DNA of 64,000 bases from Clostridia bacterium (GTDB lineage Bacteria > Bacillota > Clostridia > RGIG6154). The DNA is taken from positions 1 to 64,000 of the forward strand of contig JAFQQW010000001.1 of the NCBI GenBank assembly GCA_017410375.1, written 5' to 3'. The translations under genes were made by a program, and so were the position numbers. The notes under the pieces are model-generated. The model did not search any database. It was not told where the DNA came from and worked only from the letters and a program-made list of their open reading frames with translations. Below are positions 1-64,000 of the stretch, one piece after another. The first letter of the stretch is position 1. Each line of letters starts with the position of its first letter.

Positions 1-122
1 CCCATTTATGGGTAGCAAGTAATCGTTGCATGGCTGGCAGGCCAATAAAAAGCGCACTTGTGCGCAGCCAGTATCGGGTAGGGCTATGCCCGAAAATGAA
101 ATACCACCGGCTATGCCGGTGG
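1..122. repeat. Cluster of five small perfect hairpins
   Basis: This non-coding stretch holds a run of short perfect inverted repeats with tiny loops: CCCAT-TT-ATGGG at 1-12, TGGC/GCCA at 31-44, GCGCAC-TT-GTGCGC at 52-65, GGGC-TAT-GCCC at 81-91 and CCACCGGC-TAT-GCCGGTGG at 104-122. The last two share the loop context GGC-TAT-GCC. No open reading frame with a ribosome binding site is visible. It may be the 3' end of a repeat or RNA that begins outside the window. Function unknown. Confidence 0.5.
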
Positions 123-130
123 ATTTTTAT
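104..130 (+). terminator. Rho-independent terminator
   Basis: An 8 bp GC-rich stem (CCACCGGC/GCCGGTGG) with a TAT loop is followed by ATTTTTATTT. It probably ends a transcript entering from outside the left edge. Confidence 0.6.
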
Positions 131-220
131 TTCGTTGCGTCGCCTCTTTTCGCAAAAAAGTCTTCTTCAGGAAATACTTTTTGCGAGGTGTAAGTCTATT
201 GCGTAAAAAGGGGATTTGTG

Positions 221-390
221 GTAGAATAGATTTAACAGAGTTAAATCTATTCAGCTAAATTGTCTGCGACAGCTAAATGTGCTTCGCACGCTAATGGCGA
301 ATTTAATTTAGCTACTCTTGATAGTGTTATTTAGCTATCGAATGAAATGAGATAATTTAGCTTTGCACAGTAGTGCAAAATTTAGCTAAA
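221..390. repeat. AGCTAAAT/ATTTAGCT interspersed hairpin element
   Basis: The 8-mer AGCTAAAT occurs at 253-260 and 271-278, and its reverse complement ATTTAGCT at 329-336, 355-362 and 380-387, with a shortened TTTAGCT at 307-313. Small hairpins sit between copies: TGTC-TGC-GACA at 261-271, GTGC-TTC-GCAC at 279-289 and TTTGCAC-AGTA-GTGCAAA at 362-379. A 12 bp perfect stem with loop CAGAG lies at 224-252. The left copies can also pair with the right copies, giving one large fold. This looks like a non-autonomous repeat or a structured RNA. No coding sequence is visible in it. Confidence 0.6.
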
Positions 391-447
391 AAGTTTGGCA
401 TCTAATTTGTTCACTGATTTTATACTTGAAAAACAGGAGGTGTGTGT

Positions 448-1293
448 ATGAAAAAGCTTTTGTTTCTAATTGGTGCGGGACTGGCTTTTGTCATGCTGTT
501 TTCGGGGTCTGTATGGGCGGCGGAGACAGTTAAAAGCGGAGTGTGTCCCGAGAATATAGAATGGAGTTTGGATGATACGGGTGTTTTAACCATCAGCGGT
601 ACGGGTGTGATGCATTATTCGGAAGAGCAGGCGCGGGCACCCTGGGAAGGGTTAGCGGATTCTGTTTTAAAGGTTGTTGTGCAGGAAGGAATAACCTTTA
701 TTGATAACTTTGCGTTTATGGGCTTTGAAAAGTTGGAGGAAATAGAGCTTCCCGAGGGACTGACAGGTATCGGAAATCTTGCTTTTGCAGATTGCAGAGC
801 TTTGAAGGAAATTGTGATACCCGATTCGGTGGAGGCGATTGGACTTTATGCGTTTTCGGGGTGTACTGCTCTTGAATATGTAACCTTTGGGAACAGTATT
901 TTAAGAGCGGAATTCTTATTTGATGCGGATTGCCCGAACTTAAAAGCGATTTTCTTTAACGGTACAAAAAAGGAGTGGTTTACACCGGTTAAGGTGGGTT
1001 TTACAAGCTACAGACCCATTATCGGACTACCGGAGAGCGCAGAGCTGATTTTTTTAGGGGATACGGATTGTGCGGTGTATCAGGTCGCAGGAAAGACGAA
1101 GGTACTTGTTAAAGAATTTCCGTCTGCAAAGGCGGTTCAGGTGCTGGCATACGACCAATCGGGCAGGTTGATTGGGGTCAAAACCGTTTCGGCGGACGGC
1201 AAAGCAATCTTTGACACCGATGCGGTAAAAAACGTAAAGGTATATGTCTGGAATCAAGACTATGTACCTATTGCTATAACCGAGGAAGTATAA
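448..1293 (+). CDS. Secreted BspA-type leucine-rich-repeat protein
   Basis: This 281-residue protein is probably exported and anchored or released outside the cell. Residues 1-25 form a signal peptide: KK, a hydrophobic core, then an SVWA/AE cleavage site. Residues 60-150 contain BspA-type leucine-rich repeats with the pattern L-x-x-I-x-[IL]-P-x-[GS]-[LV]-x-x-I-G-x-x-A-F, three units long. The C-terminal third is a beta-rich domain without a recognised family. ATG at 448 is chosen over GTG at 442 because AGGAGG at 436-441 sits 7 bases upstream. BspA-like repeats usually mediate protein or matrix binding; the ligand here is unknown. The gene stands alone and ends at a strong bidirectional terminator. 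Confidence 0.8.
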   Translation: MKKLLFLIGAGLAFVMLFSGSVWAAETVKSGVCPENIEWSLDDTGVLTISGTGVMHYSEEQARAPWEGLADSVLKVVVQEGITFIDNFAFMGFEKLEEIELPEGLTGIGNLAFADCRALKEIVIPDSVEAIGLYAFSGCTALEYVTFGNSILRAEFLFDADCPNLKAIFFNGTKKEWFTPVKVGFTSYRPIIGLPESAELIFLGDTDCAVYQVAGKTKVLVKEFPSAKAVQVLAYDQSGRLIGVKTVSADGKAIFDTDAVKNVKVYVWNQDYVPIAITEEV

Positions 1294-1294
1294 A

Positions 1295-1331
1295 AAACAA
1301 GCTATTGCAAGTCGCAATAGCTTGTTTTTTA
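1295..1331. terminator. Bidirectional terminator between convergent genes
   Basis: A 13-14 bp stem centred on GCTATTGC-AAGTC-GCAATAGC is flanked by A-rich and T-rich tracts. It serves the LRR gene on plus and the DUF4838-like gene on minus. Confidence 0.85.
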
Positions 1332-2249
1332 TACAAAGGCAGAAATGTCGGGGGCGCCGTAGAGTTCCTCGTAGTCGGGGCCTAAGAAGCATGCAAAAGA
1401 GGAAATGTGCGTAAAGCCTAAATCCTTGTAAAAGGGAATATCCACCTTTACATGGTCATTGTGCGGTTTTAAAAGCTTGGGCGGTTTTTTGTATTCAGAA
1501 TAAAGGGAATTGTCGTACCAGTATTCTAAGACTGTTGCCTCCTCGTATCCGAAAAAGTCCAGAAGCTTTTTTACATTTACAATTTCTTCTTCAGGCATAT
1601 CCTTTGCAGGCTTTGTAAAGTCGCGCTTATAGGGGGCGTATTCCACGAACACACCCTTTTCGGGTATGGTATGCTTTGGCGGTGTAATGGTATCGCAATA
1701 CGCAAGATATGCAATTTTAGCATTGGGACGGGTTGCTTTAAGCTTTTTTAAAATGGCGTTCATGGTCATCAGCTGATGGTCGGACGGAGAGAGCTTTTTG
1801 CAGTTTTCGCATTGGCAGTAATTTTTAATGCCGTCATCTAACCACAAATAAAAGCAATCGTCTGTGCCGTACAGCTTGTCTGCAAGCTCTGCGGCGCGGT
1901 TTGCCACATAGTCCATGGCATCGGCGTTGGTTACACAGAAATTAAATTCCTTTACGCGGTTGCCGTTTTCGTCCATGCGAAACCAGGTGGGGTGGGTGTC
2001 AAACAAATCACGGGGCAAAAGATAGCTTGCTACATGCAGTTCATAGTGGATTTTCAAACCCAATTCCCGTGCGCGGTCAATATTTTTACGGTATTCTGCG
2101 GTTTTACAAAGGTCAAGCATAGCCTCTAAATGCTCATGTGCCTTGGTACCACCCTCGGAATGTATACCTAAAACTTCTATATTATTCTGATGTAAACGGT
2201 CAATCCAGACATTTGTGATTTCGTCCGGGTGAATAATCAGTTTTTTCAA
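1329..2249 (-). CDS. DUF4838-like TIM-barrel protein with CxCxxC
   Basis: The predicted 306-residue protein has no signal peptide and is probably cytosolic. It looks like a (beta/alpha)-barrel carbohydrate-active protein: LWLDDG is followed by a CQCENCKK cluster and a downstream S-x-x-x-QLMTMN helix, as in DUF4838 proteins, which neighbour GH20/GH67-like enzymes. The cysteine cluster may bind a metal. The start is TTG at 2249: GGGGGAG lies just upstream, and a TTGAAA-N17-TACTAT promoter at 2272-2300 excludes the longer frame. Substrate and reaction are unknown. A second cytosolic CxCxxC protein is encoded at 39024-40694. Confidence 0.6.
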   Translation of the reverse strand: MKKLIIHPDEITNVWIDRLHQNNIEVLGIHSEGGTKAHEHLEAMLDLCKTAEYRKNIDRARELGLKIHYELHVASYLLPRDLFDTHPTWFRMDENGNRVKEFNFCVTNADAMDYVANRAAELADKLYGTDDCFYLWLDDGIKNYCQCENCKKLSPSDHQLMTMNAILKKLKATRPNAKIAYLAYCDTITPPKHTIPEKGVFVEYAPYKRDFTKPAKDMPEEEIVNVKKLLDFFGYEEATVLEYWYDNSLYSEYKKPPKLLKPHNDHVKVDIPFYKDLGFTHISSFACFLGPDYEELYGAPDISAFV

Positions 2250-2271
2250 GAGTATCTCCCCCTTTTTTATA

Positions 2272-2300
2272 ATAGTATCATATCTGAATTTGTTTTTCAA
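2272..2300 (-). promoter_or_regulatory. Sigma-A-type promoter of DUF4838-like gene
   Basis: On the minus strand TTGAAA and TACTAT are separated by 17 bases, and the -10 box lies about 20 bases upstream of the TTG start. This also decides the start codon. Confidence 0.6.
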
Positions 2301-2302
2301 CT

Positions 2303-2341
2303 AAAAAAAGAGACAAAAATATCAATTTTTGTCTCTTTTTT
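2303..2341. terminator. Strong AT-rich terminator
   Basis: An AAAGAGACAAAAA stem, a short loop and its complement end in a T run. It lies just past the stop of the 47-residue membrane protein and terminates the minus-strand glycogen operon. Confidence 0.8.
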
Positions 2342-2342
2342 G

Positions 2343-2486
2343 TTAACCTTTAATCCAGTTGATAAACGGGGTGAGCACCAGCCAATCCAGCAACAGATAC
2401 ACGCCGATGACAAACACGAATATCCAGAAAGCACCCCATCCTGCTTTTACATTTTTGGGTTCGTTCTTGTCTTTTTTATCCTTCAT
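2343..2486 (-). CDS. 47-residue membrane protein, end of glycogen operon
   Basis: A very short gene coding for a charged, lysine-rich N-terminus (about 15 residues) and one transmembrane segment at residues 17-39, ending PFINWIKG. Its ATG overlaps the amylase stop codon as ATGA, which suggests translational coupling, and a terminator follows at once. I do not recognise the family. Single-pass proteins of this size are often accessory subunits or membrane tethers, but no function can be assigned. The frame, coupling and operon position support a real gene. Confidence 0.6.
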   Translation of the reverse strand: MKDKKDKNEPKNVKAGWGAFWIFVFVIGVYLLLDWLVLTPFINWIKG

Positions 2487-4177
2487 ACAATTTCCTCCTT
2501 CAAGCCGTGGGCAGGCACATCGATTTGTGTCACATCACTGCGGTTTACATAAAGGGTATGTGTTTTTTCATTTATATAGCGTTTTACACCGAATACATCC
2601 TCTGAGAGGGCAATGAATTCGGTTTTGCCCGATTTCAAAAGGTCGCTGTCTGCACGCTGACGCATGTATTTTCTATACAGATTAAAAGTGCTTTGGTCTT
2701 CCTTCCCCCAGGGGTAAGGCTTGCGGTTATCGGGGTCTTTACCGCCGGTTACACCGGCTTCGTCCCCGTAATAAACCGAGGGTACACCCGGGAAGGTAAA
2801 CTGCAATGCCACAAGCTGTGTAAGCAGTTTAAAGCTGTGGTCGGGTGCAATTTCATCTGTCATGGTGCGGATGCGCTCGGTATCATGCGTACCTAACAGG
2901 TTTAAATTACACAGGAAAGCTGATTCGGGGTAGTTTTCCATCTGGGTCATGAAACGGTTTTTCAAATCATAGGCGTTGATATCGCCACGGAAAAAGTCGA
3001 ACATAGAGTCCCTGAACGGATAATTCATAACGCAGTCTAACTCGCGGTGGGTGAAATATTTTCTTAAGGTGTCGTAGGCAACCTTGTTGGAAGCATCCTC
3101 CCACACCTCGCCCAGTACAATCGCTTCGGGGTTTTCTTCCTTTACGGTTTTAAAAAGAAGTGCCAGAAAATCGTCGGGCAGCTCGTCTGCCACATCTAAA
3201 CGCCAACCACCGATGCCGCATTTTGTCCATTTGCGGATAACACTGTCTTGGTCTGTGAGCAGGAATTTTCGCAAATCTTCGTTATTTTCTTCCAAATCGG
3301 GCAGGTCGGTCACGCCCCACCAACACTCGTATTCTTCCGGATAGTCTGTAAAGCGGAACCAGGGGAAATATGGCGAGTCCTTGGATTGGAAAGCACCACC
3401 GTCTCCGTAATTTTTGAAGCGGTTAAAGTAGATGCTGTCTGCACCCACATGGTTAAAGACCCCGTCTAAAATCAGCTTGATGCCGTTTTTGTCTGCTTCC
3501 TGCACCAGTTGCATAAAGTCATGCTCGCTGCCTAATATGTTGTCGATTTTTTTGTAATCTGCGGTGGAGTAGCGATGGTTGGAGGCGGACTCGAAAATCG
3601 GGTTTAAGTAAATACAGCTAACCCCTAAATCTTTTAAATAGGGAAGCTTTTGGGTAATGCCCTTTAAATTTCCACCGTAAAAATCCCAGGTTTTGATGTC
3701 GTTATCTTCCCCGCGGATGTATGCGGGCATTTCTGACCAGTCGCGGTAGTAAACATCTTTTTTGGCTCGGATGACCTCTCCACCTACATGAAAACGGTCA
3801 GGGAAAATCTGATATACAATACCTTTTTTATACCAGTCGGGAATTTTAGGGGTTTTCTGATACACCGTAAGCTGCCAGGAATTCGGCATATCATCGGTGC
3901 AGTAGCTGCTCCCACCGTCCCCTCTGCCACAGTAAAAGGTTGGTCCGTAAATACTGTGCAAGCGGAAATGATAAAAGATAAGACCTGCCTCTTTGGGTGT
4001 CAGGGTGATATGAAACCAATCGCCCGCCTGCTCCATTTCCAGATCGCCCATGTTTTGGGTGCATAAATACACCCGGTCGCATTCCTCAGCAAGGATGGAA
4101 AAAGAAACAGCAGTACCGCAGGCTACGGCACCAAAAGGGGACTTGTGTTTTGAATTCCAAGCGTCAAACTGTATCAC
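2483..4177 (-). CDS. GH13 alpha-amylase family enzyme (cyclomaltodextrinase/neopullulanase-like)
   Basis: The 564-residue enzyme should hydrolyse alpha-1,4 (possibly also alpha-1,6) glucosidic bonds in maltodextrins or glycogen fragments. The N-terminal 120 or so residues form a beta-sandwich like the CBM34 domain of neopullulanases. The (beta/alpha)8 barrel follows with the GH13 signatures GWRLDVADE (nucleophile Asp near 328), VLGEVWED (acid/base Glu near 357) and GTHDTERI (Asp near 432). No signal peptide is present, so it is cytosolic and fits intracellular glycogen breakdown. GTG at 4177 is preferred because AGAAAGG lies 10 bases upstream; the longer frame from 4237 lacks a binding site. 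It is third in the operon after glgA and glgP. Confidence 0.88.
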   Translation of the reverse strand: MIQFDAWNSKHKSPFGAVACGTAVSFSILAEECDRVYLCTQNMGDLEMEQAGDWFHITLTPKEAGLIFYHFRLHSIYGPTFYCGRGDGGSSYCTDDMPNSWQLTVYQKTPKIPDWYKKGIVYQIFPDRFHVGGEVIRAKKDVYYRDWSEMPAYIRGEDNDIKTWDFYGGNLKGITQKLPYLKDLGVSCIYLNPIFESASNHRYSTADYKKIDNILGSEHDFMQLVQEADKNGIKLILDGVFNHVGADSIYFNRFKNYGDGGAFQSKDSPYFPWFRFTDYPEEYECWWGVTDLPDLEENNEDLRKFLLTDQDSVIRKWTKCGIGGWRLDVADELPDDFLALLFKTVKEENPEAIVLGEVWEDASNKVAYDTLRKYFTHRELDCVMNYPFRDSMFDFFRGDINAYDLKNRFMTQMENYPESAFLCNLNLLGTHDTERIRTMTDEIAPDHSFKLLTQLVALQFTFPGVPSVYYGDEAGVTGGKDPDNRKPYPWGKEDQSTFNLYRKYMRQRADSDLLKSGKTEFIALSEDVFGVKRYINEKTHTLYVNRSDVTQIDVPAHGLKEEIV

Positions 4178-4215
4178 GGCATTTAAACCTTTCTGCACAC
4201 AAATAATGTCAAAGT

Positions 4216-4241
4216 CCCCATGCCTGTGTGCAGACATGGGG
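4216..4241 (-). terminator. Weak hairpin between glgP and amylase gene
   Basis: CCCCATG and CATGGGG form a 7 bp stem with a 12-base loop; on the minus strand a short T-rich stretch follows. It may attenuate transcription or stabilise the glgP message. Confidence 0.35.
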
Positions 4242-4257
4242 GCAAAAAGTATAAAAC

Positions 4258-6693
4258 TCAGACAACGAAATACGGGTCAATGCCCCAGATTTCTTCTGCG
4301 TAACGCAAAATGGTGTTGTCACTGGAGAAACGACCGGATTTTGCGATGTTGATAACTGCGGATTTATTCCAACTGTCACGATCTTTATAGCGTCTGTTGA
4401 TTTCGTCATTTGCTTTCACAAAGGCATCGAAATCCTTCAGAACGAAAAATTCGTCATTCCAGGTTACCAGGTGGTTGTAAATTTCGTCATATTCACCCCA
4501 GCTGGAGGAATACATATCACTTCGGAGCTGATCTAAAACCTTGTGAACTCTCGGGTCGGTGTTATAAATCTCGGAGGACATGTAGCCACCGTTTTTATAG
4601 TAGTTGATAACCTCTTCCGAAGAAAGACCGAAGGTTACGATGTTTTCTTTACCAACCGCATCGTAAATTTCTACATTTGCACCGTCCATGGTAGCAAGGG
4701 TGATGGCACCGTTCATCATGAACTTCATGTTACTGGTGCCCGATGCTTCCTTAGAGGCGGTGGAAATCTGCATGCTCACGTTGGAAGCGGGGATGATGCG
4801 CTGTGCCGCGTCTACGTTGTAGTTGGGCACGAACACAACCTTTAATTTGCCCCCGATTCTCGGGTCGTTGTTTACTTTGTCCGCTACCGAGTTAATCAGC
4901 TTGATAACCGATTTGGCAAGGCGATAGGACGAAAAGGCTTTTGCACCGAAGATAAAGGTGCGGGGCGGTACATCCATATCGGGATTTTCCAAAAGCTCGT
5001 TATAAAGGTGCATGATGTAGAGAATGTTTAAGGTCTGGCGCTTGTAAGCGTGCAGTCTCTTAACCTGGGTGCAGAACAAGCTGTGGGTATCCAGTTCAAT
5101 ACCGTAATTTTTCTTGGTAAACGCATCCATTTCGATTTTTTTGCGATGCTTGATGCCTGCAAATTCTTCCCGGAAGGTTTTGTCATCTGCAAAAGGAAGT
5201 AACGCTTCCAACTCTTCGGGTTTTTTGATCCACTTATCGCCAATGGCTTCGCAAATCAGCTTTGCAAGCTCTGTGTTTGCAGAAAGCAACCAGCGACGGT
5301 GGGTGATACCGTTGGTTTTGTTATTGAATTTGCCCGGATAATGCTGGTGGAAATCTTTCAATTCCTGATTTTTTAAGATTTCGGTGTGCAGAGCTGCAAC
5401 ACCGTTTACCGAGTGCGAGCCTACAATCGCAAGGTTTGCCATGCGGATTTTACCGTCCCACATAATTGCCATTTTCTGGTGCTTGTCGTAATTATCCGGA
5501 TATTTTTCCTGCAATTCTTCGTTGAAACGACGGTTGATTTCTTCAATAATCATGAATACTCTGGGGAGTAATTCTTTCATTAAGTTGATGTCAATCTTCT
5601 CAAGCGCTTCTGCCATAATGGTGTGGTTGGTGTATGCCATGGTCTTTGTGGTGATGTCCCACGCCTTTGCCCAGGGAATATTTTCTTCATCCATCAAAAG
5701 ACGCATCAATTCTGCTACAGCCAGTGAGGGATGGGTGTCGTTGATGTGCACTGCATGGTATTTGTGGAAATCTTCTACCGCATAGCCTAAGCTTTTATGC
5801 TTGCGGAGCATGCTCTGCAGACCTGCGCTTACAAAGAAGTATTCCTGCTTTAAACGCAGGGTTTTACCGCTCTGGGTAGAGTCGTTGGGGTAGAGCATGT
5901 TGGAAATCAGTTCGGTGTTAAACTTCTTTTCAACCGACTTCATGTAGTCGCCCTGATTGAATTCGCCAAAGTTTACGTCTTCGCCTACAACCTTAGCGTC
6001 CCAGAGACGCAATGAGTTTACGTTACGGCAGTCATAGCCCACGATGGGGGTATCATACGGAACAGCTAAGATTTCATCATAATCCTTGTGCTGTACCTGA
6101 ATCTGACCGTTTTTGTCCACTTCCACTTCTACACGGCCGCCGAATTTAACGGTAACCGCTTCGTCTTCACGGCGCATTTCCCAGATGTTTTCATGCTTTA
6201 ACCAGTTATCCGATTCTTCAATCTGATAACCGTTTTGGATTTTCTGTTTGAAAAGACCGTATTTGTAACGGATACCCTGACCGTATGCGGGGATACCGGT
6301 AGAGCTCATGGAATCCAGGAAGCATGCGGCAAGTCTGCCTAAGCCACCGTTACCGAGACCCGGCTCGATTTCCATGTCCTCCAGTTCGCCCAAATCAATG
6401 CCCAGTTCTGCCATAGCTTCTTTAAACTGGTCCTTGATGCCGAGGTTGATGAGGTTAGAGTCTAATAATTTACCGAGCAGGAATTCCATAGAGAAATAGT
6501 GTACCTGCTTTACACCTTCGTCCACATACTGTGTACGGGTGTCGTGCCAGTAGTGGGCAATATAATCACGGACCAGACGTCCTGCTGCTTCATAGATGTG
6601 CAAAGGGCTTGCCTGGGTGATGTCTTTACCGTAGCGCGTAATCAGCTTTTTGGTAAAGTCCTTTTTAATCTGATCCTTGGTTTTGTTCAACAT
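4258..6693 (-). CDS. glgP: Glycogen/alpha-glucan phosphorylase
   Basis: The 811-residue enzyme releases glucose 1-phosphate from the non-reducing ends of glycogen using phosphate and pyridoxal phosphate. The length is normal for GT35. The N-terminal half has the family segments EPGLGNGGLGRLAACF and HYFSMEFLLG, and the PLP motif EASGTSNMKFMMNG places the Schiff-base lysine near residue 656. The ATG at 6693 lies ten bases after the glgA stop, and the AGAAAGCGAG at the end of glgA serves as the binding site. With the synthase and GH13 enzyme it forms a compact glycogen turnover operon. No glgB, glgC or glgD is present in the window. Confidence 0.96.
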   Translation of the reverse strand: MLNKTKDQIKKDFTKKLITRYGKDITQASPLHIYEAAGRLVRDYIAHYWHDTRTQYVDEGVKQVHYFSMEFLLGKLLDSNLINLGIKDQFKEAMAELGIDLGELEDMEIEPGLGNGGLGRLAACFLDSMSSTGIPAYGQGIRYKYGLFKQKIQNGYQIEESDNWLKHENIWEMRREDEAVTVKFGGRVEVEVDKNGQIQVQHKDYDEILAVPYDTPIVGYDCRNVNSLRLWDAKVVGEDVNFGEFNQGDYMKSVEKKFNTELISNMLYPNDSTQSGKTLRLKQEYFFVSAGLQSMLRKHKSLGYAVEDFHKYHAVHINDTHPSLAVAELMRLLMDEENIPWAKAWDITTKTMAYTNHTIMAEALEKIDINLMKELLPRVFMIIEEINRRFNEELQEKYPDNYDKHQKMAIMWDGKIRMANLAIVGSHSVNGVAALHTEILKNQELKDFHQHYPGKFNNKTNGITHRRWLLSANTELAKLICEAIGDKWIKKPEELEALLPFADDKTFREEFAGIKHRKKIEMDAFTKKNYGIELDTHSLFCTQVKRLHAYKRQTLNILYIMHLYNELLENPDMDVPPRTFIFGAKAFSSYRLAKSVIKLINSVADKVNNDPRIGGKLKVVFVPNYNVDAAQRIIPASNVSMQISTASKEASGTSNMKFMMNGAITLATMDGANVEIYDAVGKENIVTFGLSSEEVINYYKNGGYMSSEIYNTDPRVHKVLDQLRSDMYSSSWGEYDEIYNHLVTWNDEFFVLKDFDAFVKANDEINRRYKDRDSWNKSAVINIAKSGRFSSDNTILRYAEEIWGIDPYFVV

Positions 6694-6703
6694 TTTAAAT
6701 TGT

Positions 6704-8137
6704 TCACTCGCTTTCTAATTGATCGTAAATTTCCATATAATTCTGAGCCGCGATTTCCCAGCTGTAGTTGGAACGCATACCGCGTTTTAACAGCTTACGC
6801 CATGCATCCTTATCCTGATACACCTTTAAAGCATAACGGATAACATTCATCATGTCATGGGCGTTAAAGTTGGTAAAGGAGAAACCGTTGCCCTTATTTT
6901 TATATTCGTCGTAGGGCTGGATGGTGTCTTTTAAGCCGCCTGTTTCACGTACCAGCGGTACAGAACCGTAGCGCAGGGCAATCAGCTGTCCCAAACCGCA
7001 GGGTTCAAACAGGGAGGGCATTAAGAAAATATCACTGCCTGCATAGATTTTTCTTGCCAGCTCGTCGGAGAATTTGAGGTTTGCAGAAACTCTTTCGGGG
7101 TAGCGGAGTGCATAGTAGCGGAACACATCCTCATACTTGCTGTCACCGGTGCCCAAAAGCACAAGCTGAACCTTTTCTGCCATCATCTCTTCAATCATGG
7201 CGATAACCAGATCAAAGCCTTTTTGTGCAGTCATACGGCTGACAATACCAATCATGGGCATGTCGGGGTCTACAGCAAGACCCAGCTCTTTTTGAAGCTC
7301 GGTTTTGTTAATGACTTTATTTTCGGGCTTGGACCAGGTGTAGTTTGCAAAAATCTTGCTGTCGGTTTTGGGGTCGTTGATTTCATAATCCAAACCGTTT
7401 AATACGCCGCGCAGTTTATAGTTGTGCGCACTTAAAACACCGTTCAAGCCTTCCCCGAAGAAATCGTTCTGGATTTCTAAGGCATAGGTGGGGCTTACGG
7501 TGGTCACATAATCGGAAAAGACAATCGCTGCCTTCATAAACGAAATGCAGTCGTAGTATTTTACCTTGTCTTCGGTAAAGTAACCGTCATCTAAACCTAA
7601 AAGCTCGGTTAAGGTCTGCTTGGGATAAATACCCTGGAATTTTAGGTTGTGAATGGTAAGTAAGGTTTTGCAATATGCCTTTGTGCCGTAGTAGAAATGC
7701 TTCATAAGAAGCGGAATCATACCGGTGTGCCAGTCGTTGATGTGCAGGATGTCGGGATCAAAATCATCCATTTTCAAAATGGCTTCCAGAACACCGCGGT
7801 TAAAGAAAGCAAAGCGTTCGCCGTCATCATAGTAACCGTAGGCGCCGCCGCGCAGGAAATAAAATTCATTATCTAAAAAGTAAAAAACAGTGCCGTCAAG
7901 CTCGGTACGGTACAAACCGCAGTACTGGCTTCTCCAGCCAACCGGAACCGAGAAATCGCACACTTTTTCCATGTTATCTTTATAACTTTGGGGGATATCC
8001 TTGTATAAAGGACAAATTACGCGTGTTTCATAGCCTTTGCGAGTCAATTCTTTCGGGAGTGCATATGCCACGTCGCCCAGACCGCCGGTTTTGATAAACG
8101 GATATACTTCGGATGTAACGAAAAGTATTTTTTTCAT
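6704..8137 (-). CDS. glgA: Glycogen synthase (ADP-glucose type)
   Basis: The 477-residue GT5 enzyme elongates alpha-1,4-glucan chains from ADP-glucose in the cytosol. The N-terminus shows the donor-binding TGGLGDVAYALP loop after a short beta strand (ILFVTSEVYPFIK). The C-terminal Rossmann domain contains MPSLFEPCGLGQLIALRYG, the conserved E-x-C-G-L motif of bacterial and plant starch synthases. Length is standard. It is the first gene of the minus-strand operon and has its own sigma-A-type promoter and an untranslated leader of about 60 bases. Divergent from mraZ across roughly 300 bases of AT-rich DNA. Confidence 0.96.
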   Translation of the reverse strand: MKKILFVTSEVYPFIKTGGLGDVAYALPKELTRKGYETRVICPLYKDIPQSYKDNMEKVCDFSVPVGWRSQYCGLYRTELDGTVFYFLDNEFYFLRGGAYGYYDDGERFAFFNRGVLEAILKMDDFDPDILHINDWHTGMIPLLMKHFYYGTKAYCKTLLTIHNLKFQGIYPKQTLTELLGLDDGYFTEDKVKYYDCISFMKAAIVFSDYVTTVSPTYALEIQNDFFGEGLNGVLSAHNYKLRGVLNGLDYEINDPKTDSKIFANYTWSKPENKVINKTELQKELGLAVDPDMPMIGIVSRMTAQKGFDLVIAMIEEMMAEKVQLVLLGTGDSKYEDVFRYYALRYPERVSANLKFSDELARKIYAGSDIFLMPSLFEPCGLGQLIALRYGSVPLVRETGGLKDTIQPYDEYKNKGNGFSFTNFNAHDMMNVIRYALKVYQDKDAWRKLLKRGMRSNYSWEIAAQNYMEIYDQLESE

Positions 8138-8205
8138 GGTGCGTAATTCCTTTCTGAACTAAAATTTTCGGCACAGTCTGAAAAAACAAGACTGTACCCA
8201 AAGAT

Positions 8206-8234
8206 ATTATAACATAAAAACGCGTGTTTGTCAC
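8206..8234 (-). promoter_or_regulatory. Promoter of the glycogen operon
   Basis: On the minus strand GTGACA and TATAAT are separated by exactly 17 bases, upstream of glgA. The -35 differs from consensus at one position. Confidence 0.65.
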
Positions 8235-8315
8235 CCTTTTTTTCAAAAAATTACCCTTGTTTTATATAGAAATGGAAAAATTTTTAAAAAAATCTGATTT
8301 TTTTTCAAAAAAGGC

Positions 8316-8344
8316 TTGATTATTTCAGAAAAATGGTTTACAAT
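8316..8344 (+). promoter_or_regulatory. Promoter of the dcw cluster
   Basis: TTGATT and TACAAT are separated by 17 bases, just before the GTGG repeats of the putative MraZ operator. Transcription would start inside or just before those repeats. Confidence 0.7.
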
Positions 8345-8350
8345 ATAGTC

Positions 8351-8390
8351 AAAGTGGAGGAAAATGCCACGAAGTGGGAAAAAGTGGCGG
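8351..8390 (+). promoter_or_regulatory. Putative MraZ box (autoregulatory operator)
   Basis: Three copies of (A/G)AAGTGGNGG-like decamers occur in register at 8351-8360, 8371-8380 and 8381-8390, with a degenerate decamer between the first and second. MraZ is known to bind GTGG/TGGG direct repeats with 10-base spacing upstream of its own operon, and this array sits between the promoter and mraZ. Autorepression is inferred from that. Confidence 0.7.
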
Positions 8391-8438
8391 ATAACTCGCG
8401 GATAATGTGCATAACTTTACGGAAAGGTGGTGGAAAAG

Positions 8439-8873
8439 TTGCTGATAGGTACCTATGAGCATAATATGGATGCGAAAAAACGTGTCATTATGCCTGCAAA
8501 GTTCAGGGAAGATATTGGCGACAAGTTCTACCTGACCGTGGGTTTTGACGGATGTATCCGTGGTTACAGCCAGGAAGAATGGGAAAAATACAAGTCCCGT
8601 TTTGACAGCTTGCCCGAGAGTAACGAAAACGCCAGAAAGATTCGCCGTGTGATTTTGGCGAACTCTTCCGAGTGCGAAGTGGACAAGCAGGGCAGAATCA
8701 TCATTCCTCCCAATCTTTTAAAGCATGCAAACCTGATAAAGGAAACAGTAATCATCGGCCAGTCCGCTTATATTGAAATCTGGGCGAAGGAAAACTGGAA
8801 TGTATATCAGCCGGAGGATGACGATATCAATCTGGAAGATTTAATCGGTTCTCTTTCGGAATTTGGCTTATAA
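8439..8873 (+). CDS. mraZ: Transcriptional regulator MraZ
   Basis: The 144-residue protein belongs to the MraZ/AbrB-fold family: two tandem domains that assemble into a ring and bind the operator of the division and cell wall cluster. The opening LIGTYEHNMDAKKRVIMPAKFR and the second-half KQGRIIIPPNLL are the paired DxKGR/R-IPPxL signatures. TTG at 8439 is chosen because GGAAAGGTGG lies 8-10 bases upstream and because the family normally starts with M-(F/L)-x-G-x-Y; GTG codons at 8427 and 8430 overlap the binding site. It is the first gene of the dcw operon. Confidence 0.93.
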   Translation: MLIGTYEHNMDAKKRVIMPAKFREDIGDKFYLTVGFDGCIRGYSQEEWEKYKSRFDSLPESNENARKIRRVILANSSECEVDKQGRIIIPPNLLKHANLIKETVIIGQSAYIEIWAKENWNVYQPEDDDINLEDLIGSLSEFGL

Positions 8874-8874
8874 T

Positions 8875-9807
8875 ATGGAATTTAAGCATGTATCGGTTTT
8901 GCTTGAAGAGAGTTTAGAGGCGCTAGCCTTAAACCAAGTTGGGATATATGTGGACGGGACTCTGGGAGGAGCGGGACACTCCTTCCAGATCCTCAGTCGC
9001 ACCAAAGAGGCAAAGCTGATTGGCATTGACAGAGATGATGAGGCACTGACAGCAGCAGGAAAGCGGCTATCAGTTTTTTCTGACCGTACATATTTAAAGA
9101 AGGGAAACTTCTGTGATGTGAAGCGGTTGGTGGCGGAATGCGGATTTTCGTCCATCAACGGCGGACTTTTGGATCTTGGTGTTTCCAGCTATCAGTTGGA
9201 CAACGGTGACAGAGGGTTTTCCTATAACCATGACGCAAAGCTTGACATGCGTATGGACCAAAGCGGTGGTATGACGGCTTATGATGTGGTTAACACCTAT
9301 TCAAAGGAACAGCTTACAAAAGTGTTCCGGGATTATGGTGAAGAAAAGTTTGCATCGCAGATTGCGCAGAAAATCGTGCAGGCAAGGGAAACGGCACCGG
9401 TGGAAACGACTTTTCAGTTGGTAGAGCTTATCAAGCTCGGTATTCCTGCCAAGAACCGCAGAGAAGGCGGACATCCTGCAAAGCGGGTATTTCAGGCAAT
9501 CCGTATTGAGGTAAACAACGAACTGGGCATTTTACGGGATGCTGTAAATGATTTTTTTGACTTATTAGAGCCGGGCGGAAGACTGGCAATTATCACTTTC
9601 CATTCATTGGAGGATAGAATTGTAAAAACTGCGTTTAACGATTTTTGCAAAGGCTGTACCTGCCCGCCGGATTTTCCCATTTGCGTTTGCGGAAATAAAC
9701 CGAAAGGCAAACTGGTGTTTAAAAAACCCATAACCGCATCCGAAGAAGAATTGGAATACAACAGTCGCTCTTCCTGCGCAAAGCTCAGAGCGATAGAAAA
9801 ATTATAA
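8875..9807 (+). CDS. rsmH: 16S rRNA (cytosine1402-N4)-methyltransferase
   Basis: This 310-residue protein methylates the N4 position of C1402 in 16S rRNA using S-adenosylmethionine. The SAM-binding loop is VDGTLGGAGHS near residues 25-35, followed by LDLGVSSYQLD and the RVFQAIRIEVNNEL and ITFHSLEDR segments typical of the family. The ATG at 8875 lies one base after the mraZ stop; an upstream TTG at 8863 would overlap mraZ. Position right after mraZ is the usual dcw order. Confidence 0.95.
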   Translation: MEFKHVSVLLEESLEALALNQVGIYVDGTLGGAGHSFQILSRTKEAKLIGIDRDDEALTAAGKRLSVFSDRTYLKKGNFCDVKRLVAECGFSSINGGLLDLGVSSYQLDNGDRGFSYNHDAKLDMRMDQSGGMTAYDVVNTYSKEQLTKVFRDYGEEKFASQIAQKIVQARETAPVETTFQLVELIKLGIPAKNRREGGHPAKRVFQAIRIEVNNELGILRDAVNDFFDLLEPGGRLAIITFHSLEDRIVKTAFNDFCKGCTCPPDFPICVCGNKPKGKLVFKKPITASEEELEYNSRSSCAKLRAIEKL

Positions 9808-9827
9808 ATAAAGAAAGGAATGCTTAC

Positions 9828-10325
9828 ATGTCTACAAGATACGCAAGCCAGTACGAATATTATTCTGCAACAAGTACGGTCGCAAAGCCGTATTCAATTC
9901 CCGTACCGCAAGAAACGGTGGGTGCAAGAACCGACAGCCGTACCCGTACAAGAGTAAGGGAAAAAAGTAAAATCAATATCAACAGCATTCTGGGGATTGT
10001 TTTCATTGCGGTGGTATTCCTTATGGTTTTCCGTTTTACGGCAATGAATGAGATTAATTCTAACAATGAAAAGCTTGCGGGACAGCTTAAGGAAGTATCT
10101 GCAAGAACAGACATGGCAAGAATTGCTTTAGACCGCACCACAGACTTAAATTATGTGGAATCGGTAGCCAAAAGCGAGCTTAGCATGGACTTTCCGCAGA
10201 GCCATCAGGTTATCAGCGTATCGCTGAGCTATCCGGACAAGGTGGTTGTTGCAGAAGCAGGGCAGGACGGAATGTGGCAGAGAATCGGAGATTTCTTTAG
10301 CGGCATCTGGGAATACTTAGCATAA
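9828..10325 (+). CDS. ftsL: FtsL-like division protein
   Basis: The 165-residue bitopic membrane protein has a basic cytosolic N-terminus (about 48 residues), one transmembrane helix near residues 50-72 (ILGIVFIAVVFLMVF) and a short extracytoplasmic coiled-coil-like stretch. Position between rsmH and the class B penicillin-binding protein gene marks it as FtsL, which with FtsQ/DivIB and FtsB/DivIC activates septal peptidoglycan synthesis. Sequence conservation in FtsL is low, so topology and context carry the call. AAAGGAATG precedes the ATG. Confidence 0.75.
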   Translation: MSTRYASQYEYYSATSTVAKPYSIPVPQETVGARTDSRTRTRVREKSKININSILGIVFIAVVFLMVFRFTAMNEINSNNEKLAGQLKEVSARTDMARIALDRTTDLNYVESVAKSELSMDFPQSHQVISVSLSYPDKVVVAEAGQDGMWQRIGDFFSGIWEYLA

Positions 10326-10361
10326 AAGTTTACTATATATTAACGAAGTGAATGATGGAAG

Positions 10362-10387
10362 GGTACATAGAGCATGTACCTTTTTTT
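10362..10387 (+). terminator. Terminator-like hairpin inside the dcw operon
   Basis: GGTACAT-AGAGC-ATGTACC is followed directly by seven T residues. It lies between ftsL and the PBP gene and would reduce read-through unless ignored or regulated. Confidence 0.65.
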
Positions 10388-10456
10388 CCCTATTTATCTG
10401 TAATTTTTAGAGACGGAAAAACAGGGTGTTTTTTGCGTCCGGAAAAGGAGTGTAAC

Positions 10457-12649
10457 ATGAAGACAGCCGGTAAACAAGTTCGAACCAGAATGTTAGTGTT
10501 TTTGTATATTGTAATCGCTTGCTGTGCAGTTTTGGTTTTGCGCACAGGCTGGATTCAGTTTGTGGAGGGCGATACGCTTGAAGCAAAGGCGATACAGCAG
10601 CAAACCAGTGATAAAATTGTAAATCCCAAGCGCGGTACCATTTATGACCGTAACATGAAGGCTCTGGCGGTCAGCGCATCGGTAAAAACCATAAGTGCAA
10701 ATCCAAATGCAATCCGCAAGGACCGTCTGGAAAATATTGTGGCGGTGCATTTGTCACGGATTTTAGAAATGGAATACGAGGACGTTGCGGAAATTCTGGC
10801 AAGAAATTCTACCTATGAATTTATCAAGCGAAAGGTTGAAATCGACCAGTATCAGGAGATTGAAAAGCTGATTGCAGATGAGGTTATTGCAGGGATTGAT
10901 TTGGTGGAAGACTCTAAGCGTTATTATCCGTACAACAATTTTGCTTCTCACGTTATCGGCTTTACAGGTACCGACAATCAGGGACTTGCGGGAATTGAGC
11001 TGGCGTATGATGACGAGCTTAAGGGTATTTCCGGGCGAATTGTTTCGGCACGCAACGCAGTGGGCGGTAATATGCCCTTTGATTATGAGAAATTCTACAC
11101 CTCGGAGGATGGCTACAATGTAGTACTGACCTTAGACGAGGTTATTCAGCATTATGCGGAAAGCCATCTGGAGGCGGCGGTAGCAGACAATCAGCTGGCA
11201 AACGGTGCGGCAGCAATCGTCATGGATGTAAAAACAGGTGAAATTCTTGCCATGACTACCAAGCCCGACTTTAATCTGAATCAGCCCTTCACGTTGGTGG
11301 ATGCAGATATAAAAAATGATCTGGAAGCCATTGAAGAGGACGAAGAAAGAAATGTAAAAACCTCCGAAGCATTGCAAAAAATGTGGCGTAACAAGGCTGT
11401 GAGTGATATGTATGAGCCCGGCTCTGTGTTCAAAATCTTCACGGCAGCTATTGCGCTGGAGGAAAATCTTATACGGGACAATGATATGTTCACATGCTCC
11501 GGTGTTCGGCGTGTGGCAACACATAACATTCATTGCTGGAAAACCAACGGACACGGCACGCAGACCTTTGCGGATGCCATTAAAAACTCATGCAACCCGG
11601 CGTTTATGGAAATCGGTGACCGGATAGGTGCAGACAATTTCATTAAATATGTAAACGGATTTAACCTGGTGCATCCGACAGGCATTGATTTGCCCGGTGA
11701 GGCAGAAGGCCTGTTTTTCTCCCGTAAAAACATGGGGATTGCAGAAATTGCGACCTCTTCGTTCGGGCAGGGCTTCCAGGTGACTCCCGTGCAGATGATT
11801 TCGGCAATTGCTGCCGTGGCAAACGGCGGAAAATATATGAAGCCGCATATGGTTAAAGCTTTAACCGACGGCGACGGAAGAGTGGTTCAGCAAATTGAGC
11901 CTGAATTTGTAAAACAGATTATCTCGGAAGAAACGGCAGGTAAGCTTTGCACCTATTTAGAGTCGGTAGTATCCGAAGGCTCGGGTAAAAATGCTTATGT
12001 GCAGGGTTTCCGCGTAGCAGGTAAAACGGGAACATCTGAAAAAACACCCCGAAATCAGGGTAAATACATCGCTTCCTTCGGCGGGTTTGCGCCTGCGGAC
12101 GATCCGCAGATTGCGGTACTCGTTATGCTGGATGAACCCATGGGCGGTCAGTATTACGGCGGTACCATCGCGGCACCTGTTGTAGGACACATTATGAATG
12201 ACGTTCTGCGTTATCTGAACGTAGAACCACGCCTGAATGTGGAAGAAGCGAAGAATGTGGATGTAAGTGTGCCGGATGTAGTTGGTAAATCGGTTTCTGA
12301 AGCCATTTCTGTGGTGCAGGAGGCAGGCTTTACCTATTCGGTCAAGGGTAGCGGTGACAAGGTTAAGACACAAGTACCCAGCAGTACGGCAAGACTGCCC
12401 GAAGGCTCAACAATTGTACTGTATACCGAAGAGGAACCTGCTGAAAGCATCGTGGTGCCTAATGTAAGCGGTATGACACCTGAGCAGGCAAATCTTGCGA
12501 TTGTAGGCAGCGGATTAAATATGAAACTTACCGGCAACATTACAGGTCAGGGTGATTCGGTTGTAGTCAGCCAGGAGCCTGCAGCAGGTACACAGGTACA
12601 AAAGGGTACAGTTGTTTATGTAGAAATCAGACACTTGGATGTAGAATAA
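10457..12649 (+). CDS. Class B penicillin-binding protein with PASTA domains (FtsI/SpoVD type)
   Basis: This 730-residue DD-transpeptidase cross-links septal peptidoglycan. A transmembrane helix at about residues 12-32 is followed by the class B dimerisation domain and the transpeptidase domain. The active-site serine is S323 in SVFK, and the KTG triad is at K523 (AGKTGTSEKT). Two PASTA domains close the protein (VPDVVGKS and VPNVSGMT starts). PASTA domains occur in both division PBPs and SpoVD, so a vegetative versus sporulation role cannot be settled here; the dcw position favours division. ATG at 10457 has AAAAGGAG 8 bases upstream; the longer frame would cross the preceding hairpin. Confidence 0.9.
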   Translation: MKTAGKQVRTRMLVFLYIVIACCAVLVLRTGWIQFVEGDTLEAKAIQQQTSDKIVNPKRGTIYDRNMKALAVSASVKTISANPNAIRKDRLENIVAVHLSRILEMEYEDVAEILARNSTYEFIKRKVEIDQYQEIEKLIADEVIAGIDLVEDSKRYYPYNNFASHVIGFTGTDNQGLAGIELAYDDELKGISGRIVSARNAVGGNMPFDYEKFYTSEDGYNVVLTLDEVIQHYAESHLEAAVADNQLANGAAAIVMDVKTGEILAMTTKPDFNLNQPFTLVDADIKNDLEAIEEDEERNVKTSEALQKMWRNKAVSDMYEPGSVFKIFTAAIALEENLIRDNDMFTCSGVRRVATHNIHCWKTNGHGTQTFADAIKNSCNPAFMEIGDRIGADNFIKYVNGFNLVHPTGIDLPGEAEGLFFSRKNMGIAEIATSSFGQGFQVTPVQMISAIAAVANGGKYMKPHMVKALTDGDGRVVQQIEPEFVKQIISEETAGKLCTYLESVVSEGSGKNAYVQGFRVAGKTGTSEKTPRNQGKYIASFGGFAPADDPQIAVLVMLDEPMGGQYYGGTIAAPVVGHIMNDVLRYLNVEPRLNVEEAKNVDVSVPDVVGKSVSEAISVVQEAGFTYSVKGSGDKVKTQVPSSTARLPEGSTIVLYTEEEPAESIVVPNVSGMTPEQANLAIVGSGLNMKLTGNITGQGDSVVVSQEPAAGTQVQKGTVVYVEIRHLDVE

Positions 12650-12668
12650 ACGAAAGAGGGTGTGCAGA

Positions 12669-14090
12669 TTGAAAATAGAAAAAATTCTGGAAGGCATTGC
12701 GTATCAGGGAGACGGAAGCGTTGAGGTTACACATATCGAGTCGGACTCCCGTAAGGTTACGGAGGGCTGTTTGTTTGTATGCGTAAAGGGGTATGAAACA
12801 GACGGTCATAAGTATGCTAAAATGGCGGAGGAAAAAGGTGCTGCGGCAATATTGGCACAGGACGAAATCTCTGTTTCCTGCCCGGTTATTTATGTAAAGG
12901 ACTCCAGAAGAGCATTGGCACACGCATGTAATTTATTCCACGGCAAGCCCTCGGAAAAGTTTACTTTAATCGGTATCACGGGTACCAACGGAAAAACCAC
13001 AACCACCTTTTTAATCAAGCAGATTTTAGAATATGCGGGACAAAAGGTTGGTTTGATCGGAACCAATCAGAACATGATTGGTGACGAAATTATTGAAACG
13101 TCCAGAACCACCCCGGATTCTTTTGAATTGCAGGCTTTGTTTGCGAGAATGGCGGAGGCAAAGGTGGATACGGTTGTGATGGAGGTTTCCTCCCACGCGC
13201 TGTATTTAGACCGGGTATACGGCTGTGATTTTGATGTGGGTGTATTTACAAATCTTACGCAGGATCATCTGGATTTCCACAAAACCATGGAGAATTATGC
13301 AGAGGCAAAAGCTATTTTGTTCTCCCGCTGTAAAAAAGGCGTGGTGAACATGGATGACAAATGGTCTTCTGTAATGCTCGGCGGCAGCTGCGCGTATACC
13401 GGCTACTCTGTCGAAAAAGAGTCTGCGCTTCATGCAACCCATATATGCTTAAATCAGGAGAATGTTACGTTTAATATCGGAGAAGTTCCTTTTGTTCTGG
13501 GCATTCCGGGAAAATTCTCGGTATATAATGCATTAAGTGCAATCGGCGCGACCGCAAGTCTTGGCTTAGAGCTTCCCTTTATTGCAGAGGCATTAAAACA
13601 TGCAAAGGGCGTAAAGGGACGTGCTGAAGTGGTGGACCTCGGTTTCGACTTTACGGTATTGATTGACTATGCACATACTCCGGACGGTCTGGAAAATATT
13701 TTAAAAACCGCCAAGGGCTTTGCAAAGGGCAGAGTGATTGCGCTGTTTGGCTGTGGTGGTGACCGTGACGCAACCAAGCGTCCCATTATGGGCGACATTG
13801 CAACCACACTTGCAGATTATGCGATTGTAACTTCGGATAATCCCCGTACAGAAGACCCCGATCTGATTATTGAAGATGTGGTAAAGGGTATTAAGAGCGA
13901 TAACTACTGTGTATTTGCAGACAGACGGGAGGCAATTGTGCATGCACTCCAAATTGCAAAAAAGGACGATGTGATTGTTCTTGCAGGTAAGGGTCATGAG
14001 GATTATCAGGTTATCGGAAAAGAAAAAGTACATTTCGATGAAACCGAAATTTTAACAGAGATTCGGGACAAAATGAGTAGAGGAGAATAA
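12669..14090 (+). CDS. murE: UDP-MurNAc-tripeptide ligase, meso-DAP type
   Basis: The 473-residue ligase adds the third amino acid to UDP-MurNAc-L-Ala-D-Glu using ATP. The P-loop is GTNGKTTTT, and HTPDGLEN and GCGGDRDATKRP belong to the central and C-terminal domains. The residue-selecting motif reads DNPRTEDP; DNPR is the signature of meso-diaminopimelate-adding MurE, so the wall should be DAP type. The start is taken as TTG at 12669, eight bases after AAAGAGGGTG; GTG at 12660 overlaps that site. It follows the PBP gene closely and precedes murF by two bases. Confidence 0.94.
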   Translation: MKIEKILEGIAYQGDGSVEVTHIESDSRKVTEGCLFVCVKGYETDGHKYAKMAEEKGAAAILAQDEISVSCPVIYVKDSRRALAHACNLFHGKPSEKFTLIGITGTNGKTTTTFLIKQILEYAGQKVGLIGTNQNMIGDEIIETSRTTPDSFELQALFARMAEAKVDTVVMEVSSHALYLDRVYGCDFDVGVFTNLTQDHLDFHKTMENYAEAKAILFSRCKKGVVNMDDKWSSVMLGGSCAYTGYSVEKESALHATHICLNQENVTFNIGEVPFVLGIPGKFSVYNALSAIGATASLGLELPFIAEALKHAKGVKGRAEVVDLGFDFTVLIDYAHTPDGLENILKTAKGFAKGRVIALFGCGGDRDATKRPIMGDIATTLADYAIVTSDNPRTEDPDLIIEDVVKGIKSDNYCVFADRREAIVHALQIAKKDDVIVLAGKGHEDYQVIGKEKVHFDETEILTEIRDKMSRGE

Positions 14091-14092
14091 AG

Positions 14093-15466
14093 ATGGAAAT
14101 GCTGACCTTGGCGGATATTGTCCGCGCTACCAAAGGGAAATTGTCCGGGGGAACACCGGAAACTGCAATTATAGATGTGAATACGGATTCCAGAGTGATT
14201 GGGGCAGGCATGCTTTTCGTTGCACTTTCGGGTGTGAATTTCGACGGACACAATTTCGTGCAGAGTGCTGCTGAGCAGGGAGCTGTTGCGGTGGTTGTGT
14301 CAAAAGATGTGGAAGTTAGCTGTGCAAAAATCATTGTTGAAGATACTTTGAAGGCTTTAGGTGACATTGCAACCTTTTACAGAAGCCGTTTCAAAATTCC
14401 GTTCGTGGGTGTGACCGGCAGTGTGGGAAAAACCACCACAAAGGATATGATTGCCTGGGTACTGGACTCTAAATACAATCTTTTGAAAACCAAAGGCAAT
14501 TTCAACAATCAGATTGGTCTCCCGCTGACGCTTTTGCGACTGGAGAGGGATAATGAGATTGGCGTAACCGAAATGGGTATGTCGGGCTTTGGTGAAATTG
14601 ATGCGCTGGCATCTATGGTAAAGCCGGATACCGGGGTGTTTACCAATATCGGTATGTCCCACATTGAAAAACTCGGGTCGAGGGAAAACATCTGCAAGGC
14701 AAAGCTGGAAATGCTTTCTCATATCCGCCCCGGCGGAAACGTGATTTATTGCGGGGACGATGATATGCTCTGGAGTGAGCGCATGCGTTTTAACGCTTTC
14801 AATTCCTTTTCTTACGGTATTGTGAATGAGGAATGCGATGTGCGTGCGGTAGATATTGCATACGATTCCTCGGGGACTGCGTTTACACTGGTACACGGGG
14901 ATGTATCCGTTCGGGTATGTATTCCGGTGTTTGGGGAGCATAATGTAAAAAACGCGATGGCTGCTTATCTTGTGGGTGTTTGCTATGGTGTTTCTGCTTC
15001 GGAATATGCTGAAGCGGTTGCAACCTTTGAACCCGGGAAAATGCGTCAGAACATTTTGGAGGTTAATGGTGTAACGGTCATCAATGACTGCTACAATGCA
15101 AGCCCGTCATCGGTGCAGGCAGGTCTTAAAATTTTAAATCAGATTGACAAAAACAGACGAAAAGTTGCTGTGCTTGGTGATATGCTTGAAATGGGTGATT
15201 TTGCATCTGCATCTCATGAGCTGGTGGGCGGCTATGTGGTGGAAAACAATGTGGATATTCTGGTGACTGTCGGAAAAGACAGCTTAAATATTGTGCAAGG
15301 CGCAATCCGTAAAGGCATGAAGGAAGAAAATACACGCAATTTTGAAACAAATGAGCAGGTTATAGAATATTTAGATTCCATTGTGCGTACAGGAGACATT
15401 GTGTTGGTTAAGGCGTCCCGCGGTATGAAGCTGGAGACGGTTGTTGAGCATTTGATTCGGTTTTAA
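14093..15466 (+). CDS. murF: UDP-MurNAc-tripeptide:D-Ala-D-Ala ligase
   Basis: The 457-residue enzyme joins D-Ala-D-Ala to the UDP-MurNAc tripeptide. Its P-loop is GSVGKTTTKDM near residue 108; KGNFNNQIGLPLTLL and NDCYNASPSSVQAGL are strong MurF signatures. It starts two bases after murE with AGAGGAG as the binding site, so the two are probably translationally coupled. Length is normal. Cytosolic, soluble peptidoglycan precursor step just before the membrane step of MraY. Confidence 0.95.
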   Translation: MEMLTLADIVRATKGKLSGGTPETAIIDVNTDSRVIGAGMLFVALSGVNFDGHNFVQSAAEQGAVAVVVSKDVEVSCAKIIVEDTLKALGDIATFYRSRFKIPFVGVTGSVGKTTTKDMIAWVLDSKYNLLKTKGNFNNQIGLPLTLLRLERDNEIGVTEMGMSGFGEIDALASMVKPDTGVFTNIGMSHIEKLGSRENICKAKLEMLSHIRPGGNVIYCGDDDMLWSERMRFNAFNSFSYGIVNEECDVRAVDIAYDSSGTAFTLVHGDVSVRVCIPVFGEHNVKNAMAAYLVGVCYGVSASEYAEAVATFEPGKMRQNILEVNGVTVINDCYNASPSSVQAGLKILNQIDKNRRKVAVLGDMLEMGDFASASHELVGGYVVENNVDILVTVGKDSLNIVQGAIRKGMKEENTRNFETNEQVIEYLDSIVRTGDIVLVKASRGMKLETVVEHLIRF

Positions 15467-15513
15467 ACCGCAGAAATAGTGGATCTTAAAAAAGATCGGA
15501 AACGGAGAAACAG

Positions 15514-16521
15514 ATGAGTGTGAGTATGATTTGGAATATGGGCCTTGAGGTACTGAAGGTGGTTTTTTCCGGCATGGAACCTGCTTTAATGGCATTTGGT
15601 GTGGCGTTTTTAATCTCGGTGATTTTGACACCGGTTTTGATTCCTGTTTTAAAACGCCTGAAATTCGGGCAGACCATCCGCGAAATCGGACCGAGCTGGC
15701 ATCAGAAGAAAAACGGAACACCCACCATGGGCGGTATCGGGTTTCTGGTGGCGGCAGTTGCGGCAACGTTGGTTTTTTCGAAATTTGACCCCAAAGCGAT
15801 TTTAGGTGTGATTGCAGTAGTTGCTTTCGGCATCATCGGCTTTGTGGATGATTTCATCAAGGTTGTCCTGAAAAGAAACCTCGGACTTACTGAAGTGGAA
15901 AAGCTGATTCTGCAGGTTGTGGCTTCGGTCGGCTTTTTGATTGCGGCATATCTTTTGGGTATGATTGACACAAAGCTTCACATCCCGTTTACCGACATTT
16001 CCATTCAGCTTTCCTGGTTCTATTTTCTGTTTGCGACCTTCTTTATAGTCGGTTTTGTCAACGCAGTAAATTTAACAGACGGTGTGGACGGTTTGGCGGG
16101 CAGTGTAACACTGTTGGTTGCGCTGTTCTTTATGCTGAGTGCGGGTAAAGCAGGAAATACCGGTGTTGCGGTGCTTTGTGCATCGGTAGCCGGTGGTGTT
16201 TTTGCATTCCTGTTCTATAATTTTAATCCCGCAAAAGTGTTTATGGGCGATACCGGCTCGCTGTTTTTAGGCGGTGTTGTTTCGGTTTCTGCCGTGCTGA
16301 TGCGCTGTGAACTGCTTTTGCTGTTGGTTGGTCTGATTTATCTGATTGAGGCTTTTTCGGTTATGATTCAGGTTGCCTACTTTAAAAAGACCGGCAAACG
16401 TGTATTTTTAATGACACCCATTCATCATCACTTTGAGAAGAAGGGCTGGAAAGAAAACAAGATTGTGATTGTATTTTCGCTTATTACTTTGCTTTGTTGC
16501 ATAGTTGCCTTTTTGGCATAA
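15514..16521 (+). CDS. mraY: Phospho-MurNAc-pentapeptide transferase
   Basis: This 335-residue, ten-helix membrane enzyme transfers phospho-MurNAc-pentapeptide to undecaprenyl phosphate to make lipid I. Key motifs are present in order: GTPTMGG, the GFVDDFIK aspartates, NLTDGVDGLAG, FMGDTGSLFLGG and the PIHHHFEKKGWKE loop. It lies 47 bases after murF; a small GATCTT-AAAA-AAGATC inverted repeat lies between, with GGAGAAACAG before the ATG. In many Clostridia murD follows mraY; here ftsW follows directly. Confidence 0.96.
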   Translation: MSVSMIWNMGLEVLKVVFSGMEPALMAFGVAFLISVILTPVLIPVLKRLKFGQTIREIGPSWHQKKNGTPTMGGIGFLVAAVAATLVFSKFDPKAILGVIAVVAFGIIGFVDDFIKVVLKRNLGLTEVEKLILQVVASVGFLIAAYLLGMIDTKLHIPFTDISIQLSWFYFLFATFFIVGFVNAVNLTDGVDGLAGSVTLLVALFFMLSAGKAGNTGVAVLCASVAGGVFAFLFYNFNPAKVFMGDTGSLFLGGVVSVSAVLMRCELLLLLVGLIYLIEAFSVMIQVAYFKKTGKRVFLMTPIHHHFEKKGWKENKIVIVFSLITLLCCIVAFLA

Positions 16522-16547
16522 AACTTTGAAGGGAGGCACATAACAAT

Positions 16548-17720
16548 TTGAAAAAAACAAAATTCCGTGTTTTTAACGGTGAAAAAGAAAAAAAGAAAAA
16601 TAAAGGACAGCCGGATGCGATATTGTTTAATGTGATTTTGGTTTTGCTTTGCTTCGGTCTGGTTATGTGTTTCTCGGCTTCAGCTCCCTCTGCCAATCAG
16701 AATATGGGGGACAGCTATTACTATTTCCGAAAACAGCTTACCGTTGCCATTGTCGGTTTTGTGGGTATGCTGATTGCCATGCGTTATGACTATCATAAGT
16801 TGGCGCAGAAATTACCTTTGTTTTTTTGGGTGACACTCGCATTGCTGGGTCTGGTGTTGTTGTTCCCGGAATATAACGGCGGTAAACGCTGGATTAATCT
16901 GGGTGTTTCCTTCCAGCCCTCCGAGCTTGCGAAATTTACCGTGATTTTATGGTTTGCATGTAAGCTGTCTGCGAAAAAACAAAAATGGAACAAACCCAAG
17001 GATCCCAAAACCTTTGTGAAATATTTCGTGCAGGATTTTGTACCGTATCTGGGCTTTTTGGCGATATTTGTGGTTCTGCTCATGCTTGAACCGCATTTCA
17101 GCTGTACCATTTTAATTTTTGCGGTTGGTATGGTGATGCTGTTTGTTGCAGGCATGAACTGGGGATATCTGGTTGCCATTGCGGCGCCGGTTCTGACGTT
17201 GGGTGTGTGGTTGGTTTCTTTCGGTTACAGAAGTGCCCGTATTGCAAGTTGGCTGGATCCCTTTGCCAATCCGCAGGGCGAAGGCTGGCAGATTATTCAG
17301 TCGTTGCTTGCCATCGGTTCGGGCGGTATGTTCGGTCTTGGTCTCGGACAGAGCCGTCAGAAGTTTTTATGGCTTCCCGAGCCTTATAATGACTTTATCT
17401 TTGCAGTGCTTTGCGAAGAGCTGGGCTTTGTGGGTGCGGTTTGCCTGATTGCACTTTTTGCCGTGCTGATCTGGCGTGGCATCTGCATCGCACAACGTGC
17501 ACCGGATTTGCTGGGCACACTTCTGGCTGTGGGCATTACTGCCTTAATGGCATTGCAGGTTGTAATTAATATCGCAGTTGTAACCGGTACCATCCCGGTA
17601 ACCGGTATGCCGCTCCCGTTCTTCTCCTCGGGTGGTACTGCGTTGATTTTCACAATGGCAGAAATGGGCGTACTGCTGAACATTTCTTGTCAGGGTAAGG
17701 CTGTGGCAGGCGATCGGTAA
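16548..17720 (+). CDS. ftsW: SEDS-family lipid II polymerase (FtsW/SpoVE)
   Basis: The 390-residue, ten-helix SEDS protein polymerises lipid II into glycan strands together with a class B PBP. The family's extended region GKRWINLG and the FAVLCEELGFVGA, GTIPVTGMPLPFFSSGGTA segments are clear. A basic cytosolic N-terminus of about 22 residues precedes the first helix. Start is TTG at 16548 behind GGGAGG. In Clostridia the dcw copy is often annotated spoVE; sequence alone does not separate the two. murG, usually next to this gene, is not present. Confidence 0.92.
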   Translation: MKKTKFRVFNGEKEKKKNKGQPDAILFNVILVLLCFGLVMCFSASAPSANQNMGDSYYYFRKQLTVAIVGFVGMLIAMRYDYHKLAQKLPLFFWVTLALLGLVLLFPEYNGGKRWINLGVSFQPSELAKFTVILWFACKLSAKKQKWNKPKDPKTFVKYFVQDFVPYLGFLAIFVVLLMLEPHFSCTILIFAVGMVMLFVAGMNWGYLVAIAAPVLTLGVWLVSFGYRSARIASWLDPFANPQGEGWQIIQSLLAIGSGGMFGLGLGQSRQKFLWLPEPYNDFIFAVLCEELGFVGAVCLIALFAVLIWRGICIAQRAPDLLGTLLAVGITALMALQVVINIAVVTGTIPVTGMPLPFFSSGGTALIFTMAEMGVLLNISCQGKAVAGDR

Positions 17721-17768
17721 CACTTTAAAAAATCCCGCATATTCTTGTAATATAAGGGGGATTTTCAG

Positions 17769-19034
17769 ATGGGGAAGATTATTGTTCGCGGTGGCAGAAA
17801 GCTTAAGGGTCGTCTTTGTGTGCAAGGCTCTAAAAATGCAATTTTGCCAATGCTTGCCGCTTGCGTGCTGTGTGACGGTCAGTGTACCATTTATAATTGT
17901 CCCGATATTTCAGATGTGGAGGATGCCCTGGAAATTATACGGGAGTTGGGCGGAAAAGCACATCGGGTGGGACGGCTTTTAAATGTGGATACAAGAGACA
18001 TCCGTAATTTTGAAATCTGCAAACCGCTTATGCACAAAATGCGTTCCTCGGTAATGTTTCTGGGTGCAATTCTGGCTCGTATGGGGAAAGCGGTTGTTTA
18101 TACACCGGGTGGTTGCGAAATCGGGAATCGCCCCATAGATATACATATTGATGCGCTTTCTGCTTTGGGTGCATCCGTCTTTGAAGAAGAGGGACGGCTG
18201 GATTGCACATTCGGCGGTAAAAAGGCGCAGGACGTGTATTTGAAATTTCCCAGCGTAGGAGCTACAGAGAACGCCGTTATGGCATCGGTGCTCGGCAAGG
18301 GTACAGTTACGGTGCATAACACGGCAAAAGAGCCGGAAATACTGGAACTGCAGAAATTTATAAATGCCATGGGCGGCAGAGTGTCGGGAGCAGGGACGGA
18401 TACAATTGTGATTGAGGGTGTCCGTTCGTTGCACGGGACAACGTATACCGTAGCGGGCGACCGGATTGTGTGTGCAACCTATCTGATGGCTGCTGCGGCG
18501 ACGGGCGGTGATATATGCCTGACGGGTATTTGTCCGTCTGATGTACGCACCGAAATCGGTTTACTCCGACAGATGGGGTGTGCAATATGTCATGTCGGGC
18601 AGGAGATTTGCCTGAAAGCCCAGGACAGACCGCTGGCACTGAAAAAAGTGGAAACGCAGGTGTTCCCCGGGTTTCCAACAGATGCGCAGGCACCGCTTAC
18701 GGCATGTATGGCGGTGGCACAGGGGACAACAGAAGTTGTTGAACACATATTTGAAAACCGTTTCCGACACATACCTGAGCTTATAAAAATGGGTGCAGAT
18801 ATTTCGGTTGTCGGGGAAAAGGCAATTATAAAAGGCGTGCCGAAGCTTTACGGCGCACAGGTGGAAGCCAAAGAACTGCGCGGTGCAGGTGCACTGGTAT
18901 TAGCGGGACTTTGTGCAGAAGGTGTAACAAAAATGACCGGAACAGAATTTCTGGACCGGGGATATGAGCATATAGAAAGGGCACTTACAAGTTTAAACGC
19001 GGATATTGTGCGTGAAGGAGAATATGGCTGTTAA
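17769..19034 (+). CDS. murA: UDP-N-acetylglucosamine 1-carboxyvinyltransferase
   Basis: The 421-residue enzyme transfers enolpyruvate from PEP to UDP-GlcNAc, the first committed peptidoglycan step. The N-terminal GSKNAILPMLAA motif and the catalytic loop GGCEIGNRPID with the PEP-binding, fosfomycin-reactive cysteine are present, and the C-terminal ELRGAGALVLAGL segment is typical. Its last codons overlap the start of ftsQ by 11 bases, showing close coupling. Preceded by AAGGGGGATT. Confidence 0.95.
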   Translation: MGKIIVRGGRKLKGRLCVQGSKNAILPMLAACVLCDGQCTIYNCPDISDVEDALEIIRELGGKAHRVGRLLNVDTRDIRNFEICKPLMHKMRSSVMFLGAILARMGKAVVYTPGGCEIGNRPIDIHIDALSALGASVFEEEGRLDCTFGGKKAQDVYLKFPSVGATENAVMASVLGKGTVTVHNTAKEPEILELQKFINAMGGRVSGAGTDTIVIEGVRSLHGTTYTVAGDRIVCATYLMAAAATGGDICLTGICPSDVRTEIGLLRQMGCAICHVGQEICLKAQDRPLALKKVETQVFPGFPTDAQAPLTACMAVAQGTTEVVEHIFENRFRHIPELIKMGADISVVGEKAIIKGVPKLYGAQVEAKELRGAGALVLAGLCAEGVTKMTGTEFLDRGYEHIERALTSLNADIVREGEYGC

Positions 19035-19800
19035 AAAACGTAAGAAGAAAAAGATTATTCAAATACGCAAAAACAGCAGGGTTGCAAAAGTCATAGCCGT
19101 TCTGGCTCTGATTGCTGTTACCCTGTTTATTCTCATGCTTACCCCTTTGTTTGATGCAAAGCATCTGGTTGTCCGTTCCGCAGATGGCGGTAAGCCAAAG
19201 CAGGTTACTGCGGGTGAGGTAAAGCAGGCGATTGAATATAAGTCGACTGAGAACATCTATCAACTAAGCATCAGGAAGGGCGAAGAAAAACTGGAACAGC
19301 ATCCGTATGTGAAAAAGGCTGTTATCAAGCGGAAAATTCCAAGTACAATACAGGTAACGCTGACAGAGCGGGTGCCTGTGTCTTATGTTGCGTTCGGCAA
19401 CGCGGTTGTGTTACTGGACGAGGAAGGTTATCTGTTGGAACAACAGGGAAAGAAGCCCAAAAAGCTGCCGGCTGTAACCGGTATTTCGGTTAAAACCTTA
19501 AAAATCGGAGACAGCCTTAAGGAGCGGAATGTGGCAAAGGCGAATGCATATACAGCATTATATGAGAAGCTTGCGGAATATGAGCTGGCAGCTCAGACAA
19601 CAGAGATTGATATCAAGGATCCGAATCAGATTAAGTGTGTACTCGGCGGTAACAAAGAGATACATTTCGGGGACGGCTACCAGCTGGATTACAAGATGCG
19701 TATGCTACAGGTTGCGGTGGAAGAACTCGGCCCCTCAGAGGCTGGTACAATTACGCTTACGGTGGAGGGGAAAGCTATTTTTACCCCGAAAGAGTCATAA
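19024..19800 (+). CDS. ftsQ: Cell division protein FtsQ/DivIB
   Basis: A 258-residue bitopic protein: a very basic N-terminus, one transmembrane segment at about residues 25-46, then a POTRA domain (from HLVVRSADGG to the TIQVTLTERVPV strand) and the FtsQ domain. FtsQ/DivIB links the FtsL/DivIC pair to septal PBP and SEDS enzymes. ATG at 19024 lies 7 bases after GAAGGAG and overlaps the murA end; an upstream start at 19006 has no binding site. It is followed by about 120 bases with a promoter for ftsZ. Confidence 0.88.
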   Translation: MAVKKRKKKKIIQIRKNSRVAKVIAVLALIAVTLFILMLTPLFDAKHLVVRSADGGKPKQVTAGEVKQAIEYKSTENIYQLSIRKGEEKLEQHPYVKKAVIKRKIPSTIQVTLTERVPVSYVAFGNAVVLLDEEGYLLEQQGKKPKKLPAVTGISVKTLKIGDSLKERNVAKANAYTALYEKLAEYELAAQTTEIDIKDPNQIKCVLGGNKEIHFGDGYQLDYKMRMLQVAVEELGPSEAGTITLTVEGKAIFTPKES

Positions 19801-19857
19801 TTTTGCAAAAAAAACGCGAAAAAGTTAAATATTTTGAAAAAAATTTGAAATTTGTTA

Positions 19858-19886
19858 TTTACAATTTTCAAACTTTGTAATATAAT
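19858..19886 (+). promoter_or_regulatory. Promoter of ftsZ
   Basis: TTTACA and TATAAT are separated by 17 bases, ending 33 bases before the ATG. It gives ftsZ its own transcript in addition to operon read-through. Confidence 0.75.
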
Positions 19887-19919
19887 ATTTATATAAGTGT
19901 ATTTAAGGAGGAAAAAGAG

Positions 19920-21056
19920 ATGGCAATGGATTTTATTGTTGACGGAAATAACGGTGCACAGATAAAAGTAGTTGGTTGTGGCGGTGGCGGTAACAATGCC
20001 CTGAACACAATGATTGATGCCGGTTTTACAGGTGTTGAATTTATTGCTGTAAACACGGACAAGCAGGCACTGGCAAATTCCAAGGCAGATGTTAAAATTC
20101 AGATTGGTGAAAAAATCACAAAAGGTCTTGGCGCCGGTGCAAATCCTGAAGTAGGCAGAAAGGCTGCTGAAGAAAGCTATGAAGAAATCGCACAGGCATT
20201 AAAGGGTGCTGATATGATTTTTGTAACCGCAGGTATGGGCGGTGGCACGGGTACAGGTTCTGCGCCTATCGTTGCAAGACTTGCTCGTGAAATGGGCATC
20301 TTAACCGTTGGTGTTGTTACAAAGCCGTTCAGCTTTGAAGGCAAAATCCGTACAGCAAATGCTTTGGCAGGTATTGAAAACCTCAAAGAAGCAGTAGATA
20401 CATTGATTACAATCCCGAATGATAAATTGTTTGAAGTAGCACAGAAAAACACTTCTTTGCTGGATGCTTTCATTGTAGCAGATGATATTTTAAGACAGGG
20501 TATCCAGAGTATTTCCGATATCATTACAGGTCAGGGCTTCATTAACCTTGACTTTGCAGATGTTAAGTCTGTTATGGCAAACTCCGGTTATGCACATATG
20601 GGTATCGGTATTGCAAAGGGCGACAACCGTGCAGAAGAAGCAGCAATGCTTGCAATCAAGAGCCCCATTTTGGAAACTTCCATCGATGGTGCAAGAGGCG
20701 TTATCATCAATATCAGCGGTGCGAACCTTGGCATTCTGGAAGTTCGTCAGGCAGCAGAACTGATTCAGCAGTATGCAGATCCTTCTGCAAACATCATCTT
20801 TGGTGCAACCATTGATGACCGCATGGGCGATGATATCAACATTACTGTTATCGCAACCGGTTTTGATACCAAGAACGGTTTCTCCTTCGGCAAAGCAAAG
20901 GCAGAACCTGTCAGCCCCGTTGCTGCAGAGACTCCTGCACAGGGCGGTTTGTTTGCAACCTTAAAGAACGAACGTGAAATGCAGCGTGATGTAACACCTG
21001 CGTCTTCCGATGAAGATGATTTGGGTCTCCCGTCTTTCATGCGTAAAAAGTTCTAA
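19920..21056 (+). CDS. ftsZ: Cell division protein FtsZ
   Basis: The 378-residue tubulin-like GTPase forms the Z ring. The tubulin signature [10 protein letters not shown] and the T3/T7 loops ([18 protein letters not shown]) are intact. A variable linker from about residue 320 ends in the conserved tail [13 protein letters not shown], the docking peptide for membrane tethers and regulators. ftsA is absent upstream, so SepF or a distant FtsA probably supplies the tether. AAGGAGG precedes the ATG. Confidence 0.97.
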
Positions 21057-21074
21057 GAACAACAAAAAATTAAA

Positions 21075-21108
21075 ACCCCGGACGGTTTTAAACCGTTCGG
21101 GGGATTTT
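21075..21108 (+). terminator. Terminator of the dcw cluster
   Basis: CCCCGGACGGTTT pairs with AAACCGTTCGGGG (one G-U pair), followed by ATTTTC. It lies about 20 bases after the ftsZ stop. Confidence 0.85.
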
Positions 21109-21133
21109 CATGCTTTAGAAACGAGGGATAGCA

Positions 21134-21304
21134 ATGCAATGTGAATCGTGTGCATATTATGAGTATGATGATTTGCAGGAAGAATATTTCTGCACAGCAG
21201 ACATTGACCAGGATGCATGGGAAAGATTGTGCGCATCAAACGCAAAGAGCTGTCCATATTTTCGGGACGGCGACGAATACAGCCTGGTACGCAAGCAAAA
21301 TTAA
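21134..21304 (+). CDS. Small cysteine-rich protein (DUF6472-like)
   Basis: A 56-residue protein with cysteines in a pattern suited to one metal site: C-x2-C at residues 3 and 6, then C20, C33 and C40, in an acidic, tyrosine-rich context (CESCAYYEYDD, YFCTADIDQD). This resembles the small Clostridia family DUF6472; that assignment is from memory of the pattern. GAGGGATAGCA precedes the ATG. It ends 14 bases before the DUF486 gene, whose GGAGGAG site overlaps the end of this gene, so the two are probably co-transcribed. Function unknown. Confidence 0.65.
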   Translation: MQCESCAYYEYDDLQEEYFCTADIDQDAWERLCASNAKSCPYFRDGDEYSLVRKQN

Positions 21305-21318
21305 GGAGGAGAAAAGAG

Positions 21319-21654
21319 ATGGCAAGATTTTTCCCGATTGGGCTGTTGGTCATTTCCAATGTGTTCATGACCTTTGCCTGGTACGGACATCTAAAAACCA
21401 AAAGCACAGCCCTTTGGCTGACCATTTTAATCAGCTGGGGCGTGGCATTTTTTGAATACATATTTCAGGTACCCGCAAACCGGTTAGGAAGTAATTACTT
21501 TACAACTGCACAGTTAAAGGTTATTCAGGAGGTTATTTCCCTTTCGGTTTTTGCAGTATTTTCGGTGCTGTATCTGAAAGAGAAGTTTACATGGAATTAT
21601 CTGTTTGCTTTTTTATGTATTCTGGCGGCAGTATTCTTTATGTTCAAGAAATGA
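21319..21654 (+). CDS. DMT-family membrane protein (DUF486)
   Basis: A 111-residue protein with four predicted transmembrane helices. The order of FAWYGHLK, ISWGVAFFEYIFQVPANRLG and LSVFAVFSVLYLKEKFTWNY matches DUF486, a small branch of the drug/metabolite transporter superfamily. The start at 21319 follows GGAGGAGAAAAGAG; the longer frame from 21217 overlaps the small cysteine-rich gene in another frame. Transported substrate unknown. Confidence 0.85.
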   Translation: MARFFPIGLLVISNVFMTFAWYGHLKTKSTALWLTILISWGVAFFEYIFQVPANRLGSNYFTTAQLKVIQEVISLSVFAVFSVLYLKEKFTWNYLFAFLCILAAVFFMFKK

Positions 21655-21747
21655 AAAAAGGGAATGTAAAAAAAGTCCGGATCGCAAAAACGCGAGTATA
21701 AAGGCGAACAAAGTTTGTGCAAACTTACAAGAACGACACCAAATGAA

Positions 21748-21779
21748 GAAAACACGCAAAGTTTTGCGTGTTTTCTTTT
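21748..21779 (+). terminator. Terminator hairpin
   Basis: GAAAACACGCAAA pairs with TTTGCGTGTTTTC across a 2-base loop, followed by TTTTG. Downstream of the DUF486 gene. Confidence 0.6.
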
Positions 21780-21910
21780 GATAAATGCGTTTTTGCTATG
21801 AACAAACTTCGCCTCTCGACGTACCTTTGTACGCCTTCGGGTAACCCCAAACCGCGATATAGCGCGGTTTGGGCTCAGTTTGTCCATTCCAAACATTTTT
21901 TCCTATCCCC

Positions 21911-21947
21911 AAAAAAGGAGCTGTAATAAATTTACAGCTCCTTTTTA
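21911..21947. terminator. Terminator of CNNM/CorC gene
   Basis: GGAGCTGTAA-TAAAT-TTACAGCTCC is flanked by A and T tracts and lies right behind the minus-strand stop; it can work in both directions. Confidence 0.85.
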
Positions 21948-21951
21948 TTCA

Positions 21952-23232
21952 TTATTTTTCTTCTTCTTGTTGTTCATCTTCCTCAGGCTCAGGGAGACGG
22001 ACTACGCGCAGGGTTTCTGCACAGTGCGAGTCAGTGGCAAGAACGGTGATTTCTAAGTTTTTATAGGTAAACATATCACCTTCGTCAGGCAATTTGTCCA
22101 GCTGTTCGGTTACCCAACCGCTTAAAGAAATGCTTTCGCTTTCTTCTTCAGCCTTGATTTCAAAGTAGTCAAAGAAATCGTCGATATCCACAGAGCCGAT
22201 AACCTCAAAGGTGTCCGGTTCGGTTTCCTTAAAGGGGTCTACTACCTCGTCATGTTCGTCCCAGATTTCGCCTACGAGTTCCTCTAAGATGTCTTCCATA
22301 GTGACAATGCCTAAGGTTCCGCCGTATTCGTCCAGAACAACTGCAATGTGGGATTTTTCGGTCTGCAAAAGCTTAAGCAGGCGGTTGATTTTTTCGGATT
22401 CGGGGATAAATACCGGCTCGGAAATGATTTCGGACAAGGGTTGAGGCGTAATTTTTCCGTCGATATAGAAATCCTTCTGGTGCAGTACACCTACAATGTT
22501 GTCGATGCTTTCTTCGTATACCAAAAGTCTGGAATATTTGGTTTCAGAGAATTTTTTTGCAAAATCCTCTTTGCTGCTGTCAATGGGGAGCGCTTCCAAA
22601 TCTACACGGTGAGTAAGAATGTCTTCTGCCTTGCGCTCGGAAAATTCAATGGCGTTTCGTAAAAGGTCACCACCATCTTCGTCAATACTTCCCTCTTCTT
22701 CAACCTCGGATACAAACATCAAAAGCTCTTCCTGGCTCATTTTCTGATTGTCATCTGCTTTAAAAAGCTTGGACATCAGCTTGCCGATGCCTGAGAAAAT
22801 TGCGCTGATGGGGGTGAGTATAATCATGAAGAAATTAATGATGGGTGCCGAGAACATTGCGAAAGCTTCGGGATTGTTTTTTGCAGCTGTTTTCGGGGTG
22901 ATTTCACCGAAAATCAACACGACAACGGTAACGACAATGGTTGATACGGTTGCACCCAAATCTGCGTTGCCGCTTAAAATAGCGGTGAAAAGCAAGGTGC
23001 CGATGGATGCTACGGCGATGTTTACAATGTTGTTGCCGACCAAAATGGTAGAAAGAAGCTTTTCGTATTTATCCGAAAGCTTTTCCGTTAAAATTGCACG
23101 TTTTTCTCCCTTTTCCGCCAAGGTCTTGATACGGGTTTTGTTTAAGGATGAAAACGCCGTTTCTGTTGCCGAAAAGTAGGCGGACAGAATAATGCATATG
23201 GCCATTGCTAAGATTTGTGGGAAATAATCCAT
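21952..23232 (-). CDS. CNNM/CorC (HlyC) family membrane protein with CBS domains
   Basis: The 426-residue protein is probably a divalent-cation (magnesium or cobalt) transporter or efflux protein. Order: CNNM/DUF21 membrane domain with three to four helices (about residues 1-185, including [15 protein letters not shown]), a CBS pair (about 205-330, containing [20 protein letters not shown] and [29 protein letters not shown]), and a C-terminal CorC_HlyC domain. The tail is very acidic. AAAGGAG lies 13 bases before the ATG. The long leader contains a promoter and a tiny open frame. The older name hemolysin is misleading. Confidence 0.9.
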
Positions 23233-23322
23233 TGTTTAAATTCTACTCCTTTTGATTTAAATGAAAAGAAAACAACAAAAAGACACAGCCGTTAAGTATG
23301 ATAACTTACGGATATGCCTTCA

Positions 23323-23379
23323 CTATTCAAAACTATTCAGATACGGTGCTGCGTTACAGTCGCCGGCGTCAGAATCCAT
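23323..23379 (-). CDS. Possible 18-residue leader peptide upstream of the CNNM gene
   Basis: On the minus strand an ATG with GGAG 7 bases upstream opens an 18-codon frame (MDSDAGDCNAAPYLNSFE, then TAG). It lies between a perfect promoter and the CNNM start, in a leader of about 170 bases. Downstream the RNA can form CCGT...ACGG pairing followed by a T-rich run. This may be a regulatory leader peptide or part of a structured element; neither is shown. Confidence 0.35.
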   Translation of the reverse strand: MDSDAGDCNAAPYLNSFE

Positions 23380-23409
23380 GATTGTTCTCCTTCTGTATTA
23401 TTTGCACCT

Positions 23410-23438
23410 ATTATACCAAATCTTTGTGTATTTGTCAA
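23410..23438 (-). promoter_or_regulatory. Consensus promoter for the CNNM gene
   Basis: Minus-strand TTGACA and TATAAT separated by 17 bases, a full consensus match. The -35 box overlaps the stop codon of the DUF1294 gene. Confidence 0.85.
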
Positions 23439-23695
23439 GTAAATAATAAAAATAATGCCGCGGCGAGGTTTAAAAACAGTGCAATCGGGACAAGCCAACG
23501 GAATCGTGCCTTTGAAACCTTGTGGTGGAAGGCAATCATGCCCGAGGCGGCACCTGCTGCGCCACCTAAGAATGCAACTGTTAAAAGCATAGCCTCGGAA
23601 ATGCGCCAGACATTATTTTTTGCACGCCATTTGTCAATGCCGTACATCAGAAAAACAATGGCGTTCCATGCCATAACAAGAATGAATATATTCAT
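23435..23695 (-). CDS. DUF1294 family membrane protein
   Basis: An 86-residue protein with two to three transmembrane helices. The YGIDKWRAKNNVWRISEAMLL segment followed by a glycine-rich helix (FLGGAAGAASGMIAFHHKVSK) is the DUF1294 pattern. GGAG with a short spacer precedes the ATG. It lies between the aldolase terminator and the CNNM promoter and may be monocistronic. Function unknown in this family. Confidence 0.88.
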   Translation of the reverse strand: MNIFILVMAWNAIVFLMYGIDKWRAKNNVWRISEAMLLTVAFLGGAAGAASGMIAFHHKVSKARFRWLVPIALFLNLAAALFLLFT

Positions 23696-23705
23696 TTTTT
23701 CTCCT

Positions 23706-23736
23706 TTAAAAAGCGGTTGCCTGTCGGCAACCGCTT
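23706..23736 (-). terminator. Terminator of fba
   Basis: AAGCGGTTGCC-GACA-GGCAACCGCTT followed by a T tract on the minus strand, immediately after the aldolase stop. Confidence 0.88.
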
Positions 23737-23745
23737 AAATCGTAT

Positions 23746-24609
23746 TTACGCTTTGTTTACAGAACCGAACAGTTCCATCTTTTCTTTAACGGTAGCCTTG
23801 ATTGCTTCAAAGCCGGGTGCAAGTAATTTTCTGGGGTCAAAGCCTTTGCCCTGTAAATCCTTGCCTTCTTCGATGTACTTTCTGGTAGCTTCCTGGAAAG
23901 AGAGCTGGCATTCGGTGTTTACATTGATTTTGGAAACACCGAGAGAAATTGCTTTCTGAATCATGTCAGCGGGGATGCCTGTACCACCGTGGAGTACCAA
24001 AGGCATGATACCGGTCTTTTCCTGAATTTTTGCCAGAGCATCGAAATCCAGACCTGCCCAGTTTGCGGGGTACTTGCCGTGGATGTTACCGATACCTGCT
24101 GCGAGCATATCAACACCGAGGTCTGCAATCAGCTTGCATTCGTCGGGGTCTGCCACTTCGCCTGCACCTACAACGCCGTCTTCTTCGCCACCGATAGAGC
24201 CAACTTCTGCTTCAACAGACATGCCCTTTGCGTTTGCAAGTGCGATGATTTCTTTGGTCTTTTCAATGTTTTCTTCGATACCGTAATGAGAACCGTCAAA
24301 CATTACGGAAGAGAAGCCTGCTTCGATAACCTTTTTTGCACCCTCATAGGAGCCATGGTCTAAGTGAAGTGCTACCGGAACAGTAATATTTAATTCTTCA
24401 ATCATACCTTTAACCATGCCAACAACGGTGGTGTAGCCACACATGTATTTGCCGGCCCCCTCAGAAACACCGAGGATTACGGGAGAATTCATTTCCTGTG
24501 CTGTGAGCAGAATTGCTTTGGTCCATTCTAAGTTGTTAATGTTGAACTGACCTACTGCATATTTGCCTTCTTTTGCTTTTTTAAGCATTTCGCTTGCGGA
24601 TACTAACAT
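23746..24609 (-). CDS. fba: Class II fructose-1,6-bisphosphate aldolase
   Basis: This 287-residue zinc enzyme cleaves fructose 1,6-bisphosphate to DHAP and glyceraldehyde 3-phosphate. Metal and active-site segments are visible: HLDHGS near residues 82-87, SVEAEVGSIGGEEDG, and VLHGGTGIP near 205-213. The length fits the gram-positive branch. TAGGAGG precedes the ATG. It has a consensus promoter and its own terminator, so it is monocistronic. Central glycolytic role. Confidence 0.95.
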   Translation of the reverse strand: MLVSASEMLKKAKEGKYAVGQFNINNLEWTKAILLTAQEMNSPVILGVSEGAGKYMCGYTTVVGMVKGMIEELNITVPVALHLDHGSYEGAKKVIEAGFSSVMFDGSHYGIEENIEKTKEIIALANAKGMSVEAEVGSIGGEEDGVVGAGEVADPDECKLIADLGVDMLAAGIGNIHGKYPANWAGLDFDALAKIQEKTGIMPLVLHGGTGIPADMIQKAISLGVSKINVNTECQLSFQEATRKYIEEGKDLQGKGFDPRKLLAPGFEAIKATVKEKMELFGSVNKA

Positions 24610-24644
24610 AATCTTATGCCTCCTAATTTTTTCAATATATACCT

Positions 24645-24673
24645 ATTATACAATTTTTGACTGCATCTGTCAA
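24645..24673 (-). promoter_or_regulatory. Consensus promoter of fba
   Basis: Minus-strand TTGACA and TATAAT with a 17-base spacer. The -35 overlaps the stop codon of the upstream ABC-F gene. Confidence 0.88.
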
Positions 24674-26574
24674 GATATTTCGTTTAAAGCATTCAAACTT
24701 TCTTCCCATTCGAGCATGGCATCTTCTAAAGCACAGCTTTTTTGGTTCAGCTGTTCGGTCAGCTCGTTAAGCTTGCCGTAGTCGGTGGAAAGGGAAGGGT
24801 CAGCGATTTGATTTTCCAGCGCCTCGATTTGTTGCTCTAAATCGGCAATCTGTTCTTCTGCACGTTTGACTTTTGTGGCAAGCTTGCGCTTTTGACTTTC
24901 CAGTTCTTTGTTTAAGCGGTACTGTTCACCGCCGCTCTTAACCTTTTTCTCAGGCTCTGCCGAAATGGTTTTGGCGGTTTGTTCCAGATAGTATTCATAG
25001 TTTCCGCCATAGCTTTTTAAACCATCAGGGGTAAGCTCTGTGATGCGTGTGGCAAGCTTTTGGATAAAATAACGGTCATGCGAAATAACAAACAGTGTGC
25101 CGTCATATCCCGCGAGGGCTTTTTCCAAAGCTTCCTTTGAGGGAATGTCCAAATGGTTTGTCGGCTCGTCCAAAAGCAAAAAGTTTGCTTTGGACAGCAT
25201 AAGCTTGGTTAAGGAAACCCGCGCCCGTTCGCCACCGCTTAAGGTGCTTATGGGCTTAAAAACGTCCTCACCCGTGAACAGAAACGCTGCCAATGCACAG
25301 CGGATGGTGGTGTTGTCTAAGGTGGGCTGTGCGTCGGAAATTTCGTCGAAAATGGTTTTTTCGGGGTCTAAATCTGCCTGGTGCTGGTCGTAATAGGCAA
25401 TCTCGACCCGGCTTCCGCGCTTGATATGTCCGCGGTCGGGCTTGAGCTTTCCCGTAAGCAGATGAAACAGGGTGGATTTTCCACATCCGTTTGCGCCAAG
25501 CAGAAACACGGTTTCTCCCTTTTTGATTTCCATATTTAAATTCTGAAACAGCGGAACGCCGTCAAAGCCTTTGGCAAGGTCAATCACATCCAGCACATCA
25601 TTTCCGCAACCCTCGCGGATGGTAAAGCGGAATTTTATGCTTTTTTCAATTTCCTCCGGGGTAATCAGACCTTCTTTGATGCGGTCAATAACCTTTTGCT
25701 TGCTTTCGGCTGTTTTGATGTTGCGTTCCCGATTCCATTGCTTTTGCTGGGTGATAATGCCCTCAAGTCGGGCGATTTCTTTGGTTTTTAGCGCATATTC
25801 TTTGGCGATGGAGGCTTCCTGCAATTCTTTTTCTGCGCGGTATTTGGAATAATTGCCCCGATATTCCCGAAGCTTATGGTGGGAAATGTCAAAGATACGG
25901 TTGGTGGTTTTGTCTAAGAAGTAGCGGTCATGGGTGATGAGCATAACCGTTCCCTTGTAATTGCAGAGGAAATTTTCCAGCCAGGTAATGGCAGAGATGT
26001 CTAAGTGGTTTGTGGGCTCATCTAAAAGTAAAATGTCTGCCTTTTCCAGAAGCATGCGTGCCAGACAAGCGCGAGTGCGCTGTCCGCCGCTTAATGCAGT
26101 CATGGGCAGACGCATTTCTTCCTCCGAAAAGCCTAAGCCCTGCAGAGCCGTAACGGTCAGATTTTTATAAATTAAGCCGTCCTCTGCGATGAATTGGTTG
26201 TTTAAGCGGTCATAGCGGGCGATTTTTTCGGGAGAATGGTCATTTTCCAGCTCTTTTTGTAAAACGGCAAGCTCAGCTTCTAAATCCAGAAGATGTGAAA
26301 ACGCACCAAAAAGCACCTCGTCATAGGCGTTTCTTTCCGATTCCACCCGGGCGAACTGCTCCATATAACTGATTTTTAACTGTCTTGCTTTATAAATTTC
26401 CCCTTCGTCGCAGGTGTAATCCTCGGTCAGGATTTTAAAAAGCGTAGACTTTCCGGCGCCGTTCATGCCAAGGATGCCGATTTTATCGCCTTCCTCTACA
26501 TTGAAAGATACGTTTTCCAATATCTGTTCGGTGCCGAATGCTTTTGAGATGTGGGATGCACTGAGTAATACCAT
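24670..26574 (-). CDS. ABC-F family ATPase
   Basis: The 634-residue soluble protein has two ABC ATPase domains and no membrane segment. Walker A sites are GMNGAGKST (near residue 37) and GANGCGKST (near 355); signatures are LSGGQRTR and LSGGERAR; both Walker B motifs read LLLDEPTNHLDI. A charged linker joins them and the C-terminus is a coiled coil of the kind seen in Uup/YdiF-type members. ABC-F proteins act on the ribosome, easing stalls or giving antibiotic protection; which applies is not clear. Confidence 0.92.
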   Translation of the reverse strand: MVLLSASHISKAFGTEQILENVSFNVEEGDKIGILGMNGAGKSTLFKILTEDYTCDEGEIYKARQLKISYMEQFARVESERNAYDEVLFGAFSHLLDLEAELAVLQKELENDHSPEKIARYDRLNNQFIAEDGLIYKNLTVTALQGLGFSEEEMRLPMTALSGGQRTRACLARMLLEKADILLLDEPTNHLDISAITWLENFLCNYKGTVMLITHDRYFLDKTTNRIFDISHHKLREYRGNYSKYRAEKELQEASIAKEYALKTKEIARLEGIITQQKQWNRERNIKTAESKQKVIDRIKEGLITPEEIEKSIKFRFTIREGCGNDVLDVIDLAKGFDGVPLFQNLNMEIKKGETVFLLGANGCGKSTLFHLLTGKLKPDRGHIKRGSRVEIAYYDQHQADLDPEKTIFDEISDAQPTLDNTTIRCALAAFLFTGEDVFKPISTLSGGERARVSLTKLMLSKANFLLLDEPTNHLDIPSKEALEKALAGYDGTLFVISHDRYFIQKLATRITELTPDGLKSYGGNYEYYLEQTAKTISAEPEKKVKSGGEQYRLNKELESQKRKLATKVKRAEEQIADLEQQIEALENQIADPSLSTDYGKLNELTEQLNQKSCALEDAMLEWEESLNALNEIS

Positions 26575-26597
26575 ATTTTTTACCTCACTTATCTGTT

Positions 26598-26626
26598 AGT
26601 ATAGCATATTTTGCGAAAAAAAGCAA
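26598..26626 (-). promoter_or_regulatory. Promoter of ABC-F gene
   Basis: Minus-strand TTGCTT and TATACT with a 17-base spacer, just upstream of the GAGGT site of the ABC-F gene. Confidence 0.55.
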
Positions 26627-26648
26627 TATGTATAAGAGAGGTGAAAGC

Positions 26649-27443
26649 ATGATTTTTGTGTTTAAGAAAAAACAGATTTTAGCGCTTTGTTTTGGAATCG
26701 CGGTACTGATGAGTGCTTTTTGCGGTGCATATATGATGCTTGCAGGCGGTGCGGTTATGACTTCTAAAACCGATTGGGGACTGGGATACGGTGAAAACGG
26801 CAGTCCGCCTACAGGCAATTCCACGCCTGCGGAATTGGAAAAATACGATGCCTACTATGTGGGGGATACAACCAAAAAGAAGGTGTACCTGACCTTTGAT
26901 GCGGGCTATGAAAACGGCTATACCGCGCGCATACTGGATGTTTTAAAAAAGCATGAGGTGCCTGCAACTTTTTTTCTGGTAGGCAATTATATGGATACGT
27001 CGCCTGAGCTGGTCAAACGCATGGCAGAAGAGGGACACCTGGTGGGCAATCACACCTTAAGTCATCCGGATATGTCCGCCATTTCGGATGAAGAAAGCTT
27101 TAAAAAGGAGCTTTTGGGACTGGAGGAAAAGTATAAGGCGATTACAGGTAAGGAGATGCAGAAAATCTACCGACCACCCCAGGGAAAGTTCAGCACAGAC
27201 AATCTGAAGATGGCAAAAAAGCTCGGTTATAAAACCTTTTTCTGGTCGCTGGCATATGTGGACTGGATTGTGGACAATCAGCCCACTTCAGACTTTGCGT
27301 TTTCCAAGCTGATTCCGAGAATGCATAACGGTGCGATTGTGCTTTTGCATTCTACCTCCCAAACCAATGCGGAAATTTTAGATGAACTGCTGAGTAAGTG
27401 GAAAGAAATGGGCTATACCTTCGGAAGTCTCACGGAGTTTTAA
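26649..27443 (+). CDS. PdaA-like polysaccharide deacetylase
   Basis: A 264-residue exported enzyme of carbohydrate esterase family 4. An N-terminal hydrophobic segment (about residues 10-33) acts as signal or anchor. The NodB domain opens with VYLTFDAGYENGY (catalytic Asp), followed by GNHTLSHPDMS (metal histidines) and YRPPQGKFS. The Y-E in TFDAGYE and the overall layout match PdaA, the delta-lactam-forming MurNAc deacetylase of spore cortex, more than chitin deacetylases. That role implies sporulation ability but is inferred. ATG at 26649 follows GAGAGGTG. Confidence 0.85.
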   Translation: MIFVFKKKQILALCFGIAVLMSAFCGAYMMLAGGAVMTSKTDWGLGYGENGSPPTGNSTPAELEKYDAYYVGDTTKKKVYLTFDAGYENGYTARILDVLKKHEVPATFFLVGNYMDTSPELVKRMAEEGHLVGNHTLSHPDMSAISDEESFKKELLGLEEKYKAITGKEMQKIYRPPQGKFSTDNLKMAKKLGYKTFFWSLAYVDWIVDNQPTSDFAFSKLIPRMHNGAIVLLHSTSQTNAEILDELLSKWKEMGYTFGSLTEF

Positions 27444-27450
27444 AAAGGAG

Positions 27451-27479
27451 TTTACTTTCGTCTCTTTTTGTGGTACAAT
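27451..27479 (+). promoter_or_regulatory. Promoter of histidine phosphatase gene
   Basis: TTTACT and TACAAT with 17 bases between, 27 bases before the start codon of the next gene. Confidence 0.65.
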
Positions 27480-27506
27480 AGATAAAAACGTGAGGGGAGA
27501 CAAATT

Positions 27507-28217
27507 ATGAAAATTTACATAACGCGCCACGGGCAGGTGTGTCCCACGGAATTTTTCGGGAGTGCGGATTTCCCGATGTTTGATATCCCGCTGAGCGAAT
27601 TGGGACAGAAGCAGGCTGTGTGTTTGGCGAATGCTTTAAAAGAAAAAGGCTTTAAGGGTAAGATTTTTTCCTCGCCTTATCGGCGTACTATGATGACTGC
27701 AGATGCGGCAGCAAAGGCGTGCGGTGTGCCCATTTTGCCGGAGCAGGCGCTTCGGGAAATTCTGAAAACCGACGAGGGTGCACAGGAATTTGAGGGAATG
27801 ACCTTAGAGCAACTTAAAACAGAGTTTCCGGTGGTAGCAGAGGATGCCACCCTTTCGTATCCTTGGTGGAACAATTTTAAAGATACCAGAGAAGCGGTTA
27901 TAAAGCGTGTGTCTGATTTTTGGGAGTCGCTTTTACAAAGCGGGGAACAAGAGGTGCTTTTGGTCGGACACGGTGCGTCTGTGTTTGGCTCGGTATACTA
28001 TTTGAACCAAAAATATGGCTTGGGCTTTCCCGATGACGGGGATGTGCTGGGCGATTATCTGGGAGACCATGGCCTAAATTGTGCCCTTTCCTATGTAGAA
28101 ACAGATAAAGACGGTAATTTTGTGTGCGGTGAATTTTTTAGTACTGCGCATCTTACCGAGGATATGCTTACTTCCAATCCGAAGCACAAGGAACGCCCTG
28201 AGTGCGTGAATAAATAA
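27507..28217 (+). CDS. Histidine phosphatase family protein
   Basis: A 236-residue cytosolic protein of the phosphoglycerate mutase-like branch. The catalytic TRHGQ is at residues 6-10, SSPYRRTMMTA supplies the second phosphate-binding arginine, and LLVGHGASV the second catalytic histidine. The middle contains an acidic region, with extra sequence after the second histidine (GFPDDGDVLGDYLGDHG). Substrate not identifiable. GAGGGGAG precedes the ATG; own promoter and terminator. Confidence 0.85.
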   Translation: MKIYITRHGQVCPTEFFGSADFPMFDIPLSELGQKQAVCLANALKEKGFKGKIFSSPYRRTMMTADAAAKACGVPILPEQALREILKTDEGAQEFEGMTLEQLKTEFPVVAEDATLSYPWWNNFKDTREAVIKRVSDFWESLLQSGEQEVLLVGHGASVFGSVYYLNQKYGLGFPDDGDVLGDYLGDHGLNCALSYVETDKDGNFVCGEFFSTAHLTEDMLTSNPKHKERPECVNK

Positions 28218-28221
28218 AAGA

Positions 28222-28249
28222 AGCAACGCAAACGCGTTGCTCCTTTTTT
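28222..28249. terminator. Terminator between convergent genes
   Basis: AGCAACGC-AAAC-GCGTTGCT followed by CC and six T residues. It overlaps the stop of the minus-strand deacylase gene. Confidence 0.82.
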
Positions 28250-28799
28250 ATTCACCAATTAATTTTACGGTTTGATAGGTGTGCTTAACAGCAGGCAGGA
28301 ATTTTTCTAAGATATCTGCCGTTTTGATTTTCAGGCTTGCGGTGTTTACACAAGGATGACAGCCGAGGTATTCGTCTTTTAAAATATCTTCGTCAATTAA
28401 AAGCACCACATGGTTGTCCTTGTCGTTCATCAGCCCCATAACACTTACTGCACCCGGTTGAATGGAAAGGTATTTCTCCATCGCCTCTGCATCTGCAAAG
28501 GATAGACGCGCACTGCCGATTTGTGCGGAAATTTCCTTGGTTTTAAAGGGCTTGTCTCCCGGCATAAGCAATAAATAAAAGTTGGTTTTCTGTCGGTTGC
28601 ACAAAAATAAGTTTTTGCACATAGTAACTTCAAGTGCCGCATCGACTGCACGGCAGGCTTCCATGGTGTCTGCCTGCGCGTGGTCTAATTGCGTGTAAGG
28701 TATGCCGAGTTTGTCCAGAAAATCATATACATGTATTTCGGTATCAAGACGTCCGCTTACATTTTCGGGACGCCCCTGATGTAATGTAGAATCTGTCAT
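28248..28799 (-). CDS. ProX/YbaK-like prolyl-tRNA deacylase
   Basis: The 183-residue protein belongs to the YbaK/ProRS editing-domain superfamily, which hydrolyses mischarged aminoacyl-tRNA. Visible family segments are CKNLFLCNRQKTNFYLLLMP, ARLSFADAEAMEKYL, PGAVSVMGLMND and LGCHPCVNTASLKI, closest to free-standing PrdX/ProX proteins that clear Ala-tRNAPro. It follows the second Na/Pi transporter gene by 18 bases and is probably co-transcribed with the pair upstream, with no obvious functional link. Confidence 0.85.
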   Translation of the reverse strand: MTDSTLHQGRPENVSGRLDTEIHVYDFLDKLGIPYTQLDHAQADTMEACRAVDAALEVTMCKNLFLCNRQKTNFYLLLMPGDKPFKTKEISAQIGSARLSFADAEAMEKYLSIQPGAVSVMGLMNDKDNHVVLLIDEDILKDEYLGCHPCVNTASLKIKTADILEKFLPAVKHTYQTVKLIGE

Positions 28800-28809
28800 A
28801 AAATCCTCT

Positions 28810-30579
28810 TTATTCCTGCGTTTTCAAGCTGTATTTTGCTTTATATTCTTTGTAAAGCTCTTCGAAAGCTTCTTCGTGATGAATGTTGTGAATGTATTCG
28901 TGCGAGCCAAAAGAGTCATTTTCGATTTCCAGCAGGCAGGCTGCGATGTTGGAGCAATGGTCGGAGGCTCTTTCACAGTTGGTGATGAAATCCGAGAAGA
29001 TAAAGCCCAGCTCGATGGTGCAGTTGCTGTCCTGCAGACGCTTGATGTGATTGCTCTTCATCTTGTACTGGAGCTTGTCGATAATCTGTTCCAAAGGCTC
29101 AATGCGGGCTGCAAGAGAAAGGTCGTTTTCAATCAGCGCAATGCTGGTCATTTCGATGATATCGGTTACAGCGGTTGCCAGAATGGTGATTTCGCGGTTT
29201 GCTTCTTCGGAAAATTCGATTTTCTTTTCATGCATTTCTTTTGCCACCGCCACTAAATTAACGGAGTGGTCGGAAATACGTTCGATGTCACCTACCACAT
29301 GCAGAAGCTTTGCAACCTCACGGCTATGCTCTACCGAAAGCTTTTGTTCGGAAAGTCTTACAAGATAACTGCTCAGTTCATCCTCGTAACGGTCAACTAA
29401 ATTTTCTTTTTCGCGGATTACGGTGTCCTGCTTTTCGTTATAGTTGTTCATTAGTTGTAATGCATCCGAAAAACCGTCCTTGGTCAGCACAATCATGTCC
29501 ATAATCAGATCACGGCACTTTGCAATTGCAAAGGACGGGGTGGACAAAAAGCGAACGTCCAGGATGGAGAATGTATTGTCTTCTTCTGCTTTTGCCTTTT
29601 CTTTGAAGGTTTTGATTGCAAACACCTCGAACATTTTGCTGAAGGGAAGCAATAAAACAGAAGAGATAATATTAAATACAGTGTGGAAAATGGCGATGTT
29701 TAACGGGTTTGCCATGTAGTCTTTTTCCATAAAGCCGAAGGGAACAAACATTGCAATCAGATAAAAAAGTACCAAAAATACTATTACACCGACAATTTTA
29801 ATGTAGAGACAAGCTGTTGCGACGCGCTTTGCATTGGTGTTGCCGTTGATTGCGGAAATAATCGGGGTAATGGTGGTACCGATGTTCTGGCCGAGTACAA
29901 TGGGGAATGCTACCGCAAACGGAATCGCACCGGTCAGGGACAATGCCTGCAAAATACCAACCGAAGCCGATGAGGACTGGATGATTGCCGTAAGTGCGGT
30001 ACCGATAAGAACGCCTAAAATGGGATTGCTGAAGGTAACCATCAGGTCTTTAAACCATTGTTCCTTGCCAAGACCGCTCATCGAGTCGCTCATAATGTCC
30101 ATACCGAACATTAAAACGGTAAAACCAATCATGATCAGACCGATGTTTCTATGCTTGTCCTTTTTGGACATCATCATCATAAATACAGCGACGATGCCCA
30201 TGATGGGGGTAAAGGATGAGGGCTTGAACAGTTTGATGATGGTGGTTGCACCTTCACCGATGTTGGTTAAGCTCACCAACCATGCGGTAACGGTTGTGCC
30301 GACGTTGGCACCGAAAATAATACCGATGGACTGGGACAAAGTCATAATTCCCGAGTTTACGAAACCAACCAGCATAACGGTGGTTGCAGAAGAACTCTGA
30401 ATAATGGCTGTTACAAAAAAGCCTAAAAGAAAGCCTTTATACTTGTTGGAAGTCAGCTTTGCCAAGATGGATTCTAACTGGCCGCCTGAAAGCTTTTTTA
30501 AGCCGTTGCCCATTTCGTCCATGCCGTATAAAAACAGAGCAAGACCGCCGATGAGTGTTAACACGCTAAAAATATCCAT
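28810..30579 (-). CDS. Na/Pi cotransporter with PhoU domain (second copy)
   Basis: A 589-residue membrane protein that probably moves phosphate with sodium. The N-terminal 330 residues hold the two inverted Na_Pi_cotrans repeats, each with the QSSSAT/QSSSAS signature (QSSSATTVMLVGFVNSG and QSSSASVGILQAL). The C-terminal 240 residues form a PhoU-like helical domain with paired E-x-x-R-x-x-D/HS helices. A close paralogue lies just upstream. AGGAGGCG precedes the ATG. Single-pass read-through from the upstream copy is limited by the terminator at 30654-30675. Confidence 0.9.
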   Translation of the reverse strand: MDIFSVLTLIGGLALFLYGMDEMGNGLKKLSGGQLESILAKLTSNKYKGFLLGFFVTAIIQSSSATTVMLVGFVNSGIMTLSQSIGIIFGANVGTTVTAWLVSLTNIGEGATTIIKLFKPSSFTPIMGIVAVFMMMMSKKDKHRNIGLIMIGFTVLMFGMDIMSDSMSGLGKEQWFKDLMVTFSNPILGVLIGTALTAIIQSSSASVGILQALSLTGAIPFAVAFPIVLGQNIGTTITPIISAINGNTNAKRVATACLYIKIVGVIVFLVLFYLIAMFVPFGFMEKDYMANPLNIAIFHTVFNIISSVLLLPFSKMFEVFAIKTFKEKAKAEEDNTFSILDVRFLSTPSFAIAKCRDLIMDMIVLTKDGFSDALQLMNNYNEKQDTVIREKENLVDRYEDELSSYLVRLSEQKLSVEHSREVAKLLHVVGDIERISDHSVNLVAVAKEMHEKKIEFSEEANREITILATAVTDIIEMTSIALIENDLSLAARIEPLEQIIDKLQYKMKSNHIKRLQDSNCTIELGFIFSDFITNCERASDHCSNIAACLLEIENDSFGSHEYIHNIHHEEAFEELYKEYKAKYSLKTQE

Positions 30580-30653
30580 ATAACGCCTCCTGTATGGGTT
30601 GATTTTTATGTAAACAAAGTGAATTTCTTTGGAATATTCGGATTTAAAAATTT

Positions 30654-30675
30654 GGCCCGCCCGGATGGGCGGGCC
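30654..30675 (-). terminator. GC-rich hairpin between the two Na/Pi genes
   Basis: GGCCCGCCC-ATCC-GGGCGGGCC followed on the minus strand by AAATTTTT. It may partly terminate the upstream transporter's transcript. Confidence 0.75.
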
Positions 30676-30683
30676 GCTTAAAT

Positions 30684-32432
30684 TTACAGACTGTATTTTG
30701 CTTCGAATTCTTTGAATTTTTCTTCGAAATGTTCTTTATGATGTAATTTGTGCAGATATTCGTGGGTGCCGAAGGAATCGTTTTCCACTTCAATCATGCA
30801 AACTGCAATGTTGGAGCAGTGGTCTGCAATGCGTTCAAAGTTGGTAATCAAATCGTTGAACACAAAGCCGGTTTCAATGGTGCAGTCGTTTTGCTGCAGA
30901 CGCGCAATATGACCTTTTTTCAGCTTATATTTCAAGCCGTCAATAACCTGTTCTAAAGGTTCAATCTGTGCGGCAACTGCAAGGTCGTTGTGTTCGAAAG
31001 CGGTTGCGGTCAATCCGATGATTTCCCGGATTGCATTTGCCATGGTCTGAATTTCCCTGCGACCTTCTTCAGAAAATTCCACTTTCTTTTCATGAATTTC
31101 TCTTGCGGAGTCTACTAAGTTTACAGCATGGTCGCTCATGCGCTCAAAGTCGCCGATGGTGTGCAGTAAGCTCGAAATCTGGTGGCTGTCTTCATAGTTT
31201 AAGCTGTGGCGGCTCAGTTTAACCAAGTAAGTGCCAAGCTTGTCTTCAAAAGTGTCCACTTCATTTTCTAAGGCTTCGATTTCTTCTGCTGCGGCATCTG
31301 TAAATTTAGAGCCAAGCAGGTCTAACGCCTTGCTTAAGGATTCTGTAGCAATATGCATCATCTTTAGGGTTACAATTTTAGATTGCTGAACAGCAACTGC
31401 AGGTGTTTCCAGTAAACGTTCGTCTAAGAGCTGGATTTCGTTTGCAGTATCCTTGTCCTTGATAACAAAGTATGCCAGCTTTTCCAGCTGCTTTGTGAAA
31501 GGAATCAGGAGCAGGGTTGTGAATAGGTTGAAGATGGTGTGCACGGTCGCAATGTCGGCAGGATTCATGACATCATCGTAAAATGCGAAGCCGACAAGGT
31601 TATGAATGGTATAGAACAGTACCAGAAATGCGACGGTGCCGATGATGTTAAAGCTTAAATGCACAACAGAAACACGTTTTGCATTACGGTTTGCACCGAT
31701 TGCGGAAATAATTGCTGTGATACAGGTACCAATGTTCTGACCCATGATAATCGGGATTGCATTGGAGTAGTATACAGCACCTGTAGAGCAGAGTGCCTGC
31801 AAAATACCGACCGAAGCCGACGAGGACTGGATGATTGCTGTAAGCAATGCACCGGTCAGCACACCCAGGAGCGGGTTGGAGAACATAACTAAGATTTGGG
31901 TAAAGGTTTCGCTTTCCTTTAAAGGTGCTACGGCGCCGGACATCATTTTCATACCGTACATCAAAACGGTAAAGCCCAGCAAAATGTTACCTACATCTTT
32001 GTGCTTTTCTTTTTTGCTGAAAGAAAGTACGATGCCGATGGTTGCGAAAATCAATGAGAAATTTTCGGGTTTTAACATCTGCATTAAAAAGCCGTCACCT
32101 TCAATGCCGGACAAGCTTAAAAGCCAGGCGGTTATGGTGGTACCGATGTTGGCACCCATGATTACTCCGATAGACTGTGAAAGAGACATCAAACCGGAGT
32201 TTACAAAGCCGACAACCATAACGGTTGTGGCGGACGAGCTTTGGATTACTGCGGTAACCAAAGCACCGAGTGCAACGCCTTTTAAACGATTGGAGGTTAA
32301 GTTTTCCAAAATGGATTTTAAACTGCCACCACCTCGTTTTTCCAGGCCGTCGCCCATTACATTCATACCGAACAGGAACATACCCAAGCCACCAAGCAGC
32401 TTTAAGATGTTTAAGATTACTTCTGTGTTCAA
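30684..32432 (-). CDS. Na/Pi cotransporter with PhoU domain (first copy)
   Basis: A 582-residue paralogue of the next gene with the same layout: two Na_Pi_cotrans repeats (QSSSATTVMVVGFVNSG and QSSSASVGILQAL) in about 330 residues, then a PhoU-like domain ending in a histidine-rich tail (HEYLHKLHHKEHFEE). The copies are clearly related along their whole length but diverged, so the duplication is not recent. Its upstream region carries the GTTGGTTC array. GAGGAGG lies before the ATG. Confidence 0.9.
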   Translation of the reverse strand: MNTEVILNILKLLGGLGMFLFGMNVMGDGLEKRGGGSLKSILENLTSNRLKGVALGALVTAVIQSSSATTVMVVGFVNSGLMSLSQSIGVIMGANIGTTITAWLLSLSGIEGDGFLMQMLKPENFSLIFATIGIVLSFSKKEKHKDVGNILLGFTVLMYGMKMMSGAVAPLKESETFTQILVMFSNPLLGVLTGALLTAIIQSSSASVGILQALCSTGAVYYSNAIPIIMGQNIGTCITAIISAIGANRNAKRVSVVHLSFNIIGTVAFLVLFYTIHNLVGFAFYDDVMNPADIATVHTIFNLFTTLLLIPFTKQLEKLAYFVIKDKDTANEIQLLDERLLETPAVAVQQSKIVTLKMMHIATESLSKALDLLGSKFTDAAAEEIEALENEVDTFEDKLGTYLVKLSRHSLNYEDSHQISSLLHTIGDFERMSDHAVNLVDSAREIHEKKVEFSEEGRREIQTMANAIREIIGLTATAFEHNDLAVAAQIEPLEQVIDGLKYKLKKGHIARLQQNDCTIETGFVFNDLITNFERIADHCSNIAVCMIEVENDSFGTHEYLHKLHHKEHFEEKFKEFEAKYSL

Positions 32433-32460
32433 AATTGCTTCCTCCTCAAATTTGTTTTTT

Positions 32461-32519
32461 GTTGGTTCTTTGTCGTTGGTTCAAATTTGTTGGTTCAGTT
32501 GGTTCAATTTTGTTGGTTC
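32461..32519. repeat. Five GTTGGTTC repeats with mostly 14-base period
   Basis: The 8-mer GTTGGTTC (GAACCAAC on minus) starts at 32461, 32475, 32489, 32498 and 32512, giving spacings of 14, 14, 9 and 14 bases. The array lies 29-87 bases upstream of the first Na/Pi transporter, inside its probable leader. It may be an operator array, a protein-binding RNA site or a slippage-prone minisatellite. Confidence 0.65.
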
Positions 32520-32647
32520 AGTATTTATATGAACGCATTTCTGCGTTGTTTTATCATTGCTCGAAATACCTCATTATGATTATACCAAAAAGTGATTACA
32601 AACAAATTAAAAAAGTGTTACAAAAATATGAAATTGTATAGGAGGAA

Positions 32648-32676
32648 TTGAAAACAGCAGAATAATATGGTAAAAT
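32648..32676 (+). promoter_or_regulatory. Promoter of small ORF-patatin operon
   Basis: TTGAAA and TAAAAT with 17 bases between, 20 bases before the small ORF start. Confidence 0.6.
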
Positions 32677-32695
32677 TGTAATGGAGGGGATAACC

Positions 32696-32821
32696 ATGTA
32701 CAGAGTTTGTATCCCGGTAAACAACAGAAAGTATACCGAAAAAGAGTGGGACTCTCTTATAAGAGATTTTCACCGTACGATTTTGCGGTTATTACATTAT
32801 ATAAATAAAGAAGGAGTTTAA
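32696..32821 (+). CDS. 41-codon ORF, probably a truncated gene start
   Basis: A well-placed GGAGGGG and ATG open a 41-residue frame (start MYRVCIPVNNRKYTEKEW) that ends one base before the patatin ATG; the AAGGAG inside its last codons serves patatin. The opening strand followed by a helix looks like the first beta-alpha unit of a TIM-barrel sugar enzyme, so it may be the surviving N-terminus of a deleted gene, now kept as a translated leader for patatin. Family not recognised. Confidence 0.45.
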   Translation: MYRVCIPVNNRKYTEKEWDSLIRDFHRTILRLLHYINKEGV

Positions 32822-32822
32822 A

Positions 32823-33674
32823 ATGAAAAAAGCGTTAGTGTTAGAGGGTGGCGCAAGCCGCGGCTATTTCTCGGTGGGTGCCATGGACGTTTTAATGGAG
32901 CAGGAAATCTGGCTCAATTACTTAATTGGTGCTTCTGCAGGGATTGCCAACGGTGTTTCGTATGCCTCGAAGCAAATCGGCAGAGGGTATCGCATTGGCA
33001 CCGAGTTTATGCAGGACCCGCGATATATGGGTAAAAAGCATCTGTTGAATCCTAAAAACAGAAGCTTATATAATATGGATTTTGTGTTTAACGAGCTGCC
33101 CAACAAGCATCTTTTGTATGATTACGAGGCATTAAAGGCATTTGGTGAGGATGTGTATGCAGTAGTAACCTCCTTAGAGAGCGGAAAGGCGGAATATCTT
33201 TCTGTTTCGCCCGAGGATAAGGAAAATAAAAGCATTCTTGCCAGCTGTGCGCTTCCGATTCTGTTTCCGCCCATTGAGGTGAACGGCAAAAAATACATGG
33301 ACGGCGGTATTGCAGACCCCATTCCCGTAGAAAAAGCATTAAAGGACGGCTGTGAAAAGGCGGTTGTGATTCTGACCCGTGAGCGTTCATATGTGAAAGA
33401 GGAAGAAAAGGCGTTAGGGTTGGCGGCACTTATGTACAGCAAGTATCCGAAATTTGCCGATACCGTAAAAAAACGCACAGAGATTTATAATCTGGCACAC
33501 CAAAGAGTGTTGGATTTAGAGCGCAAAGGCGAGATTTTTGTGCTGGCACCCGAGGATACAAAGGCATGGGGCAGAACCGACAGCGACCCCGAAAAAATAA
33601 AGCAAATCTATAACGAGGGTCGGGAAGTGGCAACTAAAAATTTAGAAAATTTAAAAAAATATCTTGAAAAATAA
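32823..33674 (+). CDS. Patatin-like phospholipase
   Basis: The 283-residue protein is a serine lipid acyl hydrolase of the bacterial patatin/RssA type. The oxyanion loop GGASRGYFSVG is near residues 9-19, the nucleophile elbow GASAG puts serine near residue 38, and the dyad aspartate is in DGGIADP near residue 160. No signal peptide is seen. It follows a 41-codon ORF with AAGGAG. Likely acts on membrane phospholipids from the cytosol; substrate inferred from family only. Confidence 0.88.
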   Translation: MKKALVLEGGASRGYFSVGAMDVLMEQEIWLNYLIGASAGIANGVSYASKQIGRGYRIGTEFMQDPRYMGKKHLLNPKNRSLYNMDFVFNELPNKHLLYDYEALKAFGEDVYAVVTSLESGKAEYLSVSPEDKENKSILASCALPILFPPIEVNGKKYMDGGIADPIPVEKALKDGCEKAVVILTRERSYVKEEEKALGLAALMYSKYPKFADTVKKRTEIYNLAHQRVLDLERKGEIFVLAPEDTKAWGRTDSDPEKIKQIYNEGREVATKNLENLKKYLEK

Positions 33675-34173
33675 AAATTTTTTAAATTTTTAAAAGGAAA
33701 TGAAGAGGAAACGACGAATACTATACAACGAAGAAGAAAGGCGGTGGGTCCAATGAAGAGTGAAGAACAAATTTCAGTTTCGGAAATGTTTGCGTCTTTG
33801 TGGAATGCAAAGGATACCGCCGACGTGAACGCCTGAATACCGAAACCGAAAACAGAAAAAAGTAAGGCGGAAGCATACAAAGTAGAATACCGATTGTAAA
33901 AGCTTAAAATGAGTTCGGTTCGCCATGATGCGAGAAGATGCGAAATACGCGGAGCGAAAAGATGAAGGTCATGTAAGCAATAGGAAAAGAAGGAGAAAAG
34001 CCTTTTGGTGTCGGATGTGTCAGGACAAACGACAGAGAAGTAAAGGCAAATCGGTATAAAGAATCCAAATGCATGCGAGAAAATTAAATATAGATTTTTA
34101 AAAAGAATGTTTTGAATATGCCAAATTTAAAATGGCAAGAAAAGGCAGGACGGTCCAAAAAGATAGTTCAAAT
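33675..34173. other. Purine-rich orphan region, possible non-coding RNA
   Basis: Roughly 500 bases with no gene-length frame on the plus strand and a strong terminator at the end. The plus strand is conspicuously A/G-rich with GCGAGAAGATGCGAAA-like segments near 33930. Three mini-frames are present: 18 codons from 33703, ending in an ATGA overlap with a 27-codon frame from 33753 that has GGCGGTGGG upstream, and a very basic 44-codon frame starting near 33926. These could be remnants of a decayed gene set or spurious frames on a structured RNA. It does not match tmRNA, RNase P, SRP or 6S RNA signatures that I know. Confidence 0.35.
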
Positions 34174-34206
34174 AAAAGCTGACTTACTTTGTAAGTCAGC
34201 TTTTTA
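34174..34206 (+). terminator. Strong terminator upstream of GH35 promoter
   Basis: AAAAGCTGACTTAC-TTT-GTAAGTCAGCTTTT with a further T run: a 14 bp stem with a 3-base loop. Confidence 0.88.
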
Positions 34207-34215
34207 GTTTATCCC

Positions 34216-34244
34216 TTGACAAGAAAAGGTATAAACAATATAAT
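34216..34244 (+). promoter_or_regulatory. Consensus promoter of GH35 gene
   Basis: TTGACA and TATAAT separated by 17 bases, 20 bases before the start codon. Confidence 0.85.
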
Positions 34245-34264
34245 GAATAAAGAGGTGATTTGTT

Positions 34265-36082
34265 ATGCAAAAGCAAAGGGTTGAAATCAAAAAGGATGGT
34301 TTTTATTTAAACGGTGAGCCTTTTTATTTGGCATCAGGGGACGTACATTATTTCCGCATTCATCCGTCTGCATGGCACAGACATCTTATGCTTGCAAAAG
34401 AGTTCGGACTGACTGCCATTCAGCTATATGTACCCTGGAATCTGCATGAGCCTCAAAAAGGGATTTACGATTTTTCAGGAATGCTGGATTTACCTGCATT
34501 TTTGAAGATGGCAGCGGATTTTGGATTTAAAATTCTGCTTCGACCTGCACCGTATATCTGCTCGGAGTGTGATTTCGGTGGATTGCCGTCCTGGCTTTTG
34601 TTTGACGAAAAGGTCAGAATCAGATGTGCCGAGCCAACCTATCTTTTACATATAAAGGACTACTATAAGGTACTGATGGAAAAGGTGCGTCCGTACCTGT
34701 TTACCAACGGTGGCCCGATTATTATGGTTGCTCTGGAAAACGAATACGGTGGCAGTGGCTATGATTTGACCTATATGGAATACTTAAAGGATTTACTGAC
34801 AGAGCTTGGGGTAGATGTGCCTTTTTATACCACCGACGGATCGCCTACACAGTTGCATATGGGAAGCCTGCCGGGTGTGTTTATCGGCTCAAACTTCCGC
34901 TCTAACCCGGGCGAAGGCACGCGTTTTGCAGACTTTACCGAAAAGGATTATCCTGATTTTCCGTATTTTGTGGGTGAGCTTTGGTCAGGCCGTGCCATTT
35001 ACTGGGGCGAGCCGTATCAGAAAAGAGATCCCGTGCCCACAGCACAGTCGTATGCCGAGTGCTTAAAGCGCGGATTTGTGAATTTTTATATGTTTTCGGG
35101 CGGTACGAATTTCGGATTCTTTCCGGGTGCTTTGCGCGGAAAGTCTTTCACACCGCGCCCCGAAACGCCAATCAGATACATTTCCCATGTTACAAGCTAC
35201 GATGAAGATGCATTGGTTTCGGAAAACGGCTTGCCCACCGAAAAATACTATCTTTGCCGTGCGGAACTGGATAAGCACCTCGGCAAACCGCAACGAAACG
35301 ACCGTGCTCTGCCCTTTGCATATGAAACACAGGCGCTGACCATTCCCTTTAGCCACATGGCACGACTGTTTGACAATTTGGATGTACTCACCACTGCTGA
35401 AGCGGAAACGGTTGCTCCCGAAACCATGGAATATATCAAGCAAATGCACGGCTTTACCTTATACAGCACTGAGGTGCAGGGCTGGAACAGCGGATGGAAG
35501 CCGCCTCTGCATTTTGAGGGGATACGTGACCGTGCAACCGTTTATGACGGGGAAACCTATTTGGGTGCCGTGGAAAGAGAACGGGAAAATGAGACGATAT
35601 ACTGGGATGCGGACAACAGAACGGGGACTTTAAATATTCTGGTTGAGTCGCTGGGCCGCATCAATGGCGGTGTGGATTTAGACAATGACAAAAAAGGCAT
35701 TACCCGTTATGTAAAGCTTGCCGATGCAAAGCTTTATCATTGGAAAATGCGCGCGTTGCCTATGGATGATATTTCAAAGGTGCGGTATCAGTCTTTTTCT
35801 GCGGATAAAATCACCGAAAATGACCCCTTGTTCTACAAAGCAACCTTTGATGCAAAAGCGGGTGTGGATACGTTCCTTGATATGAAAGCTTTCGGGCACG
35901 GCTTTGTGTGGGTTAACGGCTTTAATATCGGTAGATTCCGGAGCATCGGACCCCAGTACACCTTGTATGTCCCGGGCGGATTGCTGAAGGGAAAGGACAA
36001 TGTGATTGAAGTGCTGGATATCCAACCCAAAAAAGAAAACACCGAAATTCACGGTGTATTGGAACACAATCTTGAAAATTAA
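34265..36082 (+). CDS. GH35 beta-galactosidase
   Basis: The 605-residue cytosolic enzyme should release terminal beta-galactose by a retaining mechanism. The (beta/alpha)8 barrel occupies about residues 1-320: SGDVHYFRIHP and YVPWNLHEP at the start, acid/base Glu in ALENEYGG near residue 158, nucleophile Glu in VGELWSG near residue 238. The C-terminal half holds jelly-roll domains with the family's GFVWVNGFNIGRF near residue 550. No signal peptide. It has a consensus promoter, GAGGTGATTTGTT before the ATG, and a palindromic terminator. It stands alone, near an XRE regulator on the other strand. Confidence 0.93.
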   Translation: MQKQRVEIKKDGFYLNGEPFYLASGDVHYFRIHPSAWHRHLMLAKEFGLTAIQLYVPWNLHEPQKGIYDFSGMLDLPAFLKMAADFGFKILLRPAPYICSECDFGGLPSWLLFDEKVRIRCAEPTYLLHIKDYYKVLMEKVRPYLFTNGGPIIMVALENEYGGSGYDLTYMEYLKDLLTELGVDVPFYTTDGSPTQLHMGSLPGVFIGSNFRSNPGEGTRFADFTEKDYPDFPYFVGELWSGRAIYWGEPYQKRDPVPTAQSYAECLKRGFVNFYMFSGGTNFGFFPGALRGKSFTPRPETPIRYISHVTSYDEDALVSENGLPTEKYYLCRAELDKHLGKPQRNDRALPFAYETQALTIPFSHMARLFDNLDVLTTAEAETVAPETMEYIKQMHGFTLYSTEVQGWNSGWKPPLHFEGIRDRATVYDGETYLGAVERERENETIYWDADNRTGTLNILVESLGRINGGVDLDNDKKGITRYVKLADAKLYHWKMRALPMDDISKVRYQSFSADKITENDPLFYKATFDAKAGVDTFLDMKAFGHGFVWVNGFNIGRFRSIGPQYTLYVPGGLLKGKDNVIEVLDIQPKKENTEIHGVLEHNLEN

Positions 36083-36117
36083 AAAAGAGTTAAGGCAATT
36101 GCCTTAACTCTTTTTTT
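36082..36117. terminator. Bidirectional palindromic terminator
   Basis: A perfect 24-base palindrome with half-site GAGTTAAGGCAA, bounded by six A and seven T residues, between GH35 and the convergent XRE gene. Confidence 0.9.
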
Positions 36118-36424
36118 CTGTTAAATCTTTTACGAGTGCAAGTATGTGGTCGGATTGCTTCGGTGTTAGCTGTTCTATTTCTGTTAAAAGTTCTTTTGTT
36201 TTTTGCGGGGATTGGTCGTGGGTGTTGAAAAATTCTGCAGGCGTTATGCCGAAAAATTCGCAGATGTAAAAGAAACCCGTGAGAGATGGAAGTGTGCGTC
36301 GGTTTTCGATTTTGTTTATATAACTCTCGCTTTGACCCAAAGACAAGCTCATATCCCTTGCCGACACATTTTTCTGCAATCGCAGTTCGGTAATCCTTTT
36401 ATAAAACCATTCAATATAATCCAT
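36104..36424 (-). CDS. XRE-family helix-turn-helix regulator
   Basis: The 106-residue DNA-binding protein has a Cro/C1-type helix-turn-helix at about residues 8-62 (ITELRLQKNVSARDMSLSLG ... YINKIENRRTLPSL) and a short helical tail that probably dimerises. ATG at 36424 lies 6 bases after GGAGGTG; the longer frame from 36466 includes that site. It diverges from the SLH protein gene across about 150 bases that contain the SLH promoter, so it may regulate that gene or itself. Confidence 0.85.
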   Translation of the reverse strand: MDYIEWFYKRITELRLQKNVSARDMSLSLGQSESYINKIENRRTLPSLTGFFYICEFFGITPAEFFNTHDQSPQKTKELLTEIEQLTPKQSDHILALVKDLTEKKS

Positions 36425-36494
36425 TTCATACACCTCCATATATAGTATAACGCTATGTTGTTGCAAAAATACGGAATAAAAAGATATATTTTTC

Positions 36495-36523
36495 TTGACA
36501 AACGGAAAATAAAGATGTATAAT
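36495..36523 (+). promoter_or_regulatory. Consensus promoter of SLH protein gene
   Basis: TTGACA and TATAAT with a 17-base spacer, 51 bases before the GTG start. Confidence 0.85.
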
Positions 36524-36574
36524 GTGGTTGTTAGGGAAAATAAGTCTTTAGAATATCGACGAGGAGGAATTGGC

Positions 36575-37303
36575 GTGAAGAAAATAGGAAAAATTGCAGT
36601 GGGTATTGTTGTTACAAGCATGGTGTTACAAAGTGTGGCTCTTGCCACTACTTCAGAAAACACATTGTATGTAAAAGAGAAAGGTAATACCGAGATGGTA
36701 GTAATGTACACAGATTATGCAATGCATACTGGTATGGAACAACTGCGAAATTATGGTATTATTTCGGGAGATCCGGACGGAAATATGAGACCGTATAGTT
36801 TTATTACCAGAGCGGAATTTTCAAAAGTACTTTGCAAAATGCTGAATATTGAACCGACTGATACATCGGTGGCACTATTTGGAGATGTAACAGAGGAGGA
36901 TTGGTTTTGTGAATATGTAACTACTGCTTTTCGGAGCGGTATTGTTGAAGGATGCGACAATGGTAATTTTGAGCCGGAAAGAGAGGTTACCTATGGAGAG
37001 GCACTTAAAATGATTGTTTCTGCCATGGGATATGCATCTGAAGCAGAACAGATGGGTGGATACCCGTATGGGTATGCAAAGGTTGCCGGTCAGCTCGGCA
37101 TAACAAATGGCTTGGATTATGCATTAAGCTTACAAGTAAAGCGCCATCTTGTTTTTGAAATGCTTAACAACGCGATGGATGTACCTTTTATGCTGATTGA
37201 TGCGAACGGGAAATTTGTGATTGCGGATGGAATGGATGGTTCGCAATATGTGACATTCCGAAGTAAAATCACGGGACAAACAACAAGAAATGACGCGCAC
37301 TAA
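36575..37303 (+). CDS. Secreted SLH-domain protein
   Basis: A 242-residue exported protein. A signal peptide covers about residues 1-26 (KKIGKIAVGIVVTSMVL core, cleavage near VALA). Two to three S-layer homology units follow (LRNYGIISGDPDGNMRPYS-type and FGDVTEEDWFCEYVTTAF-type segments), with a possible third at the end. SLH domains bind pyruvylated secondary wall polymers. GTG at 36575 follows GAGGAGG; the longer frame overlaps the promoter. It is almost only SLH domains, so it may be an S-layer or scaffold component. Confidence 0.82.
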   Translation: MKKIGKIAVGIVVTSMVLQSVALATTSENTLYVKEKGNTEMVVMYTDYAMHTGMEQLRNYGIISGDPDGNMRPYSFITRAEFSKVLCKMLNIEPTDTSVALFGDVTEEDWFCEYVTTAFRSGIVEGCDNGNFEPEREVTYGEALKMIVSAMGYASEAEQMGGYPYGYAKVAGQLGITNGLDYALSLQVKRHLVFEMLNNAMDVPFMLIDANGKFVIADGMDGSQYVTFRSKITGQTTRNDAH

Positions 37304-37315
37304 ATGCATATAAAA

Positions 37316-37345
37316 AGAAAAATCGCAGAAATGCGATTTTTCTTT
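37316..37345. terminator. Bidirectional terminator
   Basis: AGAAAAATCGCA-GAAA-TGCGATTTTTCT between the SLH gene and the convergent aldo/keto reductase gene. Confidence 0.85.
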
Positions 37346-37347
37346 CG

Positions 37348-38226
37348 TTAAAATATTTCTTTTAATTGTTCGATGTTGGATGCGCCGACGATGGGAAAGA
37401 GGGGGAACGGACTTTGTTGCTCTAAGCGTTCCAATGACAGCTGCATCACCGTTTTGCCGGTCTCTTTGGAAAGGTCGGCAAGCTCGTTTGCAAGATTTTT
37501 GTTCTCTTCGTTCAGATACTCCCTTTGGGTGCCGGGCGGAATGGTGCCCTGCAGAAACTTGTTAAAAAAGCCTTTTGCCTGCGAGGAATAGGCGAAAACC
37601 GGAATTTGGGATTCCTTGTAAAAGGCAAATTCTGTTTCGTTCATCAAAACTAAAGTGTCGTCAGGGTGTCCGTTGTGTTTTGCGATGTTGTAAAGGATAG
37701 AGCTTGCCACAATCGGCTCTAATCCGTGTGCTGCGGCATACTCGTTTGCCTCTTTGATGCGTTTTCCTGTCCAGTTGGATGCGCCCCAGTGACGGATTTT
37801 TCCTTCCTTTATAAAACTGTTTAAGGTTTCTACAATTTCGCCGACCGGAAGAGCGGTATCGTCCCGATGCAGATAAAGCAGGTCGATGCAATCGGTCTGA
37901 AGTTCTTTTAAGCTGGTATTTATATCAAAGGAAAGCTCTTCTTTAGAAAGACGACCTTTGTGCATGTCCGAAAGAGGCGGATGCCCTGCCTTGGTGGCAA
38001 CAAACATTTTGCCTTTTAAATTTCTGTCCTTTAAATAGCGGGCGATAAAGCCTTCGCTCTTTTCGGCGCAGTATAGGCGTGCGGTGTCTAAAAAATTACC
38101 GCCCTTTTCTACATAATAATCTAACAACTGATAAGAAACCTCATCCGATAAGCGAAGTCCCACACTGTCGCATCCAAAAACGGGCGAAGTGATTTCCATA
38201 TTTAAAAAAGTTTTTTTCTGCAACAT
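37348..38226 (-). CDS. Aldo/keto reductase
   Basis: The 292-residue TIM-barrel oxidoreductase reduces aldehydes or ketones with NAD(P)H. The catalytic set is visible: FLDTARLY (Asp, Tyr), VATKAGHP (Lys), IDLLYLHRDD (His), and a C-terminal cofactor region IVGASNIEQL. No [4Fe-4S] cluster cysteines are at the C-terminus. AAAAGGAG precedes the ATG. It follows the RNase M5-like gene on the minus strand. Substrate not predictable. Confidence 0.88.
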   Translation of the reverse strand: MLQKKTFLNMEITSPVFGCDSVGLRLSDEVSYQLLDYYVEKGGNFLDTARLYCAEKSEGFIARYLKDRNLKGKMFVATKAGHPPLSDMHKGRLSKEELSFDINTSLKELQTDCIDLLYLHRDDTALPVGEIVETLNSFIKEGKIRHWGASNWTGKRIKEANEYAAAHGLEPIVASSILYNIAKHNGHPDDTLVLMNETEFAFYKESQIPVFAYSSQAKGFFNKFLQGTIPPGTQREYLNEENKNLANELADLSKETGKTVMQLSLERLEQQSPFPLFPIVGASNIEQLKEIF

Positions 38227-38270
38227 TTAATGGCTCCTTTTCTGTTAATAAAATAAAATCTGCAAAAAGA

Positions 38271-38837
38271 TTATTTTTTTAGTCGGTCAAAAAATTCCTG
38301 TCTGGTCATAAAAGTGTTTAATGCACCTAAGAATGCGGTGGGAGACAGGGAGTGTGGCAAATGTAGTTCTTTTAAAAGGGCTTGCCGTTTTTGTGTGGCA
38401 TCGGGTGTGCCCGATAGGCCTGCGGCAAACAAATCGGCTTTCGTGATTTCGTCTCCTGCTTTGCGTTCGGTGCAGCCGGCGCGTTTTAAGGCGGTCAGAA
38501 TCACATCGGCAGGCACGCCCTCCACCCCTAAAAGTCCTGCTTTGCCCGGCTGTGCTTTTCGCTTTTCCTTACCGGCAATTTCGGGAATGTACGCATTTTT
38601 AATGCGATCGGGCGGCACCATCTGCAAAAGATGCTTACGGATTAAAAATCCACCGGAATCCGAGTCGGTCAGAATGATAATGCCCCTTTCTTCGGCATAT
38701 CGCTTGATTAGTAAACGCATTTCTTTGTCTTTGAAAATCCGAAACCCGTTTACTGCAATAACGGTACCGTCTATGACAGAGTCCAGTTTGATTTTGTCAT
38801 ACTTGCCCTCGACCAAAATTACTTCATTGATTTTCAT
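38271..38837 (-). CDS. rnmV: Toprim-DUF4093 protein, RNase M5-like
   Basis: The 188-residue protein has an N-terminal Toprim domain (VILVEGKYDKIKLD with the catalytic Glu; IIILTDSDSGG with the D-x-D pair) and a C-terminal DUF4093 domain. This is the layout of ribonuclease M5, which matures 5S rRNA in Firmicutes. The second motif reads TDSDSGG where the Bacillus enzyme has TDPD, a common variation in Clostridia. The symbol is given on architecture. Confidence 0.8.
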   Translation of the reverse strand: MKINEVILVEGKYDKIKLDSVIDGTVIAVNGFRIFKDKEMRLLIKRYAEERGIIILTDSDSGGFLIRKHLLQMVPPDRIKNAYIPEIAGKEKRKAQPGKAGLLGVEGVPADVILTALKRAGCTERKAGDEITKADLFAAGLSGTPDATQKRQALLKELHLPHSLSPTAFLGALNTFMTRQEFFDRLKK

Positions 38838-39023
38838 ATCTCTATTTTAATATAGGAAGAAAAGGATGTCAAGGGATTATGTGAAAACATTTAATTTTGT
38901 ATTAGGGAGGAAGATGAAAAACAGGAGTATTTTTCGATAGTTTTTGCGTATTATTTATATATACTTATGGAATTGTTTCCTTTATAATAATTATAAAGAA
39001 GCTGTTTAAGCAGGAGGGGTATT

Positions 39024-40694
39024 ATGAAAAAGTTTTGGATTGTAAACAACAATGTGTGTGAAACTTGCTTTGATATACTTAAAAAATGTGCAGACAGAGT
39101 TTTGAAACGCAGAGGCTGTGCGCTTTCGGATGATACTGATGCGTATAGCATAAGCGTTTCGGTAGATGAAGCACTTAAAGATGAAAGATACATCATTGAT
39201 TTTTCGGAAAACGGTGCAATGGTGCGTGCGGCGGATAAATGTGCTGTTTTTGCGGCATTTGGCGTGCTTTTAACAGAAAGCAAGTTTGACGGCAGAGGCG
39301 ATTTTGTGCCTGCACCTTGCGGAAAACAGATTGATTTTACACCCAAGAAAAAGGTAAGATGTATTTATTTTGCATCCCATTTTCATAATTTTTATCATAT
39401 GGCACCTATCGAAAAAGTTTACGAGGTGTTGGAGGACATTGCCCTTTACGGTTGTAACTGTGTGCGTGTGTGGTTTGATATGCACCACTACAATGCGGTG
39501 GAAGATGCCGATGCGCAGGCAATGATTCAACGTTTGAGACAAATTTTAAAATATGCAAACACCATCGGTATGTATGGTATGCTTGCAGGCCTTTCCAACG
39601 AAGGCTTTAATTCTTCGCCCGAGCATTTGCGTGCCGATTGGTGGAAACAGGGCAAATATAAAAGAGATATTTTCCATTATCACAGAGAAATCTGTCCTTC
39701 CAAACCGGGCGGTCTTGAAGAAATTTTAAAAGAAAAACGTCAGGCTTTAGAGCCGTTTAAAGACCTTGACATTCGGTATGTCGGTTGCGGTCCTTATGAC
39801 CAGGGCGGTTGTACCTGTCCCGAATGTGAGCCGTGGGGAATAAACGGATATCTTAAAATATATCCTGCCTTTAAAGAAATGCTCAAAGAGGTTATGCCCA
39901 ACGCAAAAGCAACCCTCGGTATGTGGAAATTCAATGAATTTATCGACGGTGAATGGGAAGGTTTTGTACCGCTTCTCGGTTCCGAACTTTTGAAAGATGT
40001 TCCGTTTTATGCGGCATATTTCCCGAACGGACAGCTTGTGCCTTGTCTGGAGGAAAGCGGTATGGTTGGTAAAGTGAATTTTATGGAGTTTTCCGAAATC
40101 AGTATGTACAGCTGTAAACCCTGGGGCGGATTTGGTGCAAGCTTGCTTACCGGCTATATGAAAAAAGTAAAAGAAAAGAGCGAACACATTTTCAGTGGTG
40201 GTATTGCTTATTCCGAGGGCATCTATGAAGATGCCAACAAGTTCATCATTCTTTCGGCATATTCGGGACGATATGAAAATCCCTATGATGCGATAAGAGA
40301 TTATGTGAAAACAGAATTTTGTTGCGAAGATGAAGAATTGTATCAGGCGGTTATTAAAACCGAAACAGGTCTTGCAAGAACGTATGACCCCACCTTACCG
40401 CCTCCGCGCCGTTGCGTGATTCACGATACGAGCGATGTGGAATTTGTGTACAACACTTTCCAAAAATACAATAAAATCCTGCCCGAAAACATTACAAAAT
40501 CACGCAAATTCCGTCTGTTTTATTTAAGAGCAGTTATCGACTACGCACTGATGCACAATGATTTTTATGTTAAGGGTTCGGAGGAATGTATTAAAGCAAT
40601 GCAAGAGGTGGACGACATTTATTATGTATGTGACGAAACCTCGGGCAGTGTCCGCACACCTTTGGACAGAGAAACTTATACCGAATTATTCTGA
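39024..40694 (+). CDS. Uncharacterised GH20/GH67-like TIM-barrel protein
   Basis: The 556-residue protein lacks a signal peptide and is probably cytosolic. An N-terminal alpha/beta domain (about 1-110) resembles the small domain before the barrel of GH20 and GH67 enzymes. A TIM barrel follows: RCIYFASHFHNFY, ALYGCNCVRVWFD, and a GPYDQGGCTCPECEPWG segment with cysteines near residues 263, 265 and 268 that could bind metal. A helical C-terminal domain completes it. GCAGGAGGGG precedes the ATG. It is followed, after a terminator and promoter, by the ADP-ribosylglycohydrolase. Exact family and substrate are not known to me. Confidence 0.6.
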   Translation: MKKFWIVNNNVCETCFDILKKCADRVLKRRGCALSDDTDAYSISVSVDEALKDERYIIDFSENGAMVRAADKCAVFAAFGVLLTESKFDGRGDFVPAPCGKQIDFTPKKKVRCIYFASHFHNFYHMAPIEKVYEVLEDIALYGCNCVRVWFDMHHYNAVEDADAQAMIQRLRQILKYANTIGMYGMLAGLSNEGFNSSPEHLRADWWKQGKYKRDIFHYHREICPSKPGGLEEILKEKRQALEPFKDLDIRYVGCGPYDQGGCTCPECEPWGINGYLKIYPAFKEMLKEVMPNAKATLGMWKFNEFIDGEWEGFVPLLGSELLKDVPFYAAYFPNGQLVPCLEESGMVGKVNFMEFSEISMYSCKPWGGFGASLLTGYMKKVKEKSEHIFSGGIAYSEGIYEDANKFIILSAYSGRYENPYDAIRDYVKTEFCCEDEELYQAVIKTETGLARTYDPTLPPPRRCVIHDTSDVEFVYNTFQKYNKILPENITKSRKFRLFYLRAVIDYALMHNDFYVKGSEECIKAMQEVDDIYYVCDETSGSVRTPLDRETYTELF

Positions 40695-40697
40695 TTT

Positions 40698-40726
40698 AAA
40701 AGCCGTGACCTATGTCACGGCTTTTT
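40698..40726 (+). terminator. Terminator
   Basis: AGCCGTGAC-CTAT-GTCACGGCT followed by a T run, directly behind the preceding stop codon. Confidence 0.88.
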
Positions 40727-40777
40727 GTGGTCATTTTTTACATTGTTGGTTTATTTTTGTAGGATGCGGAGAATGCG

Positions 40778-40806
40778 TTGAAATAATTTTTTGAAAATGG
40801 TATAGT
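40778..40806 (+). promoter_or_regulatory. Promoter of ADP-ribosylglycohydrolase gene
   Basis: TTGAAA and TATAGT with a 17-base spacer, 20 bases before the start codon. Confidence 0.65.
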
Positions 40807-40826
40807 GAAACAAAGGGGGAGATTAT

Positions 40827-42275
40827 ATGAAGCTGAACAGAGAAATGTATTTAGATAAAGTCCGTGCCTGCTGGACGGGTAAAAACATCGGCGGCACAAT
40901 GGGTGCGCCCTTTGAACGCAAAACCGATATTTTAGATATTACAGGTTATACGACACCCAAAGGCGCTCCGCTTCCCAATGATGATTTGGATTTGCAGTTA
41001 ATCTGGCTTACCGCAGTAGAAGATTTCGGCATCCGAAACACGACGCCACACGTACTCGGCAACTATTGGCTGGATTATGTAACAGGTCTTTGGAATGAGT
41101 ACGGTGTCGGCATGGCAAATATGAAGATGGGCTTGCTTCCGCCCTACTCGGGAGAATATAAAAACGATTTTTGGAAGCATTCCAACGGCGCGTGGATTCG
41201 CACAGAAATCTGGGCGTGTCTGTTTCCCGGATTCCCAGAGCTTGCCGCACAGTATGCGTATCACGATGCGTGTGTGGACCACGGAATGGGCGAAGGTACT
41301 TATGCCGCAATGTTTGTAGCGGCTTTGGAAAGTGCGGCGTTTTTCGAAAAGGATATTCGGAAATTGTTAGAGGTCGGCTTATCCTTTATTCCGTCCGATT
41401 GCAGAATGGCACAGGCTGTAAATTTGGTTTGTGATATGTATGACCGAAAAGAAAACTGGACAGACACACGAAATGCTCTTGTAAAACTTTGCGAAGATTT
41501 GGGCTGGTTTATGGCACCTGCCAATGTGGGCTTTGTGATTTTAGGTTTGCTTTATGGCGAAGGTGACTATAAAAAATCTATGCTGTATGCCATTAATTGC
41601 GGTGATGATACCGATTGTACCGGCGCAACCATCGGTTCCATTATGGGGATTATGAGTGGTATGGATTGCGTGCCCGAAGATTGGGCGGAATATATTGGCG
41701 ATTCCATTGTATCGGTTGCCATTGACCATTCGTTTTTGCGCCGTTGTGAAAGTGTAACCGAATTGACAGACAGAGTATACAAGCAAGTGCCGTCCTGCTT
41801 AATGGCTTACGGCATTTATATGGAATATACCGATGGAGAAACCGAGTGCGAAGAATATAAGTATACACCTTATCGTGCAACTTTGCCGTTGCCCATATCG
41901 GGGTATGCCGTTTATTTTCCCGATATGGTGCACGCATTGGTGTTTGCGGAACTGGATAAAGCTGAAATTGCGCCGGGTGAGTCGGTAAATATCACATTTA
42001 AAGTACAAAACCGCAGAGCGGATTATAAACAGATGCGTGTACAGCTGCAATTGCCCGAAGGTTGGACGGCAGATAAAACAGAAGCGTCGGTTTATGTGCA
42101 ACATTGGGCATCCGAACAGGAAAGATTGGGTGAAACCACTATAAAAGTAACTGTGGGCGAAACAGTAAATGCAGAAAATAAAATTTATGCGAAAGTTTCG
42201 TTCACCGGCAGACCTTTTGAGACGATTCAGCCTATTTATGTATTTGCCAAATCAGATTGTAAAGCATTCTATTAA
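40827..42275 (+). CDS. ADP-ribosylglycohydrolase-fold protein with C-terminal beta domain
   Basis: The 482-residue protein has an all-helical ADP-ribosylglycohydrolase (DraG-like) domain at about 1-350 with the paired metal-binding motifs NDDLDLQ near residue 51 and CGDDTDCTGA near residue 257. From about residue 370 a beta-sandwich follows (APGESVNITFKVQN, LPEGWTADKT), like NEW3/Ig-like domains attached to glycosidases. No signal peptide is seen. Classical DraG enzymes cleave ADP-ribose from arginine; the location among glycan genes and the extra domain suggest another N- or O-glycoside substrate, which is inference. GGGGGAG lies before the ATG. Confidence 0.78.
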   Translation: MKLNREMYLDKVRACWTGKNIGGTMGAPFERKTDILDITGYTTPKGAPLPNDDLDLQLIWLTAVEDFGIRNTTPHVLGNYWLDYVTGLWNEYGVGMANMKMGLLPPYSGEYKNDFWKHSNGAWIRTEIWACLFPGFPELAAQYAYHDACVDHGMGEGTYAAMFVAALESAAFFEKDIRKLLEVGLSFIPSDCRMAQAVNLVCDMYDRKENWTDTRNALVKLCEDLGWFMAPANVGFVILGLLYGEGDYKKSMLYAINCGDDTDCTGATIGSIMGIMSGMDCVPEDWAEYIGDSIVSVAIDHSFLRRCESVTELTDRVYKQVPSCLMAYGIYMEYTDGETECEEYKYTPYRATLPLPISGYAVYFPDMVHALVFAELDKAEIAPGESVNITFKVQNRRADYKQMRVQLQLPEGWTADKTEASVYVQHWASEQERLGETTIKVTVGETVNAENKIYAKVSFTGRPFETIQPIYVFAKSDCKAFY

Positions 42276-42302
42276 GAAAGAACCCGTATAGACGGCTTTT
42301 TC

Positions 42303-42704
42303 TGTCATTCTGAACGAAGTGAAGAATCTCATAAGTATAGCAGATATGAATAGGTGAGAACAACTCTCCGCGGGAATACAATGACAGCAAGCTGTCATTT
42401 GCATAACTTCGACTAACCAAAATAAATTTTGGAGTCTCATTTAACTCTGCATTTCGCACTTTTTGGAGTGTCCTTGACACAAACCAAAAAGTTTGCGCAT
42501 TCGAGAGACGGCGGTTCAACTTACTTCGTTCCTTGGCTGTCTAAACGAACACGCTGTGCGTGTTCTTCTTCCGCGCGGAGGCGACAAAACAAAAAGGCAC
42601 CCGAAATGGGTGCTTTTTTGTTTTGAAGATAACGTGTGATTTTGATACAATTTTTGGGGCGGTGCAAAATGCACCCAGATTATTTCACTGTGAAATAATC
42701 TTTT
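42303..42704. repeat. Composite intergenic repeat, left copy
   Basis: It opens with TGTCATTCTGAACGAAGTGA, a word widely dispersed in gut Clostridia and Bacteroidota intergenic DNA, and includes a GAACACGC-TGT-GCGTGTTC hairpin at 42547-42565. The last 121 bases (42584-42704) are a triple-hairpin module: GGCACCC-GAAA-(T)GGGTGC with T run, GGTGCA-AAA-TGCACC, and AGATTATTTCAC/GTGAAATAATCT with T run. By eye the module matches 53741-53862 with about seven differences, same orientation. No gene is supported inside. Confidence 0.75.
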
Positions 42705-42852
42705 AATAATTGTAATTTGAGGTGTAAACTATCGAAAAGGAAAATGAAATTCTATGTAGGCGTTTTTTTGTTTGGCATACCTTTAAAGCAGGATGAGAAA
42801 TCGGATAAAAATTAAAAAGCAATTTTGGATAGGTGGAAATGCATTGCAGTAG

Positions 42853-42881
42853 TTTACAAATGGGAAAAACTATGCTAAAAT
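42853..42881 (+). promoter_or_regulatory. Promoter of araC-type gene
   Basis: TTTACA and TAAAAT with 17 bases between, 31 bases before the start codon. Confidence 0.65.
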
Positions 42882-42912
42882 GAAGATGCGAAGATGAAAA
42901 AGGAGAGAGCTT

Positions 42913-43674
42913 ATGATACATGTGTTGAATATCTATCACTGCGAACGAAAAATTACAAACGAGAGCTGGGGAAAGGCGAATGCGTTGTTTGTTTGCCGCA
43001 TGTATTATGTGAACGCCGGGAATGCAGTGATTCAGCTTGAAGGCAAAACCTACGCCTTAACAGCAGGTAATCTTTATTTCATGCCACAAAGCAGCAAATT
43101 TAATCTGATGGAAGCCAATGACTTTGATTTTACCTGCTTTGATTTTTCATGTACACCCCTTTTACAGCGCAACAGCTTTATAGAACTGCCGGGCACTTTT
43201 TGTGGGCTGAATCATTTTTTTGAATTTGTCAATCAGGCACAGCATTATGTAGGGTATCGTAACTGCGCACATGTTTATAGTGGAGGATTAAGTCGTGAAG
43301 CGGAGCGTAATCTGCTGAAAACAATTCTGACTATTCTTGAAGATAATACGGAATTACCCTTTATCAGAAATGTTACTATAAACCGTGCATTGGAAATTAT
43401 CATAAATAATCTTTTTGAAGTAACTGTCAAATCTCTGGCGCAGGAATTACATGTCACAGAGGGTTATTTTATTCATTTGTTTACACGCACTATTGGTATT
43501 TCGCCTATGAAATATATAAGAAGATTAAGACTTGCCGAGGCAGAGGATGTTCTCCAAAAAGGTATGAGTGTAGCAGAAGCGGCAGAAAAATGCGGATACA
43601 GCAATCCGAATGCACTTTGGAAAGCCATACGGCGTGAGTACGGTTGCACGCCAACAGAGTTAAAACTAAAATGA
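42913..43674 (+). CDS. AraC-family regulator, upstream of GH16-SLH gene
   Basis: The 253-residue regulator has an N-terminal cupin-like sensing domain (ALTAGNLYFMPQSSKFNL) and a C-terminal pair of helix-turn-helix motifs (VKSLAQELHVTEGYFIHLFTR, then VAEAAEKCGYSNPNALWKAIR). AAAAAGGAGAGAGC precedes the ATG. It is followed by the GH16-SLH gene in the same direction, whose promoter at 43717 is a plausible target. The ligand is probably a sugar; inferred from family and context. Confidence 0.88.
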   Translation: MIHVLNIYHCERKITNESWGKANALFVCRMYYVNAGNAVIQLEGKTYALTAGNLYFMPQSSKFNLMEANDFDFTCFDFSCTPLLQRNSFIELPGTFCGLNHFFEFVNQAQHYVGYRNCAHVYSGGLSREAERNLLKTILTILEDNTELPFIRNVTINRALEIIINNLFEVTVKSLAQELHVTEGYFIHLFTRTIGISPMKYIRRLRLAEAEDVLQKGMSVAEAAEKCGYSNPNALWKAIRREYGCTPTELKLK

Positions 43675-43716
43675 AACGTGGAGCATTTTTGGAGAGATTT
43701 TGGTCAGTGCAGGAAA

Positions 43717-43745
43717 TTTACAAATATTTGTGGATGTGATACACT
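43717..43745 (+). promoter_or_regulatory. Promoter of GH16-SLH gene
   Basis: TTTACA and TACACT with a 17-base spacer. The -35 region shares TTTACAAAT with the araC promoter at 42853, suggesting a shared control site. Confidence 0.5.
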
Positions 43746-43790
43746 TAAATTGTTAGAACAGTTTTCAAAACAAATAAAGGAGGATGAATC

Positions 43791-46661
43791 ATGAAAAAAC
43801 TGTTAGCACTGTTGCTTACTTTTGTTTTTACTTTGTCCTGTGTGCCCGTTTTTGCGGCAGAGCAGGTGTCAAGCACCGATAGCAAGAGTGGTGAAATTGC
43901 AATTGAAACTTACGAGCTTACCGGCGAATGGAAAAGCTCTACTCACACAGGCTTAAAGCATCAATGGACAGCAACTACCGGTAACACCGCAACCTTTAAG
44001 ATTGAAGGCATAAAGGCAGGTAATTATGAAGTGGATTACTGGCTGATTGCCCATAAAAACGATGGTGTAACAGCAAACTTTGCGGTGAATCACAACGGAA
44101 AGACAGACGGTGCGTCGGTTATCATCAAGCAAAACGGCGAGCCGATGGAAAGCGGTTGGGTAAACCTTGGCGTGTACGATTTTGCGGTAGAGGGCGACCA
44201 GAATGTAACCCTTATGTGTCAAAAAGGCAACGTGCGTGCAACTAAAATCCGTTTAGTGCCCACCGATAAACCGGTAACCGAAAGCAAACCGGTTGCAGAG
44301 CCCAAAAAGGAAGAAGTAAAAGAAGAAGTAAAGGAAGAACCAAAAACCGCAGCACCCGACGGTGCTTCGCTTACCGAACAGATTACGGTAACACCTTCGG
44401 GCGAATGTACAATAGAAGGCGGTTGGAAGTTTTCGCAGGCGGTTCCCGGTCCTATGACCAAAGCTCCTGCATCCCTTTGGATTGCGGCAGGCGAAACTGA
44501 AGCAAGTGTTACATACAAACCGCAGTTGAACACCGTAGGTGATGTTCGTATTTCGGTTTATATGCTTTACTGGCACGTAAATCAGGTGTCGGATGTTAAA
44601 TATGAAGTGCATCACAACGGCAAAGTGGACGAAATTCATTTGAATCCTGCAAGCTATACCGAAAATCAATGGGTAACTTTAGGCTCTTTTGATTTTGCAG
44701 GTAAGCCTGAAGAAGAATTTGTTAAGCTTGTAACCATGCCGACTGCAGATGTTAAAGGCAACACAAGAGCATCTACCATTATGTTTGAAGTGTTAAACAG
44801 TGAAACAGGTGGCTTGTGGCAGACCGTTTATGTAACACCTTTGGAAGATGCCTACACAAAATTGGTTGCAATGGTGCCTTTGGATAAATTTGACGACATG
44901 GTAGGGCATTGGGCAAACTATGATGTGGAATATATGGCAAATGAAGGATTGGTTTCGGGCGTAGCAGGAGGCGTTTTTGACCCCGAAGCACAAATCACAA
45001 GAGCTGAATACATCACCATTTTGGACAGAGCAATGGGTTATGAAGCGGTTGCAGGCGAATCCTATGCAGATGTTGCGCAGGATGCCTGGTACGCACCTTA
45101 TGTTGCAACTGCAAAGGCAAAAGGTTTGCTTAACGGTCTTCCGACAGAGGACGGTTTTAAACCCGAACAACCCATTACCCGTCAGGAAATGGCACTTTTC
45201 ACTTATAATGCAATCAAGCAAATCGGAAAGAATGACGAATGGCTTTCTGACTTGCCTAACGGTTGGGAAAACTTTACCGATACCGATTCGGTTTCGGATT
45301 GGGCAACCGATGCACTCAAATACTTGATTCAGACAGGTATTATCAAAGGTACCTCCGACACAACCGTTTCAGCACTCGACAATGCAACAAGAGCACAGGG
45401 CGCGGTTATCTTAAAGCGTTTTATGCAGATGTTTGTCTGGGCAGGACCGCCGACAGACGAAGAATGGGTGCTTACATTTAATGATGAATTTAACGGCACC
45501 GAAATGGATTGGAGTATCTGGAAATCTGCGGCACAGTCGCCCGCATCGCTCCTTTCGTCCAGATGGCCCGAAAACGCAGTTGTAAAAGACGGCAATTTGA
45601 ATCTTGAAGTCAGAAGAGAACAAAGAGGCGGCAAAGAATGGACCGCAGGCTCGGTTTGGGTACGTCCCGAAGTGTTCTCGCAAAGCTACGGTTATTGGGA
45701 AGCACGGTATAAAATAGCAGAATGCTCCGGTATTAACAACTCCTTCTGGATGACAACCGGCAGCACAAAATTGCCCAATACCGGATACAGATACGAGCTG
45801 GATGTAAACGAGGGACATTATCCCAATATCATGAACACCAACTATCACAGATACTATGAGGACGGCACCAAGAAAACATATTCGGAAAAAGAAAGCTCTG
45901 TATATGATTTGTCCGTAGATTTCCACACCTATGCCCTTGAGTGGAACGAAGATAAGCTGATTTATTATTTAGATGGTAAAGTGGTTGCGGAAAAAGTTAA
46001 CGAAAATGCATCTTGGCCGACCTACCCAATGCTTTCTTCTGCAGTACTTAACTGGGCAGGCTCAATTCCGGACAGCATTGACAAAACTGCACAGGTTGTA
46101 GATTATGTACGTATCTGGCAGCGTCCCGATAAGGTCAATGACCCCAATTACACCGTTTTTGGTACACCCGTAGAAGTAGAAGATGAAACCGAAGAGAAAG
46201 AAGAAAATGTTGTTCCCGCAGTTACGGTTGCAGAACAGCCAGTAGATAACACCACCTATGAGGGTGAAATCATCATCCCGGGCGTAACCGAAGGCGAATG
46301 GAAAACCTCTACCTCTTTTAAGAACTATGACGGTACAAAGGAACATTTGTGGACAAATGTGGCAGGACTCAAATCTACATACCCCTTAGCAGAGGTACCC
46401 AAAGGCAAGTATAAGATTTATATGTGGCGCATGCCTCATAAGAACAACATCGGACAGATGGACATGATTTTAACCCAGGATGGCAAGGATGCTTTAGCCG
46501 GCTCTATGGCGTTAAAGATTAAGGACGGTGAATCGGCAGAATTTGGCTGGATTCTTTTGGGTGAGCATGAGCTTACCGGGGACAAAAATGCGTCGGTAAA
46601 TTACACTTGTACCGGCCAAAACTGCAGAAACACAGCTATAAAATTGGTTCCTGTCAAATAA
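43791..46661 (+). CDS. Secreted GH16 endo-glucanase/galactanase with SLH and CBM-like domains
   Basis: A 956-residue surface enzyme. Signal peptide at 1-24. A beta-sandwich CBM-like domain (about 33-158) is joined by a K/E-rich linker to a second (about 195-345). Three SLH repeats occupy about 367-545 (FDDMVGHWANYDVEYMANEG first). The GH16 domain spans about 559-777; its ExDxxE catalytic motif is ELDVNE with E669, D671 and E674. A third CBM-like domain closes the protein (about 834-956) and resembles the first. GH16 enzymes cut beta-1,3/1,4-glucans, agar or carrageenan; the exact substrate is open. AAGGAGG precedes the ATG. Confidence 0.9.
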   Translation: MKKLLALLLTFVFTLSCVPVFAAEQVSSTDSKSGEIAIETYELTGEWKSSTHTGLKHQWTATTGNTATFKIEGIKAGNYEVDYWLIAHKNDGVTANFAVNHNGKTDGASVIIKQNGEPMESGWVNLGVYDFAVEGDQNVTLMCQKGNVRATKIRLVPTDKPVTESKPVAEPKKEEVKEEVKEEPKTAAPDGASLTEQITVTPSGECTIEGGWKFSQAVPGPMTKAPASLWIAAGETEASVTYKPQLNTVGDVRISVYMLYWHVNQVSDVKYEVHHNGKVDEIHLNPASYTENQWVTLGSFDFAGKPEEEFVKLVTMPTADVKGNTRASTIMFEVLNSETGGLWQTVYVTPLEDAYTKLVAMVPLDKFDDMVGHWANYDVEYMANEGLVSGVAGGVFDPEAQITRAEYITILDRAMGYEAVAGESYADVAQDAWYAPYVATAKAKGLLNGLPTEDGFKPEQPITRQEMALFTYNAIKQIGKNDEWLSDLPNGWENFTDTDSVSDWATDALKYLIQTGIIKGTSDTTVSALDNATRAQGAVILKRFMQMFVWAGPPTDEEWVLTFNDEFNGTEMDWSIWKSAAQSPASLLSSRWPENAVVKDGNLNLEVRREQRGGKEWTAGSVWVRPEVFSQSYGYWEARYKIAECSGINNSFWMTTGSTKLPNTGYRYELDVNEGHYPNIMNTNYHRYYEDGTKKTYSEKESSVYDLSVDFHTYALEWNEDKLIYYLDGKVVAEKVNENASWPTYPMLSSAVLNWAGSIPDSIDKTAQVVDYVRIWQRPDKVNDPNYTVFGTPVEVEDETEEKEENVVPAVTVAEQPVDNTTYEGEIIIPGVTEGEWKTSTSFKNYDGTKEHLWTNVAGLKSTYPLAEVPKGKYKIYMWRMPHKNNIGQMDMILTQDGKDALAGSMALKIKDGESAEFGWILLGEHELTGDKNASVNYTCTGQNCRNTAIKLVPVK

Positions 46662-46976
46662 TGAAAGTGATGACTGAAATTTCGGATATTCCGCTTGTCT
46701 TTATGCGTGGCGTAAAGCTTGAAGGACAGGATATAGATGATAAAGAATAATTTTGAAACTTAATCCGGAACGAATGATTACAAATAATAGAATTTTCTAA
46801 AATTGAAAACATTCTTAAACACCGAATATGGTGGTATGTTCCATGATGGCTCGCTGAATTTGATTCAAGAGGCGGAAAACTATATGATGAACGATAACAT
46901 CTGGCATGAAGGACCACGTAAAAGTTCAACAGGTCCTTTAGCCGATACAGAAATTTTCGACAGAAGCAAAGGATAA
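46661..46976 (+). pseudogene. Gene remnants behind the GH16 gene
   Basis: Two orphan plus-strand frames with protein-like sequence. 46661-46750 (29 codons, ATG overlapping the GH16 stop as TAATG) encodes a stretch with DIPLVFMRGVKLEG, like a coil at the end of a beta-helix protein. 46791-46976 is an open frame without its own start, encoding text such as GGMFHDGSLNLIQEAENYMM and ending DRSKG. They are in different frames and separated by stops. Most likely the debris of one or more deleted glycan-related genes. Family uncertain. Confidence 0.4.
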
Positions 46977-46984
46977 TTTGTAAC

Positions 46985-48214
46985 ATGAAAAAATATAATT
47001 TGATTGTAGTAGGCGGTGGAATATCAGGAATTGCGGCAGCAGTAAGTGCGGCACGCGAAGGCATGAAGGTTCTCCTGGTTGAAAAATTCGGTTCTTTAGG
47101 CGGTGCGATGTCAAACAGTTTGGTATATCCTTTTATGGCGAACAATTACGGCCCAAATAAAGTACAGCTATCGCGCGGTATTTTTGAGGAAATGACACAA
47201 CGTAAAGAAAAGTATAACGATACTTCCTGGGAATGTTATAAGTTTGTTTTTGATGATATGATAACAGAAGCAGGGGTTGATGTACTGTTTCACGCAACTG
47301 TTTTTGATGTGAAAAAAGAAGGGCGATTGCTTAAAAGTGTATTTGTTGCAACAAAATCAGGTGTTATGGAGATTGAGGCTGATTACTTTATAGACGCTTC
47401 GGGTGACGGAGAATTGATTGCCATGGCAGGTTGTGATTTTCAGCTTGGAAGAGAAGCAGACGGCTTGAGTCAGCCTATGACTACCTGTTTCAGAATGAGT
47501 AATGTTGATATCGAACAGTTCAACCAGGATAAAGAAATGCTGCAGGAAAAATATAAACAAGCTCGCGAAGAAGGCAGAATTTCAAATCCAAGAGAAAATA
47601 TTCTTGTATTTTTAGGAGTTGGGGAAGGTATTGTACATTTTAATACAACAAGAATAGTAAAGCACAGTCCTGTTGAACCTTTTGAGGTGAGTCTTGCAGA
47701 AATAGAGTCTCGAAAACAAATATGGGAAATTGTGAGCTTTTTAAAGGAAAATTCTAAGGCTTTTAAAGATAGTTGTATTATTTCTATTGCAAGCCATATA
47801 GGGGTGCGTGAGAGCCGTAAGCTTAAAGGAGAATATATTTTGACAGTGGACGATTTGATGCAGAAGGTTTCCTTTGAGGATACAATCGCATTAGGACGCC
47901 GCGGTATAGATATTCACAGTCCCGACGGTACCGGCACCTATACATACAGCTTTAAGCAGGATGAATATTATCAAATTCCGTACCGCTCACTATTGCCGAA
48001 GGAATTTGACAATATGCTGGTTGCAGGAAGATGCCTTTCTGCAGAGCACGCTGCACATTCTGCAGTACGCATTATGCCCATTTGTGCGTGTATGGGTGAA
48101 GCGACAGGTATTGCGGTAGCAGTAGCAGCTGAAACAGGAAAAAATGTACATACGATTGATGTTAAAAAGTTAAGAGAAAAGCTTACCGAAAAAGGCGCCG
48201 TTCTGGAGGTGTAA
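46985..48214 (+). CDS. FAD-dependent oxidoreductase (FAD_oxidored type)
   Basis: The 409-residue flavoprotein has an N-terminal dinucleotide-binding VVGGGISGIAAAVSAAREG at residues 7-25, a second FAD contact in IDASGDGELIAMAGCDF near 137, and the C-terminal LVAGRCLSAEHAAHSAVRIMP motif that closes the FAD site in the FAD_oxidored (PF12831-like) family. This family is frequent in polysaccharide loci, often mislabelled xanthan lyase; reactions are mostly unknown. It is followed one base later by an uncharacterised barrel protein, so the two probably act together. Cytosolic; weak AAAGGA site. Confidence 0.83.
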   Translation: MKKYNLIVVGGGISGIAAAVSAAREGMKVLLVEKFGSLGGAMSNSLVYPFMANNYGPNKVQLSRGIFEEMTQRKEKYNDTSWECYKFVFDDMITEAGVDVLFHATVFDVKKEGRLLKSVFVATKSGVMEIEADYFIDASGDGELIAMAGCDFQLGREADGLSQPMTTCFRMSNVDIEQFNQDKEMLQEKYKQAREEGRISNPRENILVFLGVGEGIVHFNTTRIVKHSPVEPFEVSLAEIESRKQIWEIVSFLKENSKAFKDSCIISIASHIGVRESRKLKGEYILTVDDLMQKVSFEDTIALGRRGIDIHSPDGTGTYTYSFKQDEYYQIPYRSLLPKEFDNMLVAGRCLSAEHAAHSAVRIMPICACMGEATGIAVAVAAETGKNVHTIDVKKLREKLTEKGAVLEV

Positions 48215-48215
48215 T

Positions 48216-50234
48216 ATGATAAAAACTTTTGATTTCGATAAACTTGACATTATTGTCCCGATTATGATTGAACAGGATTGGCCGGATGTAAATGAAGTAA
48301 TAGATGCTATTCGCTTTCAAAAAGAAAAATACGGAATTACTCGCTTTGCATTGGCTTTTCCCAGTACGGGTTGGAGAATGACAAAAATTCCGACTCTTTC
48401 ACATTATGAAAAAATGGCAGAGATGTTTGTTGAAATTAAAAAAGAACTTTTAAAGGATGGTATAGATTGCGGATGGTGGAATCAACTGACTGTAAAATCC
48501 GGTGCATCTGAAAAATGCAGGCGCATGATTATGTCGGACGGAACCGAAACACCATTTGCGTCCTGTCCGTTAGACCCGGCTTTTCAAAAAATGTTTTCAG
48601 AGGCAACCGCGAGATTTGCTGAAATTGCAAAACCGTCTTTTGTGTTTTTTGAAGATGATTACTCTGTTTCTGCAGCTGCAAGAGGCAGATGGAACGGTTG
48701 CTATTGCAACCGTCATTTAGAGGCATTTGCGAAAAAAACAGCTCAGCGTTTTACACGTGAAGAACTAGTTGAAATCTTTGAAAAACAAACACCGGAATCT
48801 TATGAGTTGTTCAGAAAATGGCGTGAGCTTATGTGTGACTCTTTAGTAAGCCTTTCTGAAGCAGTACGCAGAGAAGTGGACAAAAAATCACCTGAAATTC
48901 CAATAGGTAGCATGCAACCCGGTTCTTGCGATGCAGACGGCGATTCAACCGAAAAAGTTGCACGGGCACTGGCAGGGAAAAACCACACGCCTTTTTGCAG
49001 AATTCACGGCACGGCATATTGCAACCGTGAGGATTCAAAAGATATTCCAACCCTATTGTATCATGCCCTTTATTCTAAACAACACATAGGCGACAATTTT
49101 GTTTTTTATCACGAATCAGACACTTTTCCTCACACAACTTTTTATATGTCTGCCAACAAAATGCGTGCAATAATGTCTGCTGCATATTCCTTTGGGTTTG
49201 ACGGTTCTACCTTTCAGACGGCACAGATGCTGGACGATATGAATGAGGAACTGGCATACGGCAAGATGTTTAAAAATGAGTGTGAACGTTTTAATGAAGT
49301 GCATCGGATTGCAAAGCAATGCAAACTGCAAGGTGTAGAAATTGCATATGACCCATTCTGGAATACTGCAGAAGGCTTACCTTCCAATCCGTATTGGACA
49401 GAAAGTGTATCGTTGTTTGGTATTCCGTTTATGACCACAGAGTCGGATGTAGCATTCTGGGATGCCCGTCAGGCAAAATACAAAAGCCATGATGAAATCA
49501 TGCAATATTTTTCCAAAGGACTGATTTTGGACGGTTCTGCCGCAAAGGTGCTGTGTGCACGTGGATACAGCAAATATTTAGGTGTTGAAATGGGCGAGGA
49601 TGTGGCACAAGGCCGACTTCAATATGATTTGGGTGCGAGAGAAATCATAAAGCCGCCCTTTGATACATACAGCAAAGGAAAAAATATGCCTTCCGCACAT
49701 ATGTTTTCACGCGGTAAAAACGGCAAGCTTTTTGAAATGAAAATTATAAACCCTGAGGTTGAAATTATCAGTGAAGAGTATACGATGCATAAGGAGTTCG
49801 TATCGGTTGCTATGACACGCTTCCAAAACGAACTGGGCGGAAAAATTGTGATTATGGGAATGACACTTGAGAAAAACAAATCTCACTCCTTAATCAATTA
49901 CCGCCGTCAGCACTTATTCCATGAAATGCTGAAATGGTGCAGCGATTCTTATGTGTTCGCTAAAAATCAACCCAACATTTATACAATTGTAAATGAAGCG
50001 ATAAATCCCGAAGAAAGCGGATTTTACGGTATGCTTACACTGATTAATTTAGGTGATGACACACTTGATAATGTAACTTTGCATTTACCTCCAAAATGGC
50101 AAAAGGCTACAGAATTTAAACTACTTGACAAAAATGGAAAATGGGTTTCGGGTAATATTCAAAAACAAAAGGATGAGTTGATAATAGGCGAAGAATTTAA
50201 GCATTGTAATCCGATGTACATCTTGATAAAATAA
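48216..50234 (+). CDS. Uncharacterised GH42-like multidomain protein
   Basis: The 672-residue protein starts with a TIM-barrel-like domain: FVFFEDDYS near residue 145, CYCNRHLEAFAKK, YHESDTFPHTTFYM near 299 and FGFDGSTFQ. A Rossmann-like domain (about 400-500) and a C-terminal beta domain (LHLPPKWQKATEFKLLDKNG) follow, like the barrel-trimerisation-beta layout of GH42 beta-galactosidases. Acidic residues near 146 and 299 could be catalytic; this is inference. No signal peptide. GGAGGTG lies within the end of the upstream FAD gene, so the pair is translationally linked. No CAZy family can be assigned from memory. Confidence 0.55.
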   Translation: MIKTFDFDKLDIIVPIMIEQDWPDVNEVIDAIRFQKEKYGITRFALAFPSTGWRMTKIPTLSHYEKMAEMFVEIKKELLKDGIDCGWWNQLTVKSGASEKCRRMIMSDGTETPFASCPLDPAFQKMFSEATARFAEIAKPSFVFFEDDYSVSAAARGRWNGCYCNRHLEAFAKKTAQRFTREELVEIFEKQTPESYELFRKWRELMCDSLVSLSEAVRREVDKKSPEIPIGSMQPGSCDADGDSTEKVARALAGKNHTPFCRIHGTAYCNREDSKDIPTLLYHALYSKQHIGDNFVFYHESDTFPHTTFYMSANKMRAIMSAAYSFGFDGSTFQTAQMLDDMNEELAYGKMFKNECERFNEVHRIAKQCKLQGVEIAYDPFWNTAEGLPSNPYWTESVSLFGIPFMTTESDVAFWDARQAKYKSHDEIMQYFSKGLILDGSAAKVLCARGYSKYLGVEMGEDVAQGRLQYDLGAREIIKPPFDTYSKGKNMPSAHMFSRGKNGKLFEMKIINPEVEIISEEYTMHKEFVSVAMTRFQNELGGKIVIMGMTLEKNKSHSLINYRRQHLFHEMLKWCSDSYVFAKNQPNIYTIVNEAINPEESGFYGMLTLINLGDDTLDNVTLHLPPKWQKATEFKLLDKNGKWVSGNIQKQKDELIIGEEFKHCNPMYILIK

Positions 50235-50268
50235 CCGAGAAATATATTGCTACCACCAAACAGGATAT

Positions 50269-50460
50269 ATGGTGTGTTCAATATCGTATATAGAGCGAGA
50301 TGAAGCAAAGTTTTTTTGCAGTGCTTGCAAAAGAGATGAAGCGAATAAAACAATATTTACACTTGATAAAATACCTAAAAAGTCGGAACTGTGCCTTGAA
50401 AATGTTATAGATATATACAAATGTTATATTAAAAATAACAAATTAAGATATTATACTTGA
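50269..50460 (+). other. Short ORF of unknown status
   Basis: A 63-codon frame fills most of the gap between two genes. It encodes a cysteine-containing lysine-rich sequence (FFCSACKRDEANKTIF) and has no clear ribosome binding site. It may be a small protein or the tail of a lost gene. I see no terminator here, so the surrounding genes may be one transcript. Confidence 0.2.
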
Positions 50461-50474
50461 TGGGAGGAAATGAA

Positions 50475-51539
50475 ATGTCAAAGCGAATTCCCTGCGAAAT
50501 GCTTTATAATTGTAAAGATGAAAAATATAGCGAAGCTATCCGCCAATTTCAGGGTTGTCCTACCATAGCGATTACGAAAAAGGGCAGAATCTTTATGGGG
50601 TGGTACGCCGGAGGTACAAGAGAACCGCATATGGAAAACTATAATTTGCTGATTTACAGCGATGACAACGGAAAAACCTGGTCGGAGCCGATTTTGATTA
50701 TTCCAAGCAATAAAGAGCTCTGCGTACATGCGCTTGATATTCAGCTTGTTGTATCACCCGAAGGCAAGCTTTTTGTGCATTGGGTACAAAATGACACCAT
50801 TAAGTCGGATGAACAGTGCTATCATTGGGTAGACGGATATATTTTTGCGGATTTTCATCACGCACAATGGTTGACTGTTTGTGATGAACCGGATGCCGAA
50901 GTGCCGACTTTCAGCACGCCTCGGTATGTTGACAGTGGTTTTCTTCGTTGCAAAACAACCGTTCTGTCTGACGGCAGATGGTTTAATTGCAATTATGACC
51001 AGATTACCGATTGTTACGGTTACAGTATTTCGGAAGATAAAGGAGAAACCTTTAAAAGACACTATGGGGCGAAGAAAATTGAAACGCCTTTTGATGAAAC
51101 CATGGTGTATGAGCGGAAAGACGGCTCTTTACATATGCTTGCACGAAATACGACCGGGTATCTTGCAGAAACCGTGTCAGAAGATGGGGGCAAAACCTGG
51201 TCTGAAGCCAAACTTACAGATATAGAAAGTCCGAATACAAGATTTTTCATTGCAAGAACACCATCCGGTAGAATTTTACTTGTAAATAATGACAACAAAG
51301 AAAAACGGATTAATATGTCTGTATATCTTTCAGAAGATGACGGCAGAACGTTTAAATACAAAAAATGTATTTATGAAGGAACTTCTTCCTATCCGGATGT
51401 GGATTTTTACGATGGTAAAATTTATTTGGTGTTTGACCACGGCAGAACAAAAGAAAAAGAAATTCTGTTTTGCGCTTTTACGGAAGATGATATCATGAAT
51501 GATAAAACAATCGAAGTTAAAATCATAAGCAAACCTTAA
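50475..51539 (+). CDS. Asp-box beta-propeller protein (sialidase/BNR-like)
   Basis: The 354-residue protein is a six-bladed beta-propeller with at least four Asp-box (S-x-D-x-G-x-T-[WF]) motifs: SDDNGKTWSE, SEDKGETF, SEDGGKTWSE and SEDDGRTF. The N-terminal arginine segment GGTREPHMEN may correspond to the substrate-carboxylate arginine of exo-sialidases, though a clean FRIP motif is missing. BNR_2-type proteins include sialidases and other glycosidases, so the substrate is open. No signal peptide. ATG at 50475 follows GGGAGGAAATGAA. Its 3' end is duplicated downstream of the MATE gene. Confidence 0.75.
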   Translation: MSKRIPCEMLYNCKDEKYSEAIRQFQGCPTIAITKKGRIFMGWYAGGTREPHMENYNLLIYSDDNGKTWSEPILIIPSNKELCVHALDIQLVVSPEGKLFVHWVQNDTIKSDEQCYHWVDGYIFADFHHAQWLTVCDEPDAEVPTFSTPRYVDSGFLRCKTTVLSDGRWFNCNYDQITDCYGYSISEDKGETFKRHYGAKKIETPFDETMVYERKDGSLHMLARNTTGYLAETVSEDGGKTWSEAKLTDIESPNTRFFIARTPSGRILLVNNDNKEKRINMSVYLSEDDGRTFKYKKCIYEGTSSYPDVDFYDGKIYLVFDHGRTKEKEILFCAFTEDDIMNDKTIEVKIISKP

Positions 51540-51607
51540 ATTATTCCTTTGATAAGGAGTTTTGGATAACCATTAATAAGCTTATAAAAATGAATAAAAC
51601 AAAAATG
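51461..51607. repeat. Direct repeat A (3' end of Asp-box gene plus downstream spacer)
   Basis: The last codons of the Asp-box gene and about 60 bases beyond are nearly identical to 53360-53509. The shared spacer begins TTATTCCTTTGATAAGGAG. The two copies flank the MATE gene in the same direction. After the shared segment the sequences diverge at AAAACAAAAATGCA. Confidence 0.85.
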
Positions 51608-51678
51608 CATCGGTAAATTACACTTGCGGTGGCAATAATTGCAGAAACACAGCGATTAAATTGGTTCCTGTCAAATAA
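51601..51678 (+). pseudogene. Orphan C-terminal fragment of a GH16-SLH paralogue
   Basis: 25 codons and a stop encode KNASVNYTCGGNNCRNTAIK then LVPVK, matching the last 25 residues of the GH16-SLH protein (KNASVNYTCTGQNCRNTAIK, LVPVK) with a few changes. No start or upstream coding sequence remains; the fragment is fused to the spacer behind the Asp-box gene. It marks a second copy of the GH16-type gene lost by deletion. Confidence 0.85.
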
Positions 51679-51850
51679 AAATTGTGTTGTGGCAAAGAAT
51701 CATTAAGAAATACCTTGCTCGACATCCTCACATAAGGATAATTCGACAGAAAACCATTTTTTGTAAATTTCGCCTTGTACTGTACTTAAAAATAAGATTC
51801 TCGGTGCAAATCAGTTTGGGGTTAGATATTTTGCGAATTAGAAAAAGCAA

Positions 51851-51885
51851 AAAAATGCAGTAATGTAAAGCATACTGCATTTTTT
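51851..51885 (+). terminator. Terminator upstream of MATE gene
   Basis: AAAAATGCAGTA and TACTGCATTTTT form a 12 bp stem around a 10-base loop, ending in a T run. Confidence 0.75.
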
Positions 51886-51897
51886 GTTGTTTCTCCC

Positions 51898-51926
51898 TTG
51901 ACAGCGTGAATGCAGGGGAGTATAAT
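51898..51926 (+). promoter_or_regulatory. Consensus promoter of MATE gene
   Basis: TTGACA and TATAAT with a 17-base spacer. Because the -10 contains the ATG at 51925, translation must start later, at 51955. Confidence 0.88.
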
Positions 51927-51954
51927 GAACAAAAATGGCAAAGGTGGCGTGTGT

Positions 51955-53310
51955 ATGGCAAGCAAAACAAAAGCGGATATGTGTCAAGGCCCTCTTTGGG
52001 GCAGTATTTTTAAATTTGCCTTTCCCATAATGCTAACCGGACTTATACAGAGCCTTTATAATGCGGCGGATACCATTATTGTAGGCCGTTTCGCAGGGCA
52101 GGAAGCACTGGCAGGTGTTGGCACCAGTGCCGCTCTTACTGCAATGATGCTGAATCTGTTTTTGGGACTTACTTCGGGTGTAACGGTGCTTCTCGGCAAT
52201 GCCATTGGAGCAAACGACACCAAAAATATTCACAAAATTGTACATACATCCATTTCTCTTTGTATTATTGGCGGTCTTTTTATTTCGCTTGTGGGTATTT
52301 TGTTTGCAGAGCCCCTGCTCCGTATGACGGGGGTGCCCGAAGAAGTTATGCCGCAGGCAACCATTTATATGAAAATTATATTTATGGACAAAATTCCTAT
52401 GCTTATTTACAATATCGGCGCGGCAATTCTTCGCGCCAAAGGCGAAACCAAACAACCACTTTACATTGTGTCTGTATCAGGGATTGTGAATGTGGGGTTA
52501 AATCTGTTGTTTGTAGTTGGCTTGCATATGCAGGCAGAGGGGGTTGCCATTGCGACCGTTATTGCACAGATTATTAACGCAGTTGCAATTCTGATTATCC
52601 TTTGTAAGAGCGAGGATGATACACGTCTTATTTTTAAGAAACTTAAAATTTATAAAAGACAGGCGATAGATGTTTTGAAAATCGGTTTGCCTGCAGGCAT
52701 TCAGAGTGCAACCTTTTCTTTTTCCACCGTTATCATTCAGTCGGGGATAAACAGCTTTGGCGCGGCGGCGATTGCAGGTAGTACTGCGGCAAATAACATC
52801 ACAAATTTTTATGATATCGTCTTTAATGCTATGTTTACAACGCCTATGGTATATGTCAGTCATAACATGGGCGCTAAAAAATATGACAGAATCGGAAAAA
52901 TTGTTCGGGTTTGCCTGAGCTATGTATGTATTTTCTGGTTCTTACTTGCACTTTTAAGTTACTTTGGTAGAAATACCTTTATTGGGTTCTATACACCGGG
53001 AGATGCCGAGGCAATCCGGTATGGTGCAACAGTGCTTTTAATTAGTGGTGTAACTTTTGGCTTGTGCGGACTTATGAACGTAATGGGCGGCACAATCCGC
53101 GGTATGGGACATTCGTTTAAAAGTATGATTGTGACCTTGGGTGGCGTTTGCGGTATCCGTATTTTATGGGTTTTGACTGTGTTTAAGGCGGCGCCTACCA
53201 TTGAAACTTTGTTTATTTCTTATCCGCTTTCCTGGCTCGGCACGTTTTTAGTACATTGCATAATATTCAGATTTTTACTCAAAAAAATAAAAATGGGGTT
53301 CACTTCATAA
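51955..53310 (+). CDS. MATE-family efflux transporter
   Basis: The 451-residue, twelve-helix membrane protein exports drugs or metabolites in exchange for sodium or protons. The start GPLWGSIFKFAFPIMLTGL, the NAADTIIVGRFAG loop, and the mirrored second half (INSFGAAAIAGSTAANNI) are typical. Start ATG 51955 follows AAAGGTGG and is forced by the promoter. It lies inside the duplicated Asp-box scar, with its own promoter and upstream terminator. No substrate can be inferred. Confidence 0.92.
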   Translation: MASKTKADMCQGPLWGSIFKFAFPIMLTGLIQSLYNAADTIIVGRFAGQEALAGVGTSAALTAMMLNLFLGLTSGVTVLLGNAIGANDTKNIHKIVHTSISLCIIGGLFISLVGILFAEPLLRMTGVPEEVMPQATIYMKIIFMDKIPMLIYNIGAAILRAKGETKQPLYIVSVSGIVNVGLNLLFVVGLHMQAEGVAIATVIAQIINAVAILIILCKSEDDTRLIFKKLKIYKRQAIDVLKIGLPAGIQSATFSFSTVIIQSGINSFGAAAIAGSTAANNITNFYDIVFNAMFTTPMVYVSHNMGAKKYDRIGKIVRVCLSYVCIFWFLLALLSYFGRNTFIGFYTPGDAEAIRYGATVLLISGVTFGLCGLMNVMGGTIRGMGHSFKSMIVTLGGVCGIRILWVLTVFKAAPTIETLFISYPLSWLGTFLVHCIIFRFLLKKIKMGFTS

Positions 53311-53359
53311 TTTCAGACAATTTTTATTTGTCGGTGGCAGAATGGTTTGTAAGCAGAAA

Positions 53360-53509
53360 GGAAAAATTCAGTTTTGCGCTTTTACGGAAGAGGATATCAT
53401 TAATGATAAAACAATCGAAGTTAAAATCATAAGCAAACCTTAAATTATTCCTTTGATAAGGAGTTTTGGATAACCATTAATAAGCTTATAAAAACGAATA
53501 AAAACAAAA
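53360..53509. repeat. Direct repeat B
   Basis: Second copy of the segment at 51461-51607, in the same direction. It includes the orphan coding end at 53372-53443 and the 60-base spacer, then continues into a TGCACCC/GGGTGCA hairpin and the composite repeat. Confidence 0.85.
53372..53443 (+). pseudogene. Orphan C-terminal fragment of the Asp-box gene
   Basis: 23 codons and a stop encode FCAFTEEDIINDKTIEVKII then SKP, matching the end of the Asp-box protein with two changes. Upstream similarity fades within 40 bases. It is the relic of a second Asp-box gene. Confidence 0.88.
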
Positions 53510-53537
53510 ATGCACCCGGGATGGGTGCAATCAATCC

Positions 53538-53862
53538 TGTCATTCTGAGCGTTAGCGAAGTATCTCGGGCATGTGCGGATATTTTCCGCGGGAAACTCTG
53601 CGTTTCACATTTTTTCGGCTGACCCGGTCAGCAACGAAAAAATTGTTTACTCGAGACTTCACAGTCCGCAAATGCTGTCGCGCATTTGCGTCTGCTCCGA
53701 CGAACCGACCTATCGGTGGTTCGTTCACGCAGGAGAGGTAACAAAACAAAAAAGCACCCGAGATGGGTGCTTTTTTGTTTTGAAGATAATGTGCAATTTT
53801 GATACAATTTTTTGGGCGGTGCAAAATGCACCTAGATTATTTCACTGTGAAATAATCTTTTT
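53538..53862. repeat. Composite intergenic repeat, right copy
   Basis: Begins TGTCATTCTGAGCGTTAGCG and ends with the same triple-hairpin module (53741-53862) as at 42584-42704, in the same orientation. The middle parts of the two copies differ. The module ends 46 bases before the convergent araC stop and could terminate transcription from the left. Confidence 0.75.
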
Positions 53863-53907
53863 TTACAGATTAATCTCTTTGGAAAAGGTGCTCCTACAAG
53901 CAAAAGA

Positions 53908-54729
53908 CTATTTGTTTTGTTTCCGATAAACTAAGGGTGTAATCCCTTCGTGTTTCTTAAATGCACGAATGTATGAGGAAGTATCAGCAAAACCACATTT
54001 TGTGCTTATTTCTTCAATTGAATCTGTAGTACTGTTGAGAAGATTTTTAGATACATGAAGCCTCAGATTTAATATGTATTCATATGGGGAAAAACCGGTG
54101 TTTTGTTTGAATACTGTGGAAAAATAGCATCGACTCAGATGACAAATGTCGGCAAGAGTATCTGCTGAAAGCGTATTTGAATAATTTTCTGATATATAAT
54201 TAAGTACATCATTAATTCTGGATTTATCATATTTTATGCTGTGGTGGGAAATGAGCGTTGTAAGTATGCGGTAAATTACATCAGAACATTTTTCTTCAGG
54301 AATTGTCTTTTTTATGTAGTCGTAAATTTTGTCAAAATATACTTCAATTTCAGCCAAATCGGTCATCAGATTAGAATTATAAAGCTCGGTTATATATTTA
54401 TAATATTTGTTGCTTTGTTCGCCCATGAAATGGATATATTTAAACTCCCAAATTTCACCTGAAGGAAAGTATTCGTGGGCTTTTTTACAGTCAATAAAAA
54501 AGATGCTTTTTGGAGTGATAGAATATTGCTTTCCGTTATATTTAAGAATGCCTTCACCATTTACGGTATATAAAAGCAGGTAGCTCGGCAGGTTGTTTCT
54601 TTTTATATAAAAATCACTTTTACATATAAAATGTCCTGTCCATTGCACATAATAATAAAGTTTTATTGCAGTTTCTGTTGCAATGTGGGGTAAAGTTGTT
54701 TTAAAAAAACAATTTTCATTAAGCAACAT
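53908..54729 (-). CDS. AraC-family regulator, divergent from the MGH1-like operon
   Basis: The 273-residue regulator has an N-terminal cupin sensor (YLLLYTVNGEGILKYNGKQY, FIDCKKAHEYFP) and two C-terminal helix-turn-helix motifs (LSADTLADICHLSRCYFSTVF; IEEISTKCGFADTSSYIRAFK). It diverges from the glycosidase operon across 150 bases with a promoter, the usual design for sugar-responsive activation. GGAGTGATTAGCT precedes the ATG. Confidence 0.9.
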   Translation of the reverse strand: MLLNENCFFKTTLPHIATETAIKLYYYVQWTGHFICKSDFYIKRNNLPSYLLLYTVNGEGILKYNGKQYSITPKSIFFIDCKKAHEYFPSGEIWEFKYIHFMGEQSNKYYKYITELYNSNLMTDLAEIEVYFDKIYDYIKKTIPEEKCSDVIYRILTTLISHHSIKYDKSRINDVLNYISENYSNTLSADTLADICHLSRCYFSTVFKQNTGFSPYEYILNLRLHVSKNLLNSTTDSIEEISTKCGFADTSSYIRAFKKHEGITPLVYRKQNK

Positions 54730-54800
54730 AGCTAATCACTCCTCAAATAATAATTCTTACACTATAAAACAAATTGCATATTTTTTGAAACAATATGTAA

Positions 54801-54829
54801 TTGAATATAGCTTGAATATTTGATATAAT
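54801..54829 (+). promoter_or_regulatory. Promoter of MGH1-GH43-CE7 operon
   Basis: TTGAAT and TATAAT with a 17-base spacer, 50 bases before the start codon; a second TTGAAT sits inside the spacer. Confidence 0.65.
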
Positions 54830-54879
54830 TATAAACAAATAGAGAGGATTTGTCAATGGTTATTTGTGCGAGGTGAAAT

Positions 54880-56367
54880 ATGGATATTATAAAAAAATAT
54901 GTAGATAAATTTAATGGAGAGGACGAAGAATTGTATGTAAATCTTATAGATAATGCACATGCTTATGAGTGGCTTTCGGATGAGATTCCTGTTTTTGAAT
55001 GTCCGGATGAGGATATTGAAGAAGCTTATTATTTCAGGTGGTGGACATACAGAAAACACCTTAAAAAGACTGAGGATGGATATATTATAAGCGAATTTCT
55101 GCCAAAGGTTTCGTGGAGTGGAAAACATAATGAAATAAATGCCGCTGTAGGGCATCATCTTTATGAGGGACGTTGGCTTAAAAATTCAGGGAAGTATCTT
55201 AAAGATTACATAAATTTCTTTTTGAATAACCCGGAGAGGGGGCATCAGTACAGTGCATGGCTCATATATGCTGTTCATCAGATGTGTATGGTAAACGGTG
55301 AATGGAATATGGGTGCAGACTTCCTTGAAAAGATATGCAGATACTATGAGGAATGGGAAAAAACACATCTCCTTCCAAATGGAATGTACTGGTCTTATGA
55401 TAATTACGATGCTATGGAATATATGGTAAGTGGAACTACTGAAGATTTGAGGTGTTTAAAGGGCATCCGTCCTACGCTTAACTCATATATGTGTGCCGAT
55501 GCATGGGCAATTGCCAATTTTGCAAGGCGTATGGGGAAAAAAGATATAGAGGAAAAATACCTGAAAAAATACGAACTCTTAAAAGAAGCCATAAACAAAA
55601 ATCTCTGGCAGGATGGATTTTACAGAGCATTTCATTTTGAAGACAACGCAGAAGGAAGCACCGTTGAGAGTATTATAGAAAACTGGAGGGATAAAAGCCC
55701 GAAAGAACTTATAGGCTATATCCCGTGGATGTTCAATATCCCGTATGAGAAAAGAGAAAGTGTGTTTGAATATCTGACAGACGAGAATTTCTTCTCTACG
55801 GAATTTGGTCTTGCAACTTTAGAAAAAAACAACAAAAGATTTTTATATGAGGTAGACCATGAATGCCTTTGGAATGGTTATGTGTGGCCATTTGCAACAG
55901 CGCAGACTCTTACGGCTATGAGAAACATGATTGTAAACTGCAGTGACAGAGAAAAGTATAAAGATTCATTTTTTAAACTTTGTAAACAGTATGCAAAAAG
56001 CCATAAGCGGGTTGCTGAAAATGGAAAAATTGTAAATTGGATTGATGAGGTAAGACATCCTTTAAAGGATGAATGGTCAAGTCGTGAGATACTTAAAAAT
56101 CTTGACTGGATGAAGGATATAGGTGGCATGCCGGAGCGTGGTAAGGATTATAATCATTCTACGTTCTGTGATGTTGTTATTTCAGGTATTGCAGGTGTTA
56201 TATATGAAAAAGATGAATTGATGCTAATGCCAATGATTCCGGAAGATTGGGAATGGTTCAAACTTGAAAATCTTCATATAAGAGGTAAAAAATATTCTGT
56301 GATATATGATAAAACAGGAGATAAATATAACTGCGGAAAAGGTCTGATGATAAGAATGATTGGTTAA
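54880..56367 (+). CDS. (alpha/alpha)6-barrel glycoside hydrolase, MGH1/GH63-like
   Basis: The 495-residue cytosolic protein has the helical barrel typical of MGH1-like (PF22422) and GH63/GH37-related enzymes, which cleave alpha-linked glucosyl or mannosyl units. Indicative segments are YWSYDNYDAMEYMVSGT near residue 167, RPTLNSYMCADAWAIANFAR near 201, HECLWNGYVWPFATAQTLTAM near 327, and a C-terminal strand pair (LHIRGKKYSVIY). Family rank is uncertain. GCGAGGTGAAAT precedes the ATG. It leads an operon with a propeller and a CE7 esterase, controlled by a divergent AraC protein. Confidence 0.72.
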   Translation: MDIIKKYVDKFNGEDEELYVNLIDNAHAYEWLSDEIPVFECPDEDIEEAYYFRWWTYRKHLKKTEDGYIISEFLPKVSWSGKHNEINAAVGHHLYEGRWLKNSGKYLKDYINFFLNNPERGHQYSAWLIYAVHQMCMVNGEWNMGADFLEKICRYYEEWEKTHLLPNGMYWSYDNYDAMEYMVSGTTEDLRCLKGIRPTLNSYMCADAWAIANFARRMGKKDIEEKYLKKYELLKEAINKNLWQDGFYRAFHFEDNAEGSTVESIIENWRDKSPKELIGYIPWMFNIPYEKRESVFEYLTDENFFSTEFGLATLEKNNKRFLYEVDHECLWNGYVWPFATAQTLTAMRNMIVNCSDREKYKDSFFKLCKQYAKSHKRVAENGKIVNWIDEVRHPLKDEWSSREILKNLDWMKDIGGMPERGKDYNHSTFCDVVISGIAGVIYEKDELMLMPMIPEDWEWFKLENLHIRGKKYSVIYDKTGDKYNCGKGLMIRMIG

Positions 56368-56489
56368 ATATAAAGATACTAATGTGAAAATTAGCGTTTT
56401 TTGGTTGGTGTATATCTGATTCGTTAAGTATCAATCTGATTTGGGCTTTTTGAGTTAGATTTATGCTGTGAGGCGGAAAGGAGAATATT

Positions 56490-57380
56490 ATGGAAAATTT
56501 TAAAAAATATATTAAAAATCCGGTTTTTGGGGACAAATCAACCGGAACAACATTTGATGCATATGTGTGGGTGGACAACGGAAGATACAGAATGGACTTT
56601 TCATGGAGGCCAAAGAAAGCATGTGCTGTTACCTTCAGTGATGACGGAATTAACTGGAGTGAGCCGGTTATTACTTTGAGTTCAAACGAAAAAACAGGCT
56701 GGGAGGACGATATAAACAGAAATTGTGTTATAAAGGTTGATGATGTGTATAAGATGTGGTATACCGGTCAGGCAAGAGGAAAGAGCTATATCGGTTATGC
56801 TGTAAGCAATGATGGTATAAATTTTATTCGTGTAAGTGAAGAACCTGTCATGATTGCGGAGTATAATTGGGAAAAGGAATCGGTTATGAATCCCTGTGTA
56901 ATCTATGATGACGGATTATATAAAATGTGGTATTCGGCAGGTGAGACGTATGAGCCTAATGTTAATGCCTATGCAACAAGCACTAACGGAATAGAATGGA
57001 AAAAAGCAAAATGTAATCCTATTTTTGTATGTGACCCTGAAAATGAATATGAGCAAAACAGAATAGGTGGTTGCCATGTTGTTAAAACAGAGGGCATGGG
57101 TTATGTAATGTTCTACATAGGCTACAAGGATATTGATACAGCACAGATTTGTGTTGCAAAATCAAAAAATGGAATAACCGGGTGGGAAAGGTCGAAATTA
57201 AATCCATTAATTGTTCCTGAAAAAGGTATGTGGGATTCGGATGCATGTTATAAGCCGACAGTTGTATGGAATGAAAAAGATAAAAAATGGATGCTTTGGT
57301 ATAACGGAAGAACAGCTGACCGTGAATATATTGGGTATGCAGAATATAATAATAGAAATTTATTTAAAGAAGAATTGTAG
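56490..57380 (+). CDS. Five-bladed beta-propeller glycosidase, GH43/GH130-like
   Basis: The 296-residue protein has repeated blade motifs: VYKMWYTGQARGKSYIGYAV, LYKMWYSAG and WMLWYNGRTADREYIGYAE. This fits the GH43/GH130/GH32-type five-bladed fold; which family cannot be decided by eye. No signal peptide. CGGAAAGGAG precedes the ATG. It is second in the operon, 122 bases after the MGH1-like gene and 12 bases before the esterase gene. A GH130 member would phosphorolyse mannosides, a GH43 member would release arabinose or xylose. Confidence 0.7.
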   Translation: MENFKKYIKNPVFGDKSTGTTFDAYVWVDNGRYRMDFSWRPKKACAVTFSDDGINWSEPVITLSSNEKTGWEDDINRNCVIKVDDVYKMWYTGQARGKSYIGYAVSNDGINFIRVSEEPVMIAEYNWEKESVMNPCVIYDDGLYKMWYSAGETYEPNVNAYATSTNGIEWKKAKCNPIFVCDPENEYEQNRIGGCHVVKTEGMGYVMFYIGYKDIDTAQICVAKSKNGITGWERSKLNPLIVPEKGMWDSDACYKPTVVWNEKDKKWMLWYNGRTADREYIGYAEYNNRNLFKEEL

Positions 57381-57392
57381 GAGGAAAGAAAA

Positions 57393-58349
57393 ATGCCACT
57401 TATTGATATGCCAATTAAAGAATTGGAAAAATATGAAGGAACAAATCCGAAACCTGTTGATTTTGATGAATATTGGGATAATGCCATAAAAGAAATGAAA
57501 GCGGTAAATCCCAAGGTTGAATTTATAAAAAAGGAATTTGAATTTCCCGGAGCCGAATGCTACGATATGTATTTTACCGGTGTTAACGGTGCAAGAGTTT
57601 ATGCTAAACATATAAGACCGAAAAATATAACAGGCAAAATACCGGCAATTCTTTTGTTCCACGGTTATTCAGGTCATAGTGGGGATTGGTGCCAAAAATT
57701 GTCTTATATACAGGCAGGCTTTGCGGTTTTTGCTATGGATGCACGAGGTCAGGGCGGAAAAAGTGAAGATGTAGGCGGTGTTCACGGAACTACATATGCA
57801 GGTCACATTGTAAGAGGCTTGGATGACAAAGATCCAAATAAACTTTTGTTCCGAGATATTTTCCTTGATACCGCTGAACTTGCAAACATTGCTATGAGTA
57901 TGGATTTTATTGATGAAAATAAAATATATGCTATGGGCGGAAGTCAGGGCGGTGCATTAACAATTGCCTGTGCTGCATTAGAACCACGTGTAGCAAGAAT
58001 TTCGACTACATTCCCGTTTTTATCGGATTATAAACGTGTTTGGGAAATGGATCTGGCAAAAGCTGCGTATGGTGAATTGAGACAGTACTTCAGGGATTTT
58101 GACCCTGAACACATCAGGGAGAACGAAATATTCACCAAGTTAGGTTATATTGATTTGCAGTACCTTGCACCAAGGATAAAAGCAAAAACTCAATTTATAA
58201 CAGGACTTATGGATGAAATTTGTCCTCCATCAACACAGTATGCAGTATATAATAAGCTTGTTTGCGAAAAGACACACATTATATATCCCGATTTTGGGCA
58301 TGAAGATATTAACACGGCTGCAGATAAAGTATTTTTGTTTTTTCTTTGA
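57393..58349 (+). CDS. CE7 acetylxylan esterase / cephalosporin-C deacetylase
   Basis: The 318-residue alpha/beta hydrolase removes acetyl groups from sugars or short oligosaccharides in the cytosol. Family motifs: the RGQGG element in MDARGQGGKSED, the GGSQGG elbow with Ser near residue 184, Asp in GLMDEICPP near 273, and His in DFGHEDI near 303. N-terminal LEKYEGTNPKPVDFDEYW is also typical. AGGAGG precedes the ATG. It ends the operon. It implies that the substrate of this locus is O-acetylated. Confidence 0.92.
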   Translation: MPLIDMPIKELEKYEGTNPKPVDFDEYWDNAIKEMKAVNPKVEFIKKEFEFPGAECYDMYFTGVNGARVYAKHIRPKNITGKIPAILLFHGYSGHSGDWCQKLSYIQAGFAVFAMDARGQGGKSEDVGGVHGTTYAGHIVRGLDDKDPNKLLFRDIFLDTAELANIAMSMDFIDENKIYAMGGSQGGALTIACAALEPRVARISTTFPFLSDYKRVWEMDLAKAAYGELRQYFRDFDPEHIRENEIFTKLGYIDLQYLAPRIKAKTQFITGLMDEICPPSTQYAVYNKLVCEKTHIIYPDFGHEDINTAADKVFLFFL

Positions 58350-58377
58350 TGATTTTTTAAAGCAAGGAGTAAATTTG

Positions 58378-59577
58378 TTATGCCAACAACCAATCAATCA
58401 CATTTATCTGCTTTATACCTTCGTAATTTGCTCCATTGCCGATATCATCAAGAGTTAAAAGAGTTTTTGGGTAATTATCTTTTATCTCCTGCAACGGTGC
58501 TAGTTCTCGTTCTAAGGTCTTTTCATCAAGTACGCTTGCAGAAACCTGATAATACTCAACCTCGTTCATATTGGTTGCAACAAAATCCACTTCTTTTTCA
58601 GCTAACTTACCAATATTAACACGATTTTTTCTTCTTAAAAGTTCAAGATAAACCACATTTTCAAGAAGATGTCCCAAATCTCTTGTGGATTGGCTTATAA
58701 TATGATTTCTTATTCCACTATCTACAAAATAATACTTGCCAAGAGTTTTTAGGAATTGTCTACCTTTTATATCGTATCTCGTTGCATTATAAAGAATATA
58801 GCTGTCTGTCAAAGCTCTTAAATACGCCTCAACTGTATTAGGCGAAATCTTTCTGCCACTTGATATCAGTGTATCGCTTATTTTCTTTGTCGAAATAGGA
58901 CTTCCTATACTTGAGGCAACGGTTTTTAATATGTTCTCCAATACTGATACATCATTTATTTTCTCTCTTGTAGCAACATCTTTTAAGAGAATGGTGTTGT
59001 AGCTACCTTCGATATACTGATTTATAACTTTCTCATTGTTTTCAAGATATGCAACATAGGGGAACGAGCCATATCTTAAATAGCTATCAAAGATTTCTCG
59101 TTTGTTTTTGCCGCTTTCCTTTGTTGCTTCGTAGTATTCTTTGAAAGAAAAGGGTAACATATCAATTTGAATATATCTTCCTGAAAGCAATGTTGCAAGT
59201 TCTCCTGACAGTAAATAAGCATTAGAACCTGTAATATAAACATCGCAGTTTTTCTTTATAAAAAGACTGTCAACCGCTTTTTCAAATTCACTACATTTCT
59301 GCACTTCATCTATAAAAATGTAATTATTTTTATTGGGAACAAGGTTTGAAGTTATATAGTTGTATAACGCTTTGTAATCCAATAAATCAGCATTTTCAAG
59401 CTCTTCAAGATTGACCGATATAATTTGACTATCATCTATGCCTGTCTGCTTTAAATGGTCAATGTACAACTCAAACAAAGTAGATTTACCGCATCTTCTG
59501 ACACCGGTGATAACTTTGATAACCTGTTTATCTTTTAGTGCTATTAAATTATCTAAATATTCTTTTCGCTGAATCAT
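58378..59577 (-). CDS. AAA_14/DUF4143 ATPase
   Basis: The 399-residue protein has an N-terminal P-loop ATPase (TGVRRCGKST Walker A near residue 28; YIFIDEVQ Walker B near 88; an LSGRYIQIDMLPFSFKEYY sensor region) and a C-terminal DUF4143 domain with a restriction-endonuclease-like fold (VYLELLRRKN, KEVDFVA). Such genes are common, often mobile, and function is unknown. Start ATG 59577 lies 6 bases after GAGGTG. It is convergent with the esterase gene (28 bases apart) and unrelated to the glycan genes. Confidence 0.88.
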   Translation of the reverse strand: MIQRKEYLDNLIALKDKQVIKVITGVRRCGKSTLFELYIDHLKQTGIDDSQIISVNLEELENADLLDYKALYNYITSNLVPNKNNYIFIDEVQKCSEFEKAVDSLFIKKNCDVYITGSNAYLLSGELATLLSGRYIQIDMLPFSFKEYYEATKESGKNKREIFDSYLRYGSFPYVAYLENNEKVINQYIEGSYNTILLKDVATREKINDVSVLENILKTVASSIGSPISTKKISDTLISSGRKISPNTVEAYLRALTDSYILYNATRYDIKGRQFLKTLGKYYFVDSGIRNHIISQSTRDLGHLLENVVYLELLRRKNRVNIGKLAEKEVDFVATNMNEVEYYQVSASVLDEKTLERELAPLQEIKDNYPKTLLTLDDIGNGANYEGIKQINVIDWLLA

Positions 59578-59816
59578 TTTTGGCACCTCATTTCTTTGAT
59601 TTTATACTAACACAAAACTTTGATTTTGCCAATAGTTTTTTCTCATACAAGAAAAAACTTGTAAATTTCGACAACTTATTTCTGTAGACGTTTCGGAAAT
59701 AAGTTTTCCCTAATCAAGTAGGAGGCTAATCAACTTATGGTTAGCCTCCTACTCGATTTTGTTCTAATGAATATTCTGTAAAACACATCAAAATGACTTC
59801 AATATGTAGCGTTGCA
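59578..59816. other. Intergenic region with two hairpins
   Basis: Between two minus-strand genes. AACTTATTTC/GAAATAAGTT near 59680-59714 and AGTAGGAGGCTAA/TTAGCCTCCTACT at 59717-59753 form stems of 10 and 13 bp. No gene is seen. Confidence 0.5.
59717..59758. terminator. Long-stem terminator
   Basis: A 13 bp stem with an 11-base loop, followed on the plus strand by CGATTTT; probably the end of the AraC transcript on minus. Confidence 0.55.
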
Positions 59817-60605
59817 CTATGTACTTTTTCTGTAATCAGCCGGGCAAATGCCAAATGCTTTTTTAAATTCTCTGCTGAAATAGCTCATATCTGTATAGCC
59901 TGATAGTTCAGCGGCTTCTGTTATTGTATACATTCCGGACGTTATAAGCTCCTTTGCGTAAGATATTTTCAGTTCATTGATATATTTTCGCGGCGATATT
60001 CCAAATGTATTTTTAAATATTTTTCTTAAATAATCTTCACTTATATCGCACATTGCAGACAACTCTGAAATGCATATACTTTCGTTTGTGTAATTCTTTT
60101 TAATATATTCAACAGCAGGAGCAATCAGATTAGCGGTACTGCGTGCCATGTATTTTGAGTTGTATTCGCTCTGCATCATAGATATAATATTATACAAAAT
60201 TGATTTACACTGCATATGAAATGCGGTGTTTTTATTTTTCCATAATTCCGTTGCCTTTTCAAACTCCTTAATAAAAGCAGAAGCATTTTTTAATTTGAAG
60301 GAAAACGGTTCAAAATCAATATTTTCGGAAATATCAAAATTTATTGCATAACAATTTCCCGAAATTTTCGAACAGACTGTATAACTTGAACCTTTTGGCA
60401 TATAAATAATCTCATTTTGTCCAACTGAAACAACTTTTTCATCAGAAAAAACATATTTTTTTGCATCATCCGGATTTGGGGATATGTTAACAGCAATGCC
60501 GTGCGAGGCTCTGTTTTTATGAACGGGTTCGCCTGTTCCGGGTTTAACATATGTTGCAAGCATGATATTTGTAATATTAAAATCAGAATTCATAAAATTT
60601 TTCAT
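59817..60605 (-). CDS. AraC-family regulator of the glycyl radical enzyme divergon
   Basis: The 262-residue regulator has an N-terminal cupin-type sensor (GQNEIIYMPKGSSYTV) and a C-terminal AraC domain (CISELSAMCDISEDYLRKIFK; ITEAAELSGYTDMSYFSREFK). Start ATG 60605 follows AGAGGTAATGTT; the longer frame to 60653 runs into the promoter's -35. It diverges from the glycyl radical enzyme gene, whose promoter has a good -10 but no -35, fitting activator control. The effector is unknown and would be a clue to the enzyme's substrate. Confidence 0.9.
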   Translation of the reverse strand: MKNFMNSDFNITNIMLATYVKPGTGEPVHKNRASHGIAVNISPNPDDAKKYVFSDEKVVSVGQNEIIYMPKGSSYTVCSKISGNCYAINFDISENIDFEPFSFKLKNASAFIKEFEKATELWKNKNTAFHMQCKSILYNIISMMQSEYNSKYMARSTANLIAPAVEYIKKNYTNESICISELSAMCDISEDYLRKIFKNTFGISPRKYINELKISYAKELITSGMYTITEAAELSGYTDMSYFSREFKKAFGICPADYRKST

Positions 60606-60624
60606 AACATTACCTCTTGGTGTT

Positions 60625-60653
60625 ATTATATAATTCATTCTTGAAAAAGTCAA
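60625..60653 (-). promoter_or_regulatory. Promoter of the AraC gene
   Basis: Minus-strand TTGACT and TATAAT with a 17-base spacer, 20 bases upstream of the start. Confidence 0.75.
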
Positions 60654-60693
60654 GTGATATTGAAATGTCTATGTACTTTTTTGTTTTATAGTA

Positions 60694-60699
60694 TATAAT
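60694..60699 (+). promoter_or_regulatory. -10 box for glycyl radical enzyme gene, no -35 consensus
   Basis: TATAAT lies 40 bases before the GTG start; the -35 position reads ATGTAC. A weak -35 suggests dependence on the divergent AraC protein. Confidence 0.45.
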
Positions 60700-60738
60700 T
60701 TGTAATATCAGTAATTAATTTTGAAAGGAATGGTTTTC

Positions 60739-62982
60739 GTGAGCAATTTATGGAACGCATTTGAAACTGACAGAGAAATGCTTGATAAACAGTATGTCAA
60801 AGCATGGAACAATGAGGAATCCTTCGAAAGGGTAGAAAATCTGCAAAGTAGAGTTATGGAGCTTGCCGATACATTAAAAGAATGCTCGCATCCCGTAGTC
60901 AAAGCAAAATGCTTTGATTACATATTGGAGAATGCACAGATTTGCATTAATCCTGATGATTGGTTCGGGATTTCATTAGAGGCTGCGAAAATGGATCCGA
61001 TAGTGGATATTGGTTGTCATTATGTTAAAATTTTAAATTCACTGCACAATAAATGGAAAAACGAGCTTGGTGATGTATTGTACCCGGAGCAGGATAAGCA
61101 TTTTTGCAAATATGCAGTAAATAATTTGCTTAACGAATTTTATATTGATTACAATCATTCAACTCCAAACTGGGAAGATATTTTTAAATACGGAATCAAC
61201 GGTCTTTTAAAAAGAGTACAGAGCTATAAAACTGATTTAGACAAAAAATCACCACTGTTCTCCGAACAGCTTGCATATTTTGAAGGTATTGAAATAACAT
61301 ACAATGCAATTTTAAAGCTATTTAAAAGATATATAATTGCATTAGATAAAAAAACAGAGCCCAAAATGGTATGTATGAAAAAGGCTTTTGAAAATCTGAC
61401 AAACAACCCTCCAGCAAACACTTATGAGGCACTTTTGCTTGCTGTGCAGTATTGGTTTTTGCAGGAAAACATAGACTGCGTAAGAGCAAGAACAATGGGT
61501 GGACTTGATCAGCTTTACTATCCGTTCTATAAAAACGATTTAGAAAACGGTACATTCACAAAGGAAAATATAAAAGAGCTGTTTGTATATTTTATGAACG
61601 TTTTTAATGCAATGCGCGTGGCGTATCAGCAGCCAATCTATGTCGGTGGTATGAACGAAAAAGGCGCTTGCATCGTAAATGAGCTTTCATATATAGTATT
61701 GGATGCTTATAATACTTTGTCTGCTCCAAATCCGAAGCTTCAGACAAAAATAGGTAAAAACACGCCTGATAAATTTTTAAAAGCCGTTGTTGAAACCATA
61801 CGAAACGGAAATTCAAGCATTTCCATTATGAACGATGATAATGCAGCATTGTCACTTATGAAGTTAGGGGTACCTGAAGAGGAAGCGCTTACGAATCTTA
61901 TGTCGGGATGTTGGGATTATACCGTAAAAAATCATGAGGTCAAAACACTACCCGTCAGAGTTTCTTTGCCTAAAATTTTGGAATACACAATGACAAACGG
62001 CAGATGTCTCACCACAAATGAAACTGTAGGCTGTGAAACAGGGAGCACTTTTGAAACCTTTGAGGATTTTTATTCTGCTTATGAAAAGCAATGGCTGTAT
62101 ATCTGGAAAAGGGTTAAAAGTATTATTGAAAATTGGGAGTTGTACCTTGCTGATATCAGCCCATCGAATATGTTTTCGGGAACTATGACCGACTCGCTTG
62201 CACAGGGAGTTGACGGATACGCACGGGGAATGAAGTATAATACGACGGTTTATACGGTCGCAGGACTTGGTACATTGGTTGACGGTCTTTGTGCTGTAAA
62301 AAAATATGTGTTTGACAAAAAAGAGGTTTCTCTTGTAGAATTTGTTGAAATTTTAAAAAATAATTGGAACAACAATGAGCGACTCAGAAAAATCATTTTA
62401 AATGATAAAGATAAATACGGAAACGGCTCGGATTTGGCAGATGAATTAATGATCAGATTAACTGATTTCTTTGCCAAAAGTATAAACGGCGTTCCAAACA
62501 GCAGAGGCGGATACTGGAAACTTGGTACTTTATCTATAGATAAGAATGTCCGTTATGGTGCAGTGACAAAGGCAACGCCTGACGGTAGAAAAGAAGGCGA
62601 ACCATTTTCAAAAAATCTTTCTCCTGTAATCGGAATGGACCGTGGAGGAATAACAACCTTATTAAACTCAGTCGGCAAAATGGATTTTTCACAATTCCCG
62701 CACGCAGGAATGCTTGATCTGATTTTACATCCGACAGCAGTAAGCGGTGATGATGGTCTTGAGGCTTTTGCCGGTCTTGTAAAAGCGTATTTTGCCAAAG
62801 GCGGTCACTCTTTGCAGTTTAATATTTTCTCCGCTGAGACATTAAAGGAAGCACAGAAAAATCCGGAAAAATACAGAACACTTCAAATCAGAGTTTGCGG
62901 ATGGAATGTGTATTTTGTTGATTTGGAAAAGGTATTGCAGGATGCATTTATAAAACAATGTGAGCATTATGAAAGTATTTAA
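60739..62982 (+). CDS. Glycyl radical enzyme of unknown specificity
   Basis: The 747-residue protein belongs to the pyruvate formate-lyase/diol dehydratase superfamily. The thiyl-radical cysteine is C391 in SGCWDY and the glycyl radical is G721 in IRVCGWN, 27 residues before the C-terminus, as in the family. The motifs are atypical: GCWD replaces the GCVE of dehydratase/lyase members, and a cysteine precedes the radical glycine. It lacks the second adjacent cysteine of true pyruvate formate-lyase. GTG at 60739 is chosen because AAAGGA lies 9 bases upstream. No radical-SAM activase is seen within the window. The substrate is probably a sugar or sugar derivative, judged only from neighbours. 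Confidence 0.85.
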   Translation: MSNLWNAFETDREMLDKQYVKAWNNEESFERVENLQSRVMELADTLKECSHPVVKAKCFDYILENAQICINPDDWFGISLEAAKMDPIVDIGCHYVKILNSLHNKWKNELGDVLYPEQDKHFCKYAVNNLLNEFYIDYNHSTPNWEDIFKYGINGLLKRVQSYKTDLDKKSPLFSEQLAYFEGIEITYNAILKLFKRYIIALDKKTEPKMVCMKKAFENLTNNPPANTYEALLLAVQYWFLQENIDCVRARTMGGLDQLYYPFYKNDLENGTFTKENIKELFVYFMNVFNAMRVAYQQPIYVGGMNEKGACIVNELSYIVLDAYNTLSAPNPKLQTKIGKNTPDKFLKAVVETIRNGNSSISIMNDDNAALSLMKLGVPEEEALTNLMSGCWDYTVKNHEVKTLPVRVSLPKILEYTMTNGRCLTTNETVGCETGSTFETFEDFYSAYEKQWLYIWKRVKSIIENWELYLADISPSNMFSGTMTDSLAQGVDGYARGMKYNTTVYTVAGLGTLVDGLCAVKKYVFDKKEVSLVEFVEILKNNWNNNERLRKIILNDKDKYGNGSDLADELMIRLTDFFAKSINGVPNSRGGYWKLGTLSIDKNVRYGAVTKATPDGRKEGEPFSKNLSPVIGMDRGGITTLLNSVGKMDFSQFPHAGMLDLILHPTAVSGDDGLEAFAGLVKAYFAKGGHSLQFNIFSAETLKEAQKNPEKYRTLQIRVCGWNVYFVDLEKVLQDAFIKQCEHYESI

Positions 62983-63003
62983 TAGAATTGTGAGGCCTAC
63001 AAA

Positions 63004-63642
63004 ATGAAGAAGATTGTTTTAATAGGAGATTCAATACGAAAAGGCTATGACAGCTACACGAAAATGGCATTCGAAGACGTGGCCGAGGTTTATTATCCGG
63101 AAGACAACTGCCGTTTTGCAGCATACACGCTAAGACATCTTTGTGATTGGAAAGATCAATTTGGATGCGGAGATGATGTTGACTGTGTACATTGGAATGC
63201 AGGACTGTGGGACTGCCTTATTATGGCAGTTGACGGCGAATATTTAACACCAATAGAGCTATATAAATACTATCTTGAGAGGGTTTGTAATGCTATCAAA
63301 AAATTGTTCCCCTATGCTAAAGTGATTTTTGCCACTTCTACACCTGTTCAGGAAGAATTGTTCTGGAGGAATAAAAGGTATAACAAAGATATTGAAGCAT
63401 ATAACAATGCAGCGATTGAAATTGCAAAAAAGCACGGATTTGAAATAAACGATCTTTATGCTCTTACAAAAGATGCGCCAAAATCTTATCATTCTGATTT
63501 AACGCACTATTATACAAAAGAAGGAACAAAACTCATTACAAATAAGGTTGTTAAGTGTATAGAAAATTGTCTGAACATCAAAGCAAAAGAACTTGATTAT
63601 GACAAGCTGTTTGCTGATACTGACGATGTAGTTGGTATTTAA
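63004..63642 (+). CDS. SGNH/GDSL hydrolase (carbohydrate esterase-like)
   Basis: The 212-residue cytosolic hydrolase has SGNH blocks: LIGDSIRKGY (Ser10), VHWNAGLWD (Asn in block III) and HSDLTHYYTKEG with the D-x-x-H of block V. It is likely an esterase acting on acetyl or acyl groups of a sugar. It starts 21 bases after the glycyl radical enzyme stop, so they are co-transcribed. GTGAGG precedes the ATG. Confidence 0.85.
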   Translation: MKKIVLIGDSIRKGYDSYTKMAFEDVAEVYYPEDNCRFAAYTLRHLCDWKDQFGCGDDVDCVHWNAGLWDCLIMAVDGEYLTPIELYKYYLERVCNAIKKLFPYAKVIFATSTPVQEELFWRNKRYNKDIEAYNNAAIEIAKKHGFEINDLYALTKDAPKSYHSDLTHYYTKEGTKLITNKVVKCIENCLNIKAKELDYDKLFADTDDVVGI

Positions 63643-63647
63643 AACAA

Positions 63648-63830
63648 GCAAAAAAAACAATATTATATTATCAAAATGGCAAGCTAAAATATATAGATAT
63701 CATTAACGGAGCGCCCGGGACTATGCCTTCTGTTATCGAAAACTGTAGCTTTGCAACTTCAAATGAATATTTAAAAGTAACAGGTAAAAAAATGAATGTA
63801 AGCGGAAGAAAACCCTACTTGTTTGGGTAA
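63648..63830 (+). pseudogene. Orphan C-terminal ORF between the two esterase genes
   Basis: About 60 codons without a plausible start encode protein-like sequence (YIDIINGAPGTMPSVIENCS, then KPYLFG) ending 14 bases before the next start. The text looks like coils at the end of a beta-helix or beta-sandwich domain. It is out of frame with the SGNH gene. Most likely the tail of a deleted gene; the family is not recognised. Confidence 0.4.
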
Positions 63831-63844
63831 CGGAGGAAAAGTAA

Positions 63845-64000
63845 ATGAAATCATTTTTATTAATAGGTCAGTCAAATATGGCAGGACGAGGAGAGTTCGG
63901 AGAAGTTCCCGAAATCATAAATTCAAAATGCTTTATGTTGAGAAACGGAAAATGGGTGCCTATGAGTGAGCCCATAAACCCTGACAGGAGTATTTTTAAT
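63845..64000 (+). CDS. SASA-type carbohydrate esterase (sialate O-acetylesterase-like), partial
   Basis: The first 52 residues of a gene cut by the window edge. LLIGQSNMAGRG at residues 6-17 is the nucleophile block of the SASA/DUF303 family, which removes acetyl groups from sialic acids or plant polysaccharides. CGGAGGAAAAG lies 3-8 bases before the ATG. It continues the glycyl radical enzyme operon. No signal peptide, so cytosolic. Confidence 0.82.
   Translation, partial: MKSFLLIGQSNMAGRGEFGEVPEIINSKCFMLRNGKWVPMSEPINPDRSIFN

Follow-up and report, generated by a model that had tools for sequence, protein, structure and literature searches.

Near the end of the window (the whole 64,000-nucleotide stretch of DNA analysed here), the forward strand encodes a glycyl radical enzyme (GRE) of 747 amino acids at positions 60739..62982. 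The gene begins with GTG, a start that agrees with the aligned N-termini of two homologues (L046 and L047), and the sequence AAAGGA (60724-60729) lies 9 nt 5' of it. The product matches the Pfam PFL-like and Gly_radical domains with 335 and 86 bits, respectively. In translation, the Cys loop reads MSGCWDY and the glycyl loop QIRVCGWN. G390-C391-W392-D393 occupies 61906..61917 (+), with C391 encoded by tgt (61909-61911), W392 by tgg, and D393 by gat (61915-61917), while R718-V-C-G721-W-N723 occupies 62890..62907 (+), with G721 encoded by gga (62899-62901). The GCWD (C391, D393) and RVCGWN (G721) motifs reported in the first-pass annotation are exact to the letter on retranslation and codon check. 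GCWD is present in two further genes, both in a separate assembly (Oscillospiraceae SIG435); one of these also carries RVCGWN and the other ends before the glycyl loop. Since the motifs are seen again in an independent assembly, they are not assembly noise. The enzyme is an oxygen-sensitive radical enzyme of an anaerobic gut-type bacterium.

A divergent AraC-family regulator (Pfam; 59817..60653, minus strand) lies directly upstream of the GRE. On the other side, an SGNH/GDSL hydrolase with no obvious signal peptide (63004..63642, +) begins 21 bp past the GRE and is followed by a SASA-family carbohydrate acetylesterase (63845..64000, +), which reaches the window end and continues to contig position 64558. 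Beyond the window, the contig encodes an EamA transporter (64539-65471), a GRE activase (65475-66353) located 2.5 kb downstream of the GRE, and a sugar-hydrolase-like protein without a Pfam match (66403-68319). The operon order is GRE, SGNH hydrolase, SASA acetylesterase, EamA transporter, and activase, the last being a radical SAM protein with extra Fe-S sites. A separate transcription unit holds the acetyl xylan esterase AXE1 (57393..58349, +; Pfam, 409 bits), and an MGH1-like glycoside hydrolase (54880-56367, +) and a GH32/43/130-like protein (56490-57380, +), both identified with Pfam, are also part of the gene context. The AAA/DUF4143 gene at 58378-59586 was judged unrelated to the GRE module. 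An Rfam scan around the GRE found no RNA element.

The protein belongs to the GRE superfamily, as seen from its barrel, Gly_radical domain, RVXG[FWY] glycyl loop, central cysteine, and radical-SAM activase partner. The AlphaFold2 model suggested in the first-pass annotation was built from an input that included 31 relatives and gives a confident GRE fold (mean pLDDT 92.3, pTM 0.92). Foldseek against the PDB returned only GREs among the matches listed, led by the trans-4-hydroxy-L-proline dehydratase HypD and the propanediol and glycerol dehydratases (TM 0.83-0.87). HypD (PDB 6vxc) is the best PDB match by both sequence and fold, and a profile search of PDB chains, in which HypD was again the top match, found none from the clade described below.

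Assignment to a curated family fails throughout. The query scores below the cut-offs of the HypD family NF043068 (356 bits against 1100), the PFL2-3/glycerol dehydratase subfamily TIGR01774 (327 against 678), the sulfopropanediol dehydratase family (315 against 1000), the CutC family (231 against 1050), pyruvate formate-lyase TIGR01255 (96 against 994), and PRK09983, which covers the AG6P/AM6P ring-opening GREs (243 against 1109). The test itself works because a true HypD (L020) passes with 1463 bits. The same cut-offs are also unmet by the GCYE members of the clade and by its GCNN member. The first-pass annotation expected a substrate or reaction different from those of the assigned branches, and the clade in which the protein falls has neither a solved structure nor a curated family.

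Several specific identities were considered and rejected. HypD shares with the query the fold, the Cys and Gly positions, and a histidine (H160, matching H140), but identity is ~29% (query versus the HypD-family protein L020), the motif is CVE rather than CWD, and D278, S334, D339, F340, Y450, and T645 are not conserved; in the query, D278, S334, D339, and Y450 become R249, A295, Y296, and R407. The B12-independent glycerol and 1,2-propanediol dehydratases (PDB 1r8w and 5i2g) match in fold (TM 0.84-0.87), Cys, Gly, and the His164 equivalent, but the glycerol dehydratase (GD) residues H281, S282, Y339, D447, and Y640 are not conserved. Pyruvate formate-lyase is excluded by the single C391 in place of adjacent cysteines. 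YbiW and PflD, which open the ring of 1,5-anhydrohexitol-6-phosphates, have the GRE fold and offer a precedent for a sugar-derived substrate (PMC12441222), but they are 23-25% identical to the query, keep CIE/CVE where the query has no CXE, lack R251, and have a long capping loop. Aminoacyl radical enzymes, in which Ala, Ser, or Thr substitutes for the glycyl residue, do not fit the retained G721. By motif, the query also falls outside the CXE eliminase group, as CWD replaces CXE in all three GCWD proteins.

Among 157 distinct GREs sampled from the loci analysed, the most frequent glycyl loop is RVCGW[NS] (71/157), and the Cys loops comprise 83 GCYE, 23 GCVE, 10 CCVS, and 3 GCWD. After exclusion of the motif columns, a maximum-likelihood tree groups ~90 rows of the RVCGW[NS] type as a single clade (SH-aLRT 100), separate from HypD, glycerol dehydratase, and pyruvate formate-lyase. 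Its sampled members come from Clostridia, Lentisphaeria, and Kiritimatiellae, and its usual Cys loop is GCYE. The query has the RVCGW[NS] loop, the ~18-residue capping loop, the R251, and the tree position of this clade. The published GRE fingerprint is RVXG[FWY] (PMC11528403), and the Trp after the glycyl Gly falls inside it, which leaves the E-to-D replacement in the Cys loop as the one unusual feature. The RVCGWN loop and its bulky Trp, described as atypical in the first-pass annotation, turn out to be traits of the whole clade.

Within the clade, the query and the two SIG435 copies form one subclade (SH-aLRT 100). The SIG435 proteins are 60-62% identical to the query, and the remaining relatives among the matches listed are at most 40% identical. 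No additional close relative was found at a strict cut-off in 398 genomes sampled across the phylum, SIG435 was the sole additional source in class-level sampling, and scans of IMG/VR and of plasmids found no closer relative (the top plasmid matches are HypD-like, 26-31%). Further GCWD members may exist beyond those among the matches listed. The open-access literature searched describes neither a CXD GRE nor the RVCGW[NS] clade, and no characterised branch sharing both GCWD and RVCGW was found. The clade itself, large and apparently unstudied, is a larger finding than the GCWD change. It has no solved structure or curated NCBI family and is common among Clostridia and Lentisphaeria from herbivore guts.

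GRE eliminases share a conserved CXE motif, the Glu of which is indispensable in both IslA (E470Q) and HypD (E436Q) (PMC8473560, PMC7077986). The first-pass annotation proposed comparing the positions around C391 and D393 with known enzymes. C391 aligns with HypD C434 and GD C433, but D393, in the column of HypD E436 and GD E435, is Asp and not Glu. Among the 84 other clade rows, this position is Glu in 82, Gly in one, and Asn in one; the query has Asp for this Glu and Trp for the Tyr usual in the clade. The change is rare, in line with the first-pass annotation, which called the motif atypical, and it is conserved in all three GCWD proteins, but a different reaction does not follow from E-to-D alone because Asp is still a carboxylate. 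H140 (61156..61158, +) aligns with GD H164 and HypD H160 and is invariant across the clade. R251 on strand beta-1 (61489..61491, +) is found in 83/84 clade rows and is absent from HypD, GD, YbiW, and PflD. The capping segment between beta-2 and beta-3 has 18 residues in 81/84 clade rows, about 14 fewer than the 31-32 residues of HypD (32), GD, and PFL. In all three GCWD sequences, R249 and R407 replace HypD D278 and Y450, respectively; these arginines and R251 were placed in the pocket by alignment with HypD and GD. The shorter cap and the arginines would suggest a more spacious pocket and a substrate with negative charge.

GCYE members such as L002, L049, and L068 share the glycyl loop, short cap, R251, divergent AraC gene, and nearby activase with the query, but they are 35-39% identical to it and have Tyr-Glu and another pocket signature. 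One possibility, which we regard as plausible but well short of probable, is that D393 acts like Glu on the same substrate and in the same reaction as in these sisters, and that W392-D393 reflects drift with compensation, a bigger neighbour beside a shorter acid. The carboxylate is kept, the two residues change jointly (Y to W, E to D), and the query does not depart from the clade in its glycyl loop, in R251, or in the length of its cap. The AraC/GRE/SASA/EamA/activase order is common to GCYE loci L067, L076, and L085, and a GCYE paralogue in the same genome (contig C24:42319-44604) has an activase 71% identical to that of the query. The two GREs, however, are just 39% identical. This contrast would fit divergence of the Cys loop and pocket around a conserved glycyl loop that the activase reads. 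Moreover, the query differs from the main GCYE type at pocket positions 249, 297, 407, 598, 600, and 601 (RRQQDRLID versus QRGQEYHAR). Two GCYE members (L002 and L003) already share its genome, which argues for different jobs for the GCWD and GCYE enzymes.

A more radical alternative is that D393 no longer serves as the base for the substrate hydroxyl and that the enzyme performs a non-eliminase radical reaction such as C-C cleavage, decarboxylation, or another rearrangement. CXE is indeed broken in 3/3 subclade members, GREs without CXE that are not eliminases exist (e.g., PFL with CCVS), and two RVCGW clade members have no acid in the Cys loop, L127 (GCNN) and L098:7983-10211 (GCYG), so loss of the Glu is tolerated in the clade. 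We nevertheless consider this reading unlikely, given that the Asp carboxylate remains, H140 is invariant, a PFL-like adjacent cysteine pair is absent, and the closest folds are eliminases.

A divergent AraC gene lies directly upstream in 41/52 clade loci having upstream sequence versus 0/18 HypD-like controls. An activase is found at most four genes downstream in 37/46 clade loci versus 0/16 controls, the latter being less telling because the activase model was seeded from the RVCGW clade. Four Clostridia operons read GRE-EamA-SASA-activase (L067), GRE-SASA-EamA-activase (L076), GRE-gluconolactonase-EamA-activase (L060), and, with 4-bp gene overlaps, GRE-SASA-gluconolactonase-EamA/activase with the last two fused (L085). 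In all, the SASA deacetylase occurs in L067, L076, and L085, EamA in all four, and an SMP-30/gluconolactonase in L060, L070, L081, and L085. Among 30 other sampled neighbours are six glycosidases (MGH1-like, GH43, two GH2, an arabinofuranosidase, and GH127) and three lactonases. The 573-aa frame at L085:11619-13340 that joins the EamA transporter and the activase is either a real fusion or an assembly error.

Both SIG435 GCWD genes adjoin AraC regulators that are 39-41% identical to that of the query, and one has homologues of the SGNH (49%) and SASA (48%) proteins close by. The genes are surrounded by GH10-type, GH43, and GH28 proteins. The 69.7-kb SIG435 contig holds no activase for either gene, and so these enzymes need an activase from elsewhere. 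The rarity of GCWD and the missing nearby activase in SIG435 could be taken as signs of a decaying or inactive paralogue. We consider this very improbable for the query, which has a full-length frame, intact radical residues, and its own downstream activase and regulator; GCWD is, furthermore, conserved in three genes of two genomes, in copies that are 38-40% diverged. Between the two SIG435 genes lies a catabolic cluster (L147:2178-20571) that is not syntenic with the window and holds KduI/IolB, a PfkB kinase, a class II aldolase, an FGGY kinase, a PMI-type isomerase, ETF, an Fe-S protein, and an FAD-linked oxidase.

Based on these observations, we propose, with a confidence that stops somewhat below an even chance, that the query is an active glycyl radical eliminase of an uncharacterised clade, with D393 in place of Glu. 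Its substrate would probably be a small, polyhydroxylated, and likely anionic molecule derived from the acetylated polysaccharides of plant cell walls. The activity of the enzyme, the role of D393, the reaction class, and the substrate are all inferred. The chemistry is probably related to that of known radical dehydratases, and the substrate is probably a sugar acid, a related lactone, or an anhydro-compound. C391, G721, H140, and the activase are intact, the fold is nearest to eliminases, and 82/84 clade rows keep CXE; the short cap, R251, and sugar-linked operons point the same way, as do the carbohydrate genes around the GCWD loci (AXE1, MGH1-like GH, GH10, GH43, and GH28) and the precedent of YbiW and PflD on anhydrohexitol phosphates (PMC12441222). 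Against this, lactonases are seen solely beside GCYE relatives and none is found in the GCWD operon, the adjoining glycosidases may serve other pathways, and GCNN (L127) and GCYG (L098) show that complete loss of the acid is possible within the clade. Position 393 still carries a carboxylate, so the simplest reading is that the acid of an eliminase has been repositioned, and not that the reaction is wholly new.

In the proposed eliminase mechanism, the downstream activase would take a hydrogen from G721, and the glycyl radical would pass to C391 as a thiyl radical, which would abstract a hydrogen from a C-H bond of the substrate. Backed by H140, D393 would hold or deprotonate the adjacent hydroxyl, a part usually played by Glu. 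Elimination of water (or of a different leaving group at the neighbouring carbon) or ring opening would follow, and the product radical would regain the hydrogen. The short capping loop and R249/R251/R407 would accommodate and bind a larger substrate with negative charge, and in the GCWD subclade the W392-D393 pair would be a matched change that repositions the carboxylate.

The carbohydrate context noted in the first-pass annotation is real and recurs around relatives, but a new radical step in glycan catabolism goes beyond what the window shows, the substrate and reaction being inferred. A more specific proposal, which we put forward only tentatively and think rather doubtful, is that the GCWD enzymes form a GRE subfamily where Asp, accompanied by a Trp and a pocket rich in Arg, has replaced the eliminase Glu, and that they use radical chemistry to dehydrate or ring-open a carboxylated sugar derivative of the plant cell wall. 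If true, this would be a radical route in sugar-acid catabolism, absent from the papers found, in a clade of anaerobic fibre degraders. The short cap and the deacetylase/lactonase/transporter/activase operons of the clade suggest sugar-derived substrates, and such substrates would bring radical enzymology to the breakdown of plant fibre. The GCWD subclade, in which the Glu is swapped for Asp with the other radical machinery kept, offers a natural experiment on the role of the CXE Glu.

Additional GREs have been identified in these genomes. The genome of the query (G000, 2.77 Mb) has at least 12, and the fibre-degrader genomes of the clade can hold a dozen or more. An island on contig C24 of this genome (C24:25005-71474; L010-L012) packs seven divergent GREs into 46 kb, most of them adjoining AraC-type genes, with the Cys/Gly loops GCWG/RVCGF, GCNE/RVTGY, GCYE/RVCGW, SCMG/RIGGY, GCYE/KISGY, ACWE/RVWGW, and GCTE/RVGGY. 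A GRE branch with SCMG for G-C-X-E, which has no acid, was found in three genomes (L008, L070:1959-4058, and L095:12103-14157), and its capping loop is very short (7 residues by alignment). GCVT for GCVE occurs in HypD-like GREs of Latescibacteria, Thorarchaeota, and Aminicenantes MAGs (L113, L116, L119, and L122), and the two of these that were included in the tree form a starred pair. A split pyruvate formate-lyase is encoded on contig C16 of the query's genome (L014:7784-11005), in which a 677-aa PFL (TIGR01255, 1106 bits) ends before the glycyl domain and is followed by a 63-aa ORF, an 81-aa stand-alone glycyl radical protein (GrcA3, just above cut-off), and a PFL activase. Judging by match positions, the arrangement looks alike in the same-genus genomes G001 and G002 and the same-family genome G005.
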